A stretch of 64,000 bases of DNA. It comes from Sorangium aterium (lineage in GTDB: Bacteria; Myxococcota_A; Polyangia; Polyangiales; Polyangiaceae). Below the pieces are notes generated by a model, which searched no databases, was not told the origin of the DNA, and saw only the letters and a program-made list of their open reading frames with translations. Below are positions 1 through 64,000 of the stretch, piece after piece; positions within the stretch are counted from its first letter, which is position 1; each line of letters begins with the position of its first letter. Both the position numbers and the translations under genes were made by a program. The stretch is from contig NZ_JAQNDK010000001.1 in assembly GCF_028368935.1 (NCBI RefSeq), forward strand, positions 3,720,001-3,784,000. The letters are read 5' to 3'.

Positions 1-435
1 TTCTTCCACGCCGTGTCGCTGCGCAGTCCAGAGCGCAAAACCACCCGCGCGAGGGTACGCGAGGGCGGCGCCGGCCTTCTGGCCTTCACCGCGCACTCCG
101 ACCTCGCGCACGTCGATGCCTAGCCCGTCCGGCAGGCCGAACCGCACGGCGCCGCTCCCGTCCGAGGGGAACGCGAGCGAGAGGCCACCTCGCGACGGGC
201 TCGGCGCGAGCTCGAAGCCCCCCGCGGCGGGCCGGAGCGCGTCGCCGCCGCGGAGCACGGCCCGGGCGCGCTCCTCGAACTGCGCCTCCAGCGCCTCGAC
301 GTCGAGCGCTTCACCCGCAGGCGCCGCACATCCGAGCCCGCACGGCAGGCCGATGAGCAAGAGCAGCACCCCCCATCGCGCAAAACACCATGCAGCAAGA
401 CGCCACGAATGGCCATGAATCGCCTTTGTGCCCAT
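1..435 (-). CDS. N-terminal part of a secreted lipoprotein, cut by the window edge
   Basis: An open frame starts at ATG 435 on the minus strand and runs off the left edge without a stop, giving 145 visible codons. The start has a few basic residues, then the hydrophobic run GVLLLLIGLPCGLG and a cysteine at residue 36, which reads as a lipoprotein (signal peptidase II) signal. The following residues are rich in Glu, Ala and Arg, then pass into a beta-strand-like region with motifs such as LSLAFPSDGSG and VREVGVRGEG. The style recalls the N-terminal leader domain of large myxobacterial beta-propeller or repeat proteins, but the rest of the protein lies outside the window and no family can be named. 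The lipobox, the unbroken frame and the codon bias make a real gene likely. Confidence 0.6.
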   Translation of the reverse strand, partial: MGTKAIHGHSWRLAAWCFARWGVLLLLIGLPCGLGCAAPAGEALDVEALEAQFEERARAVLRGGDALRPAAGGFELAPSPSRGGLSLAFPSDGSGAVRFGLPDGLGIDVREVGVRGEGQKAGAALAYPRAGGFALWTAQRHGVEE

Positions 436-782
436 ATCCTTCCTTTCCCTGGTGCTCGCGCTCGTACCGGCCGGCCAGATCACCGGGCCCTCCCCTCCGA
501 GGCAGCTCATCGAGCGAGACGTCGGCATGAGCCGTGCGACCTCCCCGAAGCGAGACGCGAGGCGGCCTCCTGGCTGCCGACGCTCGCTCGGTCTCCGCTT
601 GGATGCGGCCAGCGGCGACCCCATTCACCGCGCCACGCAGGACCGGTGCCCCCTGCTCAGCGACGTCGCAGGCCGGGGCTCACCCGCGTGCGGAAGGAGA
701 AAAGAACACCCCCATCGAGACACTTTGCAAGTAGTCTTACCCAACAACGTGCGCTGGACGCCCTGACTCGCTGTCGCCGGCA
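436..782. other. Intergenic stretch without a convincing gene
   Basis: Open frames here lack a ribosome binding site, a recognisable domain and typical codon bias. It holds the upstream region of the minus-strand lipoprotein gene and presumably decayed sequence left of the xylanase remnant. Confidence 0.5.
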
Positions 783-908
783 CGGATCGGATATTGTGAC
801 GACAACACCTGGTTGTCGGAGTTCAGCTCGGGGCGCAAGGACTTCCCCCTGCTCTTCGATATCAACCACAACCCCAAGCCCGCCTACGACGCCGTGGTGG
901 GCTTCTGA
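783..908 (+). pseudogene. Remnant: C-terminal end of a GH10 endo-1,4-beta-xylanase
   Basis: From about 798 to the TGA at 906-908 the + strand encodes DDNTWLSEFSSGRKDFP followed by LLFDINHNPKPAYDAVVGF and a stop. The pattern 'PLLFD, N-x-PKPAY, one or two hydrophobic residues, stop' is how glycoside hydrolase family 10 xylanase domains end, and GYCDDNTW fits the preceding strand. No upstream frame continues into the rest of a GH10 barrel: the same frame is stopped at 732-734 and holds no xylanase motif before about 789. This is therefore a decayed or deleted xylanase gene of which only about 40 codons remain. It could alternatively be the last exon-like piece of a fused gene broken by a rearrangement. 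Confidence 0.5.
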
Positions 909-1014
909 GGATCATGAACGCCAGTCGGGCCAGCGTGCCCGGCTCACGCTCGCCGCGACGCGCGCGGAACGCGCAACACCGGCGATGATCTGAGCCTCCC
1001 GCCTCCCACGGGCG

Positions 1015-1051
1015 TGGCCATTTCCGGCCACCCCATGGCCACTCATGGCCA
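1015..1051. promoter_or_regulatory. Four helically phased TGGCCA-like half sites
   Basis: TGGCCA (1015), CGGCCA (1025), TGGCCA (1036) and TGGCCA (1046) recur every 10-11 bp, so they lie on one face of the DNA just upstream of the small membrane protein/flavin monooxygenase operon. Each is itself palindromic or nearly so. This is a plausible cooperative regulator binding array, but no regulator is known for it. Confidence 0.35.
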
Positions 1052-1086
1052 TTGTGCACGTGATTCCCGTGCTTTATCCCTCTGCC

Positions 1087-1539
1087 ATGAGCTCCGAACG
1101 CGCGCCATCTTCCACGGCGTGGGCCGCGGGCAAGGCCCTCTGCATCCTGTCGGCCGTCGCTTACGGCCTGTTGACCGGGCTGATCGACATCCTCGATCCG
1201 CATCACCTCCGGAACCCTGACTGGCCCGGACACGCGAGGTTCCACCTGCTCTGGCAGATCAGCGCCGGGGCCCTCGGCGCGGTCGCTTCCATCTACCTCT
1301 TCTGGACGGCCACGCCGCGCACCGTGGAGCGTGTCCGGACAGGCGCGTTCCTGGGCGCCCTCCACATCGGCGGGTTCATCCTGGCCGCCGTCTTCAAGAG
1401 CGCCGCCGGCGCCGAGTTCGACGCCGGTGGCCGGGTCCTCCTCGGCTTCCTTCCGCCGAACATGCTGCACCTCGGCACGTCCGCGGCGCTGCTCTTCGCC
1501 GGCGTCTCCCTGTGTCACAAGAAAGGGGCTGCCACATGA
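1087..1539 (+). CDS. Small membrane protein (DUF6640-like)
   Basis: A protein of 150 residues with four hydrophobic segments (about 15-35, 55-75, 90-110 and 125-142). The motif NPDWPGHARFH between segments 1 and 2 and LHIGGFI in segment 3 resemble the DUF6640 group of small integral membrane proteins, whose function is unknown. The ATG at 1087 gives a short Ser/Ala-rich cytoplasmic leader; an ATG at 1045 in the same frame lies inside the phased TGGCCA array and is less likely to be used. The stop overlaps the start of the following flavin monooxygenase (ATGA), so the two are translationally coupled and probably act on the same substrate or stress. No catalytic residues can be assigned. Confidence 0.65.
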   Translation: MSSERAPSSTAWAAGKALCILSAVAYGLLTGLIDILDPHHLRNPDWPGHARFHLLWQISAGALGAVASIYLFWTATPRTVERVRTGAFLGALHIGGFILAAVFKSAAGAEFDAGGRVLLGFLPPNMLHLGTSAALLFAGVSLCHKKGAAT

Positions 1540-3344
1540 GCCATCACACCGTCTCTGCTCCCGTCCTCATCATCGGCGCTGGCCCTTCAGGGATGGTGAG
1601 CGCGCTCTGCCTCGCCAGGCGCGGCGTCGACTGTGTGCTCATCGAGCGCCGGCCGGGCCTTGAGAATCACCCGAAGGCCCACGAGCTCTCGGCGCGCTCG
1701 ATCGAGATCCTCCACGAGCTGGGGCTCGCTCATGGCGAGCTGTCCGCGGAGGCGTCGCCGGAGGAGGACGCCGCCAAGATCCTGTTCTGCGGCACGATCG
1801 GTGAGGAGTTCGGCTGCATCGATCTGCGAGCCAACGGCATCGGGCGCAAGTACCGAGAGCACCTCGAGGCGCCCATGCCCTACCTCAACCTCTCGCAGGT
1901 CGAGCTGGAGAAGCTCCTCCGCGAGCGGGTCTCGGCCTCGCCGCGGATCCAGGCGCTCCATCACCACCAGTGGGAGTCCTTCGAGCAGGACGCGGAGGGC
2001 GTCACCAGCCGGATCACGAACAGGACGACGGGTGAGACCTTCGCGGTCCGGAGCCAGTACGTCATCTGCTCCGACGGCGCCGGGAGCCGGAGCCGCAAGG
2101 CCCTCGGGATCGAGATGAAGGGCCCGGACAAGCTGCTCGACGTCGTCAACGCCTATTTTCAGGCAGATCTGCGCCGCGTGGTCCGCACCCGGGGCAAGCT
2201 CTACTTCATCTTCTCCCCCAAGGCGCCGGGCAGCGTGTTCATCGCCCACCACGTCGAGAAGCGCTGGGTCTTTCACCTCCCCGTGGCGACGCCGCACGAG
2301 AAGATCGAGGAGTATACGCCCGAGGTGATGCAGAAGAAGATCAAGGCGGCGCTCGGGCGGGACGACGTGGATATCGAGATCACATCGATGAGCCACTGGC
2401 GCATGACGGCGCAGGTGGCGGAGCGCTTCCGCAGCGGGCGCGTCTTCCTGGTCGGCGACGCCGCACATCGCTTCCCGCCCACGGGCGGGCTCGGCATGAA
2501 CTCCGGCATCGGCGACGCGCACAACCTGGCCTGGAAGCTCGCGATGGTGATCGAGCGGCGGGCAGCGCCCGGCCTGCTCGACAGCTACGAGGCCGAGCGC
2601 CGCCCTGTCATCGAGACGAACTGCGACGAGAGCCGGCTCAACTTCGAGAGGATGAGCGAGGTCGCGGAGGCCTTCGGGATCGAGGTCGAGGAAGCTCAGT
2701 GGGTCAACGAGAAGCTGGCGAGCTCCACGATGCGCGCGCTGCCGGCCCCGCTCCGCGCCTGGACCGAGCGGCAGGTGCATCACTACGGAGAGAGCATCCT
2801 CTCGCGGTACCACCGCGATCCCTCGGTGAGAGAGCGCGTCCTCGCGGCCATCGCGCAGCAGAGGTCGCATTTCGACCGGATAGGGCTCGACCTTGGCTAC
2901 ACGTACGAAGAGGGCGCGCTGCTCGGCGACGGCACGAGGCCGCCTGAGGTCGACGACCGGGTGTCCTCGTACATCCCGTCGACGCGGCCGGGCGCGCGAT
3001 TCCCGCATTTCTGGCTGGACGGCAACAGGAGACAGCGCGGCAGCCGCTCCATGATCGACTACGGCGCTTCGATCCTGCTGCTCGGCGCGGCCGTCGAGGC
3101 GCTGCCCGCGGACCTCGAGGCGCTCGAGCATGTCGAGGCGCGCCACGGCGTCCGGCTGTTCAGGCTGGGCTCGGCCGACATCCCTGCCTGCCACCGGGCC
3201 GCGGTGCACGCGCTCGCGCAGATCGAGCAGGACGGCGCGCTCCTGATCCGACCGGACGGGCATGTCGCGTGGCGCCAGCAGCGCGGCGTGACGTTATCCG
3301 TGGAGCTCATCGCGTCGATCGTGGAGCAAGTCTACGGGGTCTAG
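1536..3344 (+). CDS. FAD-dependent aromatic monooxygenase (PheA/TfdB type)
   Basis: A 602-residue class A flavoprotein hydroxylase. The N terminus has the ADP-binding motif IIGAGPSGM (residues about 11-19) and ends the first fold with LIERR. The second FAD motif GDAAHRFPPTGG with GLGMNSGIGDAHNLAWKL lies near residues 307-336, as in phenol and dichlorophenol hydroxylases. The last 110 residues form the thioredoxin-like C-terminal domain usual in this family, including LIRPDGHVAWR. Such enzymes hydroxylate phenolic or polyketide aromatic rings using NAD(P)H and O2; the actual substrate cannot be read from sequence. It starts in an ATGA overlap with the small membrane protein upstream, forming a two-gene operon. 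The in-frame ATG at 1512 is not preferred because the 1536 start begins exactly at the conserved N terminus. Confidence 0.88.
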   Translation: MSHHTVSAPVLIIGAGPSGMVSALCLARRGVDCVLIERRPGLENHPKAHELSARSIEILHELGLAHGELSAEASPEEDAAKILFCGTIGEEFGCIDLRANGIGRKYREHLEAPMPYLNLSQVELEKLLRERVSASPRIQALHHHQWESFEQDAEGVTSRITNRTTGETFAVRSQYVICSDGAGSRSRKALGIEMKGPDKLLDVVNAYFQADLRRVVRTRGKLYFIFSPKAPGSVFIAHHVEKRWVFHLPVATPHEKIEEYTPEVMQKKIKAALGRDDVDIEITSMSHWRMTAQVAERFRSGRVFLVGDAAHRFPPTGGLGMNSGIGDAHNLAWKLAMVIERRAAPGLLDSYEAERRPVIETNCDESRLNFERMSEVAEAFGIEVEEAQWVNEKLASSTMRALPAPLRAWTERQVHHYGESILSRYHRDPSVRERVLAAIAQQRSHFDRIGLDLGYTYEEGALLGDGTRPPEVDDRVSSYIPSTRPGARFPHFWLDGNRRQRGSRSMIDYGASILLLGAAVEALPADLEALEHVEARHGVRLFRLGSADIPACHRAAVHALAQIEQDGALLIRPDGHVAWRQQRGVTLSVELIASIVEQVYGV

Positions 3345-3478
3345 TTCCACCCACCAGGCGTCCTGCCAGGGATCCGGCGAGAGATTTCAACGCAAGGACG
3401 CAAAGCCGCAGAAAGGAAACGGGCGTCGTGGCGCCCTGCGCTCCTCCGGGAGACCGCGGGCGAGGGGCGGTCGCGACG

Positions 3479-4888
3479 TCACTGTGTCATCGGCAGCGCG
3501 ACCAGGAGGTTCAGGTTGCACATCTCGTTCTGCGTGCCCCACCCCGGCAGCACCGGGGCCTCGGCGTCGCGCGTGTCGAAGGTGCATGTCACCTCGAGCG
3601 AGGAGCTCGGGTCGAGCAGCGGCCGCATGCGATACCAATAGACGCCCTGCCAGTGGACGTCCCAGTCGTCCACGCGCGCGATGCAGCTTTCCTGCGTCCC
3701 CGACCCCACGCGCAGGTCGAAGGTGCGCCCGCGCTCGTGCATGTGCGGCATCACGCCGAGAACCTCGATCGAGGGCAGCGCCGGGTCGAGCGCGAGCTCC
3801 GCCCGCGTCCTGCGCCATGTGTAGGCGGCGTCCTGCTGGCCGGGCGGCAGCGTGTCCGGGCCGTCCGGCTCGAAGAGGGTCGTCATGAAGCCGTCGTCCC
3901 CGACGAACACGGCGCGCCGCTCCACGGTGTCCTCGTAGCGGAGCCGGAGGCGCGTCGAGTCCTCGGCGGAGGCGCCCGCGTGGTCGTCATGGATGTTGTA
4001 ATGCACCTGGACGACGAAGACGTCCTTCGCGGAGACCGGCGCCCCGGTGCCGCCGGGGAACTCGACAACATCCTGCCCGGGCGCCCAGGCGAACAGCGGC
4101 TGGAACGGCAGCTCGTCGGCCGGTCCGCCGAAGCACTCCCAGCCGGGCCGGTCCGGCGAGGCATCGTCGAGCTCCGTCATCACGTCCTGGTTCGTCTTGC
4201 CCTCCGCCAGCGACGCCTCCGAGGGGGTCACCCGATAGACCGTGACGTGATGAACGATGGACCGGACCCCGGGCGTCACCTGATATCCGGTGATGAAGCG
4301 GTCCGCGTCGAGGCCCGGGTCCACGGGGAAGCACCTCCACTCGTCGTGGGCCGCGAGGGGATCGGCGGGGTCGACCACGGGGGTGATCGGCGGCGTCATG
4401 TAGTCGACCCCGCCCTCGAGCGTGGGCACGGGCGGGGTGGGCGGCGCGCCCGCGCGATCGCCCTCGGCGCGCGCCCCTGTCGCCCAGCGATGGATGACGT
4501 CGAGCTCCTCGGCGGTGAGCGTCTCGTCGTCCTTGAAGTCGCCGCACGAGCCGTCGTGCTTCACAAGGAAAGGGGGCATATGGCCGCCCCGCACCGCGTC
4601 GTCGATCGCGCCGGCGCGCGCCTTCGCCGAGATGTAGTCGTCGAGGCGGAAGGGCGCGAGCCCGCCCTCCTGATGACACGCGGTGCACTTGGACGCCGTT
4701 ATCGGCGCGACGTCCTGCCAGAACGTCGGCTCCTGCTCCGTCTCCGCCTCCTGCGCCGCGCATCCGAGGGAAAGCGCGAGGAGCGGCACGGAGGCGGCGA
4801 GGCCGCGCGCGTGGAGGAGCAGGATCGTCGTTCGCGTCGTTCGCCTCGATGGCCTCTCGTCGTGCTGTTTCAAGCGGACCTCCAGCAA
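3479..4888 (-). CDS. Cytochrome c / copper type II monooxygenase-like lipoprotein
   Basis: A protein of 469 residues. A long basic leader and hydrophobic stretch end in SLGC (Cys43), a lipobox. A single haem c motif CTACH (68-72) lies in a small cytochrome domain of the kind annotated as putative cytochrome c fused to copper type II ascorbate-dependent monooxygenases. The second half has the two-domain PHM/DBM-like fold: HHVTVYR (copper H site), VHYNIHD, and PHMHERGRTF (His/Met copper site). Many myxobacterial proteins share this arrangement, and it suggests periplasmic or outer-membrane redox hydroxylation of an unknown substrate. The gene is divergent from a TetR-family gene across 47 bp that contain a near-perfect dyad, so control by that regulator is likely. 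The ATG at 4888 is the only start before the basic leader; a later start would also keep the lipobox. Confidence 0.8.
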   Translation of the reverse strand: MLEVRLKQHDERPSRRTTRTTILLLHARGLAASVPLLALSLGCAAQEAETEQEPTFWQDVAPITASKCTACHQEGGLAPFRLDDYISAKARAGAIDDAVRGGHMPPFLVKHDGSCGDFKDDETLTAEELDVIHRWATGARAEGDRAGAPPTPPVPTLEGGVDYMTPPITPVVDPADPLAAHDEWRCFPVDPGLDADRFITGYQVTPGVRSIVHHVTVYRVTPSEASLAEGKTNQDVMTELDDASPDRPGWECFGGPADELPFQPLFAWAPGQDVVEFPGGTGAPVSAKDVFVVQVHYNIHDDHAGASAEDSTRLRLRYEDTVERRAVFVGDDGFMTTLFEPDGPDTLPPGQQDAAYTWRRTRAELALDPALPSIEVLGVMPHMHERGRTFDLRVGSGTQESCIARVDDWDVHWQGVYWYRMRPLLDPSSSLEVTCTFDTRDAEAPVLPGWGTQNEMCNLNLLVALPMTQ

Positions 4889-4901
4889 CTGTTTACGACG
4901 T

Positions 4902-4915
4902 ACACTGTACTGTGT
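4902..4915. promoter_or_regulatory. Candidate TetR operator (14-bp dyad)
   Basis: ACACTGTACTGTGT is a 14-bp inverted repeat with 12 of 14 symmetric positions, in the 47-bp gap between the divergent copper monooxygenase-like gene and the TetR gene. Position and symmetry fit a shared operator for the neighbouring repressor. Confidence 0.5.
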
Positions 4916-4935
4916 GTGGTATACGCAGTTGAAGG

Positions 4936-5931
4936 ATGGCTGTCAAACCCAAGAGACGGCGAAAAACTGCGACGGAGTACAGCGGAGGCGGCGACGCCGT
5001 GCGCAGCCTCGAGCTCCTCTGGGGGGTCAGGAAGCGGCCGAGCCGGGGGCCCAGGCCCGGCCTGAGCCTCGATCAGATCGTGCGGGCCGCGATCGAGCTC
5101 GCCGACGGCGAGGGGCTCTCGGCGCTCTCGATGCAGCGGGTCGCCGGGAAGCTCGGGTTCACCACGATGTCGCTGTACAGGTACGTGCCGGGCAAGGCCG
5201 AGCTCCTGGATCTCATGCTGGACACCGCGGCGGGGGAGCTGCCCCTCGTGGACAGCGTCCCCGGGGGATGGCGGGCCAAGCTCGAGGCGGCGGCGCTCGC
5301 CGACTGGGCGCTCTACCACCGCCACCCGTGGTTCTTGCACGTGACGCCGGTGCGCCCCGTGATGGGGCCGAACGGGATGGCGGCGTACGACGCGGAGCTC
5401 CGCGCGGTCTGCGGGATCGGCCTCACCCCCCGCGAGGTGCTCTCCGCCGTCCACCTCGTTGACGGGTACGTCCGAGGCGCGGCGAGGCTCTCGGTGGACG
5501 CGGTCGAGGCCGAGCAGGAGACCGGCGTCACCGACGAGCAGTGGTGGTCCGAGCGCGCGTACTTCTGGGACAAGCTCTTCGACCCGGGGCGCCACCCGAC
5601 GATGGCGAAGCTGATGCGCTCGGGCGCGTTCGACGACCACCCGTTCACGGAGGACGTGTTCCTGTTCGGCCTCCAGCGCGTGCTCGACGGCATCGAGGCG
5701 CTCGTCCGGTCGCGCTCCGGTCAGTGTGACGAAAGTCCCGAAACGTCACGACCCCCGGCGCGCGCTGGTGACGAAACTCCCGGCGACGCCCCCCGGCGTG
5801 ACGAGGGGCCGACGTGCGCGCAGTGCGGCCGCGAGATCGCCCAGCCTGCCACGGGGCGGCCGCGGGCTTACTGCTCGCGGGCGTGCCAGCAGCGCGCTTA
5901 CCGGGCGCGCAACGCGTCCGACGGGCGGTGA
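4936..5931 (+). CDS. TetR-family regulator with a C-terminal zinc-binding module
   Basis: A protein of 331 residues. The N-terminal helix-turn-helix includes ALSMQRVAGKLGFTTMSLY, followed by a ligand-binding domain of the TetR_C type with WALYHRHPWFLHVTP. The region before the HTH (TEYSGGGDAVRSLELLWG) is conserved in actinobacterial relatives, which supports the ATG at 4936, although the GAAGG immediately before it leaves no normal spacing. A GTG at 4999 has a well-placed GGAGG and is the alternative start. After about residue 265 the protein continues through an Arg/Pro linker into a compact Cys module: Cys294-x2-Cys297 and Cys313-x3-Cys317 in YCSRACQQRAYRAR, probably binding zinc. It likely represses the divergent copper monooxygenase-like gene through the dyad at 4902-4915. 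Confidence 0.85.
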   Translation: MAVKPKRRRKTATEYSGGGDAVRSLELLWGVRKRPSRGPRPGLSLDQIVRAAIELADGEGLSALSMQRVAGKLGFTTMSLYRYVPGKAELLDLMLDTAAGELPLVDSVPGGWRAKLEAAALADWALYHRHPWFLHVTPVRPVMGPNGMAAYDAELRAVCGIGLTPREVLSAVHLVDGYVRGAARLSVDAVEAEQETGVTDEQWWSERAYFWDKLFDPGRHPTMAKLMRSGAFDDHPFTEDVFLFGLQRVLDGIEALVRSRSGQCDESPETSRPPARAGDETPGDAPRRDEGPTCAQCGREIAQPATGRPRAYCSRACQQRAYRARNASDGR

Positions 5932-6080
5932 TCGCGGCGGGATTTCTGACCCGCGGTACTAGCCCGTCCGGTCAGGCGGCGGCGTGCGGGCAGCAGCGCG
6001 GCATGGCAAGCGCTCTCGCCGCGGCAAAGCCGCCGGATGGCCCCGCTGCGGGCGTGGCGAGAGCGGTCGCGGCCGCGCTC

Positions 6081-6968
6081 TCACACCGTGTCCGGCGGCG
6101 CGCCGACGAACGCGCTCTCGTCGTAATGGCTGCGGGGGTTCCAGGCCGCGTAGCCCGCGCAGCCGGCGTCGTCGATCGCTCGGATCTGCTCCCGGATGTG
6201 CCACGGCGTGTACTCGTAGCGCTGCATGGGGCGCGAGCTGTCCAGATCGAACGCCTGGATCCAGCTGCGCAGCACCCCGATGCGCCCGGGCAGCGCCGCT
6301 ACCCTGCGCCAGCCGGCCGAGAGCGACGCGTGCAGGATCTCGTAGGGGTGATGCGCAGGGTTCGCGAACCCGAAGCTGCCAGGGCCCCAGTGCGACGGGT
6401 ACGGCATCGGCATCACGTAGTCGAAGAGCTCCACGGCGTCCTCCAGCCGCTGGCCTATCCCGTCCTGCGGCCCGAGCAGCGTGAACCCGAAGACATCCGC
6501 GGAGATCGGGCGAGACGCCGCATTGCCGACCTCCGCGCGGAGAAACTCGAAGAAAGCGCGGATCGTCGGCGCCCTCTCCTCGATCGGCGTCCGCGACCGC
6601 GGCTCGCGCGCCGCGCCGTAGCGCACGTAATCGTAGTTTACCTCGTCGAAGCCGACGTCGTACGCGCGGAGCGAGATCTCCGCGATCTCCCGCCATCGCG
6701 GCTGCGACCCGGGGTCGTGCCAGCCCCGCGGGCCGCCCTTGAACGCGACGAGCCGGGCGATGAGGTAGATGCCGGCGTCGCGCAGGGCGCCCAGCTGGAC
6801 CCTTGTCACCTCGTCCCGCTCGAAGAGGAGCGCGCCCTCCTCCGATCGGATATCGATCACCAGGGAGTTCAGCTCTGTCCGCTGGACCAGGGAGGAGAGC
6901 CGATTCAGCCGGTCCACGCTCCTCCCCGCCGCGAAGCTCACGTAAACCGCCTTGGTGATCGTGGGCAT
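6081..6968 (-). CDS. DUF4015-type glycosyl hydrolase-like protein
   Basis: A protein of 295 residues that looks like a TIM barrel throughout. Strand motifs are KAVYVSF at the start, LNSLVIDIRSEEG, IYLIARLVAFK, FDEVNYDYVRYG, ISADVFGFT, DYVMPMPYPSHW and GYAAWNP near the end. This order matches the putative glycosidase domain DUF4015, related to GH13-like barrels; the acidic residues in DIRSE, DEVNYDYVR and the PMPYPSHW strand fall where the active site would be. There is no signal peptide, so it acts in the cytoplasm or is exported in another way. The gene lies 148 bp downstream of the ABC export operon on the same strand but has its own leader, so it is not clearly part of that operon. The substrate is unknown. 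Confidence 0.75.
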   Translation of the reverse strand: MPTITKAVYVSFAAGRSVDRLNRLSSLVQRTELNSLVIDIRSEEGALLFERDEVTRVQLGALRDAGIYLIARLVAFKGGPRGWHDPGSQPRWREIAEISLRAYDVGFDEVNYDYVRYGAAREPRSRTPIEERAPTIRAFFEFLRAEVGNAASRPISADVFGFTLLGPQDGIGQRLEDAVELFDYVMPMPYPSHWGPGSFGFANPAHHPYEILHASLSAGWRRVAALPGRIGVLRSWIQAFDLDSSRPMQRYEYTPWHIREQIRAIDDAGCAGYAAWNPRSHYDESAFVGAPPDTV

Positions 6969-7116
6969 GCTGTTCCCCCCGCCGAGGGGAGAGCACGTCC
7001 CCGGCCAAGGGAGCGCCGTGCGCGCCGGAACACCGCGAGAGCCCTACGCGACTTCCCGGCACTGCGCCTTCACACCGGAATTCTCGCGAGCCCCCCGGCC
7101 GCCCCCCTCACCCGGG

Positions 7117-8283
7117 TCACCCCCGCATCGCCTGGATCGGGCTGATCCGCGCAGCGCGGAGCGCCGGGAAAAACCCGCCGAGCAGGCCCATCACCGCCGC
7201 GATCGCCACCGACGTCACCAGGATCCCGGGCGTCGGCTCGAACGTGAACACGACCTCCGACCAGCTCGCGAAATTGACGGTCGAGAAGCGCACGAACCTC
7301 ATGCCGAGCGCGGCGAGCACGCCGAGCGCCCCGCCCGCCAGCGCGAGGAGGACCGACTCGATGAGGAACGACAGGAGGATGCTGAACCGCGAGAAGCCGA
7401 GCGCCCGCAGCGTGCCTATCTCGCGCTGCCGGTTGGCGATCGACGAGTGCATCGTGATCATCGCGCCGATCATGGCGCCGATCGAGAAGAACACAGCGAT
7501 GAGCACGCCCATCACCTTGATGAAGATGCTCGTCCCCTCGGACTGCTTCTCGTAATAGACGCTCTCGCGCATCACCTCGAGCCCGAGGTTCCGGTTCTGC
7601 TCGATCGACGCCTCGAACGCGTCGAACTTGCTGGCCGAGGTGAGCCGCGCCCGCACCGCGGAGACGCTCCCCTCGCGGCCGAACGCCGAGCGCGTCGTGT
7701 GCAGGTCGGCCCAGACCTCGGACTCCGACGAGGAGCCGCCGTCCTCGAACACCCCAACGACCTTCACCGGCCGGTTCTTTCGCAGCTCGAACGACTCGCC
7801 GATCGACAGGCCCTTGAAGCGGCCGCTGATCGCCTTGCCCACGATCACCTCGTCCGTGCCCGGCTGCGCCGGCCGGCCCTCGATGATCTTCACCTGCGGG
7901 CGGAACGCGAGCACGTCGTCGGGCACCCCGCGCACCTGGACGTTGGAGATGCCGTCCGTGCCGAGCTTCTCGAGGAGGATGACCGCGATCACCTCCCCCA
8001 CCCCGTCCGGCTTGCCGTCCTGCCGCTTCGCGACCTCGGCGCTCGCGAGGATCACGCCGATCTGCTGCTCCTCGATGCTGCTCACCATCTCGGCGTCGGA
8101 GCCCTTCCGCATCACGATCGCGACGTCGTCCCGCGCGGTGCGCCCCAGGGTGCGCTCCACGCTGTTCGCGAGCATCAGCACCGACGCGAACACGAACACA
8201 ACGAGGCCGAGCCCGGACGCCGTCGCGAGGGTCGTCGTCTTGCGCACCACCAGATTTCGAACGTTGTAGGCGACGGGGATCAT
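7117..8283 (-). CDS. ABC transporter permease (MacB/FtsX type), second subunit
   Basis: A protein of 388 residues with the MacB topology: one N-terminal membrane helix (about 17-38), a periplasmic domain of roughly 200 residues, and three C-terminal helices (about 255-280, 305-330 and 350-375). The FtsX core is visible as NRQREIGTLRALGFSR, and the protein ends in LRAARISPIQAMRG, the usual tail of these permeases. It is the last gene of the operon, 50 bp after the first permease, and pairs with it as a heterodimer to drive export of lipoproteins, peptides or small molecules with the membrane-fusion protein and ATPase upstream. No substrate gene is seen next to it. Confidence 0.9.
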   Translation of the reverse strand: MIPVAYNVRNLVVRKTTTLATASGLGLVVFVFASVLMLANSVERTLGRTARDDVAIVMRKGSDAEMVSSIEEQQIGVILASAEVAKRQDGKPDGVGEVIAVILLEKLGTDGISNVQVRGVPDDVLAFRPQVKIIEGRPAQPGTDEVIVGKAISGRFKGLSIGESFELRKNRPVKVVGVFEDGGSSSESEVWADLHTTRSAFGREGSVSAVRARLTSASKFDAFEASIEQNRNLGLEVMRESVYYEKQSEGTSIFIKVMGVLIAVFFSIGAMIGAMITMHSSIANRQREIGTLRALGFSRFSILLSFLIESVLLALAGGALGVLAALGMRFVRFSTVNFASWSEVVFTFEPTPGILVTSVAIAAVMGLLGGFFPALRAARISPIQAMRG

Positions 8284-8333
8284 GAGCGCTCTCTCCCGCT
8301 TTCAGGGTGTCGAAGACAGGCTGCGTGGGTCGC

Positions 8334-9500
8334 TCACGCCACGCGCCGGAGCGCGTCGGTGACCGAGAGTTTCGAGGCGTTGTGCGCCGGGAGGAGCGAC
8401 GCGGCGAGCGACAGCCCCATCGAGAGCAGCACCGCCATGACCATCGTCGCAGGCTCGATCCGGAAGTAAGGGAACATGGAGCCCATGTTCTCCTCCAGCC
8501 ATCGGCCCAGCCCGAGCTCGACGATCGGATACGAGATGACGAGCCCGATGAACCCCGCGAGCAGCCCGATGGTCGCGGCCTCGCCGATGATGAAGATCCT
8601 CACGTGCTTCGGCTCGAACCCGAGCGCGCGCAGCACGCCGTACTCCCGCGACCGCTCCCGGACGCCCATGGCGATCGTGTTGCCGAGGATCATCATCATG
8701 ATGAGAAGGATGATGATGGACACGACGTTGAGCGCCGTCAGCACGGCCGACATCATCGCCATGAACGAGAGGTTCATCGCCCGCTCGCTCATCGTCGCCG
8801 TCTGGACGTCCTTCTCGTCGAAGATCTTGTCGATCGCCGCGCTGATGTCCGCGCTCCGCGACGGGTCGTCGATCCGGGCGGTCATCCAGCCGATCTGGTC
8901 GCGCTGCCGCTCGGGGAGCGACTCGTTCAGGTAGTCGTAGTGAAAGATGAACTGCGACCTGTCGATCGACTTGCGCGTGGCCGTGTAGATCCCCGAGACG
9001 TTGAACTGCCAGTTTCCGGGGTAGATCGTCCCCTCCAGCGTCACCGTGTCGCCCGGCTTCACCTTGAGCCGGGTCGCGAGGACGTCGCCCACGATGGCGC
9101 CCTTCCTGTCGCCCAGCCACCGCTCCATGTCCTCGGGCGAGACGACCATCTCGTCGTAGACCTTGAAGAAGGTCTTCGACTCGACGGCCATCGAGGCGAA
9201 GAAATTGTTGGCGTCGCGCGGGTCCTTGGCGCCGAACCAGCTCATGAAGGACCCCTCCGTCACGCCGGGGACCTCGCGGACGGTGTCCATGTAGCGCTTC
9301 GGCAACGGGAGGATGAACGAGATCTTGTGCCGCGTCGCGATCCGGTCCTTCGCGGCGTAGTCGGCGGCGACGTTCCACGCCGAGAGCACCGTCCGGAGGA
9401 GCACGAACGCGAGCACCGCCACCGCCGCGCCGATCACGGTCAGCAGCGTCCTGAACTTGTTGCGAAGGACGTTCCTGGCGGCGACGGAGACGAGGTTCAT
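8334..9500 (-). CDS. ABC transporter permease (MacB/FtsX type), first subunit
   Basis: A protein of 388 residues, paralogous to the following permease. The N-terminal helix begins [20 protein letters not shown], a MacB_PCD periplasmic domain follows, then three C-terminal helices with the FtsX core [19 protein letters not shown] and the tail [15 protein letters not shown]. Its ATG (9500) overlaps the stop of the ATPase gene (ATGA), so the two are translationally coupled. The two different permeases in one operon indicate a heterodimeric complex rather than the single fused MacB subunit of enterobacteria. Confidence 0.9.
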
Positions 9501-10195
9501 GACAGGTTCCCCTTGTCGAGCCGGCGCGTCACCGTGGCGCGCTCGGCGGCCTGCGGGTCGTGCGTGACCATCAGGATGGTCTTCTTGAACTCCTTGTTGA
9601 GCTTCTCCAGGAGGGCAAGGATCTCGTCGGCGCTCTTGCGATCGAGATCGCCGGTCGGCTCGTCCGCCACGATGATCGTCGGGTCGTTCACGATCGCCCG
9701 CGCGATCGCGACCCGCTGCTCCTGGCCGCCGGAGAGCTGCCGGGGATAGTGGCCCATCCGCTCCTCGAGCCCGACGACGCGCAGGGCCGTCTGCGCGCGC
9801 TTCCGCCGCTCGGACGCCGAGAGGTTCGTGAGCAGGAGCGGCAGCTCGACGTTCTCGACCGCGGTGAGCACCGGCATCAGGTTGTAGGCCTGGAAGATGA
9901 AGCCCATCGTCCTGGAGCGGAAGCGCGCCAGCTCGCCGTCGCTCATCCGCGTGAGGTCCTGCCCCGCCACGCGCGCCGTGCCGCGCGTCGGGCGATCGAG
10001 CCCGGCGATCAGGTTCAGCAGCGTCGACTTGCCCGAGCCCGAGGGCCCCATCAGCGCCTCGTACGACCCCTCGGGGACGTCGAGCGTGATGTTGTCGAGC
10101 ACCACGATCGGCTCCTTGTCGCGGAAATAGCTCTTGCCGACCCCCTGCAGCTCGACAATGGGCTTCGGCTTCCCGTCGCGATACCCCTCGGTCAT
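9497..10195 (-). CDS. ABC transporter ATP-binding protein (LolD/MacB type)
   Basis: A 232-residue nucleotide-binding subunit. Walker A is GPSGSGKST, the Q-loop lies in [10 protein letters not shown], the ABC signature is [14 protein letters not shown] and Walker B is [12 protein letters not shown] with the H-loop MVTHDP. The signature has QEQ where QQQ is usual, a conservative change. This pattern defines the LolD/MacB family that energises tripartite or lipoprotein-releasing exporters. The ATG at 10195 overlaps the stop of the membrane-fusion gene (ATGA). The same frame is open farther upstream to 10624, but that part is the antisense of the fusion protein and has no family similarity. Confidence 0.93.
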
Positions 10196-11421
10196 TCGCT
10201 CCCCTTTTCCCTCTCTTTGACCTTCTGACCGTCCGCGAGGTCGGCCGCCGGCCTCGCCACGAGGCGCGCCCCCGGGGCCGGGCCGTCGAGCAGCTCGAGC
10301 CCGCCGGGCGCGGGGCCGCCCACCTTGATGGGCACCATCTTCACCTGACCCTCGTTGACAACGAACACCACCTTGGCGCCGAGCCGCTCGACCACCGCGG
10401 ACTCGGGCACGACGCGCTTCGGCGGCTCCTTCATCGCCTCCTCGGACAGCGCCTCGGCGAGGAAGCTGACGCGCGCGCTCATCTCCGGGAGCGCCTCCTT
10501 CGGCTCTCCGACGAACTTCACCTTCACCGGGATGGTCGCCTTGGCGCGGTTCACCCGCTTGCCGATCTCGAGCGTCGTGCAGCGGTGGCGCTTCGAGGGA
10601 TACGCGTCGAGGACGACCTCGCACGGCTTGCCGGGCTCGACGAGGTAGAGGCGCGTCTCCGGGACATCGGTCTCGACGACGAGCGACGAGAAGTCGGCGA
10701 TCTCGACGAAGTGCGGCAGCTCGAGGCCGACGACCTCCCCGACCTCGGGCGGCTTCGACATGATCGTGCCGTTGATCGGCGCGATGATCCTCCGGTCGGC
10801 CAGCGTGACCCGGAGGCTCTCGACGTCGGCCGCCGTGGCCTTGACCTCGGCGTCGGCCGCCGCCGCCGACTGGGTGAGCGAGTGCATGCGCGCGGTCAGG
10901 TCCTCCATCGACGCGCGGCCGGTCACCTGGCGCTCGACCAGCAGCCGCTCCCGCGCGACCTGCTGCTCCACCTCGAGGATGCTCGCGCGGGAAGCCGCGG
11001 CGCGCGCCCGCGCCGCTGCGACCTTGGCCTGGGCCGCGGCCACGAGGCTCTTCTGGTCGGCGTCTTCGAGCTCCACGAGCAGGTCGCCCTGCTTCACCAC
11101 GTCGCCTTCCTTGACGTGCACCCGCGCGATGCGGCCGGGGATCTTGGCGCCGACCTTGGACACGACCTGCGGGACCACATACCCGGTCGACGTCACGGAG
11201 ATCGACGCCTGCGCCGGCGAGACCAGCGCGACCTCGGTGGTGGTGACCTCGGTCTTGAAGATCGCGCTCTGCGCCCTGGGCAGGGCGAACGCGGCGGCGC
11301 CGGCGACGGCCGCGAGCACGACCGCGGCGACGAGGGCGGTGCGGAGCGGGCTCCGCCGATCGGGATCGACGTCCCGCTGGATCCGGAGCGATGCGAGATC
11401 CGAGCTGAGCTGGTCGGACAC
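10192..11421 (-). CDS. Membrane-fusion (HlyD/MacA-like) subunit of an ABC exporter
   Basis: A protein of 409 residues starting at GTG 11421, chosen because GGGAG lies 6 nt upstream and residues 25-47 then form the single membrane anchor. After it come the biotinyl-lipoyl halves: [17 protein letters not shown] and [17 protein letters not shown], separated by an Ala-rich coiled-coil hairpin of about 100 residues ([19 protein letters not shown]). A beta-barrel and a membrane-proximal domain follow. This is the first gene of the operon; order fusion protein, ATPase, permease, permease is that of MacAB-like efflux or secretion systems. The C terminus is rich in charged residues ([10 protein letters not shown]) and overlaps the ATPase start. 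Confidence 0.9.
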
Positions 11422-11672
11422 GGCGTCTCCCTTAACACGCTTCCGGCGTCGCGTTGAACTTCTATCGTTCCTTTTTAACGCGCGGCGCCAGCCACGCCCG
11501 ACGCGCAGGACGCGGCCTCGCGCCCGACCCTGGAGCGGCGCTTGCGTCATAGCGAAATCGCTTCCCGCCGTGACAATTCGCCCGTCCAGACCGCAATGCA
11601 CCGGGCGGCTGTGCCCGCCGCGCCTCACCTGTGGATGCGCGCTCCCTGGCGCGCGGCGGCGCTCGGGCCCTC

Positions 11673-12908
11673 ACGCGAAGCGCACGGCGGGCCTCACGAC
11701 CGTTCGCTGGCGCACCAGCGCACCGTTCCAGCGATGGGGCAGGAGCGGAACGCGGGGAAGGAAACCGCTGCAAGCAATCGAAACTACAAGCATTTTTTTG
11801 AATCAAGATGACGAGCGACCGATCGCGAACGACAGCGTCGCAAAACGGCCGAAGTGCCAATCACCGAGACCCACGCGGCGGAGCAGGCGCGAGGTGCACT
11901 GCGCGCCACACACGAGGTGGGATTGACGCCGGCGGTGCTGTACGCGCCGACGCGGGCTGCGGCGCGCCGCGGTGATCGGTGCGTGCGCCTGTGGTGCGAG
12001 ACAGGCGCCATGCTCTCCCGGCGCTCCCGAGACCAACACCGCGTCTCGACGCCCCGACGCCGCACGTCTACGCTGTGACGATGGGTTTCGTCGCGAGCCT
12101 TTTCATCGTCTACGGGGTCGCCGGGGTGGTGCTGGGCGTCGCGGTCGCCATCGCGATCGGGCGCTGCCTCCACCACCGGCGGCGCTCGCAGATCGCCGCG
12201 TATGCGCGGAGCCCTTCGGCATCACCCGGCGCGATACGCGAGGGGTTTGCGCTCCTGCGCGGCGAGGTGAGCGCGGAGGACGCCGCGCCGGGCGAACCGG
12301 TGATCGCTGTCGAGATCCCGTGCGGCGGCCATGCCAGCGCCGCGCCGAGCGCGTGGCAGACGCGGGCGCGCGCGTTCTCGCTCCGGCTCCCCTCGGGCGC
12401 CGCGGTGCGGGTCGAGCCGACGAGCGGCAGGCTGAGCCTCGACACAACCTTCGTCCCGACGAGGCGCGGCGGCGCGCCCGCCTACGTGTCCGAGGTCCGC
12501 CCCGGCGACACGATCTACATCGCGGGCTCGGTGCGCCGCGAGATCGACGCGAGCGCCGCTGGCTCGGGGTACCGCGACGCCGCGCGGGCCTGGGTGCTCC
12601 GGGCGCCTGCGCACGGCAGCCTCTGCGTCGCCTCGGAGACGGTCATCGCCCACCACGCCCAGCGCGCGCGGTTCCACCGCGCCTGGGCGCTCGCGCTCGG
12701 CGGGGCGCTCGCGGCGCTCCACCTCGGCCCGTTCCGCGCGTTCCACGCGAGCGTGCTCGGCACCGTCGAGTCGGCCGGGAGCATCGACATCGGCTCGGCC
12801 GCGCTCGCGCTCTTCTTCGTCGGCGCCGCGGCGCTCACCTACCGCACCCTGGCCGAGCAGACCTCGCCCTGGATCGAGCTCCGCGTGGATCGCTCGAGGG
12901 CGGCCTAG
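11673..12908 (+). repeat. Segmental duplication, long copy
   Basis: This segment starts near CGCGAAGCGCACGGCGGG and runs to the stop of the membrane protein at 12908. It is repeated in the same orientation at 14738-15582 with about 90% identity judged by eye. The first 400 bp are non-coding in both copies and as well conserved as the coding part, so the duplication is recent. The intervening 13339-14616 gene is single copy. No transposase or target-site duplication is visible at the ends. The region 11422-11672 before it contains only the upstream region of the exporter operon. Confidence 0.8.
12081..12908 (+). CDS. Membrane protein of unknown function, full-length paralogue
   Basis: A protein of 275 residues. 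Residues 1-28 form a membrane helix (ASLFIVYGVAGVVLGVAVAI), then RCLHHRRRSQ on the cytoplasmic side. A soluble domain of about 150 residues follows with FALLRGEVSAED near 55, GDTIYIAGSVRREI near 150 and WVLRAPAHGSL near 172; the spacing weakly recalls the GIDE/MUL1-type membrane domain, but I would not name it so. Two helices end the protein (about 200-217 and 235-255). The ATG at 12081 begins the part conserved with the copy at 15145. It lies in the long copy of the segmental duplication. Function is unknown. Confidence 0.7.
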   Translation: MGFVASLFIVYGVAGVVLGVAVAIAIGRCLHHRRRSQIAAYARSPSASPGAIREGFALLRGEVSAEDAAPGEPVIAVEIPCGGHASAAPSAWQTRARAFSLRLPSGAAVRVEPTSGRLSLDTTFVPTRRGGAPAYVSEVRPGDTIYIAGSVRREIDASAAGSGYRDAARAWVLRAPAHGSLCVASETVIAHHAQRARFHRAWALALGGALAALHLGPFRAFHASVLGTVESAGSIDIGSAALALFFVGAAALTYRTLAEQTSPWIELRVDRSRAA

Positions 12909-13338
12909 CTCAGGCTGCGCGATTCGTCTGTAGCCGCGGCTTGCGCGCGGTGGATCGCCCGCGAGCAGGGATTGCGTGCCGAAGCGCCCTGGAGGCCTCC
13001 GGCAAGGCGTTGTCGGCAACCAGCAGGCCTGTGCCGCGGTGGTCCGGCATGTACATGTCGAGCGTCGGCTCGGCTGCGTCGTGGCGCGCTTCCGCTTGAC
13101 GAAGAAAATGACGGTCTTGCCCTCCGGCTGGTCGGAATCGACGCCGGGATTCTCACGCGGTAAGGCGAAGGCGCCATGTCCCCGTCCGACCCCTTGTTGG
13201 TAGATCACGCGCCCCCCTCTCGGCTCGAGGCCGGCAAGGCCGCGCGGGTCCTGGCCGTGGCCCGCCTGGTCAAGCGCTTCGTGAGCGCCGGAGGGCGCCC
13301 CGACGCGACGCCCCCCACCTTCCCCGCGAGAGGATGCC
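12909..13338. other. Intergenic region before the nitrilase-FYVE gene
   Basis: There is no recognisable gene in these 430 bp. Short frames on both strands show no domain. The last 15 bp hold the purine-rich site (GAGAGG) of the next gene. The region is not part of the duplicated segment, so it came with, or was already next to, the single-copy gene. Confidence 0.4.
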
Positions 13339-14616
13339 ATGCCCCTTGTGATCATCGTGTGGAACCCGGTGCACGAAGTCCTTCAGAAGCTCTCCCTGGG
13401 CCAGAAGTGGGAGGAGCTCGTTGCCGCGTTGGACGTCGCACAGAAGCGGTTCGTCGGCGTCAACGACGAGCTCATCTTCGTCGCACCAGACTACCTGTTT
13501 CACGACGATGTCGAACCGTACACGACGAAGGATTTGGAGTTCTATGGAAGCAAGATGAAATCCCTATCGAACGAGCTGCCGTCAAAATACCTTGTAGTGG
13601 CCGGCTCCATGCAGTGGGTCGATGACGGCAAGAAGAAGCTGTCGGTGTCCACGCTCGTCGCGAGCAAGGAATTCGTATTTCGCTACGACAAGAAGCGCAA
13701 GGCGGGCACCGAGGACTCCCCGCAGTTCGCGTTCAACCCGGGGACAACCACGGGCCACTTCGAGTGGAGTGGGCTCTCGTGCGGGATCGAGATCTGCCAG
13801 GATCACGAGGAGGCGGTCCTCCTCGATGAGGTCAGGAAGACCCTCGATATACACATCATGCTCTCGTTCGGCCAGATCCGGCGCGATCGGAACATGGCGC
13901 TCAAACGTGAGGGCATCTTCATTCAATGCGAGCTCGAGAGCTATGAATACTGGAACAAGCAAAAGCCCGGGTTTGAACCGGTGAGCGGCATTTTTCGACA
14001 TAACCTTAAGCACCATCAGAGTTCCAAGCAATTAATACCACAGGTCAAATCGATCGCGGACGGACTGGAGGAGACGAGCCATGGTATCTTCCGGCTCGCC
14101 AAGACGGGACCCCGCACGACGTTCACAACGACGCAGCCGCTCACGTTCCAGAAGACGACGCCCCTGCTCACGACCTCGACGACGACGCCTCTGCTCACGA
14201 CCTCGACGACGACGCCTCTGCTCACGACCTCGACGCCGCAGCCGCTCACGCTCCAGACGACGCCGCAGCCGCTCACGCTCCAGAAGACGGCGCAGCCGCT
14301 CACGCCCCCGAAGACGACCACGCCGTCGTTCACGCTCCCGCCCCCGACGTCGAAGTCGGTGCTCCCTCCAACGTCGCGCGTGGTTCAGCAGATCCCCACC
14401 TGGCAAGAGGATGACCTCGTCTCGCGGTGCCCTCTGTGCGACCGTGATTTCTCGTTCACGCTGCGTCGCCACCATTGCCGCAAGTGCGGCAAGGTCGTTT
14501 GCGACGACTGCTCCACGGCACGGAAGATCCTTCCAAGCCCCGTCCCGAAGCCGAGCTTCTTTTGGAGCAGCACGGTGGAGACGGGGGCGCTGCGCGTCTG
14601 CGACTCGTGCAACTGA
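13339..14616 (+). CDS. Nitrilase-like domain fused to a C-terminal FYVE zinc finger
   Basis: A protein of 425 residues. Residues 1-240 look like a carbon-nitrogen hydrolase: the nucleophile site is CGIEICQD (Cys153), Lys118/119 in YDKKRK match the lysine strand, but the expected Glu is Asp51 in VAPDYLF. Residues about 255-345 are a Thr/Pro/Leu linker with repeats such as TTPLLTTST. Residues 352-425 carry all three FYVE signatures: WxxD (W355-D358), RRHHCRKCG (376-384) and RVC (419-421), with four CxxC pairs at 364/367, 380/383, 388/391 and 421/424 giving eight zinc ligands. FYVE domains bind phosphatidylinositol 3-phosphate on eukaryotic endosomes and are very rare in bacteria. Codon use (TTT, AAA, ATA, AAT) is less GC-biased than in neighbours, suggesting transfer. 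GAGAGG lies 7 nt before the ATG. There is no signal peptide. The gene is single copy between two duplicated segments. Confidence 0.85.
   Translation: MPLVIIVWNPVHEVLQKLSLGQKWEELVAALDVAQKRFVGVNDELIFVAPDYLFHDDVEPYTTKDLEFYGSKMKSLSNELPSKYLVVAGSMQWVDDGKKKLSVSTLVASKEFVFRYDKKRKAGTEDSPQFAFNPGTTTGHFEWSGLSCGIEICQDHEEAVLLDEVRKTLDIHIMLSFGQIRRDRNMALKREGIFIQCELESYEYWNKQKPGFEPVSGIFRHNLKHHQSSKQLIPQVKSIADGLEETSHGIFRLAKTGPRTTFTTTQPLTFQKTTPLLTTSTTTPLLTTSTTTPLLTTSTPQPLTLQTTPQPLTLQKTAQPLTPPKTTTPSFTLPPPTSKSVLPPTSRVVQQIPTWQEDDLVSRCPLCDRDFSFTLRRHHCRKCGKVVCDDCSTARKILPSPVPKPSFFWSSTVETGALRVCDSCN
14155..14235 (+). repeat. 27-bp tandem repeat, three units, in the linker of the nitrilase-FYVE gene
   Basis: Three in-frame 27-bp units (14155, 14182, 14209) encode TTPLLTTST and differ at only one base. 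Looser PQPLTLQ-type repeats follow to about 14345. The repeats make a flexible, length-variable spacer between the enzyme-like domain and the FYVE finger. Confidence 0.85.
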
Positions 14617-14737
14617 TGGCAGGATGGCGCTCTCCCTCGTTCGATCCCGTCCAGGCTCGGAGGGCTCATCCCCTGCCTCGTCGCGCTCGACGCCCGACCG
14701 CCGGGCGCTGCGCGAGCGGCTCCTCACGCGGGCCTTC

Positions 14738-15582
14738 GCGCGAAGCGCACGGCGGGCCTCACGACCGTTCGCTGGCGCACCAGGGCACCGCTCCAGCGAT
14801 GGATCAGGAGCGGAACGCGGGGAGGGAAACCGCTGCAAGCAATCGAAACTACAAGCATTTATCGAACCCAGCGCACGAGCGACCGATCGCGAACGACAGC
14901 GCTGCACAACGGCCGAAGTGCCAATCACCGAGACCCACGCGGCGGAGCAGGCGGGAGATGCGCTGCGCGCCACACACGAGGTGGGATTGACGCCGGCGGC
15001 GCTGTACGCGCCGACGCGGGCCGCGGCGCGCCGCGGTGATCGGTGCGTGCGCCTGGGGTGCGAGACGCGCGCCGTGCTCTCCCGGCGCTCTTGAGACCAA
15101 CACCCCATCTCGACGTCCCGACGCCGCACGTCTACGCTGGCACGATGGGTTTCGTCGCGAGCCTTTTCATCGTCTACGGGGTCGCCGGGGTGGTGCTGGG
15201 TGTCGCGGTCGCCATCGCGATCGGGCGCTGCCTCCACCACCGGCGGCGCTCGCAGATCGCCGCGTATGCGCGGAGCCCTTCGGCCTCGCCCGGCGCGATA
15301 CGCGAGGGGTTCGCGCTCCTGCGCGGCGAGGTGAGCGCGGAGGACGCCGCGCCGGGTGACGCGGTGATCGCTGTCGAGATCCCGTGCGGCGGCCACCTCG
15401 GCCCGTTCCGCGCGTTCCACGCGAGCGTGCTCGGCACCGTCGAGCCGACCGGGAGCATCGACATCGGCCCGGCCGCGCTCGCGCTCTTCTTCGTCGGCGC
15501 CGCGGCGCTCACCTACCGCACCCTGGCCGAGCAGACCTCTCCCTGGATCGAGCTCCGCGTGGATCGCTCGAGGGCGGCCTAG
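14738..15582 (+). repeat. Segmental duplication, short copy
   Basis: Direct repeat of 11673-12908. The non-coding first 400 bp are present in full with scattered substitutions and small indels; inside the gene, 390 bp are missing. At 14617-14737, between the nitrilase-FYVE stop and the repeat, no gene is seen. Confidence 0.8.
15145..15582 (+). CDS. Internally deleted paralogue of the 12081 membrane protein
   Basis: A protein of 145 residues that is nearly identical to the first 85 and last 60 residues of the protein at 12081-12908. The missing 130 codons remove most of the soluble domain and the second hydrophobic segment, so that GGH is joined directly to LGPFRAF. Both sides of the deletion carry CCA at the join, which fits a microhomology-mediated deletion. 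The reading frame, start context and stop are intact, and substitutions outside the deletion keep the frame open, so a short two-helix protein may still be made. Whether it is functional or a decaying copy cannot be told. Confidence 0.6.
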   Translation: MGFVASLFIVYGVAGVVLGVAVAIAIGRCLHHRRRSQIAAYARSPSASPGAIREGFALLRGEVSAEDAAPGDAVIAVEIPCGGHLGPFRAFHASVLGTVEPTGSIDIGPAALALFFVGAAALTYRTLAEQTSPWIELRVDRSRAA

Positions 15583-15617
15583 CGCACCGAGCGCGCTGGA
15601 GTCCCGAGGAAATCAAC

Positions 15618-15729
15618 AGAAGGGAAGAGAAACCGCAAGGGGCGCGAGGGGCGCAAGGGACGGGCAAGAGAAGTTCTCGTCTCTGGTCCCTTGCGCCCCT
15701 CGGCGCCCCTTGCGGTTCCTCTCTTTTCT
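15618..15729. repeat. Long inverted repeat (hairpin element A)
   Basis: Arms 15618-15660 and 15687-15729 are about 43 bp each and almost perfectly complementary around a 26-bp loop; the core is AACCGCAAGGGGCGC. It lies just after the short membrane protein gene and before the convergent LysR gene, where it can act as a bidirectional terminator. A related element lies at 21754-21918. Confidence 0.8.
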
Positions 15730-15840
15730 GCATTCCTTGCCCTTGGACCTTGCTTCCCGGCAGATCGGTCGGGCCTCGCAACCCATTGATTCGCTTGTTC
15801 ACGTTATCCAAGGGGCCGCGCGGCGCCGGCGATCCTGACG

Positions 15841-16761
15841 CTATGCGCGCGTCAGCGCGACGACGAACTCCAGGAAGGCGCGGACCTTGGCCGACACGAG
15901 CTGTGCGGCATGATGGTACGCGTAGAGGGGATACGTCTCCTCGGCCCACTCCGGCAGCACTTGAACGAGCCGTCCGTCGGCCAGGAGCTCGCGCGTGTAG
16001 AGCTCGAGCACCTGCGCGATCCCTTGTCCCGCGAGGCACGCCGCGAGGAGCGGACCGACCCCGTTCACCATCAGCTGTCCGGAGGCGCTCACGGGGACGA
16101 CCTTCTTCCCGCGCACGAACTCCCATGCGAAATGGCTCCCCGTGGAGGGATCTCGCATCAGGACACACGGGTGCTTCTCGATGTCGCTCGGGCGGTGCGG
16201 CGCCCCGTGGCGCGCGAGGTACGCCGGCGATGCGCAGGTGACGACGCGCGTGCGCAGGAGCAGGCGAGACTTCAATGCCGACGGCTCCGGGTGACCGAAC
16301 CGGACGGCGACGTCGAAGCCGTCGCGGATCAGGTCACCCATGCGATCGCGCACGGCGATCTCCATGGAGAGCTCGGGGTGGCGCGCGAGGAACGGCCCCA
16401 GGCGGGGCGTCAGCACGAACTGCCCGACGCTCCCGTCGACGTTCACGCGCAGGCGGCCGCGAACCTTGGCCGAGGAGCCGCCCGCCTCGATGGTCGCGTC
16501 CTCGATGGCGGCCAGGTGGGGCGCCACCGACTCGTAGTAGCGGAGCCCCTCGTCGGTCAGCGAGATGGAGCGGGCGGTGCGGCGGAACAGGCGCACGCCG
16601 ACGCGGTCTTCGAGGCGGGCGATCGCACGGCTGACCGCGGATTGCGTGAGGCCGAGCGCCTCCCCCGCGCCAACGAAGCTCCCGGCCTCCACGACCGCGC
16701 GGAGGACGCCGAGGCCGTCCAGCGAACGCCTGTCGAACCCGCGAGGCCTACTTTTGATCAT
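15841..16761 (-). CDS. LysR-family transcriptional regulator
   Basis: A protein of 306 residues. The winged HTH is at residues 10-67 (VVEAGSFVGAGEALGLTQSA, then VSRAIARLEDRVGVRLFRR), followed by the LysR substrate-binding domain of the CrgA/DsdC-like group, with LSMEIAVRDRMGDLI and GFDVAVRFGHPEPS. The ATG at 16761 follows a GGAAG site and begins eight residues before the HTH. It is divergent from the aldo/keto reductase gene with a 76-bp gap, the classic arrangement of a LysR regulator and its target. The ligand is unknown. Confidence 0.88.
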   Translation of the reverse strand: MIKSRPRGFDRRSLDGLGVLRAVVEAGSFVGAGEALGLTQSAVSRAIARLEDRVGVRLFRRTARSISLTDEGLRYYESVAPHLAAIEDATIEAGGSSAKVRGRLRVNVDGSVGQFVLTPRLGPFLARHPELSMEIAVRDRMGDLIRDGFDVAVRFGHPEPSALKSRLLLRTRVVTCASPAYLARHGAPHRPSDIEKHPCVLMRDPSTGSHFAWEFVRGKKVVPVSASGQLMVNGVGPLLAACLAGQGIAQVLELYTRELLADGRLVQVLPEWAEETYPLYAYHHAAQLVSAKVRAFLEFVVALTRA

Positions 16762-16837
16762 GCTCAGGCTTCCGAGGATACACGTGCAGCAGGCTCGATC
16801 GGCCGTTATTTCGATGCCTGAAAGGAAAGGGCACCAC

Positions 16838-17902
16838 ATGATCACGGCGAGCGAAGTAAGGTTGGGCAAGAGCGGTCCTTCGGTGTTTCCCATCGCCCTC
16901 GGCTGCATGGGCATGGGGGCTGGGAGCTGGTACGGGGTATCGGACGAGGCCGAGAGCATCGCGACCATCCACGAGGCGCTCGAGCGGGGCGTGAACGTCC
17001 TCGACACCGGCGACTTCTACGGCATGGGCAAGAACGAGCTCCTCGTCGGCAAGGCGCTGCGACGTCGCCGCGACAAGGCGCTCCTCAGCGTCAAGTTCGG
17101 AGCGCTCCGCGGCCCGAACGGCGAGATCCTCGGGCACGACGCGCGTCCGGCCACGACGAAGAACGCCCTGGCGCACAGCTTGTCGCGCCTCGGGGTAGAC
17201 CACATCGACATCTACAGGCCGTCGCGCCTCGATCCCAATGTTCCGATCGAGGAGACGGTGGGCGCCATCGCCGACATGGTGAAGGCGGGCTACGTCCGCT
17301 ACATCGGCCTGTCCGAGGTCGGCGAGGAGACGATCCGGCGCGCGGCGGCGGTGCATCCGATCTGCGATCTGCAGATCGAATATGCGCTGGTGAGCCGCGG
17401 CGCGGAGGTCGGCGTCATCCCGGCCCTGCGCGAGCTCGGGGTCGCGATGACGGCGTACGGCGTCCTGTCCCGCGGGCTGCTCACAGGCGCAAAGCCGTCG
17501 GGCGAGGGCGACTACCGCGCGCACATGCCCCGCTTCTCCGCGGGCAATGCCGAGAGGAACCAACCCCTCGTCGATGCGCTCGCGCGCCTCGCGACGGAAA
17601 AGGGCGTGTCCCCGGCGCAGCTCGCCATCGCGTGGGTCCGCGCGAAGGGCGCGGCTCAGGGCGTGACGATCGTCCCGACCCTGGGGTCGCGCACGCGCAA
17701 ACAGCTCGTGGAGGCGCTGTCGAGCCTCGATGTCTCGCTCGACGCGTCGGAGGTCGCTGAGCTCGAGGCCGCGGTGCCCGCGAGCGAAGTCGCCGGCGCG
17801 CGCTACCCGGAAGTCCACATGGCGATGCTCGACAGTGAGCGCTCTCAGGAGAGGCGTCCCGCACCGTCGAGCAGCGACGCATCGAACGGCCAAGGGCGCT
17901 GA
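16838..17902 (+). CDS. Aldo/keto reductase
   Basis: A 354-residue TIM-barrel oxidoreductase using NADPH. The early catalytic Asp and Tyr are in LDTGDFYGMGKNE and the Lys in LSVKFGAL. The position where most family members have LHRxDP reads YRPSRLDP, so the usual catalytic His is absent, as in a recognised subset of aldo/keto reductases. The C-terminal coenzyme loop is IVPTLGSRTRKQLVEAL. The ATG at 16838 follows GGAAAGG by 8 nt. It is divergent from the LysR gene and probably controlled by it. Physiological carbonyl substrate is unknown. The C terminus is extended by about 25 Ser/Arg-rich residues without similarity. Confidence 0.88.
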   Translation: MITASEVRLGKSGPSVFPIALGCMGMGAGSWYGVSDEAESIATIHEALERGVNVLDTGDFYGMGKNELLVGKALRRRRDKALLSVKFGALRGPNGEILGHDARPATTKNALAHSLSRLGVDHIDIYRPSRLDPNVPIEETVGAIADMVKAGYVRYIGLSEVGEETIRRAAAVHPICDLQIEYALVSRGAEVGVIPALRELGVAMTAYGVLSRGLLTGAKPSGEGDYRAHMPRFSAGNAERNQPLVDALARLATEKGVSPAQLAIAWVRAKGAAQGVTIVPTLGSRTRKQLVEALSSLDVSLDASEVAELEAAVPASEVAGARYPEVHMAMLDSERSQERRPAPSSSDASNGQGR

Positions 17903-18173
17903 AGGGCAGGGCGACGCCGCCCTGCGCTAGATAAGTTGCTCTTACAGCGTCACCTTTCCAGTGCGGTGGCCCTCGGTTGGGACAGCGTGCTGGAACATCG
18001 GTCGGCTCGCCGAGCGGAAGCCGCGTCGTGCTGCCATTCGTTTTCGATACCAGGCGAGGTGATTGCGCCGGGGCGAACCAATAGCCGGGGTTACGCCGCG
18101 AGCTCCTCAATTTCGGCTCGGACGGCGTGCTCCGCGAATCTGCTCGAGCGTTGGTGGCGTTCGCCTTTCGATT

Positions 18174-19205
18174 TCAGCGGAGGTACGGGCTCAACGCCTG
18201 GAACCAAACCTCGGCCATGCGGTTATACCCTGCCTGGTTCGGGTGGAGATTGTCGGCGAAGAGGGACTGCTTGTAGTTCGGGTCGTTGGTGAACGCTGTG
18301 TACATGTCCACCAGCACGATGTGCTGCCCCTTGCTAACGCGCGTCGAAACCAGGTCGGGCATGGCCGCGTTGTAGGCCTTGACGTTGTTGTTCGTGCCGT
18401 CCGTTCTCGTCGGCACGATCTGCGCGAGCACCACGAGGATGTTCGGATCACGCATGAAAATCGAGTCGAGCAGCTTGCCCAGGCGATTCGGTGCGTCCGC
18501 AAGGTTGATGTTACCGTTGATGTCGTTCGTTCCGATCATCAACGTAATGATGTTGGGCTTGTAATTCGGAATGCTGGTGCCCACGAGCTGCGCGATGCCG
18601 TTGTTGCCCTCGATCGTCCAGCCGCCGTGACCCTCGTGGTTCCTCGGGAACGTCACTCCGTCCACCATGGGCACGCTGTAATCACTGGCGGAACCGACGA
18701 AGGTGATGTCGCGGTTCGCTTCGAGCGCGAGGTGGAACAGCGGGGCGCGGTAGCCGCCGGCGACGTTGAATCCCTGCGTGATTGAATCGCCGAAGGGCAT
18801 GATCTTACAGGAGCCGCTCGCCGGGCAGGGCTGGAATGCCGGGCCGCCGCCCGCGCCAGCGCTGCCCCCTGCGCCACCTCCCTCGCCCGCGGTACCTCCG
18901 ACACCGTCGGATCCGCCGCCCATGCCACCCGAGCCCGCTCCGCCGGCGCCCCCGGTGCCGCCGCCGGCCGTGCCTCCCCCACCGGCGTTCGCCGCGCCCC
19001 CGCTGGTCGCGCTCGAGCCGGAACTGCCGGGCGAGCCGCCACCCGCCGCTGTCCCGCTGCCGCTCGTGGTCTCGGAGCTGGCCGTGCTCGCGGTTCCGCC
19101 CGTCGTCGTGCCCGGCGAGTCGGCGTCATCACTGCACGCTGCGACGAGCAGCACCACACACGCGAGGACGGCGGAAGAAGAGAATTTCAGGCGGTGTACG
19201 AGCAT
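18174..19205 (-). CDS. SGNH/GDSL-family esterase lipoprotein
   Basis: A protein of 343 residues. A signal peptide ends in VLLVAACSDD (Cys about 24), a lipobox. About 100 residues of Gly/Ser/Thr-rich spacer follow, then a Cys pair and the SGNH hydrolase domain: block I FGDSITQGFN with the nucleophile Ser, block III IGTNDING, and block V ADNLHPNQAGYNRM with the catalytic Asp and His. This arrangement is shared with carbohydrate esterase family 3 acetylxylan esterases, so deacetylation of plant polysaccharide at the cell surface is a fair guess. The Gly-rich spacer is usual in secreted Sorangium proteins. It is convergent with the aldo/keto reductase; the 270 bp between them show no gene. Confidence 0.85.
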   Translation of the reverse strand: MLVHRLKFSSSAVLACVVLLVAACSDDADSPGTTTGGTASTASSETTSGSGTAAGGGSPGSSGSSATSGGAANAGGGGTAGGGTGGAGGAGSGGMGGGSDGVGGTAGEGGGAGGSAGAGGGPAFQPCPASGSCKIMPFGDSITQGFNVAGGYRAPLFHLALEANRDITFVGSASDYSVPMVDGVTFPRNHEGHGGWTIEGNNGIAQLVGTSIPNYKPNIITLMIGTNDINGNINLADAPNRLGKLLDSIFMRDPNILVVLAQIVPTRTDGTNNNVKAYNAAMPDLVSTRVSKGQHIVLVDMYTAFTNDPNYKQSLFADNLHPNQAGYNRMAEVWFQALSPYLR

Positions 19206-19847
19206 CTCCTACGCATAGCACGATCGCGTGCTCCACCGCGATTGTGAAGCGCAGCTTATCGAGGTTGCCGTCGTCGTTGAACTATTTTATCGCGAGGGGA
19301 AGTGCGTCTGGACGGCGGCGCTCTTCGCGGCCACGCGGCGGCCGAGCGCGAACGGCGGTTACACCTCTCCAGCTACCCCCATGGCCGCCACCCTCTGCGA
19401 GGCCAGCGGAGATTCCGTGCCGTGTCAGGAGGACGTGCCTCCGGTGCTCCCGCAGGGGGGAGGGCGCCCGGCCTCCGCGCTCTCAACGAGCGGCTCCTGG
19501 GTCGTTCCGCTGCGGCTGTATGTGGTCGCCTTGGGTCTTGCCTGCCGCAGGCACGCGAGGCACGCCCGCCGCGAGGCATGTGCTTTCGTCCATCGACACC
19601 TCCGGCACGGGTTTCTAAGCGGCGCAGAGGCTCGACGACAGGATGGGGGTCGCCGAACGCGTACTCCCATCCTGTGGAGGGATGCGGATCGCGTAAGGCT
19701 CTCTATGTCCACCAGCGCGTGCACCGTGGCTGCACAGTGAAACGGCCACTACGCGGAGATTGACTTTCGGATCGCGTTTGCATTTCCTAGCCCTGGGATT
19801 CACCGAATAGCCAGGCGACACTGTCTCGACCCAGGGGAGGCGACGTC
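19206..19847. other. Intergenic region with no convincing gene
   Basis: These 642 bp lie between the divergent esterase and Cys-rich membrane protein genes. Frames of up to about 170 codons exist on the + strand but lack a ribosome site, domain and codon bias. The right end holds the 32-bp block at 19757-19788 that recurs before the next gene. Confidence 0.45.
19757..19788 (+). promoter_or_regulatory. Conserved upstream block, copy 1
   Basis: A 32-bp block beginning AGATTGACTT and ending ATTTCCT matches 20831-20862 at 27 of 32 positions, in the same orientation, and precedes 19848 by 60 bp. TTGACT resembles a -35 hexamer. It may be a shared promoter or regulator site. Confidence 0.4.
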
Positions 19848-20747
19848 TTGCCGTACCGCGACAAGCTGGATGCTGCTTCGGGCACGGGGAAGCTGATCAC
19901 CGTCCGCCGCTATCTCGATCCGGTCGCGGCCCAGATGGACCGCACGCTGCTCTCGGCCAACGGCATCGAGTCCCACGTGTTCGAGGCAGCGAGCTACAAC
20001 CCGCTGCTGAGCGGCGCCGCCGGCGGCACGCAGCTGCAGGTGCGCGAGGGCGATCTCCAGCGCGTGGAGAGGCTCCTCGAGGTCCATCCCGGGGAGGCGG
20101 CCAGCAACGACGACGAGGAGGAGGCTGGCGGGGTCCGCTGCCCGCGCTGCGAGCTCGCCTACTGCTTCCACGAGCGCCTGCGCCTCGAGGGATCGAGCGC
20201 CGCCACCGCGCTCACGATCCTCGCCGCGCCGCTCCTGCTGTTCCTGCCGAGGCGCTGGCACTGCCACAAGTGCGGCCACGTCTGGGACGATCCGAAGGAG
20301 GGGCCCGCCGCGATGACGAAGCTCGAGGAGGGCGATCCGCGGCCGGTCTTCCGCCTGCGGCGCGCGCACTCGGGCATGGGCCTGTTCCTCGGCCTGTTCG
20401 CGGGCTTCTGCGGGGCGCTCCTGGTCACTGCCGCCCTGCCGCGCGCCGGTGGGGAGCTCGCCTTCGCCGTGCTCGTCGGGGCGCCCTTCATCGGCTGGGC
20501 CGTCGGTGGCTGGTGGCAGTACGATCTCTGCTCCGAGCCGGGCTGCCGCACGGCGCTGACGTCCGACCGGAGCGAGTGCCCGCGCTGCAGCGGCGCCATC
20601 GCCGGCGTCATTCGGTCGGCTGATGAGCACTACGCGGCGGCCGCGGATTTCCGGCGCGAGCTCAGCGCGCTGCGGGCGTCAGACCGGGCGCGCGAGGGCG
20701 AGAAGAAGAAGAGAACGAAGAAGCGGCCAGCCAGCGCTTCGGGTTGA
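19848..20747 (+). CDS. Cys-rich two-helix membrane protein with an N-terminal DUF2007-like domain
   Basis: A protein of 299 residues starting at TTG 19848, supported by GGGGAGG 7 nt upstream and by no better ATG. Residues 1-80 (LITVRRYLDPVAAQMDRTLL, ANGIESHV, LQVREGDLQRVERLL) resemble DUF2007, a small domain suggested to sense signals. Zinc-ribbon-like pairs CPRCELAYC and CHKC flank a short hydrophobic stretch; two membrane helices follow (about 180-225), then a third Cys cluster CSEPGCRTAL and CPRC. The C terminus is very basic (KKKRTKKR). It looks like a regulatory or stress-related membrane protein of unknown function. The DUF4336 gene begins 142 bp later. Confidence 0.7.
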   Translation: MPYRDKLDAASGTGKLITVRRYLDPVAAQMDRTLLSANGIESHVFEAASYNPLLSGAAGGTQLQVREGDLQRVERLLEVHPGEAASNDDEEEAGGVRCPRCELAYCFHERLRLEGSSAATALTILAAPLLLFLPRRWHCHKCGHVWDDPKEGPAAMTKLEEGDPRPVFRLRRAHSGMGLFLGLFAGFCGALLVTAALPRAGGELAFAVLVGAPFIGWAVGGWWQYDLCSEPGCRTALTSDRSECPRCSGAIAGVIRSADEHYAAAADFRRELSALRASDRAREGEKKKRTKKRPASASG

Positions 20748-20830
20748 GGACGAATGGCCGTGGCTGCCGAACACGCGGATCGCCGCGAACGGCGATCCCG
20801 CCGTTCCACGGTTTCGAAAAGCGCCCGGCG

Positions 20831-20862
20831 AGATTGACTTCCGGATCACGGTCGGATTTCCT
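20831..20862 (+). promoter_or_regulatory. Conserved upstream block, copy 2
   Basis: Second copy of the block at 19757-19788, 27 bp before the ATG at 20890. Its presence in front of both neighbouring genes points to shared control. Confidence 0.4.
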
Positions 20863-20889
20863 GGCGCCCGCGTGGAGGAGGTCGCCCGC

Positions 20890-21591
20890 ATGCCTGACAG
20901 CGCTCTCACCGCCGTGGTCGACGACGAGATCTGGACCCTGGACCGCCCCGTGTGGTTCAGCGGGGTACGGATGCGCGCCCGCACCACGGTCGTACGCCTC
21001 GACGACGGCAGTCTACTCCTTCACACTCCAGCCCCTCCCACCGATGGGCTGACAGAGCAGCTACGAGCCCTGGGCCCAGTGCGCTGGCTGGTGGTACCCA
21101 ACTGCTGGCATCACCTCGGGGCACCCGCGGCGGCGGCCCATTTCCCTGACGCGAAGGTGGTGGGACCGGCGTCGGCGCTCAACAGGAACAAGGCGTTGAA
21201 ACTCCACATGGATATCCACGACGCCCAGTTCGGCGAGCAGGTTCCCGAGTTCGAGGCCTTGCCACTTCAGGGCGTGCCGTTCTGGGACGAGACGGTGCTC
21301 TACCATCGGCCAACGCAAACCCTGCTCGGCGCAGACATCGTCCTTTGCGCCGGCGCCAAGGACCACTGGACTTTGCGTTACGCCGCGCGCATTACCGGCT
21401 TTTACGAGCGGGTGCGCGTACCCCCCGACGCCAGAAAGAAGATTCCGGATAAGGCCGCGGCCGCGCGCTCCATCCGCGCCATGCTGGAACGACCGGCCCA
21501 ACGGCTCATCGTGGGGCATGCCGACGTCATCGAAGAAGGTTGGCGCGACGACCTCGCGCAAGCCTGGCGACTGGAGGGCGTGAAGGTGTAA
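20890..21591 (+). CDS. DUF4336 protein (metallo-beta-lactamase-like fold)
   Basis: A protein of 233 residues. The ATG at 20890 is chosen for the GGAGGAGG 9 nt upstream. Motifs typical of DUF4336 are IWTLDRPVWFSG, TTVVRLDDGSLLLHTPAPP, GPVRWLVVPNCWHHLG and a late VGHADVI. The family keeps the alpha-beta-beta-alpha fold of metallo-beta-lactamases but with a reduced HxH-type site; here the His residues in CWHHLG and VGHAD may remain metal ligands. Enzymatic activity is not established for the family. A frame open upstream from 20623 is not used because it overlaps the previous gene and lacks family similarity. Confidence 0.75.
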   Translation: MPDSALTAVVDDEIWTLDRPVWFSGVRMRARTTVVRLDDGSLLLHTPAPPTDGLTEQLRALGPVRWLVVPNCWHHLGAPAAAAHFPDAKVVGPASALNRNKALKLHMDIHDAQFGEQVPEFEALPLQGVPFWDETVLYHRPTQTLLGADIVLCAGAKDHWTLRYAARITGFYERVRVPPDARKKIPDKAAAARSIRAMLERPAQRLIVGHADVIEEGWRDDLAQAWRLEGVKV

Positions 21592-21753
21592 GTTGACGGC
21601 GCCGCCTCCAAGCGGCGCTTGCCGAGCGCCAGCCCCGTCGATCGGGCGCCCGCCATCAGGCGCAGGGTGAGGCGCTCGCCCCGCACGCATCCTCGCCTCT
21701 CAACCAGCCGCTGCTCTCTGGCCCCTCCCTCGCCGGGCCCGCGCCGCTTAGCA

Positions 21754-21918
21754 CTACTGCGGGAGGTCGCCCTGAGAAGCGAACCGCCTAGCCGCCAAGG
21801 GCGCCAAGAAACCAGGGGAAGAAGAGGGGGAATGCCAGGACGGCCCTCCCCTTCTTCTCTTGGCGGCCTCGGCGCCTTGGCGGTTTTTCTGCTGATCAGG
21901 GGCAACTTCCCGCAGTAG
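21754..21918. repeat. Long imperfect inverted repeat (hairpin element B)
   Basis: Arms of about 75 bp, starting CTACTGCGGGAGG and ending CTTCCCGCAGTAG, with a small central loop. The inner core (AACCGCC, CCGCCAAG, GGCGCC) is related to element A at 15618-15729. It sits between convergent genes and ends 2 bp before the sigma factor's stop codon, so it probably terminates transcription from both sides, but its size also fits a non-autonomous mobile palindrome. Confidence 0.75.
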
Positions 21919-21920
21919 AG

Positions 21921-22802
21921 TTAGCCAGCCTCCGCGAGAAAGGCCGCGAGCTTCTCCGGGTTGCGGTGGGCATAGATCCCTCGAATCACGCCCTCGTCGA
22001 CGCTCACGCTCACGGCGGCGATCAGGCGATCTTCGTCGTGGACCAGGAGCCCCGGGGAACCGTTGAACCACCGCAGCACGAAGCGGTAGCGGCCATCGGG
22101 ATGCGCCGCGGCGCTCCAGACGCGGACGAAGAAGGTGCTCACCGCGTCCGCGCCGCGGAGCACGTGGGTCACCGTCTCGGCCTTGCCGCCCCCGTCCGCG
22201 TGGAGCTCCACGCCCTCCGCGAGCAGCCTGCGGAGCTCGTCGATCTGGCCAGCGCGGGCAGCATTCAGGAACGCTGTCAGGAGGCGCCGGTGCTCGGTGG
22301 ACGACGCCGCGAACTTCGGCCGCGCGTCGCGGACCCGCGCGCGGGCACGGGAGGCGAGCTTCCGGCACGCTGCGCTCTCTTTGCCGAGCAGGGTGGAGAT
22401 CTCGTCGAAGCTGTAGCCGAACACGTCGTGCAGCAGGAACGCGGCGCGCTCGTTCGGCGTCAGCCGCTCGAGGGCGTGCATCAACGCCACCGAGACGGTC
22501 TCGTCGATCTGCGGCTCCTCGTCAGGGCTCCGCGTGTCCTCCATCAACGGCTCCGGCAGCCATGTGCCCACGTACGTCTCTCTCCGGGAACGCGCCGATT
22601 GCAGCGTGTTCAACGCGATGCGGCTGCACACCGTGACGAGCCACGCGCGCGCGTCGCGGATCTGGTCGACGTCTGTCTGGCTCCACTTCAAGAACGTCTC
22701 CTGCACGATGTCGAGAGCGTCGGCGCGCGTGCCGAGCATCCGGTAAGCGAGCCCCTCGAGGAGGGGGCGGTGGCTCTCGAAAAGATGCGTTCGGTGATCC
22801 AT
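21921..22802 (-). CDS. ECF41-family RNA polymerase sigma factor
   Basis: A protein of 293 residues. Sigma region 2 (RMLGTRADALDIVQETFLKW) and region 4 (LTPNERAAFLLHDVFGYSFD, then EISTLLGKE) are followed by a SnoaL-like C-terminal domain of about 115 residues. Three signatures of the ECF41 group are present: WLPEP (81-85) in the linker, DGGGK (203-207) and NPEKL (281-285). In that group the C-terminal domain controls the activity of the sigma factor itself and no anti-sigma factor is encoded; none is seen here. The ATG at 22802 is 5 bp after the azoreductase-SnoaL gene stop, so the two form one transcript. ECF41 factors commonly control the adjacent redox gene, which matches the promoter at 23859-23885. 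Confidence 0.9.
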   Translation of the reverse strand: MDHRTHLFESHRPLLEGLAYRMLGTRADALDIVQETFLKWSQTDVDQIRDARAWLVTVCSRIALNTLQSARSRRETYVGTWLPEPLMEDTRSPDEEPQIDETVSVALMHALERLTPNERAAFLLHDVFGYSFDEISTLLGKESAACRKLASRARARVRDARPKFAASSTEHRRLLTAFLNAARAGQIDELRRLLAEGVELHADGGGKAETVTHVLRGADAVSTFFVRVWSAAAHPDGRYRFVLRWFNGSPGLLVHDEDRLIAAVSVSVDEGVIRGIYAHRNPEKLAAFLAEAG

Positions 22803-22807
22803 GACGG

Positions 22808-23830
22808 TTACTCGATGGCGTTGGACATCAGCACGGCGAAGCGCCAGCCCTGCGCCGTCCGCCGGAAAACATGCGTGTACTTTTGCCGCGCGGCGAAGAC
22901 GCCCGCGGCGCCGCCGCGCCGCATGGCCACCTCTTGCCGGCCCATCTCGACGGCCAGGTCGCCGCTCCCCTCGATCCGCTCCGGCATCTTCCTGAACGAC
23001 GCGAAGCTCGCGCTCCGGAAGAGCTCCGCTTCGCACGCGAGGAACCGCTCGCGGCCGGAGACGACATCGTGCCCCGGGATCAGGAGCTGAATGTCGTCGG
23101 TGCAAAGCGCTGCGTAGGCCTCCGCGTCGCCCTGCTGGATGGCAGCAGCCTGCGCAGCCCGCAGCCCGCCGATCTCCCGGCGATCTTCCTCGGTGAACGG
23201 CCCGAGCCACACAGGCTCTCCAGGAGAGGCGAAGAGACGGTCGATCTCGGCCCGCGCGCTCGCGATGCGACGCGACCGAGAGACCTCGTCTCCGCTCATC
23301 CCCTCCAGCGAGATCACGTCGACCTTCGTGACGCCGATGAAGGCCAGTATCGCCCGCAGCGTGCGGGTCTGAAGCTCGTCCGCGGCGGCGGGCGAGGCGA
23401 CGCCGCCGCGCGTCGTCACGACGGACGCCGACTTGCTGGTGAGTAGGCCCACGTAGCGCCCTTCTGCCTGCGCGAACGTACGGTCATTGCGGATGACGTG
23501 ATCGAAGTACGCCTTGAGGGTCGATGGCAGCGTGAGGTTGTACAGCGGGCTGCTGATCAGCAAGTGATCGGCCGAGCTCAGCTCATCGATCAAGGCGTCG
23601 GACAGCACGAGGCCCTCGGGCGGCGGCCCCCCGGAAGGCGGCGGGGGCGCGAGAAACGCAGCGATGGTCGCGGCGTCGAGGTGCGGCACCGGATACCGGG
23701 CGAGGTCGCGAACGATGACGCGGCCGCCTGGATTCGACTCTGTCCAGCGTACCTGGAAATAGTCCGCCACGCTCCGCGAGATCGACCCTTGCGTGCGGGC
23801 GCTTGCATCTATCCTGAGCAGCTTCTTCAT
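22808..23830 (-). CDS. FMN-dependent azoreductase fused to a SnoaL-like domain
   Basis: A protein of 340 residues. Residues 1-205 are a flavodoxin-fold NADH:quinone/azo reductase of the AzoR type: LLRIDASARTQGSISRSVAD at the start, HLLISSPLYNLTLPSTLKAY in the middle and VVTTRGGV at the FMN/NADH site. Residues 215-340 form an NTF2/SnoaL-like domain (AYAALCTDDIQLLIPGHDVV, YTHVFRRTAQGWRFAVLMSN). This second domain resembles the C terminus of the adjacent ECF41 sigma factor in fold type, which is curious for a sensor-target pair. GGAGAGGA precedes ATG 23830; earlier in-frame starts lie upstream of the promoter. It likely detoxifies quinones or azo compounds with two-electron reduction. Confidence 0.85.
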   Translation of the reverse strand: MKKLLRIDASARTQGSISRSVADYFQVRWTESNPGGRVIVRDLARYPVPHLDAATIAAFLAPPPPSGGPPPEGLVLSDALIDELSSADHLLISSPLYNLTLPSTLKAYFDHVIRNDRTFAQAEGRYVGLLTSKSASVVTTRGGVASPAAADELQTRTLRAILAFIGVTKVDVISLEGMSGDEVSRSRRIASARAEIDRLFASPGEPVWLGPFTEEDRREIGGLRAAQAAAIQQGDAEAYAALCTDDIQLLIPGHDVVSGRERFLACEAELFRSASFASFRKMPERIEGSGDLAVEMGRQEVAMRRGGAAGVFAARQKYTHVFRRTAQGWRFAVLMSNAIE

Positions 23831-23858
23831 GTCCTCTCCGGGTGGGGTCCGCTCCCAG

Positions 23859-23885
23859 GACAAAGCAGCCCACCCGAATGTGACC
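23859..23885 (-). promoter_or_regulatory. ECF41-type promoter of the azoreductase-sigma operon
   Basis: On the minus strand GGTCACA (23885-23879), a 16-bp spacer and TGTC (23862-23859) match the known ECF41 promoter pattern TGTCACA-N16-CGTC at all but two positions. The -10 element lies 29 bp before ATG 23830. This implies positive autoregulation of the operon by its own sigma factor. Confidence 0.6.
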
Positions 23886-24009
23886 GCCGGCGCAGCACGG
23901 ACGCAGGCGCTCGGCTCGGCGCGTCAGGTCCGCCCGCTCCGCCAGGCACCCCTCGTGCCGGAGCCTTGCCGCTCGCCGGTGCCCGCGGGCTCGACCGACA
24001 CCGCCTCGT

Positions 24010-24627
24010 TCACTTGCGCAGAGCGCTGGCGACCTGGCCGACGAGCGTGGCCCAGGGCATGTCGAGCGCGGCGTAGACGGCGCCCGCCTCCGGACGGCTG
24101 TTGTCCTTGAGGATCTCGACCATCAGGGTCGCGTAGTCGGACAGGATGACGCCGGCCTGCTGCATGCGGAACAGGCTCACGTCGTGCTTGGTCTCGCTGA
24201 ACGTGCCGGAAGCGTCGACGGCCACGTAAGCGTCGAGTCCGCGCGCGACGGCCGTCATCGCCGGAAAGCCCGCGCATACCTCGAGCGAGATGCCGGCGAA
24301 GATCAGCTTCTTGCGGCCGGTCGCTTCGATGGCCCTGGCGACGCGCGGGTCATCGTAGGCGTTCACGGTCGAGCGATCGATGATCTCGATGCCGGGCAAG
24401 GCCTCGACGAGCTCGGGGAAGGTCGGCCCCCACATGCTGTCGCGCGCCGTCGTGGTGACGACGATCGGCAGCTCGAGCGACCTGGCAGCCTTCGCCAGGG
24501 CGACGACGTTGTGCTTCAGCTCGCCTGTCGAGTAGTCGCGGACGCCGGTCATGAGGCCGACCTGGTGGTCGACCAGGATGACGGCGGCATTGTCCTGGGT
24601 GAGCGGTTCGTACTTGCGCATGGTCAT
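24010..24627 (-). CDS. Isochorismatase-family cysteine hydrolase (YcaC-like)
   Basis: A protein of 205 residues. Catalytic Asp is in VILVDHQVGLM, the Lys in RKKLIFAG and the nucleophile Cys in GISLEVCAGFPAM. The sequence follows YcaC-like members, which are octameric hydrolases of uncertain substrate, rather than true isochorismatases. The first two codons offer alternative starts (ATG 24627 or 24621). It is divergent from a LysR gene and carries, 100 bp upstream, one of the two 45-bp operator blocks of that regulator, so it belongs to the same regulon as the hydrolase-oxidoreductase operon to the right. Confidence 0.85.
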   Translation of the reverse strand: MTMRKYEPLTQDNAAVILVDHQVGLMTGVRDYSTGELKHNVVALAKAARSLELPIVVTTTARDSMWGPTFPELVEALPGIEIIDRSTVNAYDDPRVARAIEATGRKKLIFAGISLEVCAGFPAMTAVARGLDAYVAVDASGTFSETKHDVSLFRMQQAGVILSDYATLMVEILKDNSRPEAGAVYAALDMPWATLVGQVASALRK

Positions 24628-24727
24628 CGGGTCCTCGGTTCGTCTCCGGATCCCGGTGGGTCCGGAGCTTCGGGATCACGGCCGTTTGCCGTGACGACGG
24701 GAGGACTACCCGCTGGACGAACAACCC

Positions 24728-24772
24728 AAAAGACGTCAATTTTCGAACTCAGCGTCCGATCGGTTGGACGAC
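24728..24772 (-). promoter_or_regulatory. LysR operator block, isochorismatase side
   Basis: Read on the minus strand toward the isochorismatase gene, this 45-bp block matches 25694-25738 at 36 positions. It contains GTCCAACCGATCGGAC with the 8-bp palindrome CCGATCGG. It starts 10 bp before the LysR ATG, so binding would also repress LysR. Confidence 0.65.
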
Positions 24773-24781
24773 GGGTGGAAC

Positions 24782-25693
24782 ATGCTGGATTTGAACGATT
24801 TCTTCCTGTTCGTGCAGGTGGTCGATCGGGGCGGATTCACGGCCGCGAGCCGCACGCTGCGGACCCCCAAATCGACGCTCAGCCACCGCATGCAGCAGCT
24901 CGAGAACAACCTCGGGGTCCGGCTCCTCAACCGCACGTCGCGCAAGTTCGGGACGACGGATGCGGGCGAAGAGTTCTATCGGCACGCGGTCAGCATGCTT
25001 CGCGAAGCCGAGCTGGCCGAGGCCACGATCCGCCAGCGCCTGGTCGAGCCGAGCGGCACGATACGCTGCACCGGCGGCGTGGCGACGATGCAGTTCGCGA
25101 TGTCCGACATCGTCGCGGACTTCCTTGTGCAGTACCCGAAGGTCAACGTCGTCGTGCATGCGGTCGACCGCGCCGTCGACATCGTCGGAGAGAACTTCGA
25201 CGTCGCCATCCGAGCGCACTCCGATCCGCTGCCGGACTCCAACCTGGTCCAGCGGACGCTCGCGCCCGCCCCCTGGTACCTGTTCGCCGGATCCGACTAC
25301 CTCGACGAGAAAGGCGAGCCGCAGAGACCCCAGGACCTGCGCGAGCATCCATCGCTGTTCATGATGCGGACCGGGATCGATCCGGTCTGGCGGCTGCGCC
25401 ACGTGCGTCAGGCGAAGAACGAGGCCGTGGTGCCGCTGACGCCGCGGCTGTCGAGCGACGATATGGTCGGCCTGCAGCAGGCGGCGATCCGAGGTCTCGG
25501 GATCGTCGCCCTGCCCGGCTACATCTGCCGGGCGGCCGTGAAGTCCGGCAAGCTGCGCCGGGTGCTGCCGAGCTGGATCGCGGGCGACTCCACGATCACC
25601 GCGCTCGTCCCCTACAGGCAGGGGCTGCTTCCCTCGGTGCGCGCCTTCCTCGATCACCTGGCGGCCGAGCTTCCGAAAGCCGTGCTGATCTAG
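24782..25693 (+). CDS. LysR-family transcriptional regulator
   Basis: A protein of 303 residues. HTH at 1-60 (VDRGGFTAASRTLRTPKSTL, then SHRMQQLENNLGVRLLNRT), then the periplasmic-binding-like effector domain (VHAVDRAVDIVGENFDVAIR). The ATG at 24782 follows GGTGGA; an in-frame ATG at 24764 lies inside the operator block and is unlikely. The gene is flanked on both sides by inverted copies of one operator block, so the regulator probably controls the isochorismatase gene on its left and the hydrolase-GMC operon on its right, and itself. The effector is unknown. Confidence 0.88.
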   Translation: MLDLNDFFLFVQVVDRGGFTAASRTLRTPKSTLSHRMQQLENNLGVRLLNRTSRKFGTTDAGEEFYRHAVSMLREAELAEATIRQRLVEPSGTIRCTGGVATMQFAMSDIVADFLVQYPKVNVVVHAVDRAVDIVGENFDVAIRAHSDPLPDSNLVQRTLAPAPWYLFAGSDYLDEKGEPQRPQDLREHPSLFMMRTGIDPVWRLRHVRQAKNEAVVPLTPRLSSDDMVGLQQAAIRGLGIVALPGYICRAAVKSGKLRRVLPSWIAGDSTITALVPYRQGLLPSVRAFLDHLAAELPKAVLI

Positions 25694-25738
25694 GTCGTCC
25701 AACCAGCTGGACGCTGAGTCTCAAATTTGGCGTCTTTT
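25694..25738 (+). promoter_or_regulatory. LysR operator block, hydrolase side
   Basis: The block directly follows the LysR stop and reads toward the alpha/beta hydrolase 90 bp away. It contains GTCCAACCAGCTGGAC with the palindrome CCAGCTGG. Compared with the other copy, all four central bases differ (AGCT against GATC), yet both tetramers are self-complementary, so the dyad is kept. Confidence 0.65.
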
Positions 25739-25828
25739 CGGTCGGCGTTTCCCGCCCTAGATCCATGCCACGCGCGACACGTGGCTCCGCGCGGGCGGCG
25801 GAGCCATGTCCAACGATGGAGAACGACG

Positions 25829-26776
25829 ATGTCGGAAACGCAGTTGCAGGATCATCGACGGAGCAAAACGGAGATCATCAAGCTCCCGTCCGAGGAGCGG
25901 CAGCGCGAAGCCGCGCTGCGCGAGCGGTTCGCCAGCTTCTGGGCGACGGCGACGGGAGACCGGAGAGCCGTCTACGATGCTTTCATCTCCGGCTCTCCTC
26001 TGACCAGCGACGTCACGCTCGAAGCTGTCGACGAGGCGGGCGTGCGGGGCTTTTTCATCCATCCGCAGCAGGCCGAGCCGAAGCGCGCGATCCTTTATTT
26101 GCACGGCGGCGGCTACGTCCTCGGCTCGGCGAAGGCATACCGCGGATTCGTCAGCCAGATCGTCAGCCGCACCAAGATCCCGGCGCTCGTCATCGATTAT
26201 CCTCTGGCGCCCGAAGCTTCGCTGCCGGCCGCTCCTGACGCGGCGCGGACCGCATCCCTGTTTCTGATCGCCAAGGGCTTCGATCGCATCGCGATCGTCG
26301 GCGACTCCGCGGGCGGCGGCCTCACGCTCGTGACGCTGGCGGGTTTGATTGGGAAGCCCGCTGGTCCGGCGCCGGTCGCCGGCGTCGTGTTCTCGCCATG
26401 GGTGGACCTCTCCTTCACCGGCGCGTCGATGACGGATCCGGACATCGTCGATCCGTTGCTCGGCCACGACTACCTGCAGGACTGCGCCCGAAAGGTTGTC
26501 GGCGCCCATAGCCCCTCCGATCCGCTCGCCTCGCCGCTGTTCGGCGACCTGAAAGGCCTGCCGCCGCTCCTCATCCAGGTCGGCACCGACGAGCGCCTGC
26601 TCGACGATTCCAAGCAGTACGCCGATCGCGCGGCGAAGGCCGGGGTCTCCGTCGAGCTCCAGATCTTCGAGGGCATGCACCACGTCTTCCAGCTCGACGT
26701 AGCGCACCTCGAAACCAGCAGGAATGCGCTCGATCGCGCCGCCCGCTTCCTCCGCGACGCGTTCGATCGCGGCTGA
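25829..26776 (+). CDS. Alpha/beta hydrolase of the hormone-sensitive-lipase family
   Basis: A protein of 315 residues. The oxyanion motif LYLHGGGYVLGS and the nucleophile elbow IVGDSAGGGL identify the HSL (family IV) esterases; the acid and base residues are in LLIQVGTDERLLDD and GMHHVFQ. It hydrolyses short-chain esters or lactones in the cytoplasm. GGAG lies 7 nt before the ATG at 25829. The open frame extends upstream to 25727, but this part crosses the operator block. It heads an operon with the GMC oxidoreductase gene 30 bp later. Confidence 0.88.
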   Translation: MSETQLQDHRRSKTEIIKLPSEERQREAALRERFASFWATATGDRRAVYDAFISGSPLTSDVTLEAVDEAGVRGFFIHPQQAEPKRAILYLHGGGYVLGSAKAYRGFVSQIVSRTKIPALVIDYPLAPEASLPAAPDAARTASLFLIAKGFDRIAIVGDSAGGGLTLVTLAGLIGKPAGPAPVAGVVFSPWVDLSFTGASMTDPDIVDPLLGHDYLQDCARKVVGAHSPSDPLASPLFGDLKGLPPLLIQVGTDERLLDDSKQYADRAAKAGVSVELQIFEGMHHVFQLDVAHLETSRNALDRAARFLRDAFDRG

Positions 26777-26806
26777 AAGGAGCCCGTCAGAAAAGGAGAA
26801 ACCTCA

Positions 26807-28318
26807 ATGGTCAACGAAACCCAGAAATTCGACGTCGTCATCGCCGGCGGCGGATCCGCGGGCGCCGTGCTCGCGAGCCGCCTGAGCGAAGACCGGGACC
26901 GTCGGGTTCTTTTGCTGGAAGCTGGCCAGGCCTACACGCCGGCGAACACACCGGACGTGATCGCGGACGCGAACCGCGTGGGCGGCGATCGCGATCACGA
27001 CTGGGGCTACCACACCCAGGATCACCTCGGGCTCGGTCACGGCGTGAACGCGATTCGCGGCAAGGTGCTTGGCGGCAGCTCGGGCGTGAACGCGGCGGTC
27101 GCGATCCGCGCCAGGCCGTCCGACTTCGCGCGCTGGGCAGCACACGGCGTCGAAGGCTGGTCGTTCGAGGACGTGCTGCCGATCTTCAAGGCGATGGAGA
27201 ACACACCGGCCGGCGAAGACGCCTGGCACGGGCGCACCGGCCCCTTCCCTATCCGGCAGCGGACGATGGAGGAGAACACCCCGTCGATGCGCGCGTTCGT
27301 GCTCGCCGCGGAAAGGTGCGGCCTCGCGCGCGTCACCGATTTCAACGGCGCCGAGCAGCACGGGGTGTCGCCCTACACATTGAACGTCGTCGACGGCAAG
27401 CGGATCAACACCGGCATGGCTTACCTCACGGAAGACGTACGCCGCCGGCCAAACCTGACGATCAGAGGATGCGTCGAGGTCGACAGCGTGGTGTTCGAAG
27501 GCCGCCGCGCTACGGGCGTGCGTCTCGTCGGCGGCGAGACCATCGCGGCCGGTCAGGTGATCCTGTCGGCGGGCGCGTACGGCAGCCCCGCGATCCTGAT
27601 GCGTTCGGGCATCGGCCCTCCGTCGCATCTGAGGGAGCTCGACATCCCCGTCATCGTCGAGGCGCCTGTCGGCCAGCGGCTGAAGGAGCACCCGTTCTAC
27701 TACAACGTCTATGCGCTGAAACCCGAAGCCAGGTCGATGACGCCGGTCGCCGGCGCGATCCTCTGGACCAGGTCCAGCGAGGCGGGCGCGGACGAGCTCG
27801 ACCTGCACATCTCCGGCACGCACATCTTCGATCCGGCCCAGAGCCCGACCGGAGGGGCGATCGTGCTGGCCTGCTCGGTGACGCTGCCGAAGTCGAAGGG
27901 ATCGATCCGCCTGGCGAGCCGCGATCCCCGTGTGATGCCGCTGATACGCTTCAACTTCTTCGAGGACCGCAGCGACCTGCGGCGGATGATGGAAGCTGTG
28001 CGCCTGTCGCGCAAGATCGGCAAGACCGCGCCGTTCAGCGACGTTGTCGAGCTGGAGATGACCCCGGGCAACGACGTGCAGGGCGACGCCGCGCTGGAGA
28101 AGGCGATCATCGCGCAGGTCGACGGCTACTCCCACCCGACATCCTCCGTCCCGATGGGCGGACCGAACGATCCGGGCGCCGTCGTCGATGCAGGGGGCGC
28201 GGTCCGCGGCGTTGACGGTCTGCGCGTCGTCGATGCGTCGATCATGCCGGACATCATCTCGGCGCCGACGAACGTGACGACGATCATGCTCGCCGAAGCC
28301 ATCAGCCGGAAGCTCTGA
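26807..28318 (+). CDS. GMC-family FAD oxidoreductase (choline dehydrogenase-like)
   Basis: A protein of 503 residues. The N-terminal FAD site is VVIAGGGSAGAVLASRLSED; GMC signature 1 is at KVLGGSSGVNAAVAIR and signature 2 at LSAGAYGSPAILMRSGIGP. The active-site region near the C terminus reads SHPTSSVPMGG, and the final FAD segment is GLRVVDASIMPDIISAPTN. Such enzymes oxidise alcohols, often with a quinone or O2 as acceptor. There is no signal sequence. AGGAGA precedes the ATG at 26807. It is the second gene of the LysR-controlled unit; an ester hydrolase followed by an alcohol oxidase suggests that the released alcohol is oxidised next. Confidence 0.9.
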   Translation: MVNETQKFDVVIAGGGSAGAVLASRLSEDRDRRVLLLEAGQAYTPANTPDVIADANRVGGDRDHDWGYHTQDHLGLGHGVNAIRGKVLGGSSGVNAAVAIRARPSDFARWAAHGVEGWSFEDVLPIFKAMENTPAGEDAWHGRTGPFPIRQRTMEENTPSMRAFVLAAERCGLARVTDFNGAEQHGVSPYTLNVVDGKRINTGMAYLTEDVRRRPNLTIRGCVEVDSVVFEGRRATGVRLVGGETIAAGQVILSAGAYGSPAILMRSGIGPPSHLRELDIPVIVEAPVGQRLKEHPFYYNVYALKPEARSMTPVAGAILWTRSSEAGADELDLHISGTHIFDPAQSPTGGAIVLACSVTLPKSKGSIRLASRDPRVMPLIRFNFFEDRSDLRRMMEAVRLSRKIGKTAPFSDVVELEMTPGNDVQGDAALEKAIIAQVDGYSHPTSSVPMGGPNDPGAVVDAGGAVRGVDGLRVVDASIMPDIISAPTNVTTIMLAEAISRKL

Positions 28319-28398
28319 GGCGACGAGCACGCCGCGCCGACAAGAAGCAAGCCGCCGCCCGCCCCGGTGAACGGTAGTTTCGCCTGGCGGCATGCGCC

Positions 28399-29358
28399 AT
28401 GGTGCGACGCGTGTCGCTCGACGCTGCGATCCACTCCCTTGCCGGCGATCCGCTCACCGACATCCTGCGGCTCACCCAGGCCACGTCGGTCATGGCCGGA
28501 GGCATCGCCGCCGGTGGCCGCTGGGCCGTCCACTTCCCGCCGCCCGGCGAGATGAAGATCTCGCTCCTCGCCAAGGGCGGCTGCTGGTTCCGCCTGGACG
28601 GCCACAAGAAGGCGATCCGCGGTGAGCCGGGGGACGCGGTGCTCCTGCCCGGGAGAAAGGGGTTCCTCGTCGGCAGCGATCTCTCGGCCCCGCCCCTCGA
28701 CGTGAGGTGCCTGCTGGCCCAGAAGCGCCACCTCTTCTCCACCATCGGTGACGGCTCCGAGGTGCTGATCCTCGCCGGCGGCGTGACCCTCGATCCGCGC
28801 CACGCCGACCTCGTGCAGGGCGCGCTTCCCCCTTTTCTTCACGTGCACGCGACCGCACCCCAGGCAGCCCCCATCCGCTGGCTCATCGAGCAGCTGCTGG
28901 CGGAGCAGACCGCGCGCGGCGCGCCGGGCGCCTTCCTCTCGGCATCGATGCTGGCGCAGCTGCTGTTCGTCCAGATCCTGCGCGCCCACCTGGCCACGGC
29001 GCCACGCCTGCCCGCGGGCTGGCTGCGGGCCCTCCGCGACGAGCGGCTGGCGGCGGCGCTGCGCCTCCTGCACGGCGAGCCGGCGCGCGACTGGAAGCTC
29101 GAGGAGCTGGCCCGCGCCGCGGCGATGTCGCGCACCACCTTCGCCGTGCGCTTCAAGGAGGCCGCAGGGATGGCGCCGCTCCAGTACCTCACGGCGTGGC
29201 GCATGCGGCTTGCGGAGCGGCGGCTGCGGGACGAGGCAGCGCCGATCTCGCAGATCGCCGCCGCGCTCGGCTACTCGTCGGAGAGCGCCTTCAGCCAGGC
29301 CTTCAAGCGCGTCACCGGCAAGCGGCCGCGGGACTACCGCAACGAAGCATGGCGCTGA
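28399..29358 (+). CDS. AraC-family transcriptional regulator (cupin sensor)
   Basis: A protein of 319 residues. The N-terminal part has the AraC_N cupin form (GGRWAVHFPPPGEMKISLLA, GDAVLLPGRKGFLVG). The C-terminal 100 residues contain two HTHs: WKLEELARAAAMSRTTFAVR and PISQIAAALGYSSESAFSQA, ending VTGKRPRDYR. This subtype (with 'DPLTDILRLT' at the start) usually controls neighbouring reductases or short-chain oxidoreductases; the NAD(P)-binding gene 87 bp downstream on the same strand is the natural candidate. The start could be ATG 28399 or GTG 28402; neither has a strong ribosome site. Confidence 0.88.
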   Translation: MVRRVSLDAAIHSLAGDPLTDILRLTQATSVMAGGIAAGGRWAVHFPPPGEMKISLLAKGGCWFRLDGHKKAIRGEPGDAVLLPGRKGFLVGSDLSAPPLDVRCLLAQKRHLFSTIGDGSEVLILAGGVTLDPRHADLVQGALPPFLHVHATAPQAAPIRWLIEQLLAEQTARGAPGAFLSASMLAQLLFVQILRAHLATAPRLPAGWLRALRDERLAAALRLLHGEPARDWKLEELARAAAMSRTTFAVRFKEAAGMAPLQYLTAWRMRLAERRLRDEAAPISQIAAALGYSSESAFSQAFKRVTGKRPRDYRNEAWR

Positions 29359-29445
29359 AGTTCGTCGATCGTTCCGTACGCTCGCGACAGTCATCGGCAC
29401 GCTCGCGCATGGTGCGTTCGACAGGCCATCGCTATCGATGAGGAC

Positions 29446-30360
29446 ATGCGAACCGTGCTCGTCCTCGGCGGCACCGGGCTCACCGGCCGCCGCCTCGTCA
29501 ACGTGCTGCTCCAGGAGGGGTTCCTGGTCCGCTGCGCCGTGCGCAACCTCGACGCCGCCCGCGCCAGACTGCCCGCCGCCGCCGAGCTCGTGCGCGGCGA
29601 CATCGCCGACCGCGCCTCCATCGAGGAAGCGGTTCGCGGCTGCGAGGCCGTGTTCAACTGCGTGCACACGCTCTCGCCACAGAAGGGCGCCGCGCCCGGC
29701 GAGACCTTCGCGGACACCGAGGTGCGCGGCCTGGAGAACGTGGTGGCGGCCTGCCGGCTCCACGGCGTGCGGCGCGTGCTCTACGTGACCTTCCTGGGCA
29801 TCACGCCCGACACGCGCTCGATCTGGGCACGCGGTCGCTGGAAGGCCGAGCAGATGCTGCTCGGCAGCGGACTCGACGTGACCATCCTCCGACCGGGGCA
29901 GATCGTCGGACGCGGCGGCTTCGGCTTCGACACAACGCTGGCCAACGCGCGGCGGCGCGTGGCGCTGATCCTCGGCAGCGGCCGGAACCGCATGCAGAAC
30001 ATCGCGCTCGACGATCTCGTCCATTACCTCGTGCGCAGCCTCGACGAGCCGCGCACCTTCGGCCGGGCCTTCGACGTGGGCGGCGACGAGGCGTTCACCA
30101 CCGACGAGATGGTCGACGTGGCGGCCCGCGTGCTCGGCCGGCGCCCGCCGCGGAAGCTGCACCTCCTGCCCTGGCTGCTGGCGCCGTTCGCCGGGCTCTT
30201 CGAGCGCCTGGCGGGCCTGCCCCGCGGCGCCTTCGCCGACCTGCTGCTGGGCGTGGACGCCGACCTCGTCGGCGACGTGGGGCCGATCCGCGCCATCATC
30301 CCGCTCACGCCCATGCCCTACGCGCAGGCCGTCGAACGGGCGCTCGCCGCTGACGCCTGA
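29446..30360 (+). CDS. Atypical SDR / NAD(P)-binding protein (NmrA-like)
   Basis: A protein of 304 residues. The nucleotide-binding motif is [13 protein letters not shown] at the extreme N terminus, then [20 protein letters not shown] and FNCVHTLSP. The classic YxxxK pair is not present, which places it with atypical SDRs of the NmrA/TMR type or NADH dehydrogenase subunit-like proteins ([28 protein letters not shown]). GAGG is 2-6 nt before ATG 29446. It follows the AraC gene and may be its target. The biological reaction is not known. Confidence 0.8.
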
Positions 30361-30584
30361 TAGGCGTCGATACCCTGTCGCTGAACCCGGAAACCTCGAA
30401 AAGGCAGGACGGGTATCGGCAAGTCCACCACCGCGGCCTCGCCCTCCTGGAAGGCTTCCAGCTGGATGCCATGCCGCCCGGCGACCACGACGGATCGCCC
30501 TGCCGCTCACGCTGGTCACCCTGGGCGCGAGTCCGGTCCGTGCCATGCTGCGCCCCTGCGCTGCTGGACCGAAGGACGCCTGAC

Positions 30585-31856
30585 ATGAGCCTGCAAACCA
30601 CCCGCGACACCTGCCTTGCCCGCGACGCAAGCGACCCGCTGCGCCACCTGCGCGACGAGTTCGCGCTGCCGGACGATGTGATCTACCTGGACGGCAACTC
30701 GCTGGGCGCCCGCCCCAAGGCGTCGCTGATCCGTGCCAGGGAGGTGATTGAAGCGGAGTGGGGTGACGGCTTGATCCGTAGCTGGAACACGGCCGGATGG
30801 GTGCACTTGTCCCGCCGCCTTGGCGACCTCCTGGCTCCGCTGGTCGGCGCCGGCAGCGGCGAAGTGGTGGTCACCGACACGACGTCCATCAACCTGTTCA
30901 AGGTGCTGGCCACCGCCCTGCGCCAGCAGCAGGGCACCGCGCCCCAGCGCCGGGTGCTCGTGTCGGAACGCGACAACTTCCCCACCGACCTGTACATCGC
31001 CGAGGGCCTGACCGAGCTGCTGAAGATGGGCGGCGGCGCAGCCTACGAGTTGCGCCTGATCGACTCGCCCAAGGAACTGCCGCAGGCGATCGGCGACGAC
31101 GTGGCGGTGCTGATGCTCACCCACGTCAACTACAAGACCGGCACCATGCACGACATGGCTGCAGTCACGGCGCTCGCGCACGAGGCCGGCGCGCTGACCG
31201 TGTGGGACCTGGCGCATTCCGCGGGCGCCGTGCCGGTCGACCTCCACGGCGCCCGCGCCGACTTCGCCGTCGGCTGCACCTACAAGTACCTGAACGGCGG
31301 CCCCGGAGCGCCCGCCTTCCTGTGGGTGGCGCCGCGTCATCAGGACCGCTTCTGGCAGCCGCTGTCCGGCTGGTTCGGCCATGCCCGGCAGTTCGCGATG
31401 GAACCCGCCTATGCCCCCGCCGACGGCATCGGCCGCTTCCTGTGCGGCACCCAGCCGATCACCGCGCTTTCGCTGGTGGAATGCGGGCTTGCCATCTTCC
31501 GCCATACCGACATGGCCGCGCTGCGCGCCAAGTCGCTGGCGCTGACCGAGCTGTTCATCCAGCTTGTGGAAGCCCGCTGCGGCCAGCATCCGCTGACGCT
31601 GATCACCCCGCGCGACGCCGCCCGCCGCGGCAGCCACGTCAGCTTCGAGCACCCGCAGGGCTACGCGGTGATGCAGGCGATGATCGCCCGTGGCGTGATC
31701 GGCGACTACCGCGAGCCGCGCATCATGCGCTTCGGGTTCACCCCGCTGTATACCCGCTTCGTCGACGTCTGGGACGCGGTGGACGCGCTGCGCGACCTTC
31801 TGGAGAGCGGCGCCTGGGACAAGCCGGAGTTCCACCAGCGCGGCGCGGTCACCTGA
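30585..31856 (+). CDS. kynU: Kynureninase
   Basis: A protein of 423 residues, the usual length. It cleaves L-kynurenine to anthranilate and L-alanine with pyridoxal phosphate. Motifs: [12 protein letters not shown] near the N terminus, [33 protein letters not shown] with the PLP-contacting Asp, and the Schiff-base lysine K234 in [15 protein letters not shown]. The ATG at 30585 follows GAAGGA. No other tryptophan or kynurenine pathway gene lies near, apart from a cyclase-family gene at 41533 whose family includes kynurenine formamidases but which sits in another operon. The sequence reads closer to proteobacterial (for example Xanthomonadaceae) KynU than to its neighbours, so acquisition by transfer is possible. 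The 224 bp upstream show no gene. Confidence 0.93.
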
Positions 31857-31887
31857 TCCACCCGTAGCCTGAACGACAAGGAGCCAC

Positions 31888-31926
31888 CCTCCCGCGGCCA
31901 GCGGGAGGAGGGCTCGCGCGAGTCCC
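31888..31926 (+). terminator. Two adjacent GC-rich hairpins after kynU
   Basis: CCTCCCGC-GGCCA-GCGGGAGG forms an 8-bp perfect stem at 31888-31908, followed at once by a second stem of about 10 bp (GAGGG-CTCGC with GCGAG-CCCTC) to 31926. There is no U-tract. The 298 bp to the next gene show no coding sequence. Confidence 0.45.
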
Positions 31927-32154
31927 TCGCCCACGGGCGCCAGCGCACCGTCCATTGATGCGCCGACGGTATCAATCGGCGCGCGTGGCGTATTGGCGCG
32001 CGCGCGCCGGTCGGCTCATACGACGGTCGTTCGGCGAGCGATGCGGGAGGGAAGCTGCCGTCGGCGGCGCCCCCTCGCCGGTGCCGAGGCTCGAAGAGTC
32101 GATGCGGACAGGTGGCCTGCGAGAGCGGCCCCATGCCAGCAGAAGGAGTTGTCC

Positions 32155-33222
32155 ATGAAGGCTGCCGTGTTGAAGGCGTTTGGTGTTCCCCTTGCCATCG
32201 AGACCTTGCCAGACCCGATCCTGGGCACGGGGGAGGTCATCGTCGATGTCATGGCTGCCCCTGTGGTCTCCTACGCGAACGAAGCGTTCAGCGGCGCGCG
32301 GGGCTATTTGCTGGATCTGCCGCTCGCGCCGGGCGCCGGCGCGGTCGGCCGTGTGCGCGCCGTCGGACCGGACGCGACGCGCCTCACCGTCGGCGACTGG
32401 GTTTGCTGCGACCCTACCGTGCGGTCGCGCGACGATGCGGTGTCGCCGGACGTCTTGCTGCAGGGATGGACCGCGGCCGGCGAGGGCGGCTTGCGCCTGC
32501 AAGCGCATTTCCGCCATGGCTCCTTCGCCGAGCAGATCATGATCCCGACCGAGAACGCCGTCCGGATCGGCGCGATCGACGCGGCGGGCGCCGCGCGATG
32601 GTGCGCGCTCAACACGCTGCTCGTGCCGTATGGCGGGCTCCTCGCGGCGGACCTTCAGGCAGGAGAGACCGTCCTGATCAGCGGTGCCACCGGGAACTTC
32701 GGCAGCGCCGGCGTCGCGGTCGCCCTGGCGATGGGGGCGGGCTGCGTCATCGCGCCGGGCCGGAACGAAGCGGCGCTGGAGGATCTGGCCCGCCGCTTCG
32801 GTCCGCGCGTCCGCACCGTGAGGCTCGTCGGCAGCGAGGAGGACGACCGGAGCCGGATGGTGAAGGCGGCGCCGGGCCCCATCGACCGCGTGCTGGACCT
32901 GCTGCCGCCCTCGGCTGCCCCGGCCGCGGCGCGAGCCGCCGCGATGACCGTGCGACCGCACGGGACGATCGTGCTGATGGGCGGCGTCGCGGCCGGGCTG
33001 GAGTTGCCCTATCGGTACCTCATGCGCAACTGCATCACGCTGCGCGGCCAGTGGATGTATCCGCGCGAGGCCGCCGTCCGCCTGGTCGGCCTCATCCGGT
33101 CGGGTCTCCTGGCGCTCGACCCGTTCGACGTCACCGAGTTCGGCCTGGATCGCGCGAACGAGGCCGTCGCGCACGCCGCCGGCCATCGCGGTCCCTTCAA
33201 GATGACCGTCATCCGGCCCTGA
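32155..33222 (+). CDS. Zinc-type alcohol dehydrogenase-like / quinone oxidoreductase family protein
   Basis: A protein of 355 residues of the medium-chain dehydrogenase/reductase superfamily. It has the GroES-like N-terminal barrel (MKAAVLKAFGVPLAIETLPD, APGAGAVGRVRAVGPDATRL) and a Rossmann domain with ETVLISGATGNFGSAGVAVA. The Cys ligands of the catalytic zinc are not in their usual positions and the structural zinc loop is missing, so it is closer to zinc-free quinone oxidoreductases. AGAAGGAG is 7 nt before ATG 32155. It is convergent with the LysR gene 15 bp away. Confidence 0.8.
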   Translation: MKAAVLKAFGVPLAIETLPDPILGTGEVIVDVMAAPVVSYANEAFSGARGYLLDLPLAPGAGAVGRVRAVGPDATRLTVGDWVCCDPTVRSRDDAVSPDVLLQGWTAAGEGGLRLQAHFRHGSFAEQIMIPTENAVRIGAIDAAGAARWCALNTLLVPYGGLLAADLQAGETVLISGATGNFGSAGVAVALAMGAGCVIAPGRNEAALEDLARRFGPRVRTVRLVGSEEDDRSRMVKAAPGPIDRVLDLLPPSAAPAAARAAAMTVRPHGTIVLMGGVAAGLELPYRYLMRNCITLRGQWMYPREAAVRLVGLIRSGLLALDPFDVTEFGLDRANEAVAHAAGHRGPFKMTVIRP

Positions 33223-33237
33223 TCGGGGCGCGCCGCC

Positions 33238-34155
33238 TCAGGCGAGCTCCGCGGCGTCCCCGCCGAGGCTCGACGCGACCTCCACGGCGAGCCGCACGAA
33301 GCGCGCGACCTCCTTCGAGCGGCACGCGTCCGGCCACGCCACGTACAGCGTGCTCGCCGAGATCCCCGCCATCCTCACGTACTTCACGTCATGACGCGCG
33401 TAGAGCGTGGCGCTGGAGGCGGGGACGAACGCGATGCCCTGGCCCAGCGCCACGGCCTCGAGGAGCTGGCTCGCGTCGCGGACGACCGGGCCGCGAGGCG
33501 CGTCCTCGTGCCTGTCGACGGCGGCGCGGTACGCGGCGAGCTCCGCGCTGGCCGCGGGCCACACCGGGACGGGATCTCGCGCCAGATCTCCGCGGCGCAG
33601 CACGCGTCTGCCCGACAGCGGATGAGCCGCGGCGAGCGCGACGCAGCGGGGCTCCGTGAACAGGGGCTCGGCGTCGATGCCCGGCGCGGTGATGGGCCCT
33701 CGCAAGAACGCCACGTCGGCGCGGCCGTCGGCGAGCATGGCGGTTTGCTCTCCCCAGCCGCTGACGACCACCTCGACGCGAACCGGCGATCCCGAGCGCT
33801 CGTAGTGGTCGACGAGCCGGCGCAGCAGGCGCCCGCCGTTCCCGGGCTTGAGCGCGACCGCCAGGTGGGCGCGCGGGAGGCCCGCGCGCGCCGTCCGGCG
33901 GGCCGCGGCCGAGACAGCGTCGAGGACGTGGCGCGCCTGCTCGAGCAGGACGACCCCCGCCGGGGTGAGGGACACATGGCGCGTCGTCCGGTGGAGCAGG
34001 CGCGTCCGCAGCTTGCCCTCGAGCTGCGCGATGGTCCGCGAGAGCGGGGGCTGGGCGATCCCCAGGCGCTCGGCGGCGCGACGGAAGCTCCGCTCCTCGG
34101 CCACGGCGATGAAACGCCGGAGTTCGGTGGGCTCGAGATCGAGTTCCACGGACAC
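33238..34155 (-). CDS. LysR-family transcriptional regulator
   Basis: A protein of 305 residues starting at GTG 34155 (GTG 34149 is an alternative). HTH in AEERSFRRAAERLGIAQPPL and SRTIAQLEGKLRTRLLHRTT, then an effector domain with VRVEVVVSGWGEQTAMLADG and ADVAFLRGP. It resembles regulators of aromatic catabolism in the BenM/CatM subgroup. The gene is convergent with the quinone oxidoreductase-like gene and tandem with, but downstream of, the old yellow enzyme gene, 111 bp away. Confidence 0.88.
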   Translation of the reverse strand: MSVELDLEPTELRRFIAVAEERSFRRAAERLGIAQPPLSRTIAQLEGKLRTRLLHRTTRHVSLTPAGVVLLEQARHVLDAVSAAARRTARAGLPRAHLAVALKPGNGGRLLRRLVDHYERSGSPVRVEVVVSGWGEQTAMLADGRADVAFLRGPITAPGIDAEPLFTEPRCVALAAAHPLSGRRVLRRGDLARDPVPVWPAASAELAAYRAAVDRHEDAPRGPVVRDASQLLEAVALGQGIAFVPASSATLYARHDVKYVRMAGISASTLYVAWPDACRSKEVARFVRLAVEVASSLGGDAAELA

Positions 34156-34266
34156 CGGGGCATCGTATCCCGGCCGCGCCCGCGCGCAACGGCGGTGGGG
34201 CCCGCGCGAGGGCGTCAGGGCTTTCGGGCTCGCGCGCTCGGCGCGGCGACGGGCGAGGGCTTCATC

Positions 34267-35442
34267 TCACCTCGCCCGCCGCTTCACGGCATATCCGTAC
34301 GGGACCGGCCAGGTCGGCTCCGCCTCGAGCTCCTGCTGGGCCTTGATCGCCCAGTAGGGCTCGCGCAGCAGCTCCCGGCCGACGAACACCAGGTCGGCGT
34401 CGCCGCCCGTGATGATCTCGGAGGCCTGTCGGGGCTCGGTGATCAGCCCGACCGCGCCGGTGCGGATCCTCGCCTCCTCGCGTATCCTCTGCGCGAATCC
34501 GACCTGATATCCCTTGCCCACCGGGATACGGGCTCTCGGGACCAGGCCTCCGGAGGAGGCGTCGATGAGGTCGACCCCGAGGTCGCGGAGGCGGCGCGCG
34601 AGCTCCACCGAAGCATCGATGTCCCAGCCGCCCTCGGCCCAGTCGGTCGCGGAGATGCGGACGAAGAGCGGGAGATCCGCCGGCATGTGCCGGCGAAGGC
34701 GATCGGCGACGCGCAGGAGGAGGCGCATCCGGTTCTCGAGGTTGCCGCCGTAGGCGTCCGCCCTGTGATTGCTGAGGGGCGAGAGGAACTCGTGCAGCAG
34801 GTAGCCGTGCGCCGCGTGGATCTCGAGCACGCGGAAGCCCGCGCCGAGCGCCCGGCGCGCGGCCGCCTCGAACGCGTCGACCACGGCGTCGATGCCCGCC
34901 TCGTCGAGCGCCCGCGGGGCCGGATCCCCCTCGGCGAACGGCAGGGCGCTCGGGGCCACCACCGCCCAGCCGCCCTCCTCCGGTGTCTTGAGCCGAGCGC
35001 CGCCCCGCCAGGGCACATCGCAGCTCGCCTTCCGGCCGGCGTGCGCGAGCTGAATGCCGGCGATCGCGCCCTGGGCCTCGACGAACCGCGCGATGCGCGC
35101 GAGCGGCTCGGCGTGCGCGTCGCTCCAGATGCCGAGATCGGCCGGCGTGATCCGGCCGTCCGCCGTCACCGAGGTGGCCTCGACCATCGCGAGCGCCACG
35201 CCGCCGACCGCGCGGCTGCCGAGGTGGACCAGGTGCCAGTCGTTGGCGAGCCCCCCGCGAGCCCAGTACTGGCACATCGGGGACATCACGACGCGGCTCC
35301 GGAAGCGGACGCCGCGGATCGTGAGCGGGCTCAGGAGGTCAATCTCGGGGATGTCGCGGTCGTGCTCAGCGTCCGCCAGGCAGCCGTGGAGCAGGCCGCC
35401 GACGTCCTCGGTGACGGCGCTCGTCGCGTCGGTGATGTGCAT
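34267..35442 (-). CDS. Old yellow enzyme-family NADH:flavin oxidoreductase (YqjM/XenA type)
   Basis: A protein of 391 residues. The FMN-site cysteine is in VVMSPMCQYW, the substrate-binding region in GIQLAHAGRKAS and the catalytic strand in EIHAAHGYLLHEFLSPLSN with ADAYGGNLENR. The later motif RIPVGKGYQVGFAQRIREEA and LVFVGRELLREPYWA are typical of the thermophilic-like (YqjM) class. These enzymes reduce activated C=C bonds of enones and nitro or xenobiotic compounds with NAD(P)H. The N terminus is about 35 residues longer than in YqjM; an internal start nearer 35340 is possible. The LysR gene just downstream may regulate it. Confidence 0.9.
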   Translation of the reverse strand: MHITDATSAVTEDVGGLLHGCLADAEHDRDIPEIDLLSPLTIRGVRFRSRVVMSPMCQYWARGGLANDWHLVHLGSRAVGGVALAMVEATSVTADGRITPADLGIWSDAHAEPLARIARFVEAQGAIAGIQLAHAGRKASCDVPWRGGARLKTPEEGGWAVVAPSALPFAEGDPAPRALDEAGIDAVVDAFEAAARRALGAGFRVLEIHAAHGYLLHEFLSPLSNHRADAYGGNLENRMRLLLRVADRLRRHMPADLPLFVRISATDWAEGGWDIDASVELARRLRDLGVDLIDASSGGLVPRARIPVGKGYQVGFAQRIREEARIRTGAVGLITEPRQASEIITGGDADLVFVGRELLREPYWAIKAQQELEAEPTWPVPYGYAVKRRAR

Positions 35443-35558
35443 TCCGGTCCTCCGGTGGAGGGCCCGAGAGGGGCCGTGAGGGTCGCCCGCGCCCGCGTTG
35501 CAACGATGCTGCCACGACGGTGCTGCGCGCCACGCCCGAGATCGGCGGCCGCTGGCTG

Positions 35559-36569
35559 CTACCGAGAGCGACTCCCTGGGGAGCGCGACGCTCGGCGAGC
35601 GTCCCGGTCATCGCCCCGATTGACGGTCGGGCCGCGCTCGTCGGCGCGGGGGCGCCCGACGGCGCGGAGCCAGGCGGCCGCGCCGATCGCGAGGGCGGCG
35701 AGCGGGGCGCTCCACCCTGGGCCGCCGGCGGCGGGCGGCGCCGCGCTGCAGCGGACCTGCTGATCGTCGGCGCACTCGGGCGAGAACCCGTGTGGAGGGA
35801 TGGGGTTGCAGGTCGACGCGGAGAGATCCCGAGGGGGGTAGATCTGGCAGATGCCCGCGATGTCGTCCTCGTGGAGCGTCCGGAAGTTCATCGGGTCCGA
35901 CCTGTCGTACCTCGAGTGCATGGTCGCCTCGGGGCCGGCCATGCTGTGGTCGAGGCCCAGGAAATGCCCGGCCTCGTGCGTGACGATGGCGAGCAGATCT
36001 TCCCTCGGCGCGGCGGAGTCGTCCCCGACGGTGAAGTCGTAGAGATCGCTGTTGATCTCCATGTCGGCCCCCCAGAGCTCACCGGTCTTCCTGTCGAACT
36101 GCACCGTCGTGAGCGCGAGCATCTCGGTGTTGTGCCCCGAGCTCGCGAGCCACTCCATATCGCGGAAGACGACGACGTTGGCGTTACCCGGCACGAGGCC
36201 GTCGACGATCCTCGTCTTGCCGTCCCTGGCATTGAGCTCCACCGCTCCACAGGCGACGGGCCCGAGGTTCTGGACGCGGAGCCCCGGCGTTCCCCCGTCG
36301 CAGGGCGCCTGCATCCACGTGTCGAACGCGACATCGAGCACGTCGGAGATCTCCTGGTAGGAGATCTCGCTGGACGCGTCTTCCTGGATGCTGAAGCCAA
36401 TGCAATCGCCCGCCCAGCGGAGCGGCTTGCAATCGCCGACCGGCTGGTCGTCCTGTAGGCAGAGCTCCGACCTCTTGCAGGTGTTCGAGCGGCAGTAGGC
36501 CGACGCCTGCTGCGCGCTCGCCAGCACGGCGAGCGCGGCCGCCACGCAGGAGCACCATGCACGCTTCAT
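35559..36569 (-). CDS. Secreted matrixin-type metalloprotease with a MYXO-CTERM-like tail
   Basis: A protein of 336 residues. The start at ATG 36569 (MKRAWCS) is chosen because GGAGGAG lies 8-15 nt upstream; ATG 36575 is possible. A signal peptide ends at AQQASA. The zinc-binding motif HEAGHFLGLDHS with the Met-turn-like region TMHSRYDRSDPMNFRTLHED identifies the M10 matrixin group. Near the C terminus a Cys (RCSAAPPAAGG) precedes a hydrophobic segment (APLAALAIGAAAWL) and basic tail (RAVGRPR), as in MYXO-CTERM proteins that are sorted to the outer surface of myxobacteria. About 20 further Arg-rich residues follow, which is longer than usual. Likely an extracellular protease used in predation or nutrition. 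Confidence 0.85.
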   Translation of the reverse strand: MKRAWCSCVAAALAVLASAQQASAYCRSNTCKRSELCLQDDQPVGDCKPLRWAGDCIGFSIQEDASSEISYQEISDVLDVAFDTWMQAPCDGGTPGLRVQNLGPVACGAVELNARDGKTRIVDGLVPGNANVVVFRDMEWLASSGHNTEMLALTTVQFDRKTGELWGADMEINSDLYDFTVGDDSAAPREDLLAIVTHEAGHFLGLDHSMAGPEATMHSRYDRSDPMNFRTLHEDDIAGICQIYPPRDLSASTCNPIPPHGFSPECADDQQVRCSAAPPAAGGPGWSAPLAALAIGAAAWLRAVGRPRADERGPTVNRGDDRDARRASRSPGSRSR

Positions 36570-36697
36570 CGACATCGACTCCTCCACGATCGGTTGACCC
36601 TATGGCGACGGTAGCAGCGCGCGGCGGCCGCGTGGGGATTTCGCCGGCGGCGCCCTTGCCGCCCGCTGGCCTTCCGCCATCCTGAGCGCGATGGGGC

Positions 36698-37327
36698 GTG
36701 CTCGTGGGTGAGGCGGGCGGCGGAGCCGATCCGGCGCAGGGCGGCGCGGCTCCAGCGCAGGGCAGCGCGGCGGCGCAGGACAGCGCGGTCGCCGCGCAGG
36801 GCGGCGCGACGGCGCCGAGCTTCCTGTGCGACGCGATGCTGGGCGGCCTGTCGCGCTGGCTGCGCGGCGCGGGCTACGACGCCATGTTCGAGCACGGCAT
36901 CGACGACGGCGATCTCGTGCGCCTCGCGCAGCAGACCGGCCGGGTGCTGCTGAGCTCCGACGCCGGCGTGTTCGAGCGGCGTTCCCTGCGCACCGCGGCC
37001 GTGCGCGGGCTCTACGTGCCGCGCGGGCTGCGGCCGACGGAGCAGGCCGGCTTCGTGCTGCGGGAGCTCGGGCTGCCCGTGCGGGACCCCCGCTGCATGG
37101 CGTGCGGCGGCGCGCTCACGTCTGCCCCGAAGGACAGCGTCCGGGATGCGGTGCCGGCGGTGGTCGCGGATCGCCACGACGAGTTCTGGCGGTGCGACCG
37201 CTGCGGCAAGGTCCTTTGGAAGGGCAGCCACTGGGATGGCATCGTCGCCGGCTTGGCCACCGCGGCCGGCGCCGCCGCAGCCGAAGCCCCGGCTCCACCG
37301 CCGAGCGGCCGCAAGCCTCCGCCCTGA
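36698..37327 (+). CDS. Mut7-C RNase-domain protein
   Basis: A protein of 209 residues. The Mut7-C domain (a PIN-like putative RNase, formerly DUF82) begins at FLCDAMLGGLSRWLRGAGYD and continues with LLSSDAGVFERRSL and the C-terminal zinc ribbon CMACGGAL and CDRCGKVLWKGSHW. The first 40 residues are an Ala/Gln/Gly-rich tandem repeat (AQGGA, AQGSA, AQDSA), encoded by a repetitive 15-30-bp unit at about 36725-36810. Start codons are GTG at 36698 or 36707; the exact one is uncertain. It is divergent from the protease gene. The Pro/Ala-rich tail (PAPPPSGRKPPP) has no known role. Confidence 0.75.
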   Translation: MLVGEAGGGADPAQGGAAPAQGSAAAQDSAVAAQGGATAPSFLCDAMLGGLSRWLRGAGYDAMFEHGIDDGDLVRLAQQTGRVLLSSDAGVFERRSLRTAAVRGLYVPRGLRPTEQAGFVLRELGLPVRDPRCMACGGALTSAPKDSVRDAVPAVVADRHDEFWRCDRCGKVLWKGSHWDGIVAGLATAAGAAAAEAPAPPPSGRKPPP

Positions 37328-37499
37328 CGCGGCGGGCAGGCAGGATCGATTCGCCGGCCAGAACCGCCCGACGACGACTAGGTCGCTCGCCCGGGCGTCG
37401 CGAGCCGATCTGCCCCCCGTGGGCTTGCGACATTCCCAGGAGCGGCGCATGGAGCGCCCGCACGGCGGCGGTGCCCCCGATTGTCGCAGGAGAGAGCGC

Positions 37500-38678
37500 A
37501 TGAGATCGCTTGCGGCTCTGATGTCCGAGAGGGTTGTGCGTCTCATCGAGGAAGACGAACCGGATGGCCTGCGACTGGCACCCGGGCACGTCCTGCTGCG
37601 CACGCTCGAAGTCGGCGTGTGCGGAACCGACCGAGAGATTGCGGCGTTCGCCTATGGGTCGGCACCGGCAGGGACGGACCGGCTCGTGCTGGGACACGAG
37701 GCCCTCGCGGAGGTCGTGCGCACCGGCGCGGGCGTGGCTCGCGTCCGACCCGGAGATCTCGTGGTACCGACCGTGCGACGTCCCTGCAACCGAATCGAGT
37801 GCCTGGCTTGCCGCGTCGGGCACCAGGACTTCTGCACGACGGGACAGTTCGTCGAGCGCGGCATCTCGGGAGCAGGCGGCTTCATGACCGAGCTCTTCGT
37901 CGAGGAGGAACGCTACCTCGTCCCCGTCCCTCCGGCTGTCGGAGAGCTCGGCGTCCTCGTCGAGCCGCTGAGCGTCGCGGCCAAAGCGTTCGCCCAGCTC
38001 GACGCCATCCTGGCCCGCCTGCCATGGGACAAAGACAGGGCGCAGGCCCTGGTCCTCGGCGCCGGACCGATCGGCGTGCTCACGGCGATGGGCCTTGTCG
38101 TGAAGGGCTACCGGACCGTCGTCTTCTCGAGAGAGCCGGATGACGACGATCGGGCCCAGATCGTGCGCAGCATCGGCGCCGACTACGTGTCGAGCGAGTC
38201 CACCGACATCCACGGACTCGCGAGCCGCATGGGTCGGTTCGATGTGATCGTCGAAGCGGTCGGCGTGCCAGAATTCGCGTTCCGGACGCTCCCCGCGCTG
38301 GCGGTGAATGGCACGTTCATCCTCACAGGCGTCCCTGCGCCGAGGCCCGAGTTCGCCTTCGACGGCGCCGGTCTGATGCACAACTTCGTCATGCAGAATC
38401 AGGTGATGTTCGGGACCGTGAACGCTGACCACGCCTCGTACGAAGCCGCCGTTCGGATGCTGGAGCAGTGCCTGGTCCGGTTCCCCGACGCCGTGCGCCG
38501 CGTGATCGCGCGACGGGTTGCGCTCGACGAGGCGCCGGCCTTGCTGCGAGCAGCGGGGGGCGGCGTGAAGACGGTGATCCAGATCGGAGAGGCCTCGACG
38601 AAGGCGCGCGACGGAGGGCTTCCGGCTCCCGGACGGGGCGCGGCGCGATCGGCCTCTGCGGGAGCGAGGGAGCGGTGA
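37500..38678 (+). CDS. Glucose 1-dehydrogenase-like sugar dehydrogenase
   Basis: A protein of 392 residues, medium-chain zinc dehydrogenase. Catalytic zinc ligands are in [11 protein letters not shown] and GHEALAEV, the structural zinc loop in [20 protein letters not shown], and [12 protein letters not shown] carries the Glu typical of glucose dehydrogenases of the archaeal/bacterial Gdh type. The coenzyme fold is [15 protein letters not shown]. It probably oxidises an aldose to its lactone. AGGAGAG precedes ATG 37500, which opens the five-gene operon to 43273. Its stop overlaps the start of the dehydratase (GTGA). The last 25 residues are Gly/Ala-rich and not conserved. Confidence 0.85.
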
Positions 38679-40453
38679 ACCAGAGGCGAACGCTGCGAAG
38701 TCAAGCCTGGTGGGACGACGCGGGCAATCCGGAGATGACGGCGCTGTACCTCGAGCGCTTCCTGAACTTCGGGCTGACCCGCGGAGAGCTCCAACGCGGG
38801 CGCCCCATCATCGGGATCGCCCAGACGGGGAGCGACCTCGTGCCGTGCAATCGCCACCACCTGAGCCTGGCGGACCGCGTCAAGGACGGCGTGCGTGACG
38901 CCGGTGGGATCCCGCTGGAGTTCCCGGCGCACCCGCTCCAGGAGACGGGCAAGAGGCCCACTGCAGCCCTCGACCGGAACCTCGCGTACCTCGGGTTGGT
39001 GGAGGTGCTCTTCGGCTACCCGCTCGACGGCGTCGTGCTGACGACGGGCTGCGACAAGACGACGCCGTCCTGCCTGATGGCGGCGGCGACGGTCGACCTC
39101 CCCGCGATCGTCCTCTCGGGCGGGCCGATGTTGAACGGGTATTACCAGGGAAGGCTCGCCGGCTCGGGGCTCGTGGTCTGGGAGGCCCGCAGGCTGCTGG
39201 CGGCTGGCAAGGTGAGCTACGCGGAGTTCATGGACATGGTCGCCGCGGCTGCGCCCAGCGCGGGGCACTGCAATTCCATGGGAACGGCATTGTCGATGAA
39301 CGTCCTCGCCGAGGCCGTCGGTATGACGCTGCCAGGGTGCGCGGCGATCCCGGCGCCCTACCGGGAGCGGGCGCAGATGGCGTACGCTACTGGACGTCGG
39401 ATCGTGGAGATGGTCCACGAGGACCTGACGCCGAGCGCGATCATGACCAAGGCCGCGTTCGAGAACGCGATCGCCGTCGCCTCTGCGATCGGCGCATCGA
39501 CCAATTGCCCGATCCATATGAATGCCATCGCGCGCCATGTCGGGGTCGACTTGACCGACGACGATTGGCAGAGGGTGGGGCAAGACGTCCCCTTGCTCGT
39601 CGACTGCCAGCCCGCCGGGCGCTTCCTGGGGGAGGACTTTCATCGCGCGGGCGGGGCCCCCGCGGTCATGAACGAGCTGCTCCGCGCGGGCCGCCTCCAC
39701 GCCGACGCTCTCACGGTATCCGGACGAACCGTGGGTGACAACGTGGCCAGCGCCGTCGCCACCGACCGCGACGTGATCCGACCGTACGAGGCCCCCCTGC
39801 GCAGCGCGGCGGGAGTGCTCGTCATGAGCGGGAACCTCTTCGACTCGGCCGTCATGAAGACGAGCGTGATCTGCGATGCCTTTCGCGACCGCTACCTGTC
39901 GGATCCAGAGCATCCGGATGTCTTCGTGGCGCGCGCCGTCGTGTTCGAGGGGCCGGAAGATTACCACGCTCGCATCAACGACCCGTCGCTCGGGATCGAC
40001 GAGAGCTGCATCCTCGTCATGCGCAATACGGGGCCGGTAGGTTATCCCGGCTCCGCGGAGGTCGTGAACATGCAGCCCCCCGACGCGCTGATTCGACGTG
40101 GGCTGACGTCGCTGCCCACCCTCGGAGACGGCCGCCAGAGCGGCACCTCGGACAGCCCCTCGATCCTGAACGCGTCGCCCGAGTCCGCGGTGGGAGGGGG
40201 CCTTGCGCTGCTCCGGACGGGGGATCGCATCCAGATCGATCTGCGGCGGCGCCGCGTGGACGTGCTGCTCTCCGACGCGGAGCTCGACCAGCGCCGCAAG
40301 TCCCTGAAGCTGCCGCAGCTCGAGAGCCAGACTCCATGGCAGGAGATCTACCGGAGCACGGTCGGTCCGCTGTCCAGCGGCGCGTGCCTCGAGCCTGCCC
40401 TTCGGTACCAACACCTGGTGCAGCTTCGCGGGCTGCCTCGTCACTCCCACTGA
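38675..40453 (+). CDS. IlvD/Edd-family sugar-acid dehydratase
   Basis: A protein of 592 residues, the usual length. It is an iron-sulfur enzyme: cluster cysteines are in [20 protein letters not shown] and [14 protein letters not shown]; the magnesium-site region is [15 protein letters not shown], and the C terminus contains [20 protein letters not shown]. Sequence features follow the L-arabinonate/D-xylonate/galactonate dehydratase branch rather than dihydroxyacid dehydratase of branched-chain synthesis. It converts an aldonate to a 2-keto-3-deoxy acid. Starts at GTG 38675 in overlap with the dehydrogenase stop, with GGAGCGAGGGAG upstream. Second gene of the operon. Confidence 0.9.
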
Positions 40454-40480
40454 ACGGCTTTGAAAACGGAGGTGAACCCC

Positions 40481-41476
40481 ATGAGCATGGAAAGGACGGG
40501 GCCGGTCGTCGTGCTGGACTACGATTTCGGCGACATTGACGTCGAGCGCTCTCTCCTGGAGCCGGCCGGCTTCGAGGTCGTCGCCGCGCAGTGCAAGACC
40601 GAAGAGGATGTCGCGGCTGCCGCCCACGACGCCGTCGGCGTGCTCACGCAGTACGCGGAGGTCAAGGAGCGAGCGATCTCGGGGCTCCGGCGCTGCCGGG
40701 TCATCGCTCGGTACGGCACGGGAGTCGACACCGTCGACGTCGCGGCGGCGACAAGGCGCGGGATCCGCGTGACCAACGCGCCGAACGACTGGTGCGCCGA
40801 CGAGGTCGCCGATCACGCCGTGGCGCTCCTGCTCACGCTCGCCCGCAAGCTGCCCGCCTACGATCGCGCCACGCGCCGTGGCTCCTGGTCCTGGCAGGAT
40901 GGCCGGCCGATCCACCGGATACGGGGAGCGACCCTGGGGCTCCTGTCGTTCGGTGCGATCGCCCGGGGTATCTCCGCCAGGATGGCGAGCTTCGGCGCGC
41001 GAATCATGACGCACGATCCCTTCCTCGACCCGGACGAGATCCGCGCCGCGGGCGCCGCGCCGGTGCCCTTCGGCGAGCTCCTCGAGCGCTCCGACTACCT
41101 CGTCCTCCAGGCGCCGCTGACGACCGAGACGCGTGGTCTCATCGGGGAACGCGAGCTCCGGCGCATGAAGCCGACGGCGATCCTCGTGAACACCGCCCGC
41201 GGCCCGATCATCGATGACAGCGCGCTCTACCGGGCGCTCAAGGAGGGCTGGATCGCGGGCGCCGGGCTCGACGACATCGCCGAGGAGCCGGCCAAGCGGC
41301 GCGACTGGAAGCCCACGAGCCCGCTCCTCTCGCTCGACAATGTCGTCATCACGCCCCACGCCGCATACTACTCGGACGAGTCGATCGAGTTCGTCCGACG
41401 GTTCGCGGCCAACGAGATCGTCCGAGTCCTGTCCGGACAGGAGCCGATGTCGCCCGTGAACCTCATGGCCGCTTGA
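40481..41476 (+). CDS. D-2-hydroxyacid dehydrogenase (SerA/CtBP-like)
   Basis: A protein of 331 residues. The substrate and NAD domains show ARYGTGVDTVDVAAATRRGI, VADHAVALLLTLARKLP, a coenzyme fold TLGLLSFGAIARGISARM, the catalytic Arg in LVNTARGPIIDDSAL, Glu in EEPAKRRDW and His in VITPHAAYYSDES. It is close to the C-terminal-binding-protein-like group (hydroxyacid dehydrogenases acting on branched or sugar-derived acids). The Rossmann GxGxxG reads SFGAIARG, a known variant. GGAGG lies 7 nt before ATG 40481, 27 bp after the dehydratase. In this operon it may reduce or oxidise a keto-acid product. Confidence 0.88.
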   Translation: MSMERTGPVVVLDYDFGDIDVERSLLEPAGFEVVAAQCKTEEDVAAAAHDAVGVLTQYAEVKERAISGLRRCRVIARYGTGVDTVDVAAATRRGIRVTNAPNDWCADEVADHAVALLLTLARKLPAYDRATRRGSWSWQDGRPIHRIRGATLGLLSFGAIARGISARMASFGARIMTHDPFLDPDEIRAAGAAPVPFGELLERSDYLVLQAPLTTETRGLIGERELRRMKPTAILVNTARGPIIDDSALYRALKEGWIAGAGLDDIAEEPAKRRDWKPTSPLLSLDNVVITPHAAYYSDESIEFVRRFAANEIVRVLSGQEPMSPVNLMAA

Positions 41477-41509
41477 GGCCGTCGCCTCGTCGACGCCAGC
41501 AGGCACGAT

Positions 41510-41532
41510 GGATGCCTCCGAGGGAGGCGTCC
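41510..41532 (+). promoter_or_regulatory. Hairpin covering the ribosome binding site of the cyclase-family gene
   Basis: GGATGCCTCC (41510-41519) can pair with GGAGGCGTCC (41523-41532) around a 3-nt loop, giving a 10-bp stem with one wobble. The Shine-Dalgarno GGAGG is wholly inside the stem, which ends one base before the ATG at 41533. Confidence 0.5.
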
Positions 41533-42262
41533 ATGAAACAATCAGCCCTGAACCAGTCAAAGGAGCTGTGGGCCGACGTGAGTGTACCGATCCGTAACGG
41601 GATGGTGCACTGGCCGGGCAACCCCGAGGTAAAGATCGTCCAGACGCAGGATCTCGAGCGTGGCGATCCCGCGACCGTCTCCCATCTCTCGCTGGGCACG
41701 CACACCGGCACGCACGTCGATGCTCCGGCTCATTTCATCGCCCGTGGGGCGGGCATCGACCGCGTTCCGCTCGAGCGGCTCATCGGGCCAGCGCGCGTCC
41801 TCGATCTCGGAGAGATCGATCGCATCACGCCGGCCCACCTCGATCCCGCCGACATCCGCCCCGGCGATCGCGTCCTGTTCAAGACGGGAAACTCCGCGCA
41901 CTGGGACGAAACGCAATTTCGCTCGGATTACACCTATCTGTCATTCGAGGCGGCCAGTCACCTGGTCGAGCGAGGCGCCTGGACCGTGGGGATTGACTAT
42001 CTGTCGATCGGAGGCATGGATCGCGGGGCCGAAACGCACCATGTCCTGCTCGCCGCCGGGGTCTGCATCATCGAAGGGCTGGATCTCTCGCGCGTCGAGC
42101 AGGGTTGGTACGACCTCGTCTGCCTGCCGCTGCGCCTCGAGGGTATCGACGGCTCTCCTGCCCGGGTCGTCTTGCGCGGCGGCGATCGGAGAGGTCGGAG
42201 AACGAGGCGGCGCTCGAGAAGCAGCGGTGACCGGGCGTCGTTTTGCCGCAAGGAGGCTGGCT

Positions 42263-42285
<23 letters not shown>
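41533..42285 (+). CDS. Cyclase-family (kynurenine formamidase-like) metal hydrolase
   Basis: A protein of 250 residues. The metal-binding signature HTGTHVDAPAHF near residues 57-68 defines the cyclase/KynB-like family, whose members open amides, lactones or rings (kynurenine formamidase, isatin hydrolase). Also typical are DVSVPIRNGMVHWPG at the start, RPGDRVLFKTGNSAHW and TVGIDYLSI. In this operon it may open the sugar lactone formed by the dehydrogenase; that is inference. The last 30 residues are very basic and overlap the next gene, so the functional end is probably near residue 220. The ribosome site is buried in a hairpin. Confidence 0.82.
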
Positions 42286-43273
<988 letters not shown>

Positions 43274-43283
43274 CCCCTACCCA

Positions 43284-43321
43284 CGCCAGAAGTCCGGTCA
43301 TCTCTGGCCGGGCTTCTGGCG
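43284..43321. terminator. Strong bidirectional terminator hairpin
   Basis: CGCCAGAAGTCCGG (43284-43297) pairs with CCGGGCTTCTGGCG (43308-43321) over 14 bp, with one wobble and a 10-nt loop. It separates the convergent aldo/keto reductase and debranching-enzyme genes. Confidence 0.8.
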
Positions 43322-43384
43322 GGCAGAGCGGGTCGCCGTCACGTGGGTTCGAGCTGGTCCGAACTCCCTCCGCCCCCGAACCCC

Positions 43385-45439
43385 TCACGCCGCTCTCGCC
43401 CCGGGCTCCGGGCGCGCTCGACCGAAGGCGTCGCTCCTGTCCCAGCGCCCAGGGATCTCGAGGAGTCGAATCTCCCCGAACTCGCCAGGGACCGCCGGAT
43501 CGACGAGCAGGCGATCGCCCATCGGCTCCAGCCCGAGCACAGCGCGCAGAAAGAGCATGGGAGCCCCCGTGGCCCAGGCCTGCGGGCTGCACGCGGTCGG
43601 GTACTCGACCGGAAACTTCGTGAGCTCTCGTGGATATCCAGCGAACGCCTCCGGCAAGCGGTAATGAAAGAACGGAGCCGCGGCCAGGTTGCTCGTCGCG
43701 ATGCGCCCCGCCTCCACCCTGAAGCCGTAGCGCCGGAGCCCGAGCGCGATGAGCGAATTGTCATGCGGCCAGACCGTGCCGACGTGATACCCGATGGGAT
43801 TGTACCCGCCCTCGTCGTCGGCCATGGTGCGCACGCCCCAGCCGCTGAACAGACGAGGGCCGACGAGGTGCTCGGCCACCCTCTCCGCCTTGGACGTCTC
43901 GACGATACCGCTCCAGAGCAGGTGGCCGATGTTGGACGTCAAGGAATCGACCTGGCGCTTGTGGCCATCCAGAGCGAGCGCGAAGAACCCGCGATCGTCG
44001 ATCCAGAAGTCTTGATTGAATCGACGCTTCAGCTCCGCCGCCTCTCGCTCCAGGCGCGCCGCGAGCTCGGGGTCCCGCCAGAGCTCACGAGCGAGCCGGG
44101 CGCTCCGCACCTTCGCGTCGTAGACGTAGCCCTGGATCTCACAGCACGCGAGGGGCCGCGGCGCGAGCGTTCCATCATGAAATACGATGGAATCCCACGA
44201 GTCTTTCCAGCACTGGTTCTCCAGTCCAGTCTCGGGGTTACGCGTGTCGTATTCGACATACCCGTCGCCATCGCGGTCGCCCCACTCGTCGATCCATCGA
44301 AGAGCGGCGCGCGCGGTGTGCTCCATGGCCAGGACGAGCTCCGCGTCGCCGGTCCAGCGTTCGTACTCGTCCAGCAGGACCAGAAAGAGCGGAGTCGAGT
44401 CCGCAGAGCCGAAATAGGGGGAATGGGGCCGCTCTTCGAAGGCGGTCAGCTCGCCCCATCGAACCTCGTGGAGGATCTTCCCTGGCTCCTCGTCGCGGAA
44501 GTCGTCGCGGCGGCTGCCCTGCCGGCGCGCGAGGTAGCGGAGCGTGGAGCGCGAGAGCTCGGGGACGAAGGGCAACGCTTGCAGGCTCGTGATGATGCTG
44601 TCGCGGCCGAACGCCGCCATGAACCACGGCAGGCCAGCGGCCGGTATGGCGGCGTCCGGCATGAGCTTGGAGAAGAATCGAAGCGCGGCGAGGTCGATGA
44701 GGCTCCGCTCATAGGTTCGTGCGAGGGCGTCGTTCGAGGTGATGAGCCGTGGCGCCCTGTCGATCCAGCTCTCGAGGCTGGTGCCGATGTTCGGGCGCGC
44801 GTGGTTCTCGCCATGGGCGTACTTCACCCGGCTGTGCCGCTCCTCCAGGCCGTCGATCGCCGCCAGGACGTCGAGGCAGGTGCTCCAGGTGCCGTGCGGC
44901 TCGATGTGCACCCGGAACGTCAGACCGGTCGGATCGACCTGCGCGGGCTGCGAGGCGGAGATCCATGTCTCCCGCACGAACCGCTCGCGACGGTATCCGA
45001 GGACGAGCCGCGCGTCTTCGAGGCGGTGATAGCGCTCGCCCTTCTTCTGGAGCATGTCCTTGACCTCGAACAGATCGGCAAAGTCGGCGGCGGCCTGGAT
45101 GCGGACCTCCAGGTCGACGGGGGCCTTTCCGTGGTTCATGAGCAGGAGGTCCTCGTGGAACCCATCGCCCGCGAACCGGGTTCGGACGATCGACAGGGTC
45201 GATTCGACGTACATCGCGGCGGGCCTCGGGACGAGGAAGAACTGAGCCTGGAAGTACTGCACGTCGTCGGTGGACAGCGCGGCCGGGACGATGCCGTCGA
45301 TCGTCAGGATCCATTCGGAGAGAAAGCGCGTATCGAGGTGAAAGAGGCCGAGCGGCCGGTTGACGGAGTGTTCGATGTTGCCACGCACGTCGCTGACGAC
45401 GAAGGTGCCGCCGTCCAGGATGCTCACTTGCCGTTCCAT
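43385..45439 (-). CDS. Glycogen debranching enzyme-like (amylo-alpha-1,6-glucosidase)
   Basis: A protein of 684 residues. The N-terminal domain (GGTFVVSDVRGNIEHS, HLDTRFLSEWILTIDG) is the bacterial debranching-enzyme N domain; the C-terminal half is an (alpha/alpha)6 barrel with GLPWFMAAFGRDSIITSLQA, WIDEWGDRDGDGYVEY, NQCWKDSWDSIVFHDG and VGTVWPHDNSLIALGL. The acidic residues in GRDS and KDSWD are the likely catalytic ones. It removes alpha-1,6 branches or acts as a related alpha-glucosidase in the cytoplasm. It lies 28 bp after the SCP2-domain gene in one operon, divergent from the GH15 gene. Confidence 0.88.
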   Translation of the reverse strand: MERQVSILDGGTFVVSDVRGNIEHSVNRPLGLFHLDTRFLSEWILTIDGIVPAALSTDDVQYFQAQFFLVPRPAAMYVESTLSIVRTRFAGDGFHEDLLLMNHGKAPVDLEVRIQAAADFADLFEVKDMLQKKGERYHRLEDARLVLGYRRERFVRETWISASQPAQVDPTGLTFRVHIEPHGTWSTCLDVLAAIDGLEERHSRVKYAHGENHARPNIGTSLESWIDRAPRLITSNDALARTYERSLIDLAALRFFSKLMPDAAIPAAGLPWFMAAFGRDSIITSLQALPFVPELSRSTLRYLARRQGSRRDDFRDEEPGKILHEVRWGELTAFEERPHSPYFGSADSTPLFLVLLDEYERWTGDAELVLAMEHTARAALRWIDEWGDRDGDGYVEYDTRNPETGLENQCWKDSWDSIVFHDGTLAPRPLACCEIQGYVYDAKVRSARLARELWRDPELAARLEREAAELKRRFNQDFWIDDRGFFALALDGHKRQVDSLTSNIGHLLWSGIVETSKAERVAEHLVGPRLFSGWGVRTMADDEGGYNPIGYHVGTVWPHDNSLIALGLRRYGFRVEAGRIATSNLAAAPFFHYRLPEAFAGYPRELTKFPVEYPTACSPQAWATGAPMLFLRAVLGLEPMGDRLLVDPAVPGEFGEIRLLEIPGRWDRSDAFGRARPEPGARAA

Positions 45440-45467
45440 GTGCCCCTCCGATTCGGGTGACGAGCCT

Positions 45468-45809
45468 TCAGCGCGCCGCCTCGAGAGTCTGTTCGTCCCC
45501 CGGGCAGAAGGCGCTCTGAAACATCTGTGCGACGGCCATGTCTCCTCGCACGCCGACGCGGCCCTGCATGATCGCCGTGATCAGGTTCTGCTCGCCGCGC
45601 AGGATCCTCAAGAAGTCGTCGAGCGAGCACGAGAGCTGGCAATCCTCGCTCGCGCTCTCGGGCGCGATCCCGAATTCCCCATCGTTGACCTCCACGACGA
45701 CCCGCTCGTCGTCGCTGAACTCCAGGGCGCAACTCTTCCGTGTTCCTCGCAGACGGGCGTCGCGCCGCCCCGCCACGAGGGCATTGATGAGCTTTCTTGC
45801 TTGCAGCAT
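45468..45809 (-). CDS. SCP2 sterol-transfer-domain protein
   Basis: A protein of 113 residues with a single SCP2-like domain: CALEFSDDERVVVEVNDGEF, LSCSLDDFLRILRGEQNLIT and the last AIMQGRVGVRGDMAVAQMFQ, which is the family's 'G.G..GD......F' motif. The fold binds hydrophobic ligands. The start at 45809 gives the normal domain length; the frame is open up to 45950. It precedes the debranching enzyme gene. A lipid-binding protein in a glucan operon is unexpected; no function can be inferred from position. Confidence 0.7.
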   Translation of the reverse strand: MLQARKLINALVAGRRDARLRGTRKSCALEFSDDERVVVEVNDGEFGIAPESASEDCQLSCSLDDFLRILRGEQNLITAIMQGRVGVRGDMAVAQMFQSAFCPGDEQTLEAAR

Positions 45810-46021
45810 GACAGATCCGTGTGTCCGGGTTGCCAAGTACACCTTCGCGCCTCCGGCGAGGCAAGGGGCGTGCCCATCCGCGTGCTGTGGCGGAGCAGCT
45901 CCCGGCGGATTGCCAATTTGGAGCATGAGCGAGCAAACGTGGTGGGGCACGGCGCTGCGGACGCGGATCGGATCAGGCAGTCTGGGCGGCGAACGATCGG
46001 CTCCAGGATTGCGGTCCAGGC

Positions 46022-47899
46022 ATGGACATGCATAGTGTAGCGATGTCAGCTCCGCTCGAACACTACGGTCTCATCGGTGACACGACCACGGTCGGTCTGG
46101 TCTCGCGTTACGGCTCGCTCGACTGGCTCTGCCTCCCACGCATCGACTCAGACGCGTGCTTCGCGAAGCTGCTCGGACGCGACGACCACGGCTACTGGAC
46201 CATCCGGCCAGCCACGGCGATACGAAGCTTGGAGCGGCGCTATCGGCGGGACACGCTGGTCCTCGAGACCGAGTTCGCCTGTGAGAGCGGCCGCGCGCGC
46301 CTGATCGACTTCATGCCTCCGGGCGTCGCCCCGCGCGACGCCGGCCGGCTCGTCGATGGAGCCCACGACGTCATCCGCATCGTCGAAGGAATCGAGGGCG
46401 AAGTGCCGATGCACTCCGATCTGAGGGCGCGGTTCGGCTACGGCCGCGTGATCCCGTGGATCCAGTGTGACGGAGGCCGAGCGACGCTCACGTCTGGACC
46501 CGCCGCGCTTGCGTTCAGCAGCCCAGCATCGCTTGACCCCGACTGGAACGCCGCGCGATTGGAGACGAACTTCGTCGTCCGCGCAGGTCAGCGCCTTCCG
46601 TTCACCCTCACGTTCTACCCGTCGCATGAACACGCGCCGGCCCACCCCGTCGACGCGGAGCAGGAGCTCGCGCGAACCGAGCGTCACTGGCGAGAGTGGG
46701 CGGGCCGTTGTCGCTACCAGGGCCGCTGGCGTGATGCCGTCGTGCGGTCACTCCTTACGCTGAAGGCGCTCACCTATGCGCCCACGGGTGGGATCGTGGC
46801 GGCGCCGACCACGTCCTTGCCGGAGGACCTCGGCGGCGTTCGCAACTGGGACTATCGCTACTGCTGGTTGCGTGACTCCACGCTCACGCTCGACGCCCTG
46901 ATGCGCGGCGGGTACCTCGAGGAAGCTCAGGCCTGGCGCGACTGGCTCATGCGCGCGGTCGCCGGCGCTCCTGCGCAGCTGCAGATCATGTACGGCGTGG
47001 CCGGGGAGCATCGGCTCACCGAGGTCGAGCTGCCGTGGCTCCCGGGATACGAGGAATCTAGACCGGTGCGGATCGGCAACGGCGCATACGATCAGTTTCA
47101 ACTCGACGTCTACGGCGAGGTGCTCAACACGCTCTATGATGCCCACGCACAAGGCCTGCCGGATCTGCCGCACACGTGGGACCCCATCGTGGAGATCGTG
47201 GACTTCGTCGAGAAGTCCTGGCAGCGGCCGGACGAAGGCATCTGGGAGGTGCGCGGGGCGAAGCAGCTGCACTTCACGCACTCGAAGCTGATGGCCTGGG
47301 TGGCCGTGGATCGCGCCATACGCATGAACGAGGAGTTCGGCGTGGGCGGACAGCATCGACTGGAGAAGCGGCTCCAGCGCTGGCGCGCGTTGCGCGAGGA
47401 GATCCGCCTCGACCTGCTCGATCGCGGATTCAACACGCGCGTCGGGGCTTTCACTCAATCGTACGGATCGGAGGCCCTCGACGCCAGCGTGCTCCTGATC
47501 CCGCACATGGGCTTCCTGGCCGCGGATGATCCCCGCATGCTGTCCACCGTCGCGGCGATCGAGAAGGGCCTCACCCGGGATGGCCTCGTCCTGCGCTACG
47601 CGACCGAGACGGGGGTGGACGGTCTGCCGGGGGACGAAGCTACCTTCCTCATCTGCAGCTTCTGGCTCGCCGACAACTACGCGATGGCCGGCCGCCTCGA
47701 CGAGGCGGAGGCGCTCCTCGATCGCCTGGTCTCCCTCGGCAACGATGTCGGCCTGCTCGCCGAGGAGTACAGCCCCGAGCTGCGCCGCCAGCTCGGCAAT
47801 TTCCCACAGGCGTTCTCTCACATCGGGCTCGTCAACACCGCTCACATCATCGATGCAAGGAGAGCTGGGAAGGAAGTGTCCTTGCCATCGGCGGCGTAG
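46022..47899 (+). CDS. Glycoside hydrolase family 15 protein (glucoamylase/trehalase-like)
   Basis: A protein of 625 residues. The N-terminal beta-sandwich begins EHYGLIGDTTTVGLVSRYGS with LDWLCLPRIDSDACF, which is the conserved opening of bacterial GH15 proteins. The (alpha/alpha)6 barrel has LGGVRNWDYRYCWLRDSTLT and, at the end, EEYSPELRRQLGNFPQAFSH containing the catalytic-base Glu. Members hydrolyse alpha-1,4 or alpha,alpha-1,1 glucosidic bonds. There is no signal peptide, so a cytoplasmic role in glycogen or trehalose use with the divergent debranching enzyme is likely. ATG 46043 (MSAPLEHYG) may be the true start. Confidence 0.9.
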   Translation: MDMHSVAMSAPLEHYGLIGDTTTVGLVSRYGSLDWLCLPRIDSDACFAKLLGRDDHGYWTIRPATAIRSLERRYRRDTLVLETEFACESGRARLIDFMPPGVAPRDAGRLVDGAHDVIRIVEGIEGEVPMHSDLRARFGYGRVIPWIQCDGGRATLTSGPAALAFSSPASLDPDWNAARLETNFVVRAGQRLPFTLTFYPSHEHAPAHPVDAEQELARTERHWREWAGRCRYQGRWRDAVVRSLLTLKALTYAPTGGIVAAPTTSLPEDLGGVRNWDYRYCWLRDSTLTLDALMRGGYLEEAQAWRDWLMRAVAGAPAQLQIMYGVAGEHRLTEVELPWLPGYEESRPVRIGNGAYDQFQLDVYGEVLNTLYDAHAQGLPDLPHTWDPIVEIVDFVEKSWQRPDEGIWEVRGAKQLHFTHSKLMAWVAVDRAIRMNEEFGVGGQHRLEKRLQRWRALREEIRLDLLDRGFNTRVGAFTQSYGSEALDASVLLIPHMGFLAADDPRMLSTVAAIEKGLTRDGLVLRYATETGVDGLPGDEATFLICSFWLADNYAMAGRLDEAEALLDRLVSLGNDVGLLAEEYSPELRRQLGNFPQAFSHIGLVNTAHIIDARRAGKEVSLPSAA

Positions 47900-47963
47900 G
47901 TGCTGGGACACAGCGTCCTGGTGGACGGCTCCGCGTCGGTTCCCAATGACCGCCCGAGCGTGT

Positions 47964-47993
47964 TTGCTTCGCGAGGGCCCGTGGGCGTATACT
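47964..47993 (+). promoter_or_regulatory. Candidate sigma-70 promoter of the STAND gene
   Basis: TTGCTT (47964-47969), an 18-bp spacer and TATACT (47988-47993) resemble a housekeeping promoter. Transcription would start within a base or two of the ATG at 48001. No ribosome site precedes the ATG, so the mRNA may be leaderless. Confidence 0.35.
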
Positions 47994-48000
47994 TCGCCGG

Positions 48001-51000
48001 ATGTCCACGGGCGGCGGGAACCAACGCAGGGTCGACGTGGTGATCCTCGTCGCGATCACCCTGGAGTACAAGGCTGCCCTCCAGGTCGAGGAAGGCGCTT
48101 TGCCAGAGAGCCGGTGGGAGCAGGAGGAAGGTCCCACCGGCCTGCCCGTTGCGTTCAGGAGCTTCCAGGGAGCCGGTGGCAGGCCGCTGCACATCGCGCT
48201 GGCGCAAGCGGGCGACATGGGGGCGGTCGCTGCGACGAACGCGCTGCTGCCGCTCGTGCAGGAGGTTCGGCCGCGGTGCGTCGCGATGTGCGGCGTGTGC
48301 GCGGGGCGGCCGGGCAAGACCAAGCTGGGCGATGTCGTCGCCGCCGAACGGTTGTTCCTGCATGACACAGGCAAGGCTCTGCCAGACGGGGTGCAACAGG
48401 ACCTGAGGACATACAACCTGCGCGATGACTGGAAGGTTGCGCTAGAGCACGCAGACTTCAGCGCGCGCTTCAAGAACGCCTCCTGGTGGAAGGCGCGCCC
48501 CATCCCCTACGAATGGCAGGAGAACTGGGTCCTTGCGAAGCTGCACGAGGGCGTCGCGGATCCTGGCGCGCTGTCGGAGTGCGATGAGATGTGCCCACAA
48601 TGGGCGGACGTCATCGCGTCGTTGTGGAAGTCCGGCCATCTGCACAATGGCAAGCTCGCGCTCACGGAGGAGGGGCGCGAACGGATTGGGCGCATCCTGA
48701 TCCAGCAGCGAGGCCGGTTCCCGGATCTTTCTCCTGCGGGCGCGCTGCTCCCCTTCAAGGTGCATGTCGCGCCGATGGGCAGCGGCAACAAGGTCGTCGA
48801 GGATCAAGCGTACTGGAGCTTTGTGTCGGAGCACATGCGCAAGACGCTCGGCCTCGAGATGGAAGCCGCGGCCCTTGGCGCGCTCGCGCATGCCCAGCGC
48901 GATACGAGGCTCGACGCGCTGGTGATGAAGGGCGTCATGGACTTTGCCAATCACGGGCGCGACGACCACTTCAAGGAGTACGCCGCTCGCGCCTCGGCCG
49001 AGTGCTTGATCGCGTTCCTGCGCGACAACCTCCCACCAGAAGCACCGAACGACCCGCTCGACGACCTCCTCGTCCCGGGAACGTCGGAGCCGCCGGTCGA
49101 GGCGAGCCCCGCCGCGCTCTTGAACGCCCGCTACCAGGTCGTGCCGTTCTTCGGCCGCGCCGATGTGCTCAAGGAGATCCATGCCTGGTGCGATGCTACA
49201 GCCCCTGTACGCGCACGCCTCTTCTACGGTCCTGCTGGCATAGGGAAGACGAGGCTCTTCATCGAGGCCTGCGCTCAGCTGCATCGCGGGGGCTGGCGAG
49301 CGGGCTTCATCCCAGGAGGCGTCGACAAGCGGCAGCTCGAAGCGCTGATGGTGGCGGAGTGTCCCACGTTCGCGGTGATCGACTACGCCGAGAGCCGCCC
49401 CGACCTGCGCGACCTCCTTGAGCCAGCTGGGCGCGTTCGCGCCCGGAAGGGCCGGGGTCGGCTGCGGCTCGTGCTCCTCGCCCGCAACGCCGGCGACTGG
49501 TGGACGTTCCTGCAGGGCTCCGATGCCGAGCTAGGAGGGCTGCTTGCCGATCACGCGCCGCGAGCGGTTCCACCCGGGGTCGCCGCGAGCCCCCAGCGGA
49601 TAGAGGCCTTCCGGGAGGCGGCGGAATCGTTTGCACATAAGCTTGGGAAAGCCGTTCCAGGTGCGATGCCGCCGCTCAACGACTCGCGCTACGATCGGGT
49701 GCTCTACCTTCACATGGCGGCGCTCGCGACGGTCGAGGGGCGGGAGTTTACCGCAGAGACGCTGATGGGCAGCACGCTCGATCACGAGCAGCGTTTCTGG
49801 AGCTCGCGCTTCCCGCGCGCTGACTCCTTCGATGCACGGCGATTCATCGAGCAGATGCGACGGGCCGTCACCGCGCTCACGCTGCGAGGTGGCGCTTCGA
49901 GCCGCGGTGAGGCGGCCGCGCTCGTGGCCAGGATCATGGACGAGCGTGACGAGAAGCTCGTGGATCAGTACCTCCGTTTCCTGCGCGACCTTTATCCCGG
50001 GCAACGCCGTACCTCTCGCACAGGTGACTACCTCGGCGGACTCGAGCCCGATCTGCTGGGCGAGGCCATGGTGCACCGCACACTGTCGCTGGAGGGCGGC
50101 GAAGCCGACTCGTACCTGGACCGCGTGCTCGAGCGCCCTGCTGGCGAAGATGCGTTGCGGACCGCCTTCGCGGTGCTCGGGCGGCTATCCGAGGATCAGT
50201 CCGAGGATGGAGAACAGTGGCTCACGCACGTGCTCGGGCGCGACGTTGTGGGCCGAGCGATGGTGGCATTTGAAGCGGCGAAGGCTCTCGGCGAGCGCAC
50301 GGCACATGCGCGGCTCGGAAGCGTGCTCGCGAAGTCCCTGGAGCGGGAGGGGACGATTGATCTTGCGGAGCAGATGGCGCGGACAGGGCTGCCAGAACGC
50401 ACCGTATCACTGCGCGAGGTCGCGCTGTGGGCAGCGCAGAAGCGCCTGGAACACCTTCCGGAAGGCATTGAACTGGAGCGGCTGGCCAAGCGATCGCGTT
50501 TGCTGAACAACCTGGGCAAGATGCAGAGCGAGCTGGGGCAGCGGGAAGCGGCGCTCGCTTCCGCCCAAGAGGCCGTCACCATCCGCCGCACGCTGGCCGA
50601 GCAGCAGCCCAGTGCGTTCCTGCCCGACCTCGCCCTGGGCCTCAACAATCTGGGCAAGACGCTGAGCGAACTGGGGCAGCGGGAAGCGGCGCTCGCTTCC
50701 ACCCAAGAGGCCGTCACGCGCTACCGCACGCTGGCCGAGCAGCAGCCCGATGCGTTCCTGCCCTACCTCGCCCTCAGTCTCAACAACCTGGGCGCGATGC
50801 AGAGCGCGCTGGGGCAGTGGGAAACGGCGCTCGTTGCCACCCAAGAGGCCGTCGCCATCCGCCGCACGCTGGCCGAGCGGCAGCCTGATGCGTTCCTGCC
50901 CTACCTCGCCCTCAGCCTCAACAACCTGGGCGCGATGCAGAGCGAGCTGGGGCAGCGGGAAGCGGCACTCGCTTCCATCCAAGAGTCCGTCACACGCCAC

Positions 51001-51714
51001 CGCACGCTGGCCGAGCAGCGGCCCGATGCGTTCCTGCCCGACCTCGCCGCGAGCTTCAACAACCTGGGCTTGATGCAGAGCGAGCTGGGGCAGCAAGAAG
51101 CGGCGCTCGCTTCCACCCAAGAGGCAGTCACGCGCTACCGCACGCTGGCCGAGCAACGACCCGATGCGTTCCTGCCCGACCTCGCCATGAGCCTCAACAA
51201 TCTGAGCAAGACGCTGAGCGAGCTGGGGCAGCGGGAAGCGGCGCTCGCTTCCACCCAAGAGGCCATCACGCACTACCGCACGCTGGCCGAGCAGCGGCCC
51301 GATGCGTTCGTGCCCTACCTCGCCGCGAGCCTCAACAACCTGGGCTTGATGCAGAGCGAGCTGGGGCAGCGGGCAGCAGCGCTCGCTTCCACCCAAGAGG
51401 CCGTCACGCACTACCGCACGCTGGCCGAGCAGCGGCCCGATGCGCTCCTGCCCGACCTCGCCGCGATCCTCAACAACCTGGGCTTGATGCAGAGCGAGCT
51501 GGGGCAGCGGGAAGCGGCGCTCGCTTCCACCCAAAAGGCACTCGACACAATTTGGCCTTTTTTTCTAGACGCGCCGCATGCATTTGCGCCCAAAACATCC
51601 ATCATCCTTCGCAGAATGCTCCAAATCATAGAGGCGCTTGGCCAATCCTCCTCACCCGAACTGCTCGAGCGCATCGCGCTCGTGGAGCGAGCTCTTCCAG
51701 ATCAAGAACTCTAA
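48001..51714 (+). CDS. NLR-like protein: nucleoside phosphorylase domain, STAND ATPase, TPR sensor
   Basis: A protein of 1237 residues. Residues 8-350 form a phosphorylase (PNP/UDP/MTAN) domain: VDVVILVAITLEYKAA, GVCAGRPGKTKLGDVVAAE, the LEMEAAAL motif (285-292) and VMKGVMDFANHGRDDHF with Asp314. Residues 380-800 are a STAND-type NTPase with Walker A GPAGIGKT (410-417), Walker B TFAVIDYAE, a sensor-like LVLLARNAGDWW, and a winged-helix/helical arm. From about residue 836 come eight TPR units of 46 residues (core NNLGxMQSELGQREAALAS). Effector-NTPase-repeat order is that of NLR-like immune proteins; phosphorylase domains occur as nucleotide-cleaving effectors in bacterial defence and in fungal NLRs. 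It stands alone, without toxin or partner gene. An abortive-infection role is inferred, not shown. Confidence 0.88.
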   Translation: MSTGGGNQRRVDVVILVAITLEYKAALQVEEGALPESRWEQEEGPTGLPVAFRSFQGAGGRPLHIALAQAGDMGAVAATNALLPLVQEVRPRCVAMCGVCAGRPGKTKLGDVVAAERLFLHDTGKALPDGVQQDLRTYNLRDDWKVALEHADFSARFKNASWWKARPIPYEWQENWVLAKLHEGVADPGALSECDEMCPQWADVIASLWKSGHLHNGKLALTEEGRERIGRILIQQRGRFPDLSPAGALLPFKVHVAPMGSGNKVVEDQAYWSFVSEHMRKTLGLEMEAAALGALAHAQRDTRLDALVMKGVMDFANHGRDDHFKEYAARASAECLIAFLRDNLPPEAPNDPLDDLLVPGTSEPPVEASPAALLNARYQVVPFFGRADVLKEIHAWCDATAPVRARLFYGPAGIGKTRLFIEACAQLHRGGWRAGFIPGGVDKRQLEALMVAECPTFAVIDYAESRPDLRDLLEPAGRVRARKGRGRLRLVLLARNAGDWWTFLQGSDAELGGLLADHAPRAVPPGVAASPQRIEAFREAAESFAHKLGKAVPGAMPPLNDSRYDRVLYLHMAALATVEGREFTAETLMGSTLDHEQRFWSSRFPRADSFDARRFIEQMRRAVTALTLRGGASSRGEAAALVARIMDERDEKLVDQYLRFLRDLYPGQRRTSRTGDYLGGLEPDLLGEAMVHRTLSLEGGEADSYLDRVLERPAGEDALRTAFAVLGRLSEDQSEDGEQWLTHVLGRDVVGRAMVAFEAAKALGERTAHARLGSVLAKSLEREGTIDLAEQMARTGLPERTVSLREVALWAAQKRLEHLPEGIELERLAKRSRLLNNLGKMQSELGQREAALASAQEAVTIRRTLAEQQPSAFLPDLALGLNNLGKTLSELGQREAALASTQEAVTRYRTLAEQQPDAFLPYLALSLNNLGAMQSALGQWETALVATQEAVAIRRTLAERQPDAFLPYLALSLNNLGAMQSELGQREAALASIQESVTRHRTLAEQRPDAFLPDLAASFNNLGLMQSELGQQEAALASTQEAVTRYRTLAEQRPDAFLPDLAMSLNNLSKTLSELGQREAALASTQEAITHYRTLAEQRPDAFVPYLAASLNNLGLMQSELGQRAAALASTQEAVTHYRTLAEQRPDALLPDLAAILNNLGLMQSELGQREAALASTQKALDTIWPFFLDAPHAFAPKTSIILRRMLQIIEALGQSSSPELLERIALVERALPDQEL
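50506..51545 (+). repeat. 138-bp tandem repeats encoding the TPR array
   Basis: Units start at 50506, 50644, 50782 and every 138 bp to 51472 (eight, the last partial). Long stretches such as GAGCTGGGGCAGCGGGAAG are identical between units, so DNA homogenisation or recent expansion is evident. Confidence 0.9.
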
Positions 51715-51740
51715 GTTCGAATTTTGCACTCTTGGTTTCC

Positions 51741-51869
51741 AGTACTACAGTTGCAGAAGCGCCGAGCGTGAGGATCTCACCAGGCGGCCAGCCAGTACAC
51801 TTTCCCAACTTTCCGCAGAAATCGCGGCACTACGTCGAGTGCGTCGCCGCTATTTGCAACCGTAGTACT
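51741..51869. repeat. Short inverted repeats bounding a 129-bp segment
   Basis: AGTACTACAGTTGC (51741-51754) and GCAACCGTAGTACT (51856-51869) are inverted copies at 13 of 14 positions. The enclosed DNA is less GC-rich than its surroundings. It might be a small non-autonomous element or the transcription end of the STAND gene. Confidence 0.4.
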
Positions 51870-51962
51870 AAGTCGCGCATAAATAGCTCAAACCCAAGTC
51901 GCTCGTCCTATCCTGCTCCCGATCGGGCAGGGGAACCGGTCGCGGCGATTCCGCGCGCGGGT

Positions 51963-53531
51963 CTACGGCGAGAAGCGCATCGTCTCAGTGGCGAAGCCGT
52001 CGCTGCCCCGGTTCGCCTTGTCGTGCGTCTCGTCGAACACATCCGCGATGCCGCCCGGGCCCCCTTCGCCGATCTCGAACGTGACGCGATCCAGGGTGAG
52101 CTGCTCGTCGTCGGCGTAGGCGATGCCGATCGAGGGCCCGCCGGAGCCCCCGCCGCCGTAGCCGCCCGTGCCGCCCCAGCCGCCGTAGCCGCCTCGGCAG
52201 GCGTATTCGCCCCCCATGGCCGGCGCCTGCCCCGGCGGGCCTCCTTGCACGCCCTGCCCGCCCATCTGGCCTTCGCCCCCCCTGCCTCCGGCGCCGCCCG
52301 TGCCCGTAATGACCCGCGTTTCCCGCAGGGTCAGCTTGCTGCCCGGATGGGCGAAGATCGCGATGCTCGCGCCGCCCGCGCCGCCGCCGCGGCCGCCCGT
52401 GCCGCCGCAGCCGCCGCCGCCGCCCGAGCCGCCTGACGCGCCGCCCAACGCCGCGCTGCCGCAGGCGCTCCGGCCCCCCGGCGCGCCGCCGCCCCCTCCA
52501 CCCCCCTGGCCGGGCGCTCCCGTGCCGCCCTGGCGGCCGGGCACGCCTTCCCACCCGGCCTCGGTGAGGCGTCCACCCTGGCCGGCTGCGCCGGGCTCGC
52601 CCGGCGCGCCGTCATCCCCACGACGGCCGTCCGCGCACGGGGCGCCGTCCTTCGCGCCCGCGCCGCCCAGGCCCGCGTCCCTGGGGTTCGGGGCCGTCAA
52701 CGGCTTGCCGTCCTCGGCATCGCCACCGCGGTCCGGGGCCCCGTCGCCGCCTTTGCCGCCCGTCGACACCGGGTCGCCGCACACGGTCGTCACGGCGGGT
52801 GCGCCGGCGACGGTCGCTGCCGAGCAAGCATCCCCGCCGATCGCTCCGATCTCCCCATACGCTGGCTGCGGATCAACGTAGACCGCATCCTGGCCGTCCT
52901 CGCCTTTGTCGGCGCTGTCCGACTGGATCTCGCTCCGGATCACCTCCACGACTGCGCCCGGCTCAAGCCTCATCGCGATCGAATGGATGCCCTGCCCCAA
53001 TCTCCATTCCTGCAGCACGTGCACTTCCACGATCGTGGATACGCCGTCGGTGGCCACCTCGCCGTCGCCCTGCGCTGCCACCACGGTAATCGGGGCGCCG
53101 CCGGCGCTTGGTGAATGGAGAATTGCCACAGCATGGCCCAAATTTTCCGAGTTGTGCCGCCATCCCCTGAAACACTCGAAGCCGCCCCACAGGTCGATGC
53201 CGGAGGGTAACGTGATGCCCTCGAAGAAATTCTCATTACACGCGAACACCCGCCCGCGTGCCTGTGGCGCGAGCGCGATCGCACGGACGAGCGTCTTCAC
53301 GGGCTTGTCCATCGTGCCGGGATTGCCGTCGTCCCCCAACGTCCGGCTCACGAACACCCCGCATCCCCCCTGCACGCGCCGTGCGGCGAGGCCATCGAGG
53401 CATGCTTCCTCCGAGGGCTCTCCTTCGCAGGTGCCGTCCTCCGCGCACGGTGGGGCGAACGTCTCCGTTCCGCACCCCAGGGCGGCCGGAGAGGACAGCA
53501 GAACGACCCATGCGGCGGCTGTAATCTTCAT
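51963..53531 (-). CDS. Secreted Gly-rich protein with DUF1565-like beginning, paralogue 1
   Basis: A protein of 522 residues. A signal peptide ends near SSPAALGCGTE, possibly lipidated at Cys20. The first 190 residues contain GCGVFVSRTLGDDGNPGTMD and PVKTLVRAIALA, the opening of parallel beta-helix surface proteins (DUF1565 style), and LPSGIDLWGGFECF. The rest is a Gly-rich, collagen-like or PGRS-like sequence with runs such as GGTGAPGQGGGGGGGAPGG, broken by beta-strand inserts (SIAIFAHPGSKLTLRETRVI). It belongs to the envelope operon from 56286; its start is 35 bp after the related gene. Structural role on the cell surface is probable; no catalytic motif. Confidence 0.75.
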   Translation of the reverse strand: MKITAAAWVVLLSSPAALGCGTETFAPPCAEDGTCEGEPSEEACLDGLAARRVQGGCGVFVSRTLGDDGNPGTMDKPVKTLVRAIALAPQARGRVFACNENFFEGITLPSGIDLWGGFECFRGWRHNSENLGHAVAILHSPSAGGAPITVVAAQGDGEVATDGVSTIVEVHVLQEWRLGQGIHSIAMRLEPGAVVEVIRSEIQSDSADKGEDGQDAVYVDPQPAYGEIGAIGGDACSAATVAGAPAVTTVCGDPVSTGGKGGDGAPDRGGDAEDGKPLTAPNPRDAGLGGAGAKDGAPCADGRRGDDGAPGEPGAAGQGGRLTEAGWEGVPGRQGGTGAPGQGGGGGGGAPGGRSACGSAALGGASGGSGGGGGCGGTGGRGGGAGGASIAIFAHPGSKLTLRETRVITGTGGAGGRGGEGQMGGQGVQGGPPGQAPAMGGEYACRGGYGGWGGTGGYGGGGSGGPSIGIAYADDEQLTLDRVTFEIGEGGPGGIADVFDETHDKANRGSDGFATETMRFSP

Positions 53532-53566
53532 GATCCTCTATCCTGCTCATCCCCGCGCGAAATCCC

Positions 53567-55177
53567 TCATCGGGGCGGCACGATCAGCTCCGGGAATTCC
53601 CAGAGGAAGGCAATTGTGCCGCTCTCCCCACTGGCTTGTGTCACATTGGGATCGCCGCCGAATCCACCGGCACCAGGGGCGCCCCATGTCCACAAAGCGC
53701 TCTCCGTGAGGTGAACGCCGCTGTCCACGCGTGCGATGGCGATGGAAACGCCCCCGAGCCCTCCGCCGCCGTGGCCGCCTTTGCCTCCGGCGCCACCCCG
53801 ACCCCCTTCGCATGCATAGTAGGCCTCGGGTGCGATAGCGCCACGGGGGCCCTCAGGCCCACCCTTGCCACCGTCTTGCCCCCTCCCTCCGTTGCCGCCG
53901 CGCCCCCCATCGCCCGTGACGATGTCGGTCTTGTCCACCATGACGTGCGCATGCAGTGCGATGATCCCGAAGCTACTGCCCCCGTGGCCGCCGCCTCGGC
54001 CACCGCGCCCCCCGCAGCCGCCGCCCCCACCCGAGCCGCCGGACGGTCCGCCTTGCGGATCCACCGGGCGGCACTTCCCGTTCGGCCCGACGCCGCCACC
54101 GCCGCCGCCCCCCTGGCCGATCCCCCCGTTCTGGCCGTCCTTTCCCGAGAAACCCTGCCAGCCGCGCGCGCTAATGCTTCCGTATTTGAGCGGGTCGTCT
54201 ACGCCCGTCCCGCCGCCGACCCCGTGCGCGCCGGCCTTCCCAGCGCCGCCATTCTTGCCGGGCGTGCAGGTCATCGGCCCGCCCTTTCCCCCTTCGCCGT
54301 TGTCGACCGAGCCAGGCGCTGGTGCCGGTGCGCCTGGCTCGCCGTCGCCCCCCGCAGCGATGTCGCCGTCGCCGCCCGTGCCACCGATGGATGTCGTGCC
54401 GTCCTCGCACACGGTCACGGCCGGCGGAGCGCCCTCCGTCCAGTCCGCCAAGCACCCGTCCCCCCCCTTTTGGCCACCCGCCCCATCCGGCGCCCGCCAT
54501 CCTTGCGGAGCGCTTTCCCCATCCGCCCCATCCGCGCCGTTCCCCGCCAGGATCTCGCTCGACACCACGTCCACCGCAGCGCCCTCCCGCACGATCATCG
54601 CGATCGACGACCCGCTCGGCCGCACCGCATCCGCCGCCACGAGCCGCACGCCGAACACCGCCGACGTCATGCTCGCCTGCCGCGCCTCCACCGTGAGCGG
54701 CACCCCCTCCGGCGCCGGCGCGATCTCGGTGAAGCGGTTTTTGCCGCCCCAGATCCACGCCGCTGTGGCGCAGTCCCGGCCGCCCCAGATCGCGACGCCC
54801 GACGGCAGCGTGACCGCCTCCTCGAAGTCCTCCGCGCAGGCGTACACCCGCCGTGTCCCCCCGGGCTTCGACGCCTTCTCCACCGCGCGCTGCAGCGTCC
54901 TGACGGGCGCTTCCCTCGTCCCGTCGCTCGCGTCGTCCCCGCGCCGCGCGACGAACACCCCGCACCCGTCCTTCGCCGGGCTCGTCACGGGATCGCCGTC
55001 ACACGGAGACGCCGGCAGCGCCGGTGGCGTCTCGCCGGGGAGCGGCTCGCAACTGTACATCGTCGTGCAGTCTTCGACATAGGAACACCCTGCGCCCCCC
55101 ACGACGCTCCCGCAGCCGAGCGCGATCGCCGCGACCGAGCGCAGCGTTCCTCGACCTTGCCTCCCGCGCGTTCCCAT
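53567..55177 (-). CDS. Secreted Gly-rich lipoprotein with DUF1565-like beginning, paralogue 2
   Basis: A protein of 536 residues, a paralogue of the next gene. The signal peptide ends in VVGGAGC, a lipobox (Cys near 31). It shares GCGVFVARRGDDASDG, APVRTLQRAVEKA and LPSGVAIWGGRDC with paralogue 1, then a long Gly-rich domain (GQNGGIGQGGGGGGGVGPNG) with interspersed strands (FGIIALHAHVMVDKTDIVTG). The ATG at 55177 has GAGGGG before it and follows the PEGA gene stop by 14 bp; an in-frame ATG at 55198 would overlap that gene. Confidence 0.75.
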   Translation of the reverse strand: MGTRGRQGRGTLRSVAAIALGCGSVVGGAGCSYVEDCTTMYSCEPLPGETPPALPASPCDGDPVTSPAKDGCGVFVARRGDDASDGTREAPVRTLQRAVEKASKPGGTRRVYACAEDFEEAVTLPSGVAIWGGRDCATAAWIWGGKNRFTEIAPAPEGVPLTVEARQASMTSAVFGVRLVAADAVRPSGSSIAMIVREGAAVDVVSSEILAGNGADGADGESAPQGWRAPDGAGGQKGGDGCLADWTEGAPPAVTVCEDGTTSIGGTGGDGDIAAGGDGEPGAPAPAPGSVDNGEGGKGGPMTCTPGKNGGAGKAGAHGVGGGTGVDDPLKYGSISARGWQGFSGKDGQNGGIGQGGGGGGGVGPNGKCRPVDPQGGPSGGSGGGGGCGGRGGRGGGHGGSSFGIIALHAHVMVDKTDIVTGDGGRGGNGGRGQDGGKGGPEGPRGAIAPEAYYACEGGRGGAGGKGGHGGGGLGGVSIAIARVDSGVHLTESALWTWGAPGAGGFGGDPNVTQASGESGTIAFLWEFPELIVPPR

Positions 55178-55191
55178 GGCCCCTCGTCGTC

Positions 55192-56286
55192 TCACCACAC
55201 GCCCAGAAGAACGAGCCCGGCCTGCGTTCCCGTCGCGCTCGGAATCACATGAACGCCTTCACGGGCCGGCGTGCTGCCGAGCAGCCATCCCTCCACGAGG
55301 AAGGATGCCGCCGTCGCGATCCCGAACACGGCCCCCGTCACCAGCGCCACATTGCCGAGCGTGGCGAACCGGCCCCGCTCTGCCACCTCCTTGCGGATCT
55401 CCGCGCACGGCGAGGGCGCGTTCGGCCACCAGCACGTCGTCGGCGTCCAGCCTTGCCGGCGGCGCACCATGTCGCGCTCGGCCAGGTTGCCGTCGATCAC
55501 ATCGGCCCGCAGCAGGAACACCGTGCCGGCTGCCAGCCCCGCCGTCGCGAGCGCCGCGCCCCCGATCCGCAGCTCCATCAGGGGAAGCGCCCGCCGCGCC
55601 GCCGGAGGCGGCGATGGGGCCTCCGGCCGCACCGGGCCGGCGCTGGCCGCCCCCGGCGGCGCGGCGCGCTCCGGCGCGCGAGGCAGCTTCAGGGTCAGCG
55701 AGCTGGCCTTGCCCGCCTGCCCGTCGAACGTCCCCACCGCCTCGCTGTGGCCATCCAGCCGTGCCCGCACGGTGTGCTGTCCCGGCTCCAGGAACAGCTC
55801 GTACGTCGGCGCCTGGCGACCCAGCGCTTTGCCATCGACGAAGACCTCCGCGTCCGGTGGACTCACCCCCAGGTAGAGCGTCACCACCCGGCTCTCGGCC
55901 TTCAACAATCCGTCTTCGGCGCGCTCCACCAGCGGGCTGCGGAGCGCGCCTCGGTGTCTCAAGCTCTGCGCCAGGTGGTCAGCCGCATCTCGATAGCTGC
56001 CCAGCGCGAGCTCGCACAGGCCGAGCTCCGCGGCGATCTCGGCGCGCTCCGCGTCGGTCGTCCACGCCGCGTCGGCCGCCTTCAGCGCCGCCTCGTACGC
56101 CGCCTCGGCCTCGGCCCATCGCCTGGCATCGCGCGCCTGCCGAGCACGGCGCAGCAGATCCTCCGCGGTCGATGTCTCCTGCGACCCCGCAAGCCCATGG
56201 GGATCCTGCGCGCTCGCCACGCCCTCCAGCGCCGCGACGATGCCAAGAAAGGCGCACGGCAAGACGGAGAGGAGCGCATGGCGCAC
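55192..56286 (-). CDS. PEGA-domain envelope protein
   Basis: A protein of 364 residues. Signal peptide to ASAQ (about residue 27), then a helical TPR-like part (LLRRARQARDARRWAEAEAA, YEAALKAADAAW). The PEGA domain is around residues 135-200: VSPPDAEVFVDGKALGRQAP and LEPGQHTVRARLDGH. A Pro/Ala linker leads to two membrane helices (about 245-265 and 315-335). Such proteins are common in myxobacterial envelopes and often head operons for surface lipoproteins, as here, where the two Gly-rich paralogues follow. Confidence 0.8.
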   Translation of the reverse strand: MRHALLSVLPCAFLGIVAALEGVASAQDPHGLAGSQETSTAEDLLRRARQARDARRWAEAEAAYEAALKAADAAWTTDAERAEIAAELGLCELALGSYRDAADHLAQSLRHRGALRSPLVERAEDGLLKAESRVVTLYLGVSPPDAEVFVDGKALGRQAPTYELFLEPGQHTVRARLDGHSEAVGTFDGQAGKASSLTLKLPRAPERAAPPGAASAGPVRPEAPSPPPAARRALPLMELRIGGAALATAGLAAGTVFLLRADVIDGNLAERDMVRRRQGWTPTTCWWPNAPSPCAEIRKEVAERGRFATLGNVALVTGAVFGIATAASFLVEGWLLGSTPAREGVHVIPSATGTQAGLVLLGVW

Positions 56287-56683
56287 GCCACGCTGGATAC
56301 TCCTGCACGCAAGCCCATGTCAATGCGCACGGTCCCGCAACCGCCGAGCCTCCTCGTATATCCGCCTCGTGGTCCAGTGAGCTCACGATGGTCGGAAATC
56401 GTCCTCAAACCACCGGATGCATGAGAATTTCAGCAATAATGATGCAATGCGTGGCTCCGCTTCGGAAGGCCTTGAGGACGGAACGAGCACCTCACCCACG
56501 ACGGCTGCTGGGCCCCCGTTGAGATCCGCAGCGGGCGCAGGTGTGGCGGCGGAGGAGGAGACCTCACCGAGCCGCTGGTCCTCTCTTCTCGGGCTCGCCC
56601 ACCGTAGGGCCACTCGCCGCGCATCTGCGAGGGCTCGGTCGATTTTTTGACCGTCCGGCCGGGCTCGGATCGTCTGCTGGACC
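56287..56683. other. Divergent promoter region, no clear gene
   Basis: The gap separates the PEGA gene and a sigma-70-like gene. A 77-codon frame (56417-56650) starts with ATG but has no ribosome site or domain. The left part is AT-richer than its surroundings (around 56417-56450), which suits promoters. Confidence 0.4.
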
Positions 56684-57730
56684 GTGGACCGACCAACGCC
56701 GACCTGCCCTGTACCCGCCCGCGTGAGATCGCTCATCAGCTACGCTGGGGTGCCCGAGCGGGACCGCGACGACGTCGCGCAAGACGCCATGGTGCGGCTC
56801 TGGGAGCGGCGGGAGCAGGCCCGATCGGCGAGGAACCCGAGCGCGTGGTGCGACAGCGTCGTCCTGAACACGGCCCGCGATCACCGGCGAGCGTCGCGCA
56901 GGCGCGAGGAGGCGCTCACGGGCCTCGACGAGGCGGCGCTCTGCGACGAGCGGGAGAGCCCCGAGGAGCACGCCATCGCTCGCCAGGAGGCGGAGCTGGT
57001 GCGGCAGCTCATCGAGGAGATCGGCGAGCGGTGCCGCGGGGTGTTCATCGCGTGCGAGCTCCTGGAGCGGCCGATCGCCGAGGTCGCCCGAGAGCAGGAG
57101 ATCCCGCTGGAGACGGCACGAAGTCGGCTGCGCCGGGCCTGGGAGGAGTTCGAAGAGGCGGCGGCCCGCAGGGAAGCGAGGCAACGAGGCCGCGGCGCTC
57201 GCCGGCTGCGCGCCGCGCTGTTCCCGCCCTGGCTCCTGGAGCGGTGTTCCTCGCGGCGACGTAGCCCCACGCGCTGGGTGGCGCGAGGCTTTGCCGTCGC
57301 CTGCGCGGCGGCGCTCGGCGCGCTGGCCGTGGGCCCGATGGAGCCCCTCGAGCCTCTCCACCCCTCCATGGCCATTCTGCTCTCCAGGAGGACGACCGGG
57401 CCGGCAACCGAACAGGCCGCGAGGGGCCCCGCCGAGCCGGCGCGCGTGAGCGGTGCGCTGGACGGGGCGGTGATGGCCCTTCCGGCGCTGGATGGGGCGG
57501 TGACGGCCCCTGCCGTCTCCGCCATGCCGACAGGCTGGCCAGCGGCGCAGCGCCGCCCGAGGCTCAGCTCCCGCGAGCAGGAGCTGATCGCCCGCGCACG
57601 GACAGCCATGGCGGCCGGTGATGTCGTGTCGCTCGTCGAGGCGCGACGCCTGCTGGAGGAGCACGGACGCAGATTCCCGCGCGGTCGCCTGGCTGGTGAA
57701 CGCGAGGCGCAGCTGGCCGGGCTCAGGTGA
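56684..57730 (+). CDS. ECF-like sigma factor fused to a membrane-spanning C-terminal domain
   Basis: A protein of 348 residues. Region 2 of a sigma-70 protein is seen as PERDRDDVAQDAMVRLWERR and region 4 as CRGVFIACELLERPIAEVAR with PLETARSRLRRAWEEFEEAA. After a basic segment there is one hydrophobic helix (RGFAVACAAALGALAVGPM, about residues 205-225), followed by about 120 residues ending in a helical motif (LSSREQELIARARTAMAAGD). A sigma factor joined to a single transmembrane helix suggests that signal reception and promoter recognition are in one protein. Start codon is uncertain (GTG 56684 or GTG 56723). Confidence 0.72.
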   Translation: MDRPTPTCPVPARVRSLISYAGVPERDRDDVAQDAMVRLWERREQARSARNPSAWCDSVVLNTARDHRRASRRREEALTGLDEAALCDERESPEEHAIARQEAELVRQLIEEIGERCRGVFIACELLERPIAEVAREQEIPLETARSRLRRAWEEFEEAAARREARQRGRGARRLRAALFPPWLLERCSSRRRSPTRWVARGFAVACAAALGALAVGPMEPLEPLHPSMAILLSRRTTGPATEQAARGPAEPARVSGALDGAVMALPALDGAVTAPAVSAMPTGWPAAQRRPRLSSREQELIARARTAMAAGDVVSLVEARRLLEEHGRRFPRGRLAGEREAQLAGLR

Positions 57731-57937
57731 TGACCGCGCAGTAAACATTGACGCGAACGACGTGGCCTTCGTCACGGAGGCGGTGCTGGACCACCGTGGT
57801 TCGCGGCCTTTGTCATAGGGGATTGAGCGCTTCCTGAGCGGGCGTCGCGCGCCGTGCGACGTCCGCTCAGGAGCGATCGTGTCCGCGCGCCGACGAGCGT
57901 TCGCGCGGGGCATTCACGTTTCACCTGGAGGCGAGCC

Positions 57938-58657
57938 ATGGAGCTTCTGGCGCTGCCCTCGCGAGGGGCGATGATGCATTCCATCAGAACACACGTCTTC
58001 ACCGACGAGCCGGCTCCTCCGGCCCGGCACGACAGGACGGCTCGTTCGAGCGCATCCGGCGCGCCTCGCACCGCGCAACGGACAGCGGCGCAGCCGAGAC
58101 CCAGGCAGAACAAGGTGAAGCCTGCCGCAAGCCCGTCTCGGGCTCATGCGTTCCAATGCCTCCTTCAGGGAGAAACGATTCGGCGCGTTCGCCGGTGGCT
58201 CGCGCGGCTCCGTGTGCCCGAGCGCGATCGGCACGACCTGAGCCAGGACGTCTTCCTGGCGGCTGTCATGAGCTTCGGCAGCTATGACCCAACGCGTGGC
58301 CCGATCGCGCGGTGGCTGAACGGGCTCGCGGTGAACCTGGCTTCGCGTTACCACGCGAAGGCATCTCGGCGGAACGAGGTCATCACGGACCCCGTGGAGC
58401 TGTGTAAGGCTGGCGAGCGCGCGACCGCCCTCGAGCTCCTGCTCGCAGCGGAGCGGCGGCGCCTGCTGAGATCAGTCGTCCGGGAGCTGCCGTTCGAGCT
58501 GCGTTCGGTGCTGGTCCAGCGCGACCTCCACGAGATCCCCATGAGAGACATCGCCGAGACGAGAGAGATGCCCCTCAGCACGGCGTACAAGCGGCGTACG
58601 AGAGCGCTTCACAGCGCGCAGGAAGCGCTCGCGAGACGCCTGGCTGCGTGGGATTAG
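57938..58657 (+). CDS. Sigma-70-family protein
   Basis: A protein of 239 residues. Starts at ATG 57938 after CTGGAGG. An unconserved Pro/Ala/Arg-rich N terminus of about 75 residues precedes sigma region 2 (VPERDRHDLSQDVFLAAVMS) and region 4 (LPFELRSVLVQRDLHEIPMR, DIAETREMPLSTAYKRRT). PERDRxD is shared with the previous sigma gene, so the two may be distant paralogues. No anti-sigma gene is nearby. Targets could include the secreted proteins convergent with it on the right. Confidence 0.8.
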   Translation: MELLALPSRGAMMHSIRTHVFTDEPAPPARHDRTARSSASGAPRTAQRTAAQPRPRQNKVKPAASPSRAHAFQCLLQGETIRRVRRWLARLRVPERDRHDLSQDVFLAAVMSFGSYDPTRGPIARWLNGLAVNLASRYHAKASRRNEVITDPVELCKAGERATALELLLAAERRRLLRSVVRELPFELRSVLVQRDLHEIPMRDIAETREMPLSTAYKRRTRALHSAQEALARRLAAWD

Positions 58658-58837
58658 CGCTACGCGAAGCCCCGGGTTTACACGCGACCGGGTAGCATGG
58701 TGAAGCAGCGAGAGAAAAAGCGGTGATGTCCGGAACCAGATCGGTGCAACCCGCGTTCCAGACACTCGCCCGGCGCATCCCGGACACCCGAATCTACTGA
58801 ATGCACCGCACGCGACGGGTATGGCTCCGATGAGCAC

Positions 58838-60217
58838 CTACGGCGTCCTCGCGCACCGGGCCCCGAAGAGGGTGCTGCTGATCAACGGGACGAGGCCGTT
58901 ACGACGGGACGAGAGCAGGTCCGGCGCAGTGGACCGGGGCTGCTCCGAATCATCGAAGTCGAAGTTCCCGCCGCGGAATCCCCGGCCCGTAGCGTCGATC
59001 AAATTGGCACAATCATTGCATTCGCTTGGATAGTTTGCTGCGTACCAGTCCAGGACCCACTCCCCCAGGTTCCCGGCCAGGTCCGCCTGTCCCCACCTCC
59101 CATCTCCCTTCGGCGACCGCGACCCGACGGCCTGGATATCGCTGAACGCACACTCGCCAGACGCAGACCGATCCCCTGCGCAGTCATACACCGCATAACT
59201 GTTATCGATTCTGGTCGAGCTCGCCGGATTCGACCACGGATACGCCCGCTGCTCGTCTCCTCCTGCCGCCGCGTAGTTCCACTCCGCCTCCGTCGCTAGC
59301 CGGCCCCCATCCCACGCGCAGAACGCGAACGCCACATACCAGTTCAGGCAGTTCATCGGCAGGTGCTCGGTACCTCCGTCGGTGTCGTCTCTCCACGTCT
59401 TGTAGGTCGGGCTGCAGTTGACTGCTGCCTTCAATGCCGCTGCGTCCGCGGGCAGGTTGCTCGTCCACTCCGCATTCCACCCGCTCCCCTCGATCAGCGG
59501 GTGAGCCCCCGCTCCCGGCGCCGGCTTGCTCCCGGGATACGCCTCCACGAACCTGCGGAACCGCCCCACCGTCACCTCGAACCGCTCCAGCAAGAACCCG
59601 CTCACCGTCGCTGGATACCTCGTATCGTTGTCCCGGTTGAACGTGCCTCCGGGCGCCGCCTCCGCGGTCGCGCAGCAGCTCTCGTCGCTACCCGGCCCGC
59701 ACGTCTCGGCCAGTCCGACGCAGCTCGGCGGCACGCACTTCCCTCGGTCGCATACGGGCGCTGCCGCAGGACATGGCTCCGCCTCCTCCCACGCCCCGTG
59801 TTCGTCGCACCGCTGCGGCCGGTCGTCCGAGCAGCGCACGTCCTCCGGGCCGCACTCGCCGATGCACGTTCCGTCGACGCACGTCTGCCTGGCGCATGGA
59901 TCGCCGTTCTCCCACCGCCCATCGACACATCGCCGCGGCGTGTTCTCCGAGCACTTCGTCTCGCGGCCTGAGCACTCCGGGACGCCCCCACCCACGCTCT
60001 CGCCGCCGCTGCCCTGCGCCGAAGCGCCGGTTCCACCCGCCCCACTCCCCGGAGCATCACTGTTACCGGTACTGCCGGGCGCACCGCCAGACCCTTCACC
60101 TGGTTCGTAGCTGGACGAGTCCGCGCCGATTGAACATGCGCAGCCGCCCGACACGGACACCGCAATCCCTGCCAGAGCCGTCGCCACCGACACGTTGAAC
60201 CACGTCGAGCCTGCCAT
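58838..60217 (-). CDS. Secreted protein with Cys-rich repeats and an FGE-sulfatase-like domain
   Basis: A protein of 459 residues starting at ATG 60217 with a signal ending in VSGGCACS (lipidated Cys likely). A Gly/Ser spacer and four Cys-rich segments (PECSGRETKCSENTPRRCVDG and similar) precede the FGE/SUMF1-type domain from about residue 215: FLLERFEVTVGRFRRFVEAY, LPMNCLNWYVAFAFCAWDGG, RLATEAEWNYAAAGG, GNLGEWVLDWY and GFRGGNFDFDD. The catalytic cysteines of true formylglycine-generating enzymes (in a CRxAxR motif) are replaced by RSTAPDLLSSRR, so it is probably a binding or structural relative. Such proteins are frequent in myxobacteria. Confidence 0.85.
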   Translation of the reverse strand: MAGSTWFNVSVATALAGIAVSVSGGCACSIGADSSSYEPGEGSGGAPGSTGNSDAPGSGAGGTGASAQGSGGESVGGGVPECSGRETKCSENTPRRCVDGRWENGDPCARQTCVDGTCIGECGPEDVRCSDDRPQRCDEHGAWEEAEPCPAAAPVCDRGKCVPPSCVGLAETCGPGSDESCCATAEAAPGGTFNRDNDTRYPATVSGFLLERFEVTVGRFRRFVEAYPGSKPAPGAGAHPLIEGSGWNAEWTSNLPADAAALKAAVNCSPTYKTWRDDTDGGTEHLPMNCLNWYVAFAFCAWDGGRLATEAEWNYAAAGGDEQRAYPWSNPASSTRIDNSYAVYDCAGDRSASGECAFSDIQAVGSRSPKGDGRWGQADLAGNLGEWVLDWYAANYPSECNDCANLIDATGRGFRGGNFDFDDSEQPRSTAPDLLSSRRNGLVPLISSTLFGARCARTP

Positions 60218-60349
60218 GGCGGTGCAGCCTCGTCCTCTCGCGGCCCGGTAGTCAAGGGAGCAGAGAACGTTCTGCCCTGGACGCATGTACACCTCCACTG
60301 AGCTCGTGCTACGTGCGCGCCGACGACGCGATACGCGGGTGCTGGACCG

Positions 60350-61132
60350 CTACAGGCACGTGTTGTCGACGACCACGCCGGTCTCCCGGAAGCGCAGGGT
60401 CCCCGGCTCCCCGTCGAGCGTCAGGGTGATATCCATGTCGATGACGCACGGGATGCCGGTTTCCGGCTCAGCCTCCCACGTCATCGTCCCGGTGGCCCCG
60501 GTCACTGCATAAGCGCGCTCGTCGGGGTCCGGCATGCCCGTGTCGGTGCAATCGCCCATCTGGTCGGTGAGCGCCACGTCCAGCACGCCCCAGAGCCCCT
60601 CCAGCTCGATCCCGGCATAGAGCGGATCGCTATCGGCGAACGACGCGATCGAGATCACCAGACACCGCTCCTCTCGCAGGTCCGCGTGGTGCACGAAGAC
60701 ACGGTCGTGATCGGCGATCACGTAGTCTGCGCTTGCGCAAGCCGTATCCCTCGACGCGTTCACCCCGGCCGCGTGCGCCATGCACTCATTGCAATAGGTG
60801 CGCTGATCGCACCCGCAGACCCCCTGACATTCGTCCGGACATCTCCCGACCCGCGGCCTCGGCGCGCATTCGCCCTGCGCGTCTTCGGCGCACGTCGTGT
60901 CGGGCATGGCGCAGTACTCCGCCTCCCCGCAGGTCGCTCCCGCGTCCCCTCCGCAGGCGACCGGCGCTGCGCCTCCGCTTCCGCCTCCGCCGTCGCCGGT
61001 CGTGCCGCCGCCAGCGCTGCTGCTCGCGCTGCCGCCCGCGCCGCCGCTTCCGATCGGCGACACGTGTTCGTCATCGCTGCAGGCGGCGAGGAGGAGTCCG
61101 CACAGCAAGGAGCCAAGGAGCTCATGTCTCAT
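60350..61132 (-). CDS. Secreted lipoprotein with a Kazal-like Cys motif
   Basis: A protein of 260 residues. Signal peptide with lipobox LLLAACSDDE (Cys about 18). A Gly/Ser spacer follows, then a Cys-rich stretch CPDECQGVCGCDQRTYCNEC and AHAAGVNAS, which is the pattern of Kazal-type protease inhibitors (CGCDxxTYxNxCxAxxAGV). The remaining 120 residues form a beta-rich domain of unknown type (VIADHDRVFVHHADLREERC, GTMTWEAEPETGIPCVIDMD). A surface-bound protease inhibitor or adhesin is likely. It is in tandem with the neighbouring secreted-protein genes but separated by spacers, so separate transcription is possible. Confidence 0.75.
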   Translation of the reverse strand: MRHELLGSLLCGLLLAACSDDEHVSPIGSGGAGGSASSSAGGGTTGDGGGGSGGAAPVACGGDAGATCGEAEYCAMPDTTCAEDAQGECAPRPRVGRCPDECQGVCGCDQRTYCNECMAHAAGVNASRDTACASADYVIADHDRVFVHHADLREERCLVISIASFADSDPLYAGIELEGLWGVLDVALTDQMGDCTDTGMPDPDERAYAVTGATGTMTWEAEPETGIPCVIDMDITLTLDGEPGTLRFRETGVVVDNTCL

Positions 61133-61194
61133 GAACGGACTATGCCATGACCGCTCGCCGGAGAGGAGCGGTCACGGCGCTGTCATGCCCCTGC

Positions 61195-62811
61195 TTATCC
61201 CCGAGGCGCCCGGCCCTTCGCGGAAGCGCCGCCGCGCTGCCGCCGGCGAGCCGCGCCGGCCAGCGCCAGCGCGATCGCCGCGAGCGACGCCCCGAGCGAG
61301 CCGCGCGCGCCGGCCACGGTGCAGCCGCAGCCGCTGTCCGCGCCGGAGCCGCCCGCGGCGGCCCCGCCCGAGCCGCCGCCGCCCGAGCCGCCGCCGACAC
61401 CGCCGCTGCCGCCCGTGGCGCCGCTGCCGGCCGGATCCGTGAGGCCGCCACCCGCGCCGGAGTCCAGGCCCGCGCCCGTCGAGCCGCCGGTCCCGCTGGC
61501 CGCCGTCGTGCTCGTGTCCTCCACGCAGGCGCCGCCGGTGCAGGTCTGCCCGCTCGGGCACACCGCTCCAGCGCACGAGTCCACGCACGCACCCGCGTCG
61601 CAGCGCTGGCCAGGCGGGCACTCGACGCCGACGCAGGCCGACTCTCTGCAAAGCCCGCTCGCCTCCTCGCACGCGCGCCCGCTCGGGCACGGCGTGCACG
61701 GGCACTCCGGCTTGCACACGCCGCCGTCGCAGACCGTGCCCTCCTCGCAAGTCACGGTGCTGCACGGGTCGACGCACACCCCGACCCGGCACACCGTCGG
61801 GAAGGGGCACTGCACTCCATCACAAGGCGCGCGGCACCGCCCGCCGACGCACACCTCGCCCGCGTCGCAGGCGACCTCGGCGCAGGCAGGCTCGACACAG
61901 AACCCCGCGGCATTACATGCCTTGTCCGAGGGGCACACGAACTCGCCCCTGCCGCACGCCTGCACGCACACGCCCCGGTCGCAGACGTGATCCGGCGGGC
62001 AGAGCTCGCCTTCGTCGGTGGCGCCGTTGCAGTCGTTGTCGAGCCCATCGCAGGTCTCCTGGGACGACGGCACGAGCCCCTGGCAGGTGAGCCCACCCGC
62101 CGCGCACTGGGTCACCCCTGGCGCGCACACGCCGGGCAGCCCGGTGTCGCACGGCTCGCCGCCGCCGGTGCAGGTGAGGCCGCTGAAGAAGTAGACATAA
62201 TCGTTGTAGTCGCCATCGTTGTTGAAGTCGCCAGGGTTCGGGCCGACGTTACCATCCTCGAACGCGACGTAGAACGCGTTCGGCGTCACCGTCGAAGCGT
62301 AGATGACGGCGGTGACCCAGGGCCCGGGCGTGGTACAGCCCGTGCACACCTGATTCCACCGCTGCTCGGAGTAGTGGGTCTGCGCGCCGATGAGGGCGAA
62401 GCCGATCTGCCCGCCCGCATAGGCGAGATCGCTCCGGATATCCGCGGCGGTGATGACGGTGCCAACGACGGAGCCGGCGGGGACGATCTCGTGGATGTCG
62501 CCGCTCGCCGGCGGCGCCGTGGCAGCGGGGTCGACGTTGTACCAGCCGACCCCGAGGCGAGACCCTGTCTGCCTGAGCACCAGCTCCGCCGTGAAGCCGC
62601 AGAGCGGCGAGAACGTCGACGGCTCGGTGTTCCCATCGGCCTGGTAGTCGAGCCCCTCTCCCCGGTTGGCGAACAGGGTGTAGAGCTGGACCTCGTTGTT
62701 CCTCGAGTCCCGGGGCATGACGCTGCCGTTCGGCTGCGTGACGAGCGCGCTCGCGGGGAGCGACGAGAGGCCGATAAAGAGCGCTCCCGAAAGGATCAAA
62801 GCGCGTTTCAT
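61195..62811 (-). CDS. Secreted Cys-rich protein with MopE-like motif and MYXO-CTERM tail
   Basis: A protein of 538 residues starting at ATG 62811 with a signal peptide (ILSGALFIGLSSLPASA). Residues 20-220 form a beta-rich domain (SRLGVGWYNVDP, FYVAFEDGNVGPNPGDFNND) that resembles calcium-binding exoproteins. It is followed by the putative metal-binding motif DGLDNDCNGATDEGE and about eight Cys-rich EGF/Dickkopf-like segments (VCDRGVCV, CPSGQTCTGGACV). A Gly/Ser spacer leads to CGCTVAGARGS, a hydrophobic stretch (SLAAIALALAGAA) and RRRQR: a MYXO-CTERM sorting signal. Confidence 0.82.
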   Translation of the reverse strand: MKRALILSGALFIGLSSLPASALVTQPNGSVMPRDSRNNEVQLYTLFANRGEGLDYQADGNTEPSTFSPLCGFTAELVLRQTGSRLGVGWYNVDPAATAPPASGDIHEIVPAGSVVGTVITAADIRSDLAYAGGQIGFALIGAQTHYSEQRWNQVCTGCTTPGPWVTAVIYASTVTPNAFYVAFEDGNVGPNPGDFNNDGDYNDYVYFFSGLTCTGGGEPCDTGLPGVCAPGVTQCAAGGLTCQGLVPSSQETCDGLDNDCNGATDEGELCPPDHVCDRGVCVQACGRGEFVCPSDKACNAAGFCVEPACAEVACDAGEVCVGGRCRAPCDGVQCPFPTVCRVGVCVDPCSTVTCEEGTVCDGGVCKPECPCTPCPSGRACEEASGLCRESACVGVECPPGQRCDAGACVDSCAGAVCPSGQTCTGGACVEDTSTTAASGTGGSTGAGLDSGAGGGLTDPAGSGATGGSGGVGGGSGGGGSGGAAAGGSGADSGCGCTVAGARGSLGASLAAIALALAGAARRRQRGGASAKGRAPRG

Positions 62812-62954
62812 CACCTGGTGATACAGAGACGCGCGCCCCAGCGTCAACGGAAACATTCCGTGACAGCAGACAGGCGAGATGTCGGGCGCCCGCCTACAAC
62901 ACCGCTCCGCTGACGCTCATGAGCGTGAAAGCCTCTGCGCTCGCGGCGGTCCGC

Positions 62955-63890
62955 TCAGGCGACGCTGCGCGCGGGCCCTGACGCGGGCGCGGCTCCGTAC
63001 GTGACGCGATAGCGCTCGTACCGCTCGAGGAGCTCGCTCGTGGTCTTGGGCATCGGCACGCGCGCGCGTGTGATGTACGAGATCACGTTCTTGCCACGGA
63101 CGATCAGCTCGACGCCCTGGGCCGCCTGCTCCCGCTCGTGGGGCGAGGCGTCCTCGCCGAGCAGCGGCCGGAAGGCGGCGAGCTTCTCCGCCGACACGAC
63201 GAACGACGTCCAGACCTCGAAGATGTCGTCGTCGGTGCGCAGCGTCTCGCACTTGATCTTGGCCGCGTGCGCGAACTCGCGGGCCAGGCGGTCGAGCCCG
63301 GCGAACATCGGCGCGCCCGCGAAGGTGGCGATCATCGCGTCGCGAATGCCGTCGATCGCCCTCATGCTCTGGGCGATCTTGACATACCGGCTGTTGTAGA
63401 ACGCCTCGATGGGGAACGAGAACGCCTTGAAGGGCTCGCCCCAGAGCTCGTCGAGCCCCTCCTCGCCGCTGCGGTGGAGCACCATCTTCCCGAGTGTCAG
63501 GGCCTCGAGGAGGTGCTCTCCGCACTCACGCATCAGGGCGTTGTCGGGCTCGATGGTGACGCCGAGCTCCTGGATCTCGACGAGCTTGGTGAAGATATCC
63601 GCCGCTCGATTGAAGATCGCGCCCGCGAGCATGGCGGCCTTGACGCGCTTCCGCTGCGGATCGGCCTCCGACTCGAAGGCGAGCCGCGCCTCGTCCAGCC
63701 GTCTTCCTGGGACGTTGATGCCGTGCTCGACGTGGTTGAACAGGCGCCGCGTCAGCGCCTCGATGAGCCGCTTCTTCGCGAGCAGCGTGTCGGCCGGCGC
63801 CTCGTAGGCCTTGATCCAGTAACCGTAGTAGTAGACCCGCAGCTGGCCGTCGATGATCTGCTTTTTCCCGAGCGGTATCGCGCTTTCCAT
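62955..63890 (-). CDS. Conserved-looking soluble protein of unknown function
   Basis: A protein of 311 residues starting at ATG 63890 (MESAIPLGKKQI); the frame is open to 63974 but the added part is Arg-rich and irregular. No signal peptide or membrane helix. It appears largely helical, with YYYGYWIKAYEAPADTLLAK and RLIEALTRRLFNHVEHGINV near the N terminus and IVRGKNVISYITRARVPMPK near the end. There is no recognised motif. Codon bias and even composition indicate a real cytoplasmic protein. The 143 bp between it and the MYXO-CTERM gene show no obvious regulator. Function unknown. Confidence 0.72.
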   Translation of the reverse strand: MESAIPLGKKQIIDGQLRVYYYGYWIKAYEAPADTLLAKKRLIEALTRRLFNHVEHGINVPGRRLDEARLAFESEADPQRKRVKAAMLAGAIFNRAADIFTKLVEIQELGVTIEPDNALMRECGEHLLEALTLGKMVLHRSGEEGLDELWGEPFKAFSFPIEAFYNSRYVKIAQSMRAIDGIRDAMIATFAGAPMFAGLDRLAREFAHAAKIKCETLRTDDDIFEVWTSFVVSAEKLAAFRPLLGEDASPHEREQAAQGVELIVRGKNVISYITRARVPMPKTTSELLERYERYRVTYGAAPASGPARSVA

Positions 63891-64000
63891 GGCCCGCCTC
63901 CGATCGGCTGCCAGGCGGCGCCCCTGCGCTGGATGCGCGCGGGGGAGCATGCCCGTGCGACAGCCGAGTAGCATGGGCGCAAGGCGGCCCGCAAGCCGTG

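What the first reader, a model, noticed from the sequence alone, without database searches (positions are those of the whole stretch)
13339..14616. Bacterial nitrilase-like protein with a complete FYVE zinc finger
The C terminus has all three FYVE signatures (WxxD, RRHHCRKCG, RVC) and eight zinc ligands, joined by a repeat-rich Thr/Pro linker to a nitrilase-like domain with Cys153 and Lys118 but Asp51 where Glu is expected. FYVE fingers bind phosphatidylinositol 3-phosphate on eukaryotic endosomes, and bacteria normally lack this lipid. A predatory soil bacterium might use such a protein on eukaryotic prey or host membranes, or may have captured the domain and use it for another ligand. I know of no described system with this fusion. 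Codon use also differs from neighbours.
Basis: partly seen in the sequence, partly recalled or inferred. Interest (0 to 1): 0.9.

Follow-up and report, generated by a model that had tools for sequence, protein, structure and literature searches.

The report
Bacterial enzyme with an endosome-binding FYVE finger
A large-genome bacterium encodes a nitrilase-like protein ending in a eukaryote-style FYVE zinc finger, and some related bacterial FYVE proteins sit beside injection-machine genes, which suggests they are proteins fired into eukaryotic cells and anchored to their endosomes.

Summary
The FYVE finger is real: Pfam 64 bits, E 1.4e-17; eight zinc ligands, WxxD, RRHHCRKCG, RVC; the modelled domain best matches EEA1. 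It is the only FYVE found in its 13.5-Mb genome and rare in a phylum sample (4 of 377 over cut-off). The N-terminus is a divergent nitrilase-superfamily domain, below Pfam detection but supported by profile comparison; the catalytic Glu is Asp51, whereas two relatives keep Glu. I collected 24 bacterial FYVE proteins from 12 genomes. Partner domains differ (nitrilase-like, DrrA/SidM-like, GDSL lipase, DUF6765; weaker YopT- and Tle1-like), yet most keep the PI3P-pocket motifs. Four of 24 lie in or beside type VI secretion (T6SS) genes, in two genomes; 9 of 11 searchable FYVE genomes, the window's included, have a T6SS sheath gene. The window gene itself has no T6SS neighbour. Best reading: a secreted, probably T6SS-delivered, anti-eukaryotic effector tethered to PI3P membranes. 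Delivery, PI3P binding and activity are inferred. Ten literature searches listed no described FYVE-bearing bacterial effector.

The parts
13328..13333 (+). Shine-Dalgarno-like GAGAGG upstream of the ATG
   Evidence: sequence printed
13339..14616 (+). whole gene: nitrilase-like domain, Thr/Pro linker, C-terminal FYVE (425 aa plus stop)
13339..14088 (+). divergent nitrilase-superfamily domain, residues 1-250 (approximate limit)
   Evidence: hhalign A3 against eight nitrilases Prob 86.7, E 4.4e-6 over 78 columns; control against VipB Prob 0.1; not found by Pfam
13489..13491 (+). codon of Asp51, in the place of the catalytic Glu
   Evidence: Glu invariant in the eight nitrilases of A5
13690..13692 (+). 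codon of Lys118 (RYDK motif, expected catalytic Lys)
13795..13797 (+). codon of Cys153 (EICQDH motif, expected nucleophile)
14107..14388 (+). Thr/Pro-rich linker, residues 257-350, with direct repeats mostly 27 nt apart
14398..14610 (+). FYVE zinc finger, residues 354-424
   Evidence: Pfam PF01363 E 1.4e-17; EEA1 by sequence and by modelled fold
11664..12912 (+). left copy of a direct repeat flanking the gene, with a 309-aa ORF
14729..15586 (+). right copy of the repeat (93.9 and 96.5% identical in two blocks, about 380 bp missing between them)

Best explanation
The gene encodes a secreted effector aimed at eukaryotic cells (amoebae or other protists). After delivery, most likely by one of the cell's type VI secretion systems, the C-terminal FYVE finger docks on phosphatidylinositol 3-phosphate (PI3P) on endosomes, phagosomes or autophagosomes. 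The long Thr/Pro linker acts as a flexible tether, and the N-terminal nitrilase-fold domain acts on, or holds, a target at that membrane through Cys153 and Lys118. Shown here: the FYVE domain, its motifs and modelled fold, the fusion, relatives beside T6SS genes, T6SS sheath genes in this genome. Inferred: PI3P binding, delivery route, target, and whether the Asp51 version is still catalytic.
For: FYVE at 64 bits; EEA1 FYVE top by sequence and by fold (1joc, E 1.8e-6). PI3P motifs are mostly kept while partner domains change: of 24 bacterial FYVE proteins, W..D or W..N in 20 (strict W..D in 18), HHCRxCG in 22, Arg or Lys before HHC in 21, [RK][VILM]C at the seventh ligand in 21. Partner domains are of effector type: SidM_N over its cut-off in L003 and L019, with solved DrrA matching L019 at E 1.1e-5 and L003 only at 0.09; GDSL lipase over its cut-off in L018; YopT-type domain in L056, below cut-off; Tle1-like in L049, below cut-off. 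T6SS linkage: L051 after TssE-TssF-TssG; L050 beside a Clp-type ATPase, Hcp and VgrG; L018 after a VgrG C-terminus; L088, FYVE with DUF6765, in a VipA/VipB/VasE/TssF cluster just before a Clp-type ATPase. VipB in the window's genome at five places and in 8 of 10 other FYVE genomes, against 63 of 356 in a phylum sample. A nitrilase relative with Glu, Lys and Cys motifs lies next to a FYVE gene in L014. Precedents: OpiA, a T6SS effector recruited by PI3P (passages of PMC7641602); SetA, enzyme-linker-C-terminal PI3P domain of another fold (passages of PMC13037854).
Against: Ten ORFs around the window gene (6.1-20.7 kb) show no T6SS family in Pfam, and 20 of the 24 FYVE genes showed no T6SS neighbour in the stretches I looked at, mostly by eye and for a few only some 3-6 kb. 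Three of the four linked cases come from one MAG whose species label is doubtful, and one of those (L051) has a FYVE below the Pfam cut-off (25.1 bits; over it), without the last Cys of the core and without RVC. No secretion signal or T6SS marker was recognised in the window protein. No biochemical evidence of PI3P binding. The nitrilase assignment rests on 78 aligned columns; against a single nitrilase the probability is only 47.5; AlphaFold gave no usable model of this part (mean pLDDT 32.5). Asp51 may have ended catalysis. VipB is common in the window's own family (18 family genomes, own included), so its presence here is weak evidence by itself.
Confidence: 0.6

Rival explanations
1. The FYVE finger is a T6SS loading or sorting module (working like the MIX, FIX or RIX markers, names recalled) and does not bind PI3P; the cargo could then be aimed at bacteria as well as eukaryotes.
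For: FYVE is the shared element among otherwise unrelated proteins, four of them beside T6SS genes, and it occurs N-terminally, in the middle or C-terminally.
Against: The motifs mostly kept are those of PI3P recognition; a loading module need not keep WxxD or R-K-HHCR. Two of 11 FYVE genomes show no VipB: G315, which carries only a weak FYVE-like protein, and the 2.5-Mb genome G455.
Confidence: 0.13
2. The protein stays inside the bacterium and the FYVE finger binds another ligand (a bacterial lipid, a protein, or an endogenous phosphoinositide).
For: No signal peptide or T6SS marker was recognised; the window gene has no T6SS neighbour; one FYVE-like protein (L007) looks by eye like an intracellular kinase protein.
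Against: Several partner domains are of effector type and the PI3P motifs are mostly kept. No match to anti-phage defence models in 8 of 8 proteins tested.
Confidence: 0.14
3. A decaying or non-catalytic remnant: captured gene with an inactive nitrilase domain (Glu to Asp), now without a selected function.
For: Asp51 where the eight compared nitrilases have Glu and the two nearest relatives keep Glu; flanked by imperfect direct repeats; no FYVE in the five same-genus genomes listed.
Against: Full-length open frame with third-position G+C of 0.78-0.93 across the three parts, all eight zinc ligands and all FYVE motifs intact.
Confidence: 0.1
4. Eukaryotic contamination or mis-assembly.
For: FYVE is best known as a eukaryotic domain.
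Against: The gene lies 3.73 Mb into contig C1 of a 13.5-Mb, 7-contig genome, with a ribosome-binding-site-like motif, an uninterrupted frame and high third-position G+C; other bacterial FYVE genes sit on contigs of 248, 314 and 564 kb.
Confidence: 0.02

Closest known systems
EEA1-type FYVE domains (PF01363; EEA1, RUFY1, Vps27, Hrs, endofin)
   Same: Eight Cys ligands, WxxD, R(R/K)HHCRxCG, RVC, overall fold of the model.
   Different: Bacterial host, fusion to a nitrilase-like domain, longer loop between the sixth and seventh ligand.
Legionella SetA / LtpM class of PI3P-guided effectors
   Same: Enzyme domain, flexible linker, C-terminal PI3P-binding domain (SetA passages; LtpM seen in a search listing only).
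   Different: SetA uses a different fold, and the paper itself sets it apart from FYVE; its type IV delivery is recalled. Here the module is a canonical FYVE.
Francisella OpiA (T6SS effector recruited by PI3P)
   Same: T6SS substrate encoded outside the T6SS island that uses PI3P to reach endosomes (passages).
   Different: A PI3-kinase, with no FYVE mentioned in that review. T6SS export of the window protein is only inferred.
Nitrilase superfamily (CN_hydrolase, PF00795)
   Same: Order and motifs of Lys and Cys; profile similarity.
   Different: Asp51 for Glu; below Pfam detection; C-terminal FYVE.
DrrA/SidM nucleotidyltransferase domain (in relatives L003 and L019, not in the window)
   Same: SidM_N over cut-off in both; solved DrrA matches L019 at E 1.1e-5, L003 only at 0.09.
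   Different: Fused to FYVE instead of the PI4P-binding domain of DrrA (the latter recalled).

Membership tests
FYVE domain (PF01363) | score over the curated cut-off | tested here: met
   64 bits against 27.8
FYVE domain (PF01363) | eight zinc ligands, WxxD, R(R/K)HHCRxCG, RVC | tested here: met
FYVE domain (PF01363) | FYVE fold | tested here: met
   model mean pLDDT 77.1; the ten matches with E <= 0.001 are all FYVE structures
FYVE domain (PF01363) | PI3P binding | not testable with these tools
   needs liposome or overlay assay
Nitrilase superfamily | Pfam CN_hydrolase over cut-off | tested here: not met
   no hit for the window protein; relative L014 16.4 bits, cut-off 23.2
Nitrilase superfamily | profile-level homology | tested here: met
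   hhalign Prob 86.7, E 4.4e-6 against eight nitrilases; control Prob 0.1; against one nitrilase alone Prob 47.5, E 1.9e-4
Nitrilase superfamily | Glu-Lys-Cys triad | tested here: not met
   Lys118 and Cys153 present, Glu replaced by Asp51
Nitrilase superfamily | nitrilase fold | tested here: inconclusive
   AlphaFold mean pLDDT 32.5 with two rows
T6SS effector | T6SS in the same genome | tested here: met
   five VipB places; other T6SS genes were not searched for in that genome
T6SS effector | gene beside VgrG, Hcp, PAAR or core T6SS genes | tested here: not met
   no T6SS family in ten ORFs around the window gene; met for 4 of 24 FYVE proteins collected
T6SS effector | secretion dependent on the sheath | not testable with these tools
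   needs secretome of wild type and deletion strain
Anti-phage defence protein | match to a PADLOC model | tested here: not met
   0 of 8 proteins match at E <= 0.01, the window protein among them

The most novel reading that the evidence does not exclude
FYVE is a transferable PI3P address label that bacteria of several phyla have attached to many unrelated effector enzymes, many of them T6SS cargo, for action on the endosomes and phagosomes of protists; the window protein is the nitrilase-type member of this class.
Probability: 0.5. Interest if true: 0.87.

Novelty: new variant of a known kind. Interest (0 to 1): 0.78.

Why it matters
In the passages I read, SetA binds PI3P through a fold its authors distinguish from FYVE, and OpiA is a PI3-kinase recruited by PI3P; one study reports no canonical FYVE or PX domain in the bacterial effectors it analysed (passage of PMC5599653). 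A class of environmental bacteria using the FYVE module itself would give a simple sequence handle for finding effectors aimed at protists, would imply transfer of an endosome-sorting domain between eukaryotes and bacteria, and would make such interactions testable gene by gene.

Tried and rejected
Whole-protein scan of GTDB contigs: 51 stretches, no relative. The scan with the FYVE alignment gave 9 loci of 261 stretches. Viral contigs: FYVE, 18 stretches and no relative; nitrilase, 23 stretches and no relative. FYVE in phage and plasmid records and the N-terminus in plasmid records: no match. Nitrilase alignment in 247 genomes of the phylum of G450: only the seed genome. Nitrilase profiles against the PDB: nothing credible. 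AlphaFold of the N-terminal domain failed, so no fold search was made with it. Of the sub-threshold FYVE hits in the phylum I read the frames of L008, L009 and L010 and saw no convincing FYVE; L004, L011, L012 and L013 were not opened. In 392 genomes of the phylum of G453, 13 other genomes had only sub-threshold hits, not opened; one genome, G453 itself, was over the cut-off. For the nitrilase yardstick A5 I used seven of the eight own-genome places over the CN_hydrolase cut-off (L086 was left out) plus L006. NCBIfam gave only a weak NAD synthase match for the window protein, E 0.15. Defence models: none. A tree of bacterial against eukaryotic FYVE domains was considered and left out (too short, few eukaryotic sequences at hand).

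Full report
What is there. The ORF at 13339-14616 (+) encodes 425 residues. Pfam finds one domain over its cut-off: FYVE, E 1.4e-17, residues 354-424. The nearest solved sequence is the EEA1 FYVE domain. A model of the last 79 residues, built with eight bacterial FYVE relatives, has mean pLDDT 77.1, and the ten PDB matches with E <= 0.001 are all FYVE structures, led by EEA1 bound to inositol 1,3-diphosphate. No Pfam domain is found in the N-terminal part. A 94-residue segment with 33 Thr and 18 Pro links the two.

The N-terminal domain. A search of 377 phylum genomes found one weak match besides itself, to an ordinary nitrilase (L006, E 1.1e-4). Two nearer relatives then appeared: L014:2500-3609 in an Acidobacteriota contig and, weakly (E 0.0034), L065 in the genome G451. 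The three-row profile matches eight nitrilases (seven of the eight over-cut-off places of the window's own genome plus L006) with hhalign probability 86.7 and E 4.4e-6 over 78 columns, aligning the Lys and Cys motifs; against L006 alone the probability is 47.5; the control comparison with VipB sheath proteins gives 0.1. Both relatives keep Glu (APEYLF, MPEFFF); the window protein has Asp51. L014 also shows the Lys (RYHK) and Cys (EICADH) motifs, though the plain alignment does not put its Lys on Lys118; I did not identify the Lys of L065. So this is probably a divergent nitrilase-superfamily domain with Lys118 and Cys153 and a changed third residue. The fold could not be modelled.

Distribution. 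FYVE over the cut-off occurs in 3 of 108 genomes of the family and 4 of 377 of the phylum sample, the window's own included; the five same-genus genomes listed have none. A scan of GTDB contigs with the FYVE alignment gave nine loci, by their record titles in several phyla, three of them on contigs of 248-564 kb. Eight genomes behind these loci hold 20 FYVE places, seven in one Desulfobacteraceae MAG and four in one MAG labelled Kuenenia; the Paraburkholderia genome of L015 is not held. In the phylum of the Kuenenia MAG only one of 392 genomes, the MAG itself, is over the cut-off. The domain is thus rare, patchy and locally multiplied. I collected 24 proteins from 12 genomes: these 20, the window's, L003, L007 and L015. 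L007 (FYVE-like finger, kinase-like end by eye) is weak and probably of another kind.

What FYVE is attached to. SidM_N and DUF294 in L003 and L019, over the cut-offs, with solved DrrA matching L019 at E 1.1e-5 but L003 only at 0.09; GDSL lipase in L018, over the cut-off; DUF6765 in L088, over the cut-off; YopT-type cysteine protease in L056 at E 9.4e-6, below the NCBIfam cut-off; Tle1-like in L049 at E 0.0018, below the cut-off; a JAB-like stretch in L015 at E 0.17, only a hint. The other partner regions gave no credible match in the libraries they were scanned against. A papain- or Ulp1-like reading of L048 and L052-L054 is mine by eye and was not confirmed. L014 carries, within 5.5 kb, the nitrilase relative, two FYVE proteins and a protein with a sub-threshold YopT-type match.

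Type VI secretion. Four of the 24 FYVE genes lie in or beside T6SS genes. L051 follows TssE (GPW_gp25), TssF and TssG; L050 is beside a Clp-type ATPase, Hcp and VgrG; L018 follows a VgrG C-terminus. These three are in one MAG; two of the contigs share an exact 149-bp end, so they may be one island. The FYVE of L051 is divergent: 25.1 bits, below the cut-off, though over it. The fourth, L088, in a Methylobacter MAG, lies in a cluster with VipA, VipB, VasE/TssK, TssF and a sub-threshold TssG, directly before a Clp-type ATPase. The other 20 show no such neighbours in the stretches I looked at; for the window this was tested with Pfam on ten ORFs, for the rest mostly by eye on predicted ORFs, and for L007, L020, L022 and L057 only on some 3-6.5 kb. 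VipB is found in 8 of 10 other FYVE genomes and at five places in the window's genome, 9 of 11 in all. In a phylum sample 63 of 356 genomes have VipB, 55 of 220 among the better ones. The comparison is rough, because the FYVE genomes span several phyla.

Motif coherence. Over the 24 proteins, W..D or W..N is present in 20 (strict W..D in 18), HHCRxCG in 22, Arg or Lys before HHC in 21, and [RK][VILM]C at the seventh ligand in 21. The proteins that miss one or more of these (N allowed for D) are L007, L017, L048, L051, L057 and L058. A zinc finger kept only for its metal site would not be expected to keep the phosphoinositide contacts (those contacts are recalled knowledge of FYVE structures).

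Mechanism. I think the protein is delivered into eukaryotic cells, docks by FYVE to PI3P membranes and presents the nitrilase-fold domain there; the Thr/Pro linker is the tether. OpiA shows that a T6SS effector encoded outside the T6SS island can be recruited by PI3P (passages of PMC7641602). SetA shows the order enzyme - flexible linker - C-terminal PI3P domain, with a fold that its authors set apart from FYVE (passages of PMC13037854). What the nitrilase domain does is open: amide or ester chemistry if Asp51 still works, or binding if it does not.

Literature. Ten searches of the held open-access library listed no paper that I could see to describe FYVE-bearing bacterial effectors; four of the lists were cut (20 of 163 shown, 15 of 16, 10 of 14, 15 of 180). 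I read passages of PMC7641602, PMC13037854, PMC5599653, PMC4765838 (56, a clan-level mention of zf-FYVE-PHD in Myxococcus genomes) and PMC4431377, and looked for terms without a hit in the held part of PMC3482391. All other papers were seen as listings only. Most subscription papers and all bioRxiv preprints are outside the library, so novelty is provisional.

Origin of the window. The genome (13.5 Mb; same-genus genomes up to 14.8 Mb) fits a large-genome myxobacterium such as Sorangium; this is inference from size, no name was given. The gene is bracketed by two imperfect copies of a repeat about 3 kb apart, which could have allowed its gain or could allow its loss; I did not test this.

Noticed in passing
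window 11664-12912 and 14729-15586: Direct repeats (two blocks of 93.9 and 96.5% identity) flank the FYVE gene; the right copy lacks about 380 bp and its ORF is shortened. Neither copy's ORF has a Pfam match.
   Followed up: partly
L014:2500-7994: Acidobacteriota cluster of four effector-like genes: nitrilase-like with Glu, Lys and Cys motifs, two FYVE proteins and a protein with a sub-threshold YopT-type match.
   Followed up: partly
L003:1456-2898 and L019:4678-6174: SidM/DrrA-like nucleotidyltransferase domain fused to FYVE in a genome of the window's family and a Methylobacter MAG.
   Followed up: partly
L088:15639-17156: DUF6765 protein with C-terminal FYVE inside a T6SS cluster, which suggests a role for DUF6765 as effector domain.
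   Followed up: partly
L048:3453-7484: Vibrio sinus 1344-residue frame with C-terminal FYVE and a stretch that by eye resembles CE-clan cysteine proteases; not confirmed by Pfam, NCBIfam or PDB search.
   Followed up: partly
L007:1447-3192: FYVE-like finger at the N-terminus of a protein that by eye has a kinase-like end; aberrant motif, probably another kind of protein.
   Followed up: no
window 18174-19205 (-): GDSL-type lipase/acylhydrolase gene with a Gly/Ser/Thr-rich N-terminal stretch, 3.6 kb from the FYVE gene.
   Followed up: no
window 15617-15730: Pair of 45-nt inverted repeats, 71% complementary, just after the right flank repeat.
   Followed up: no
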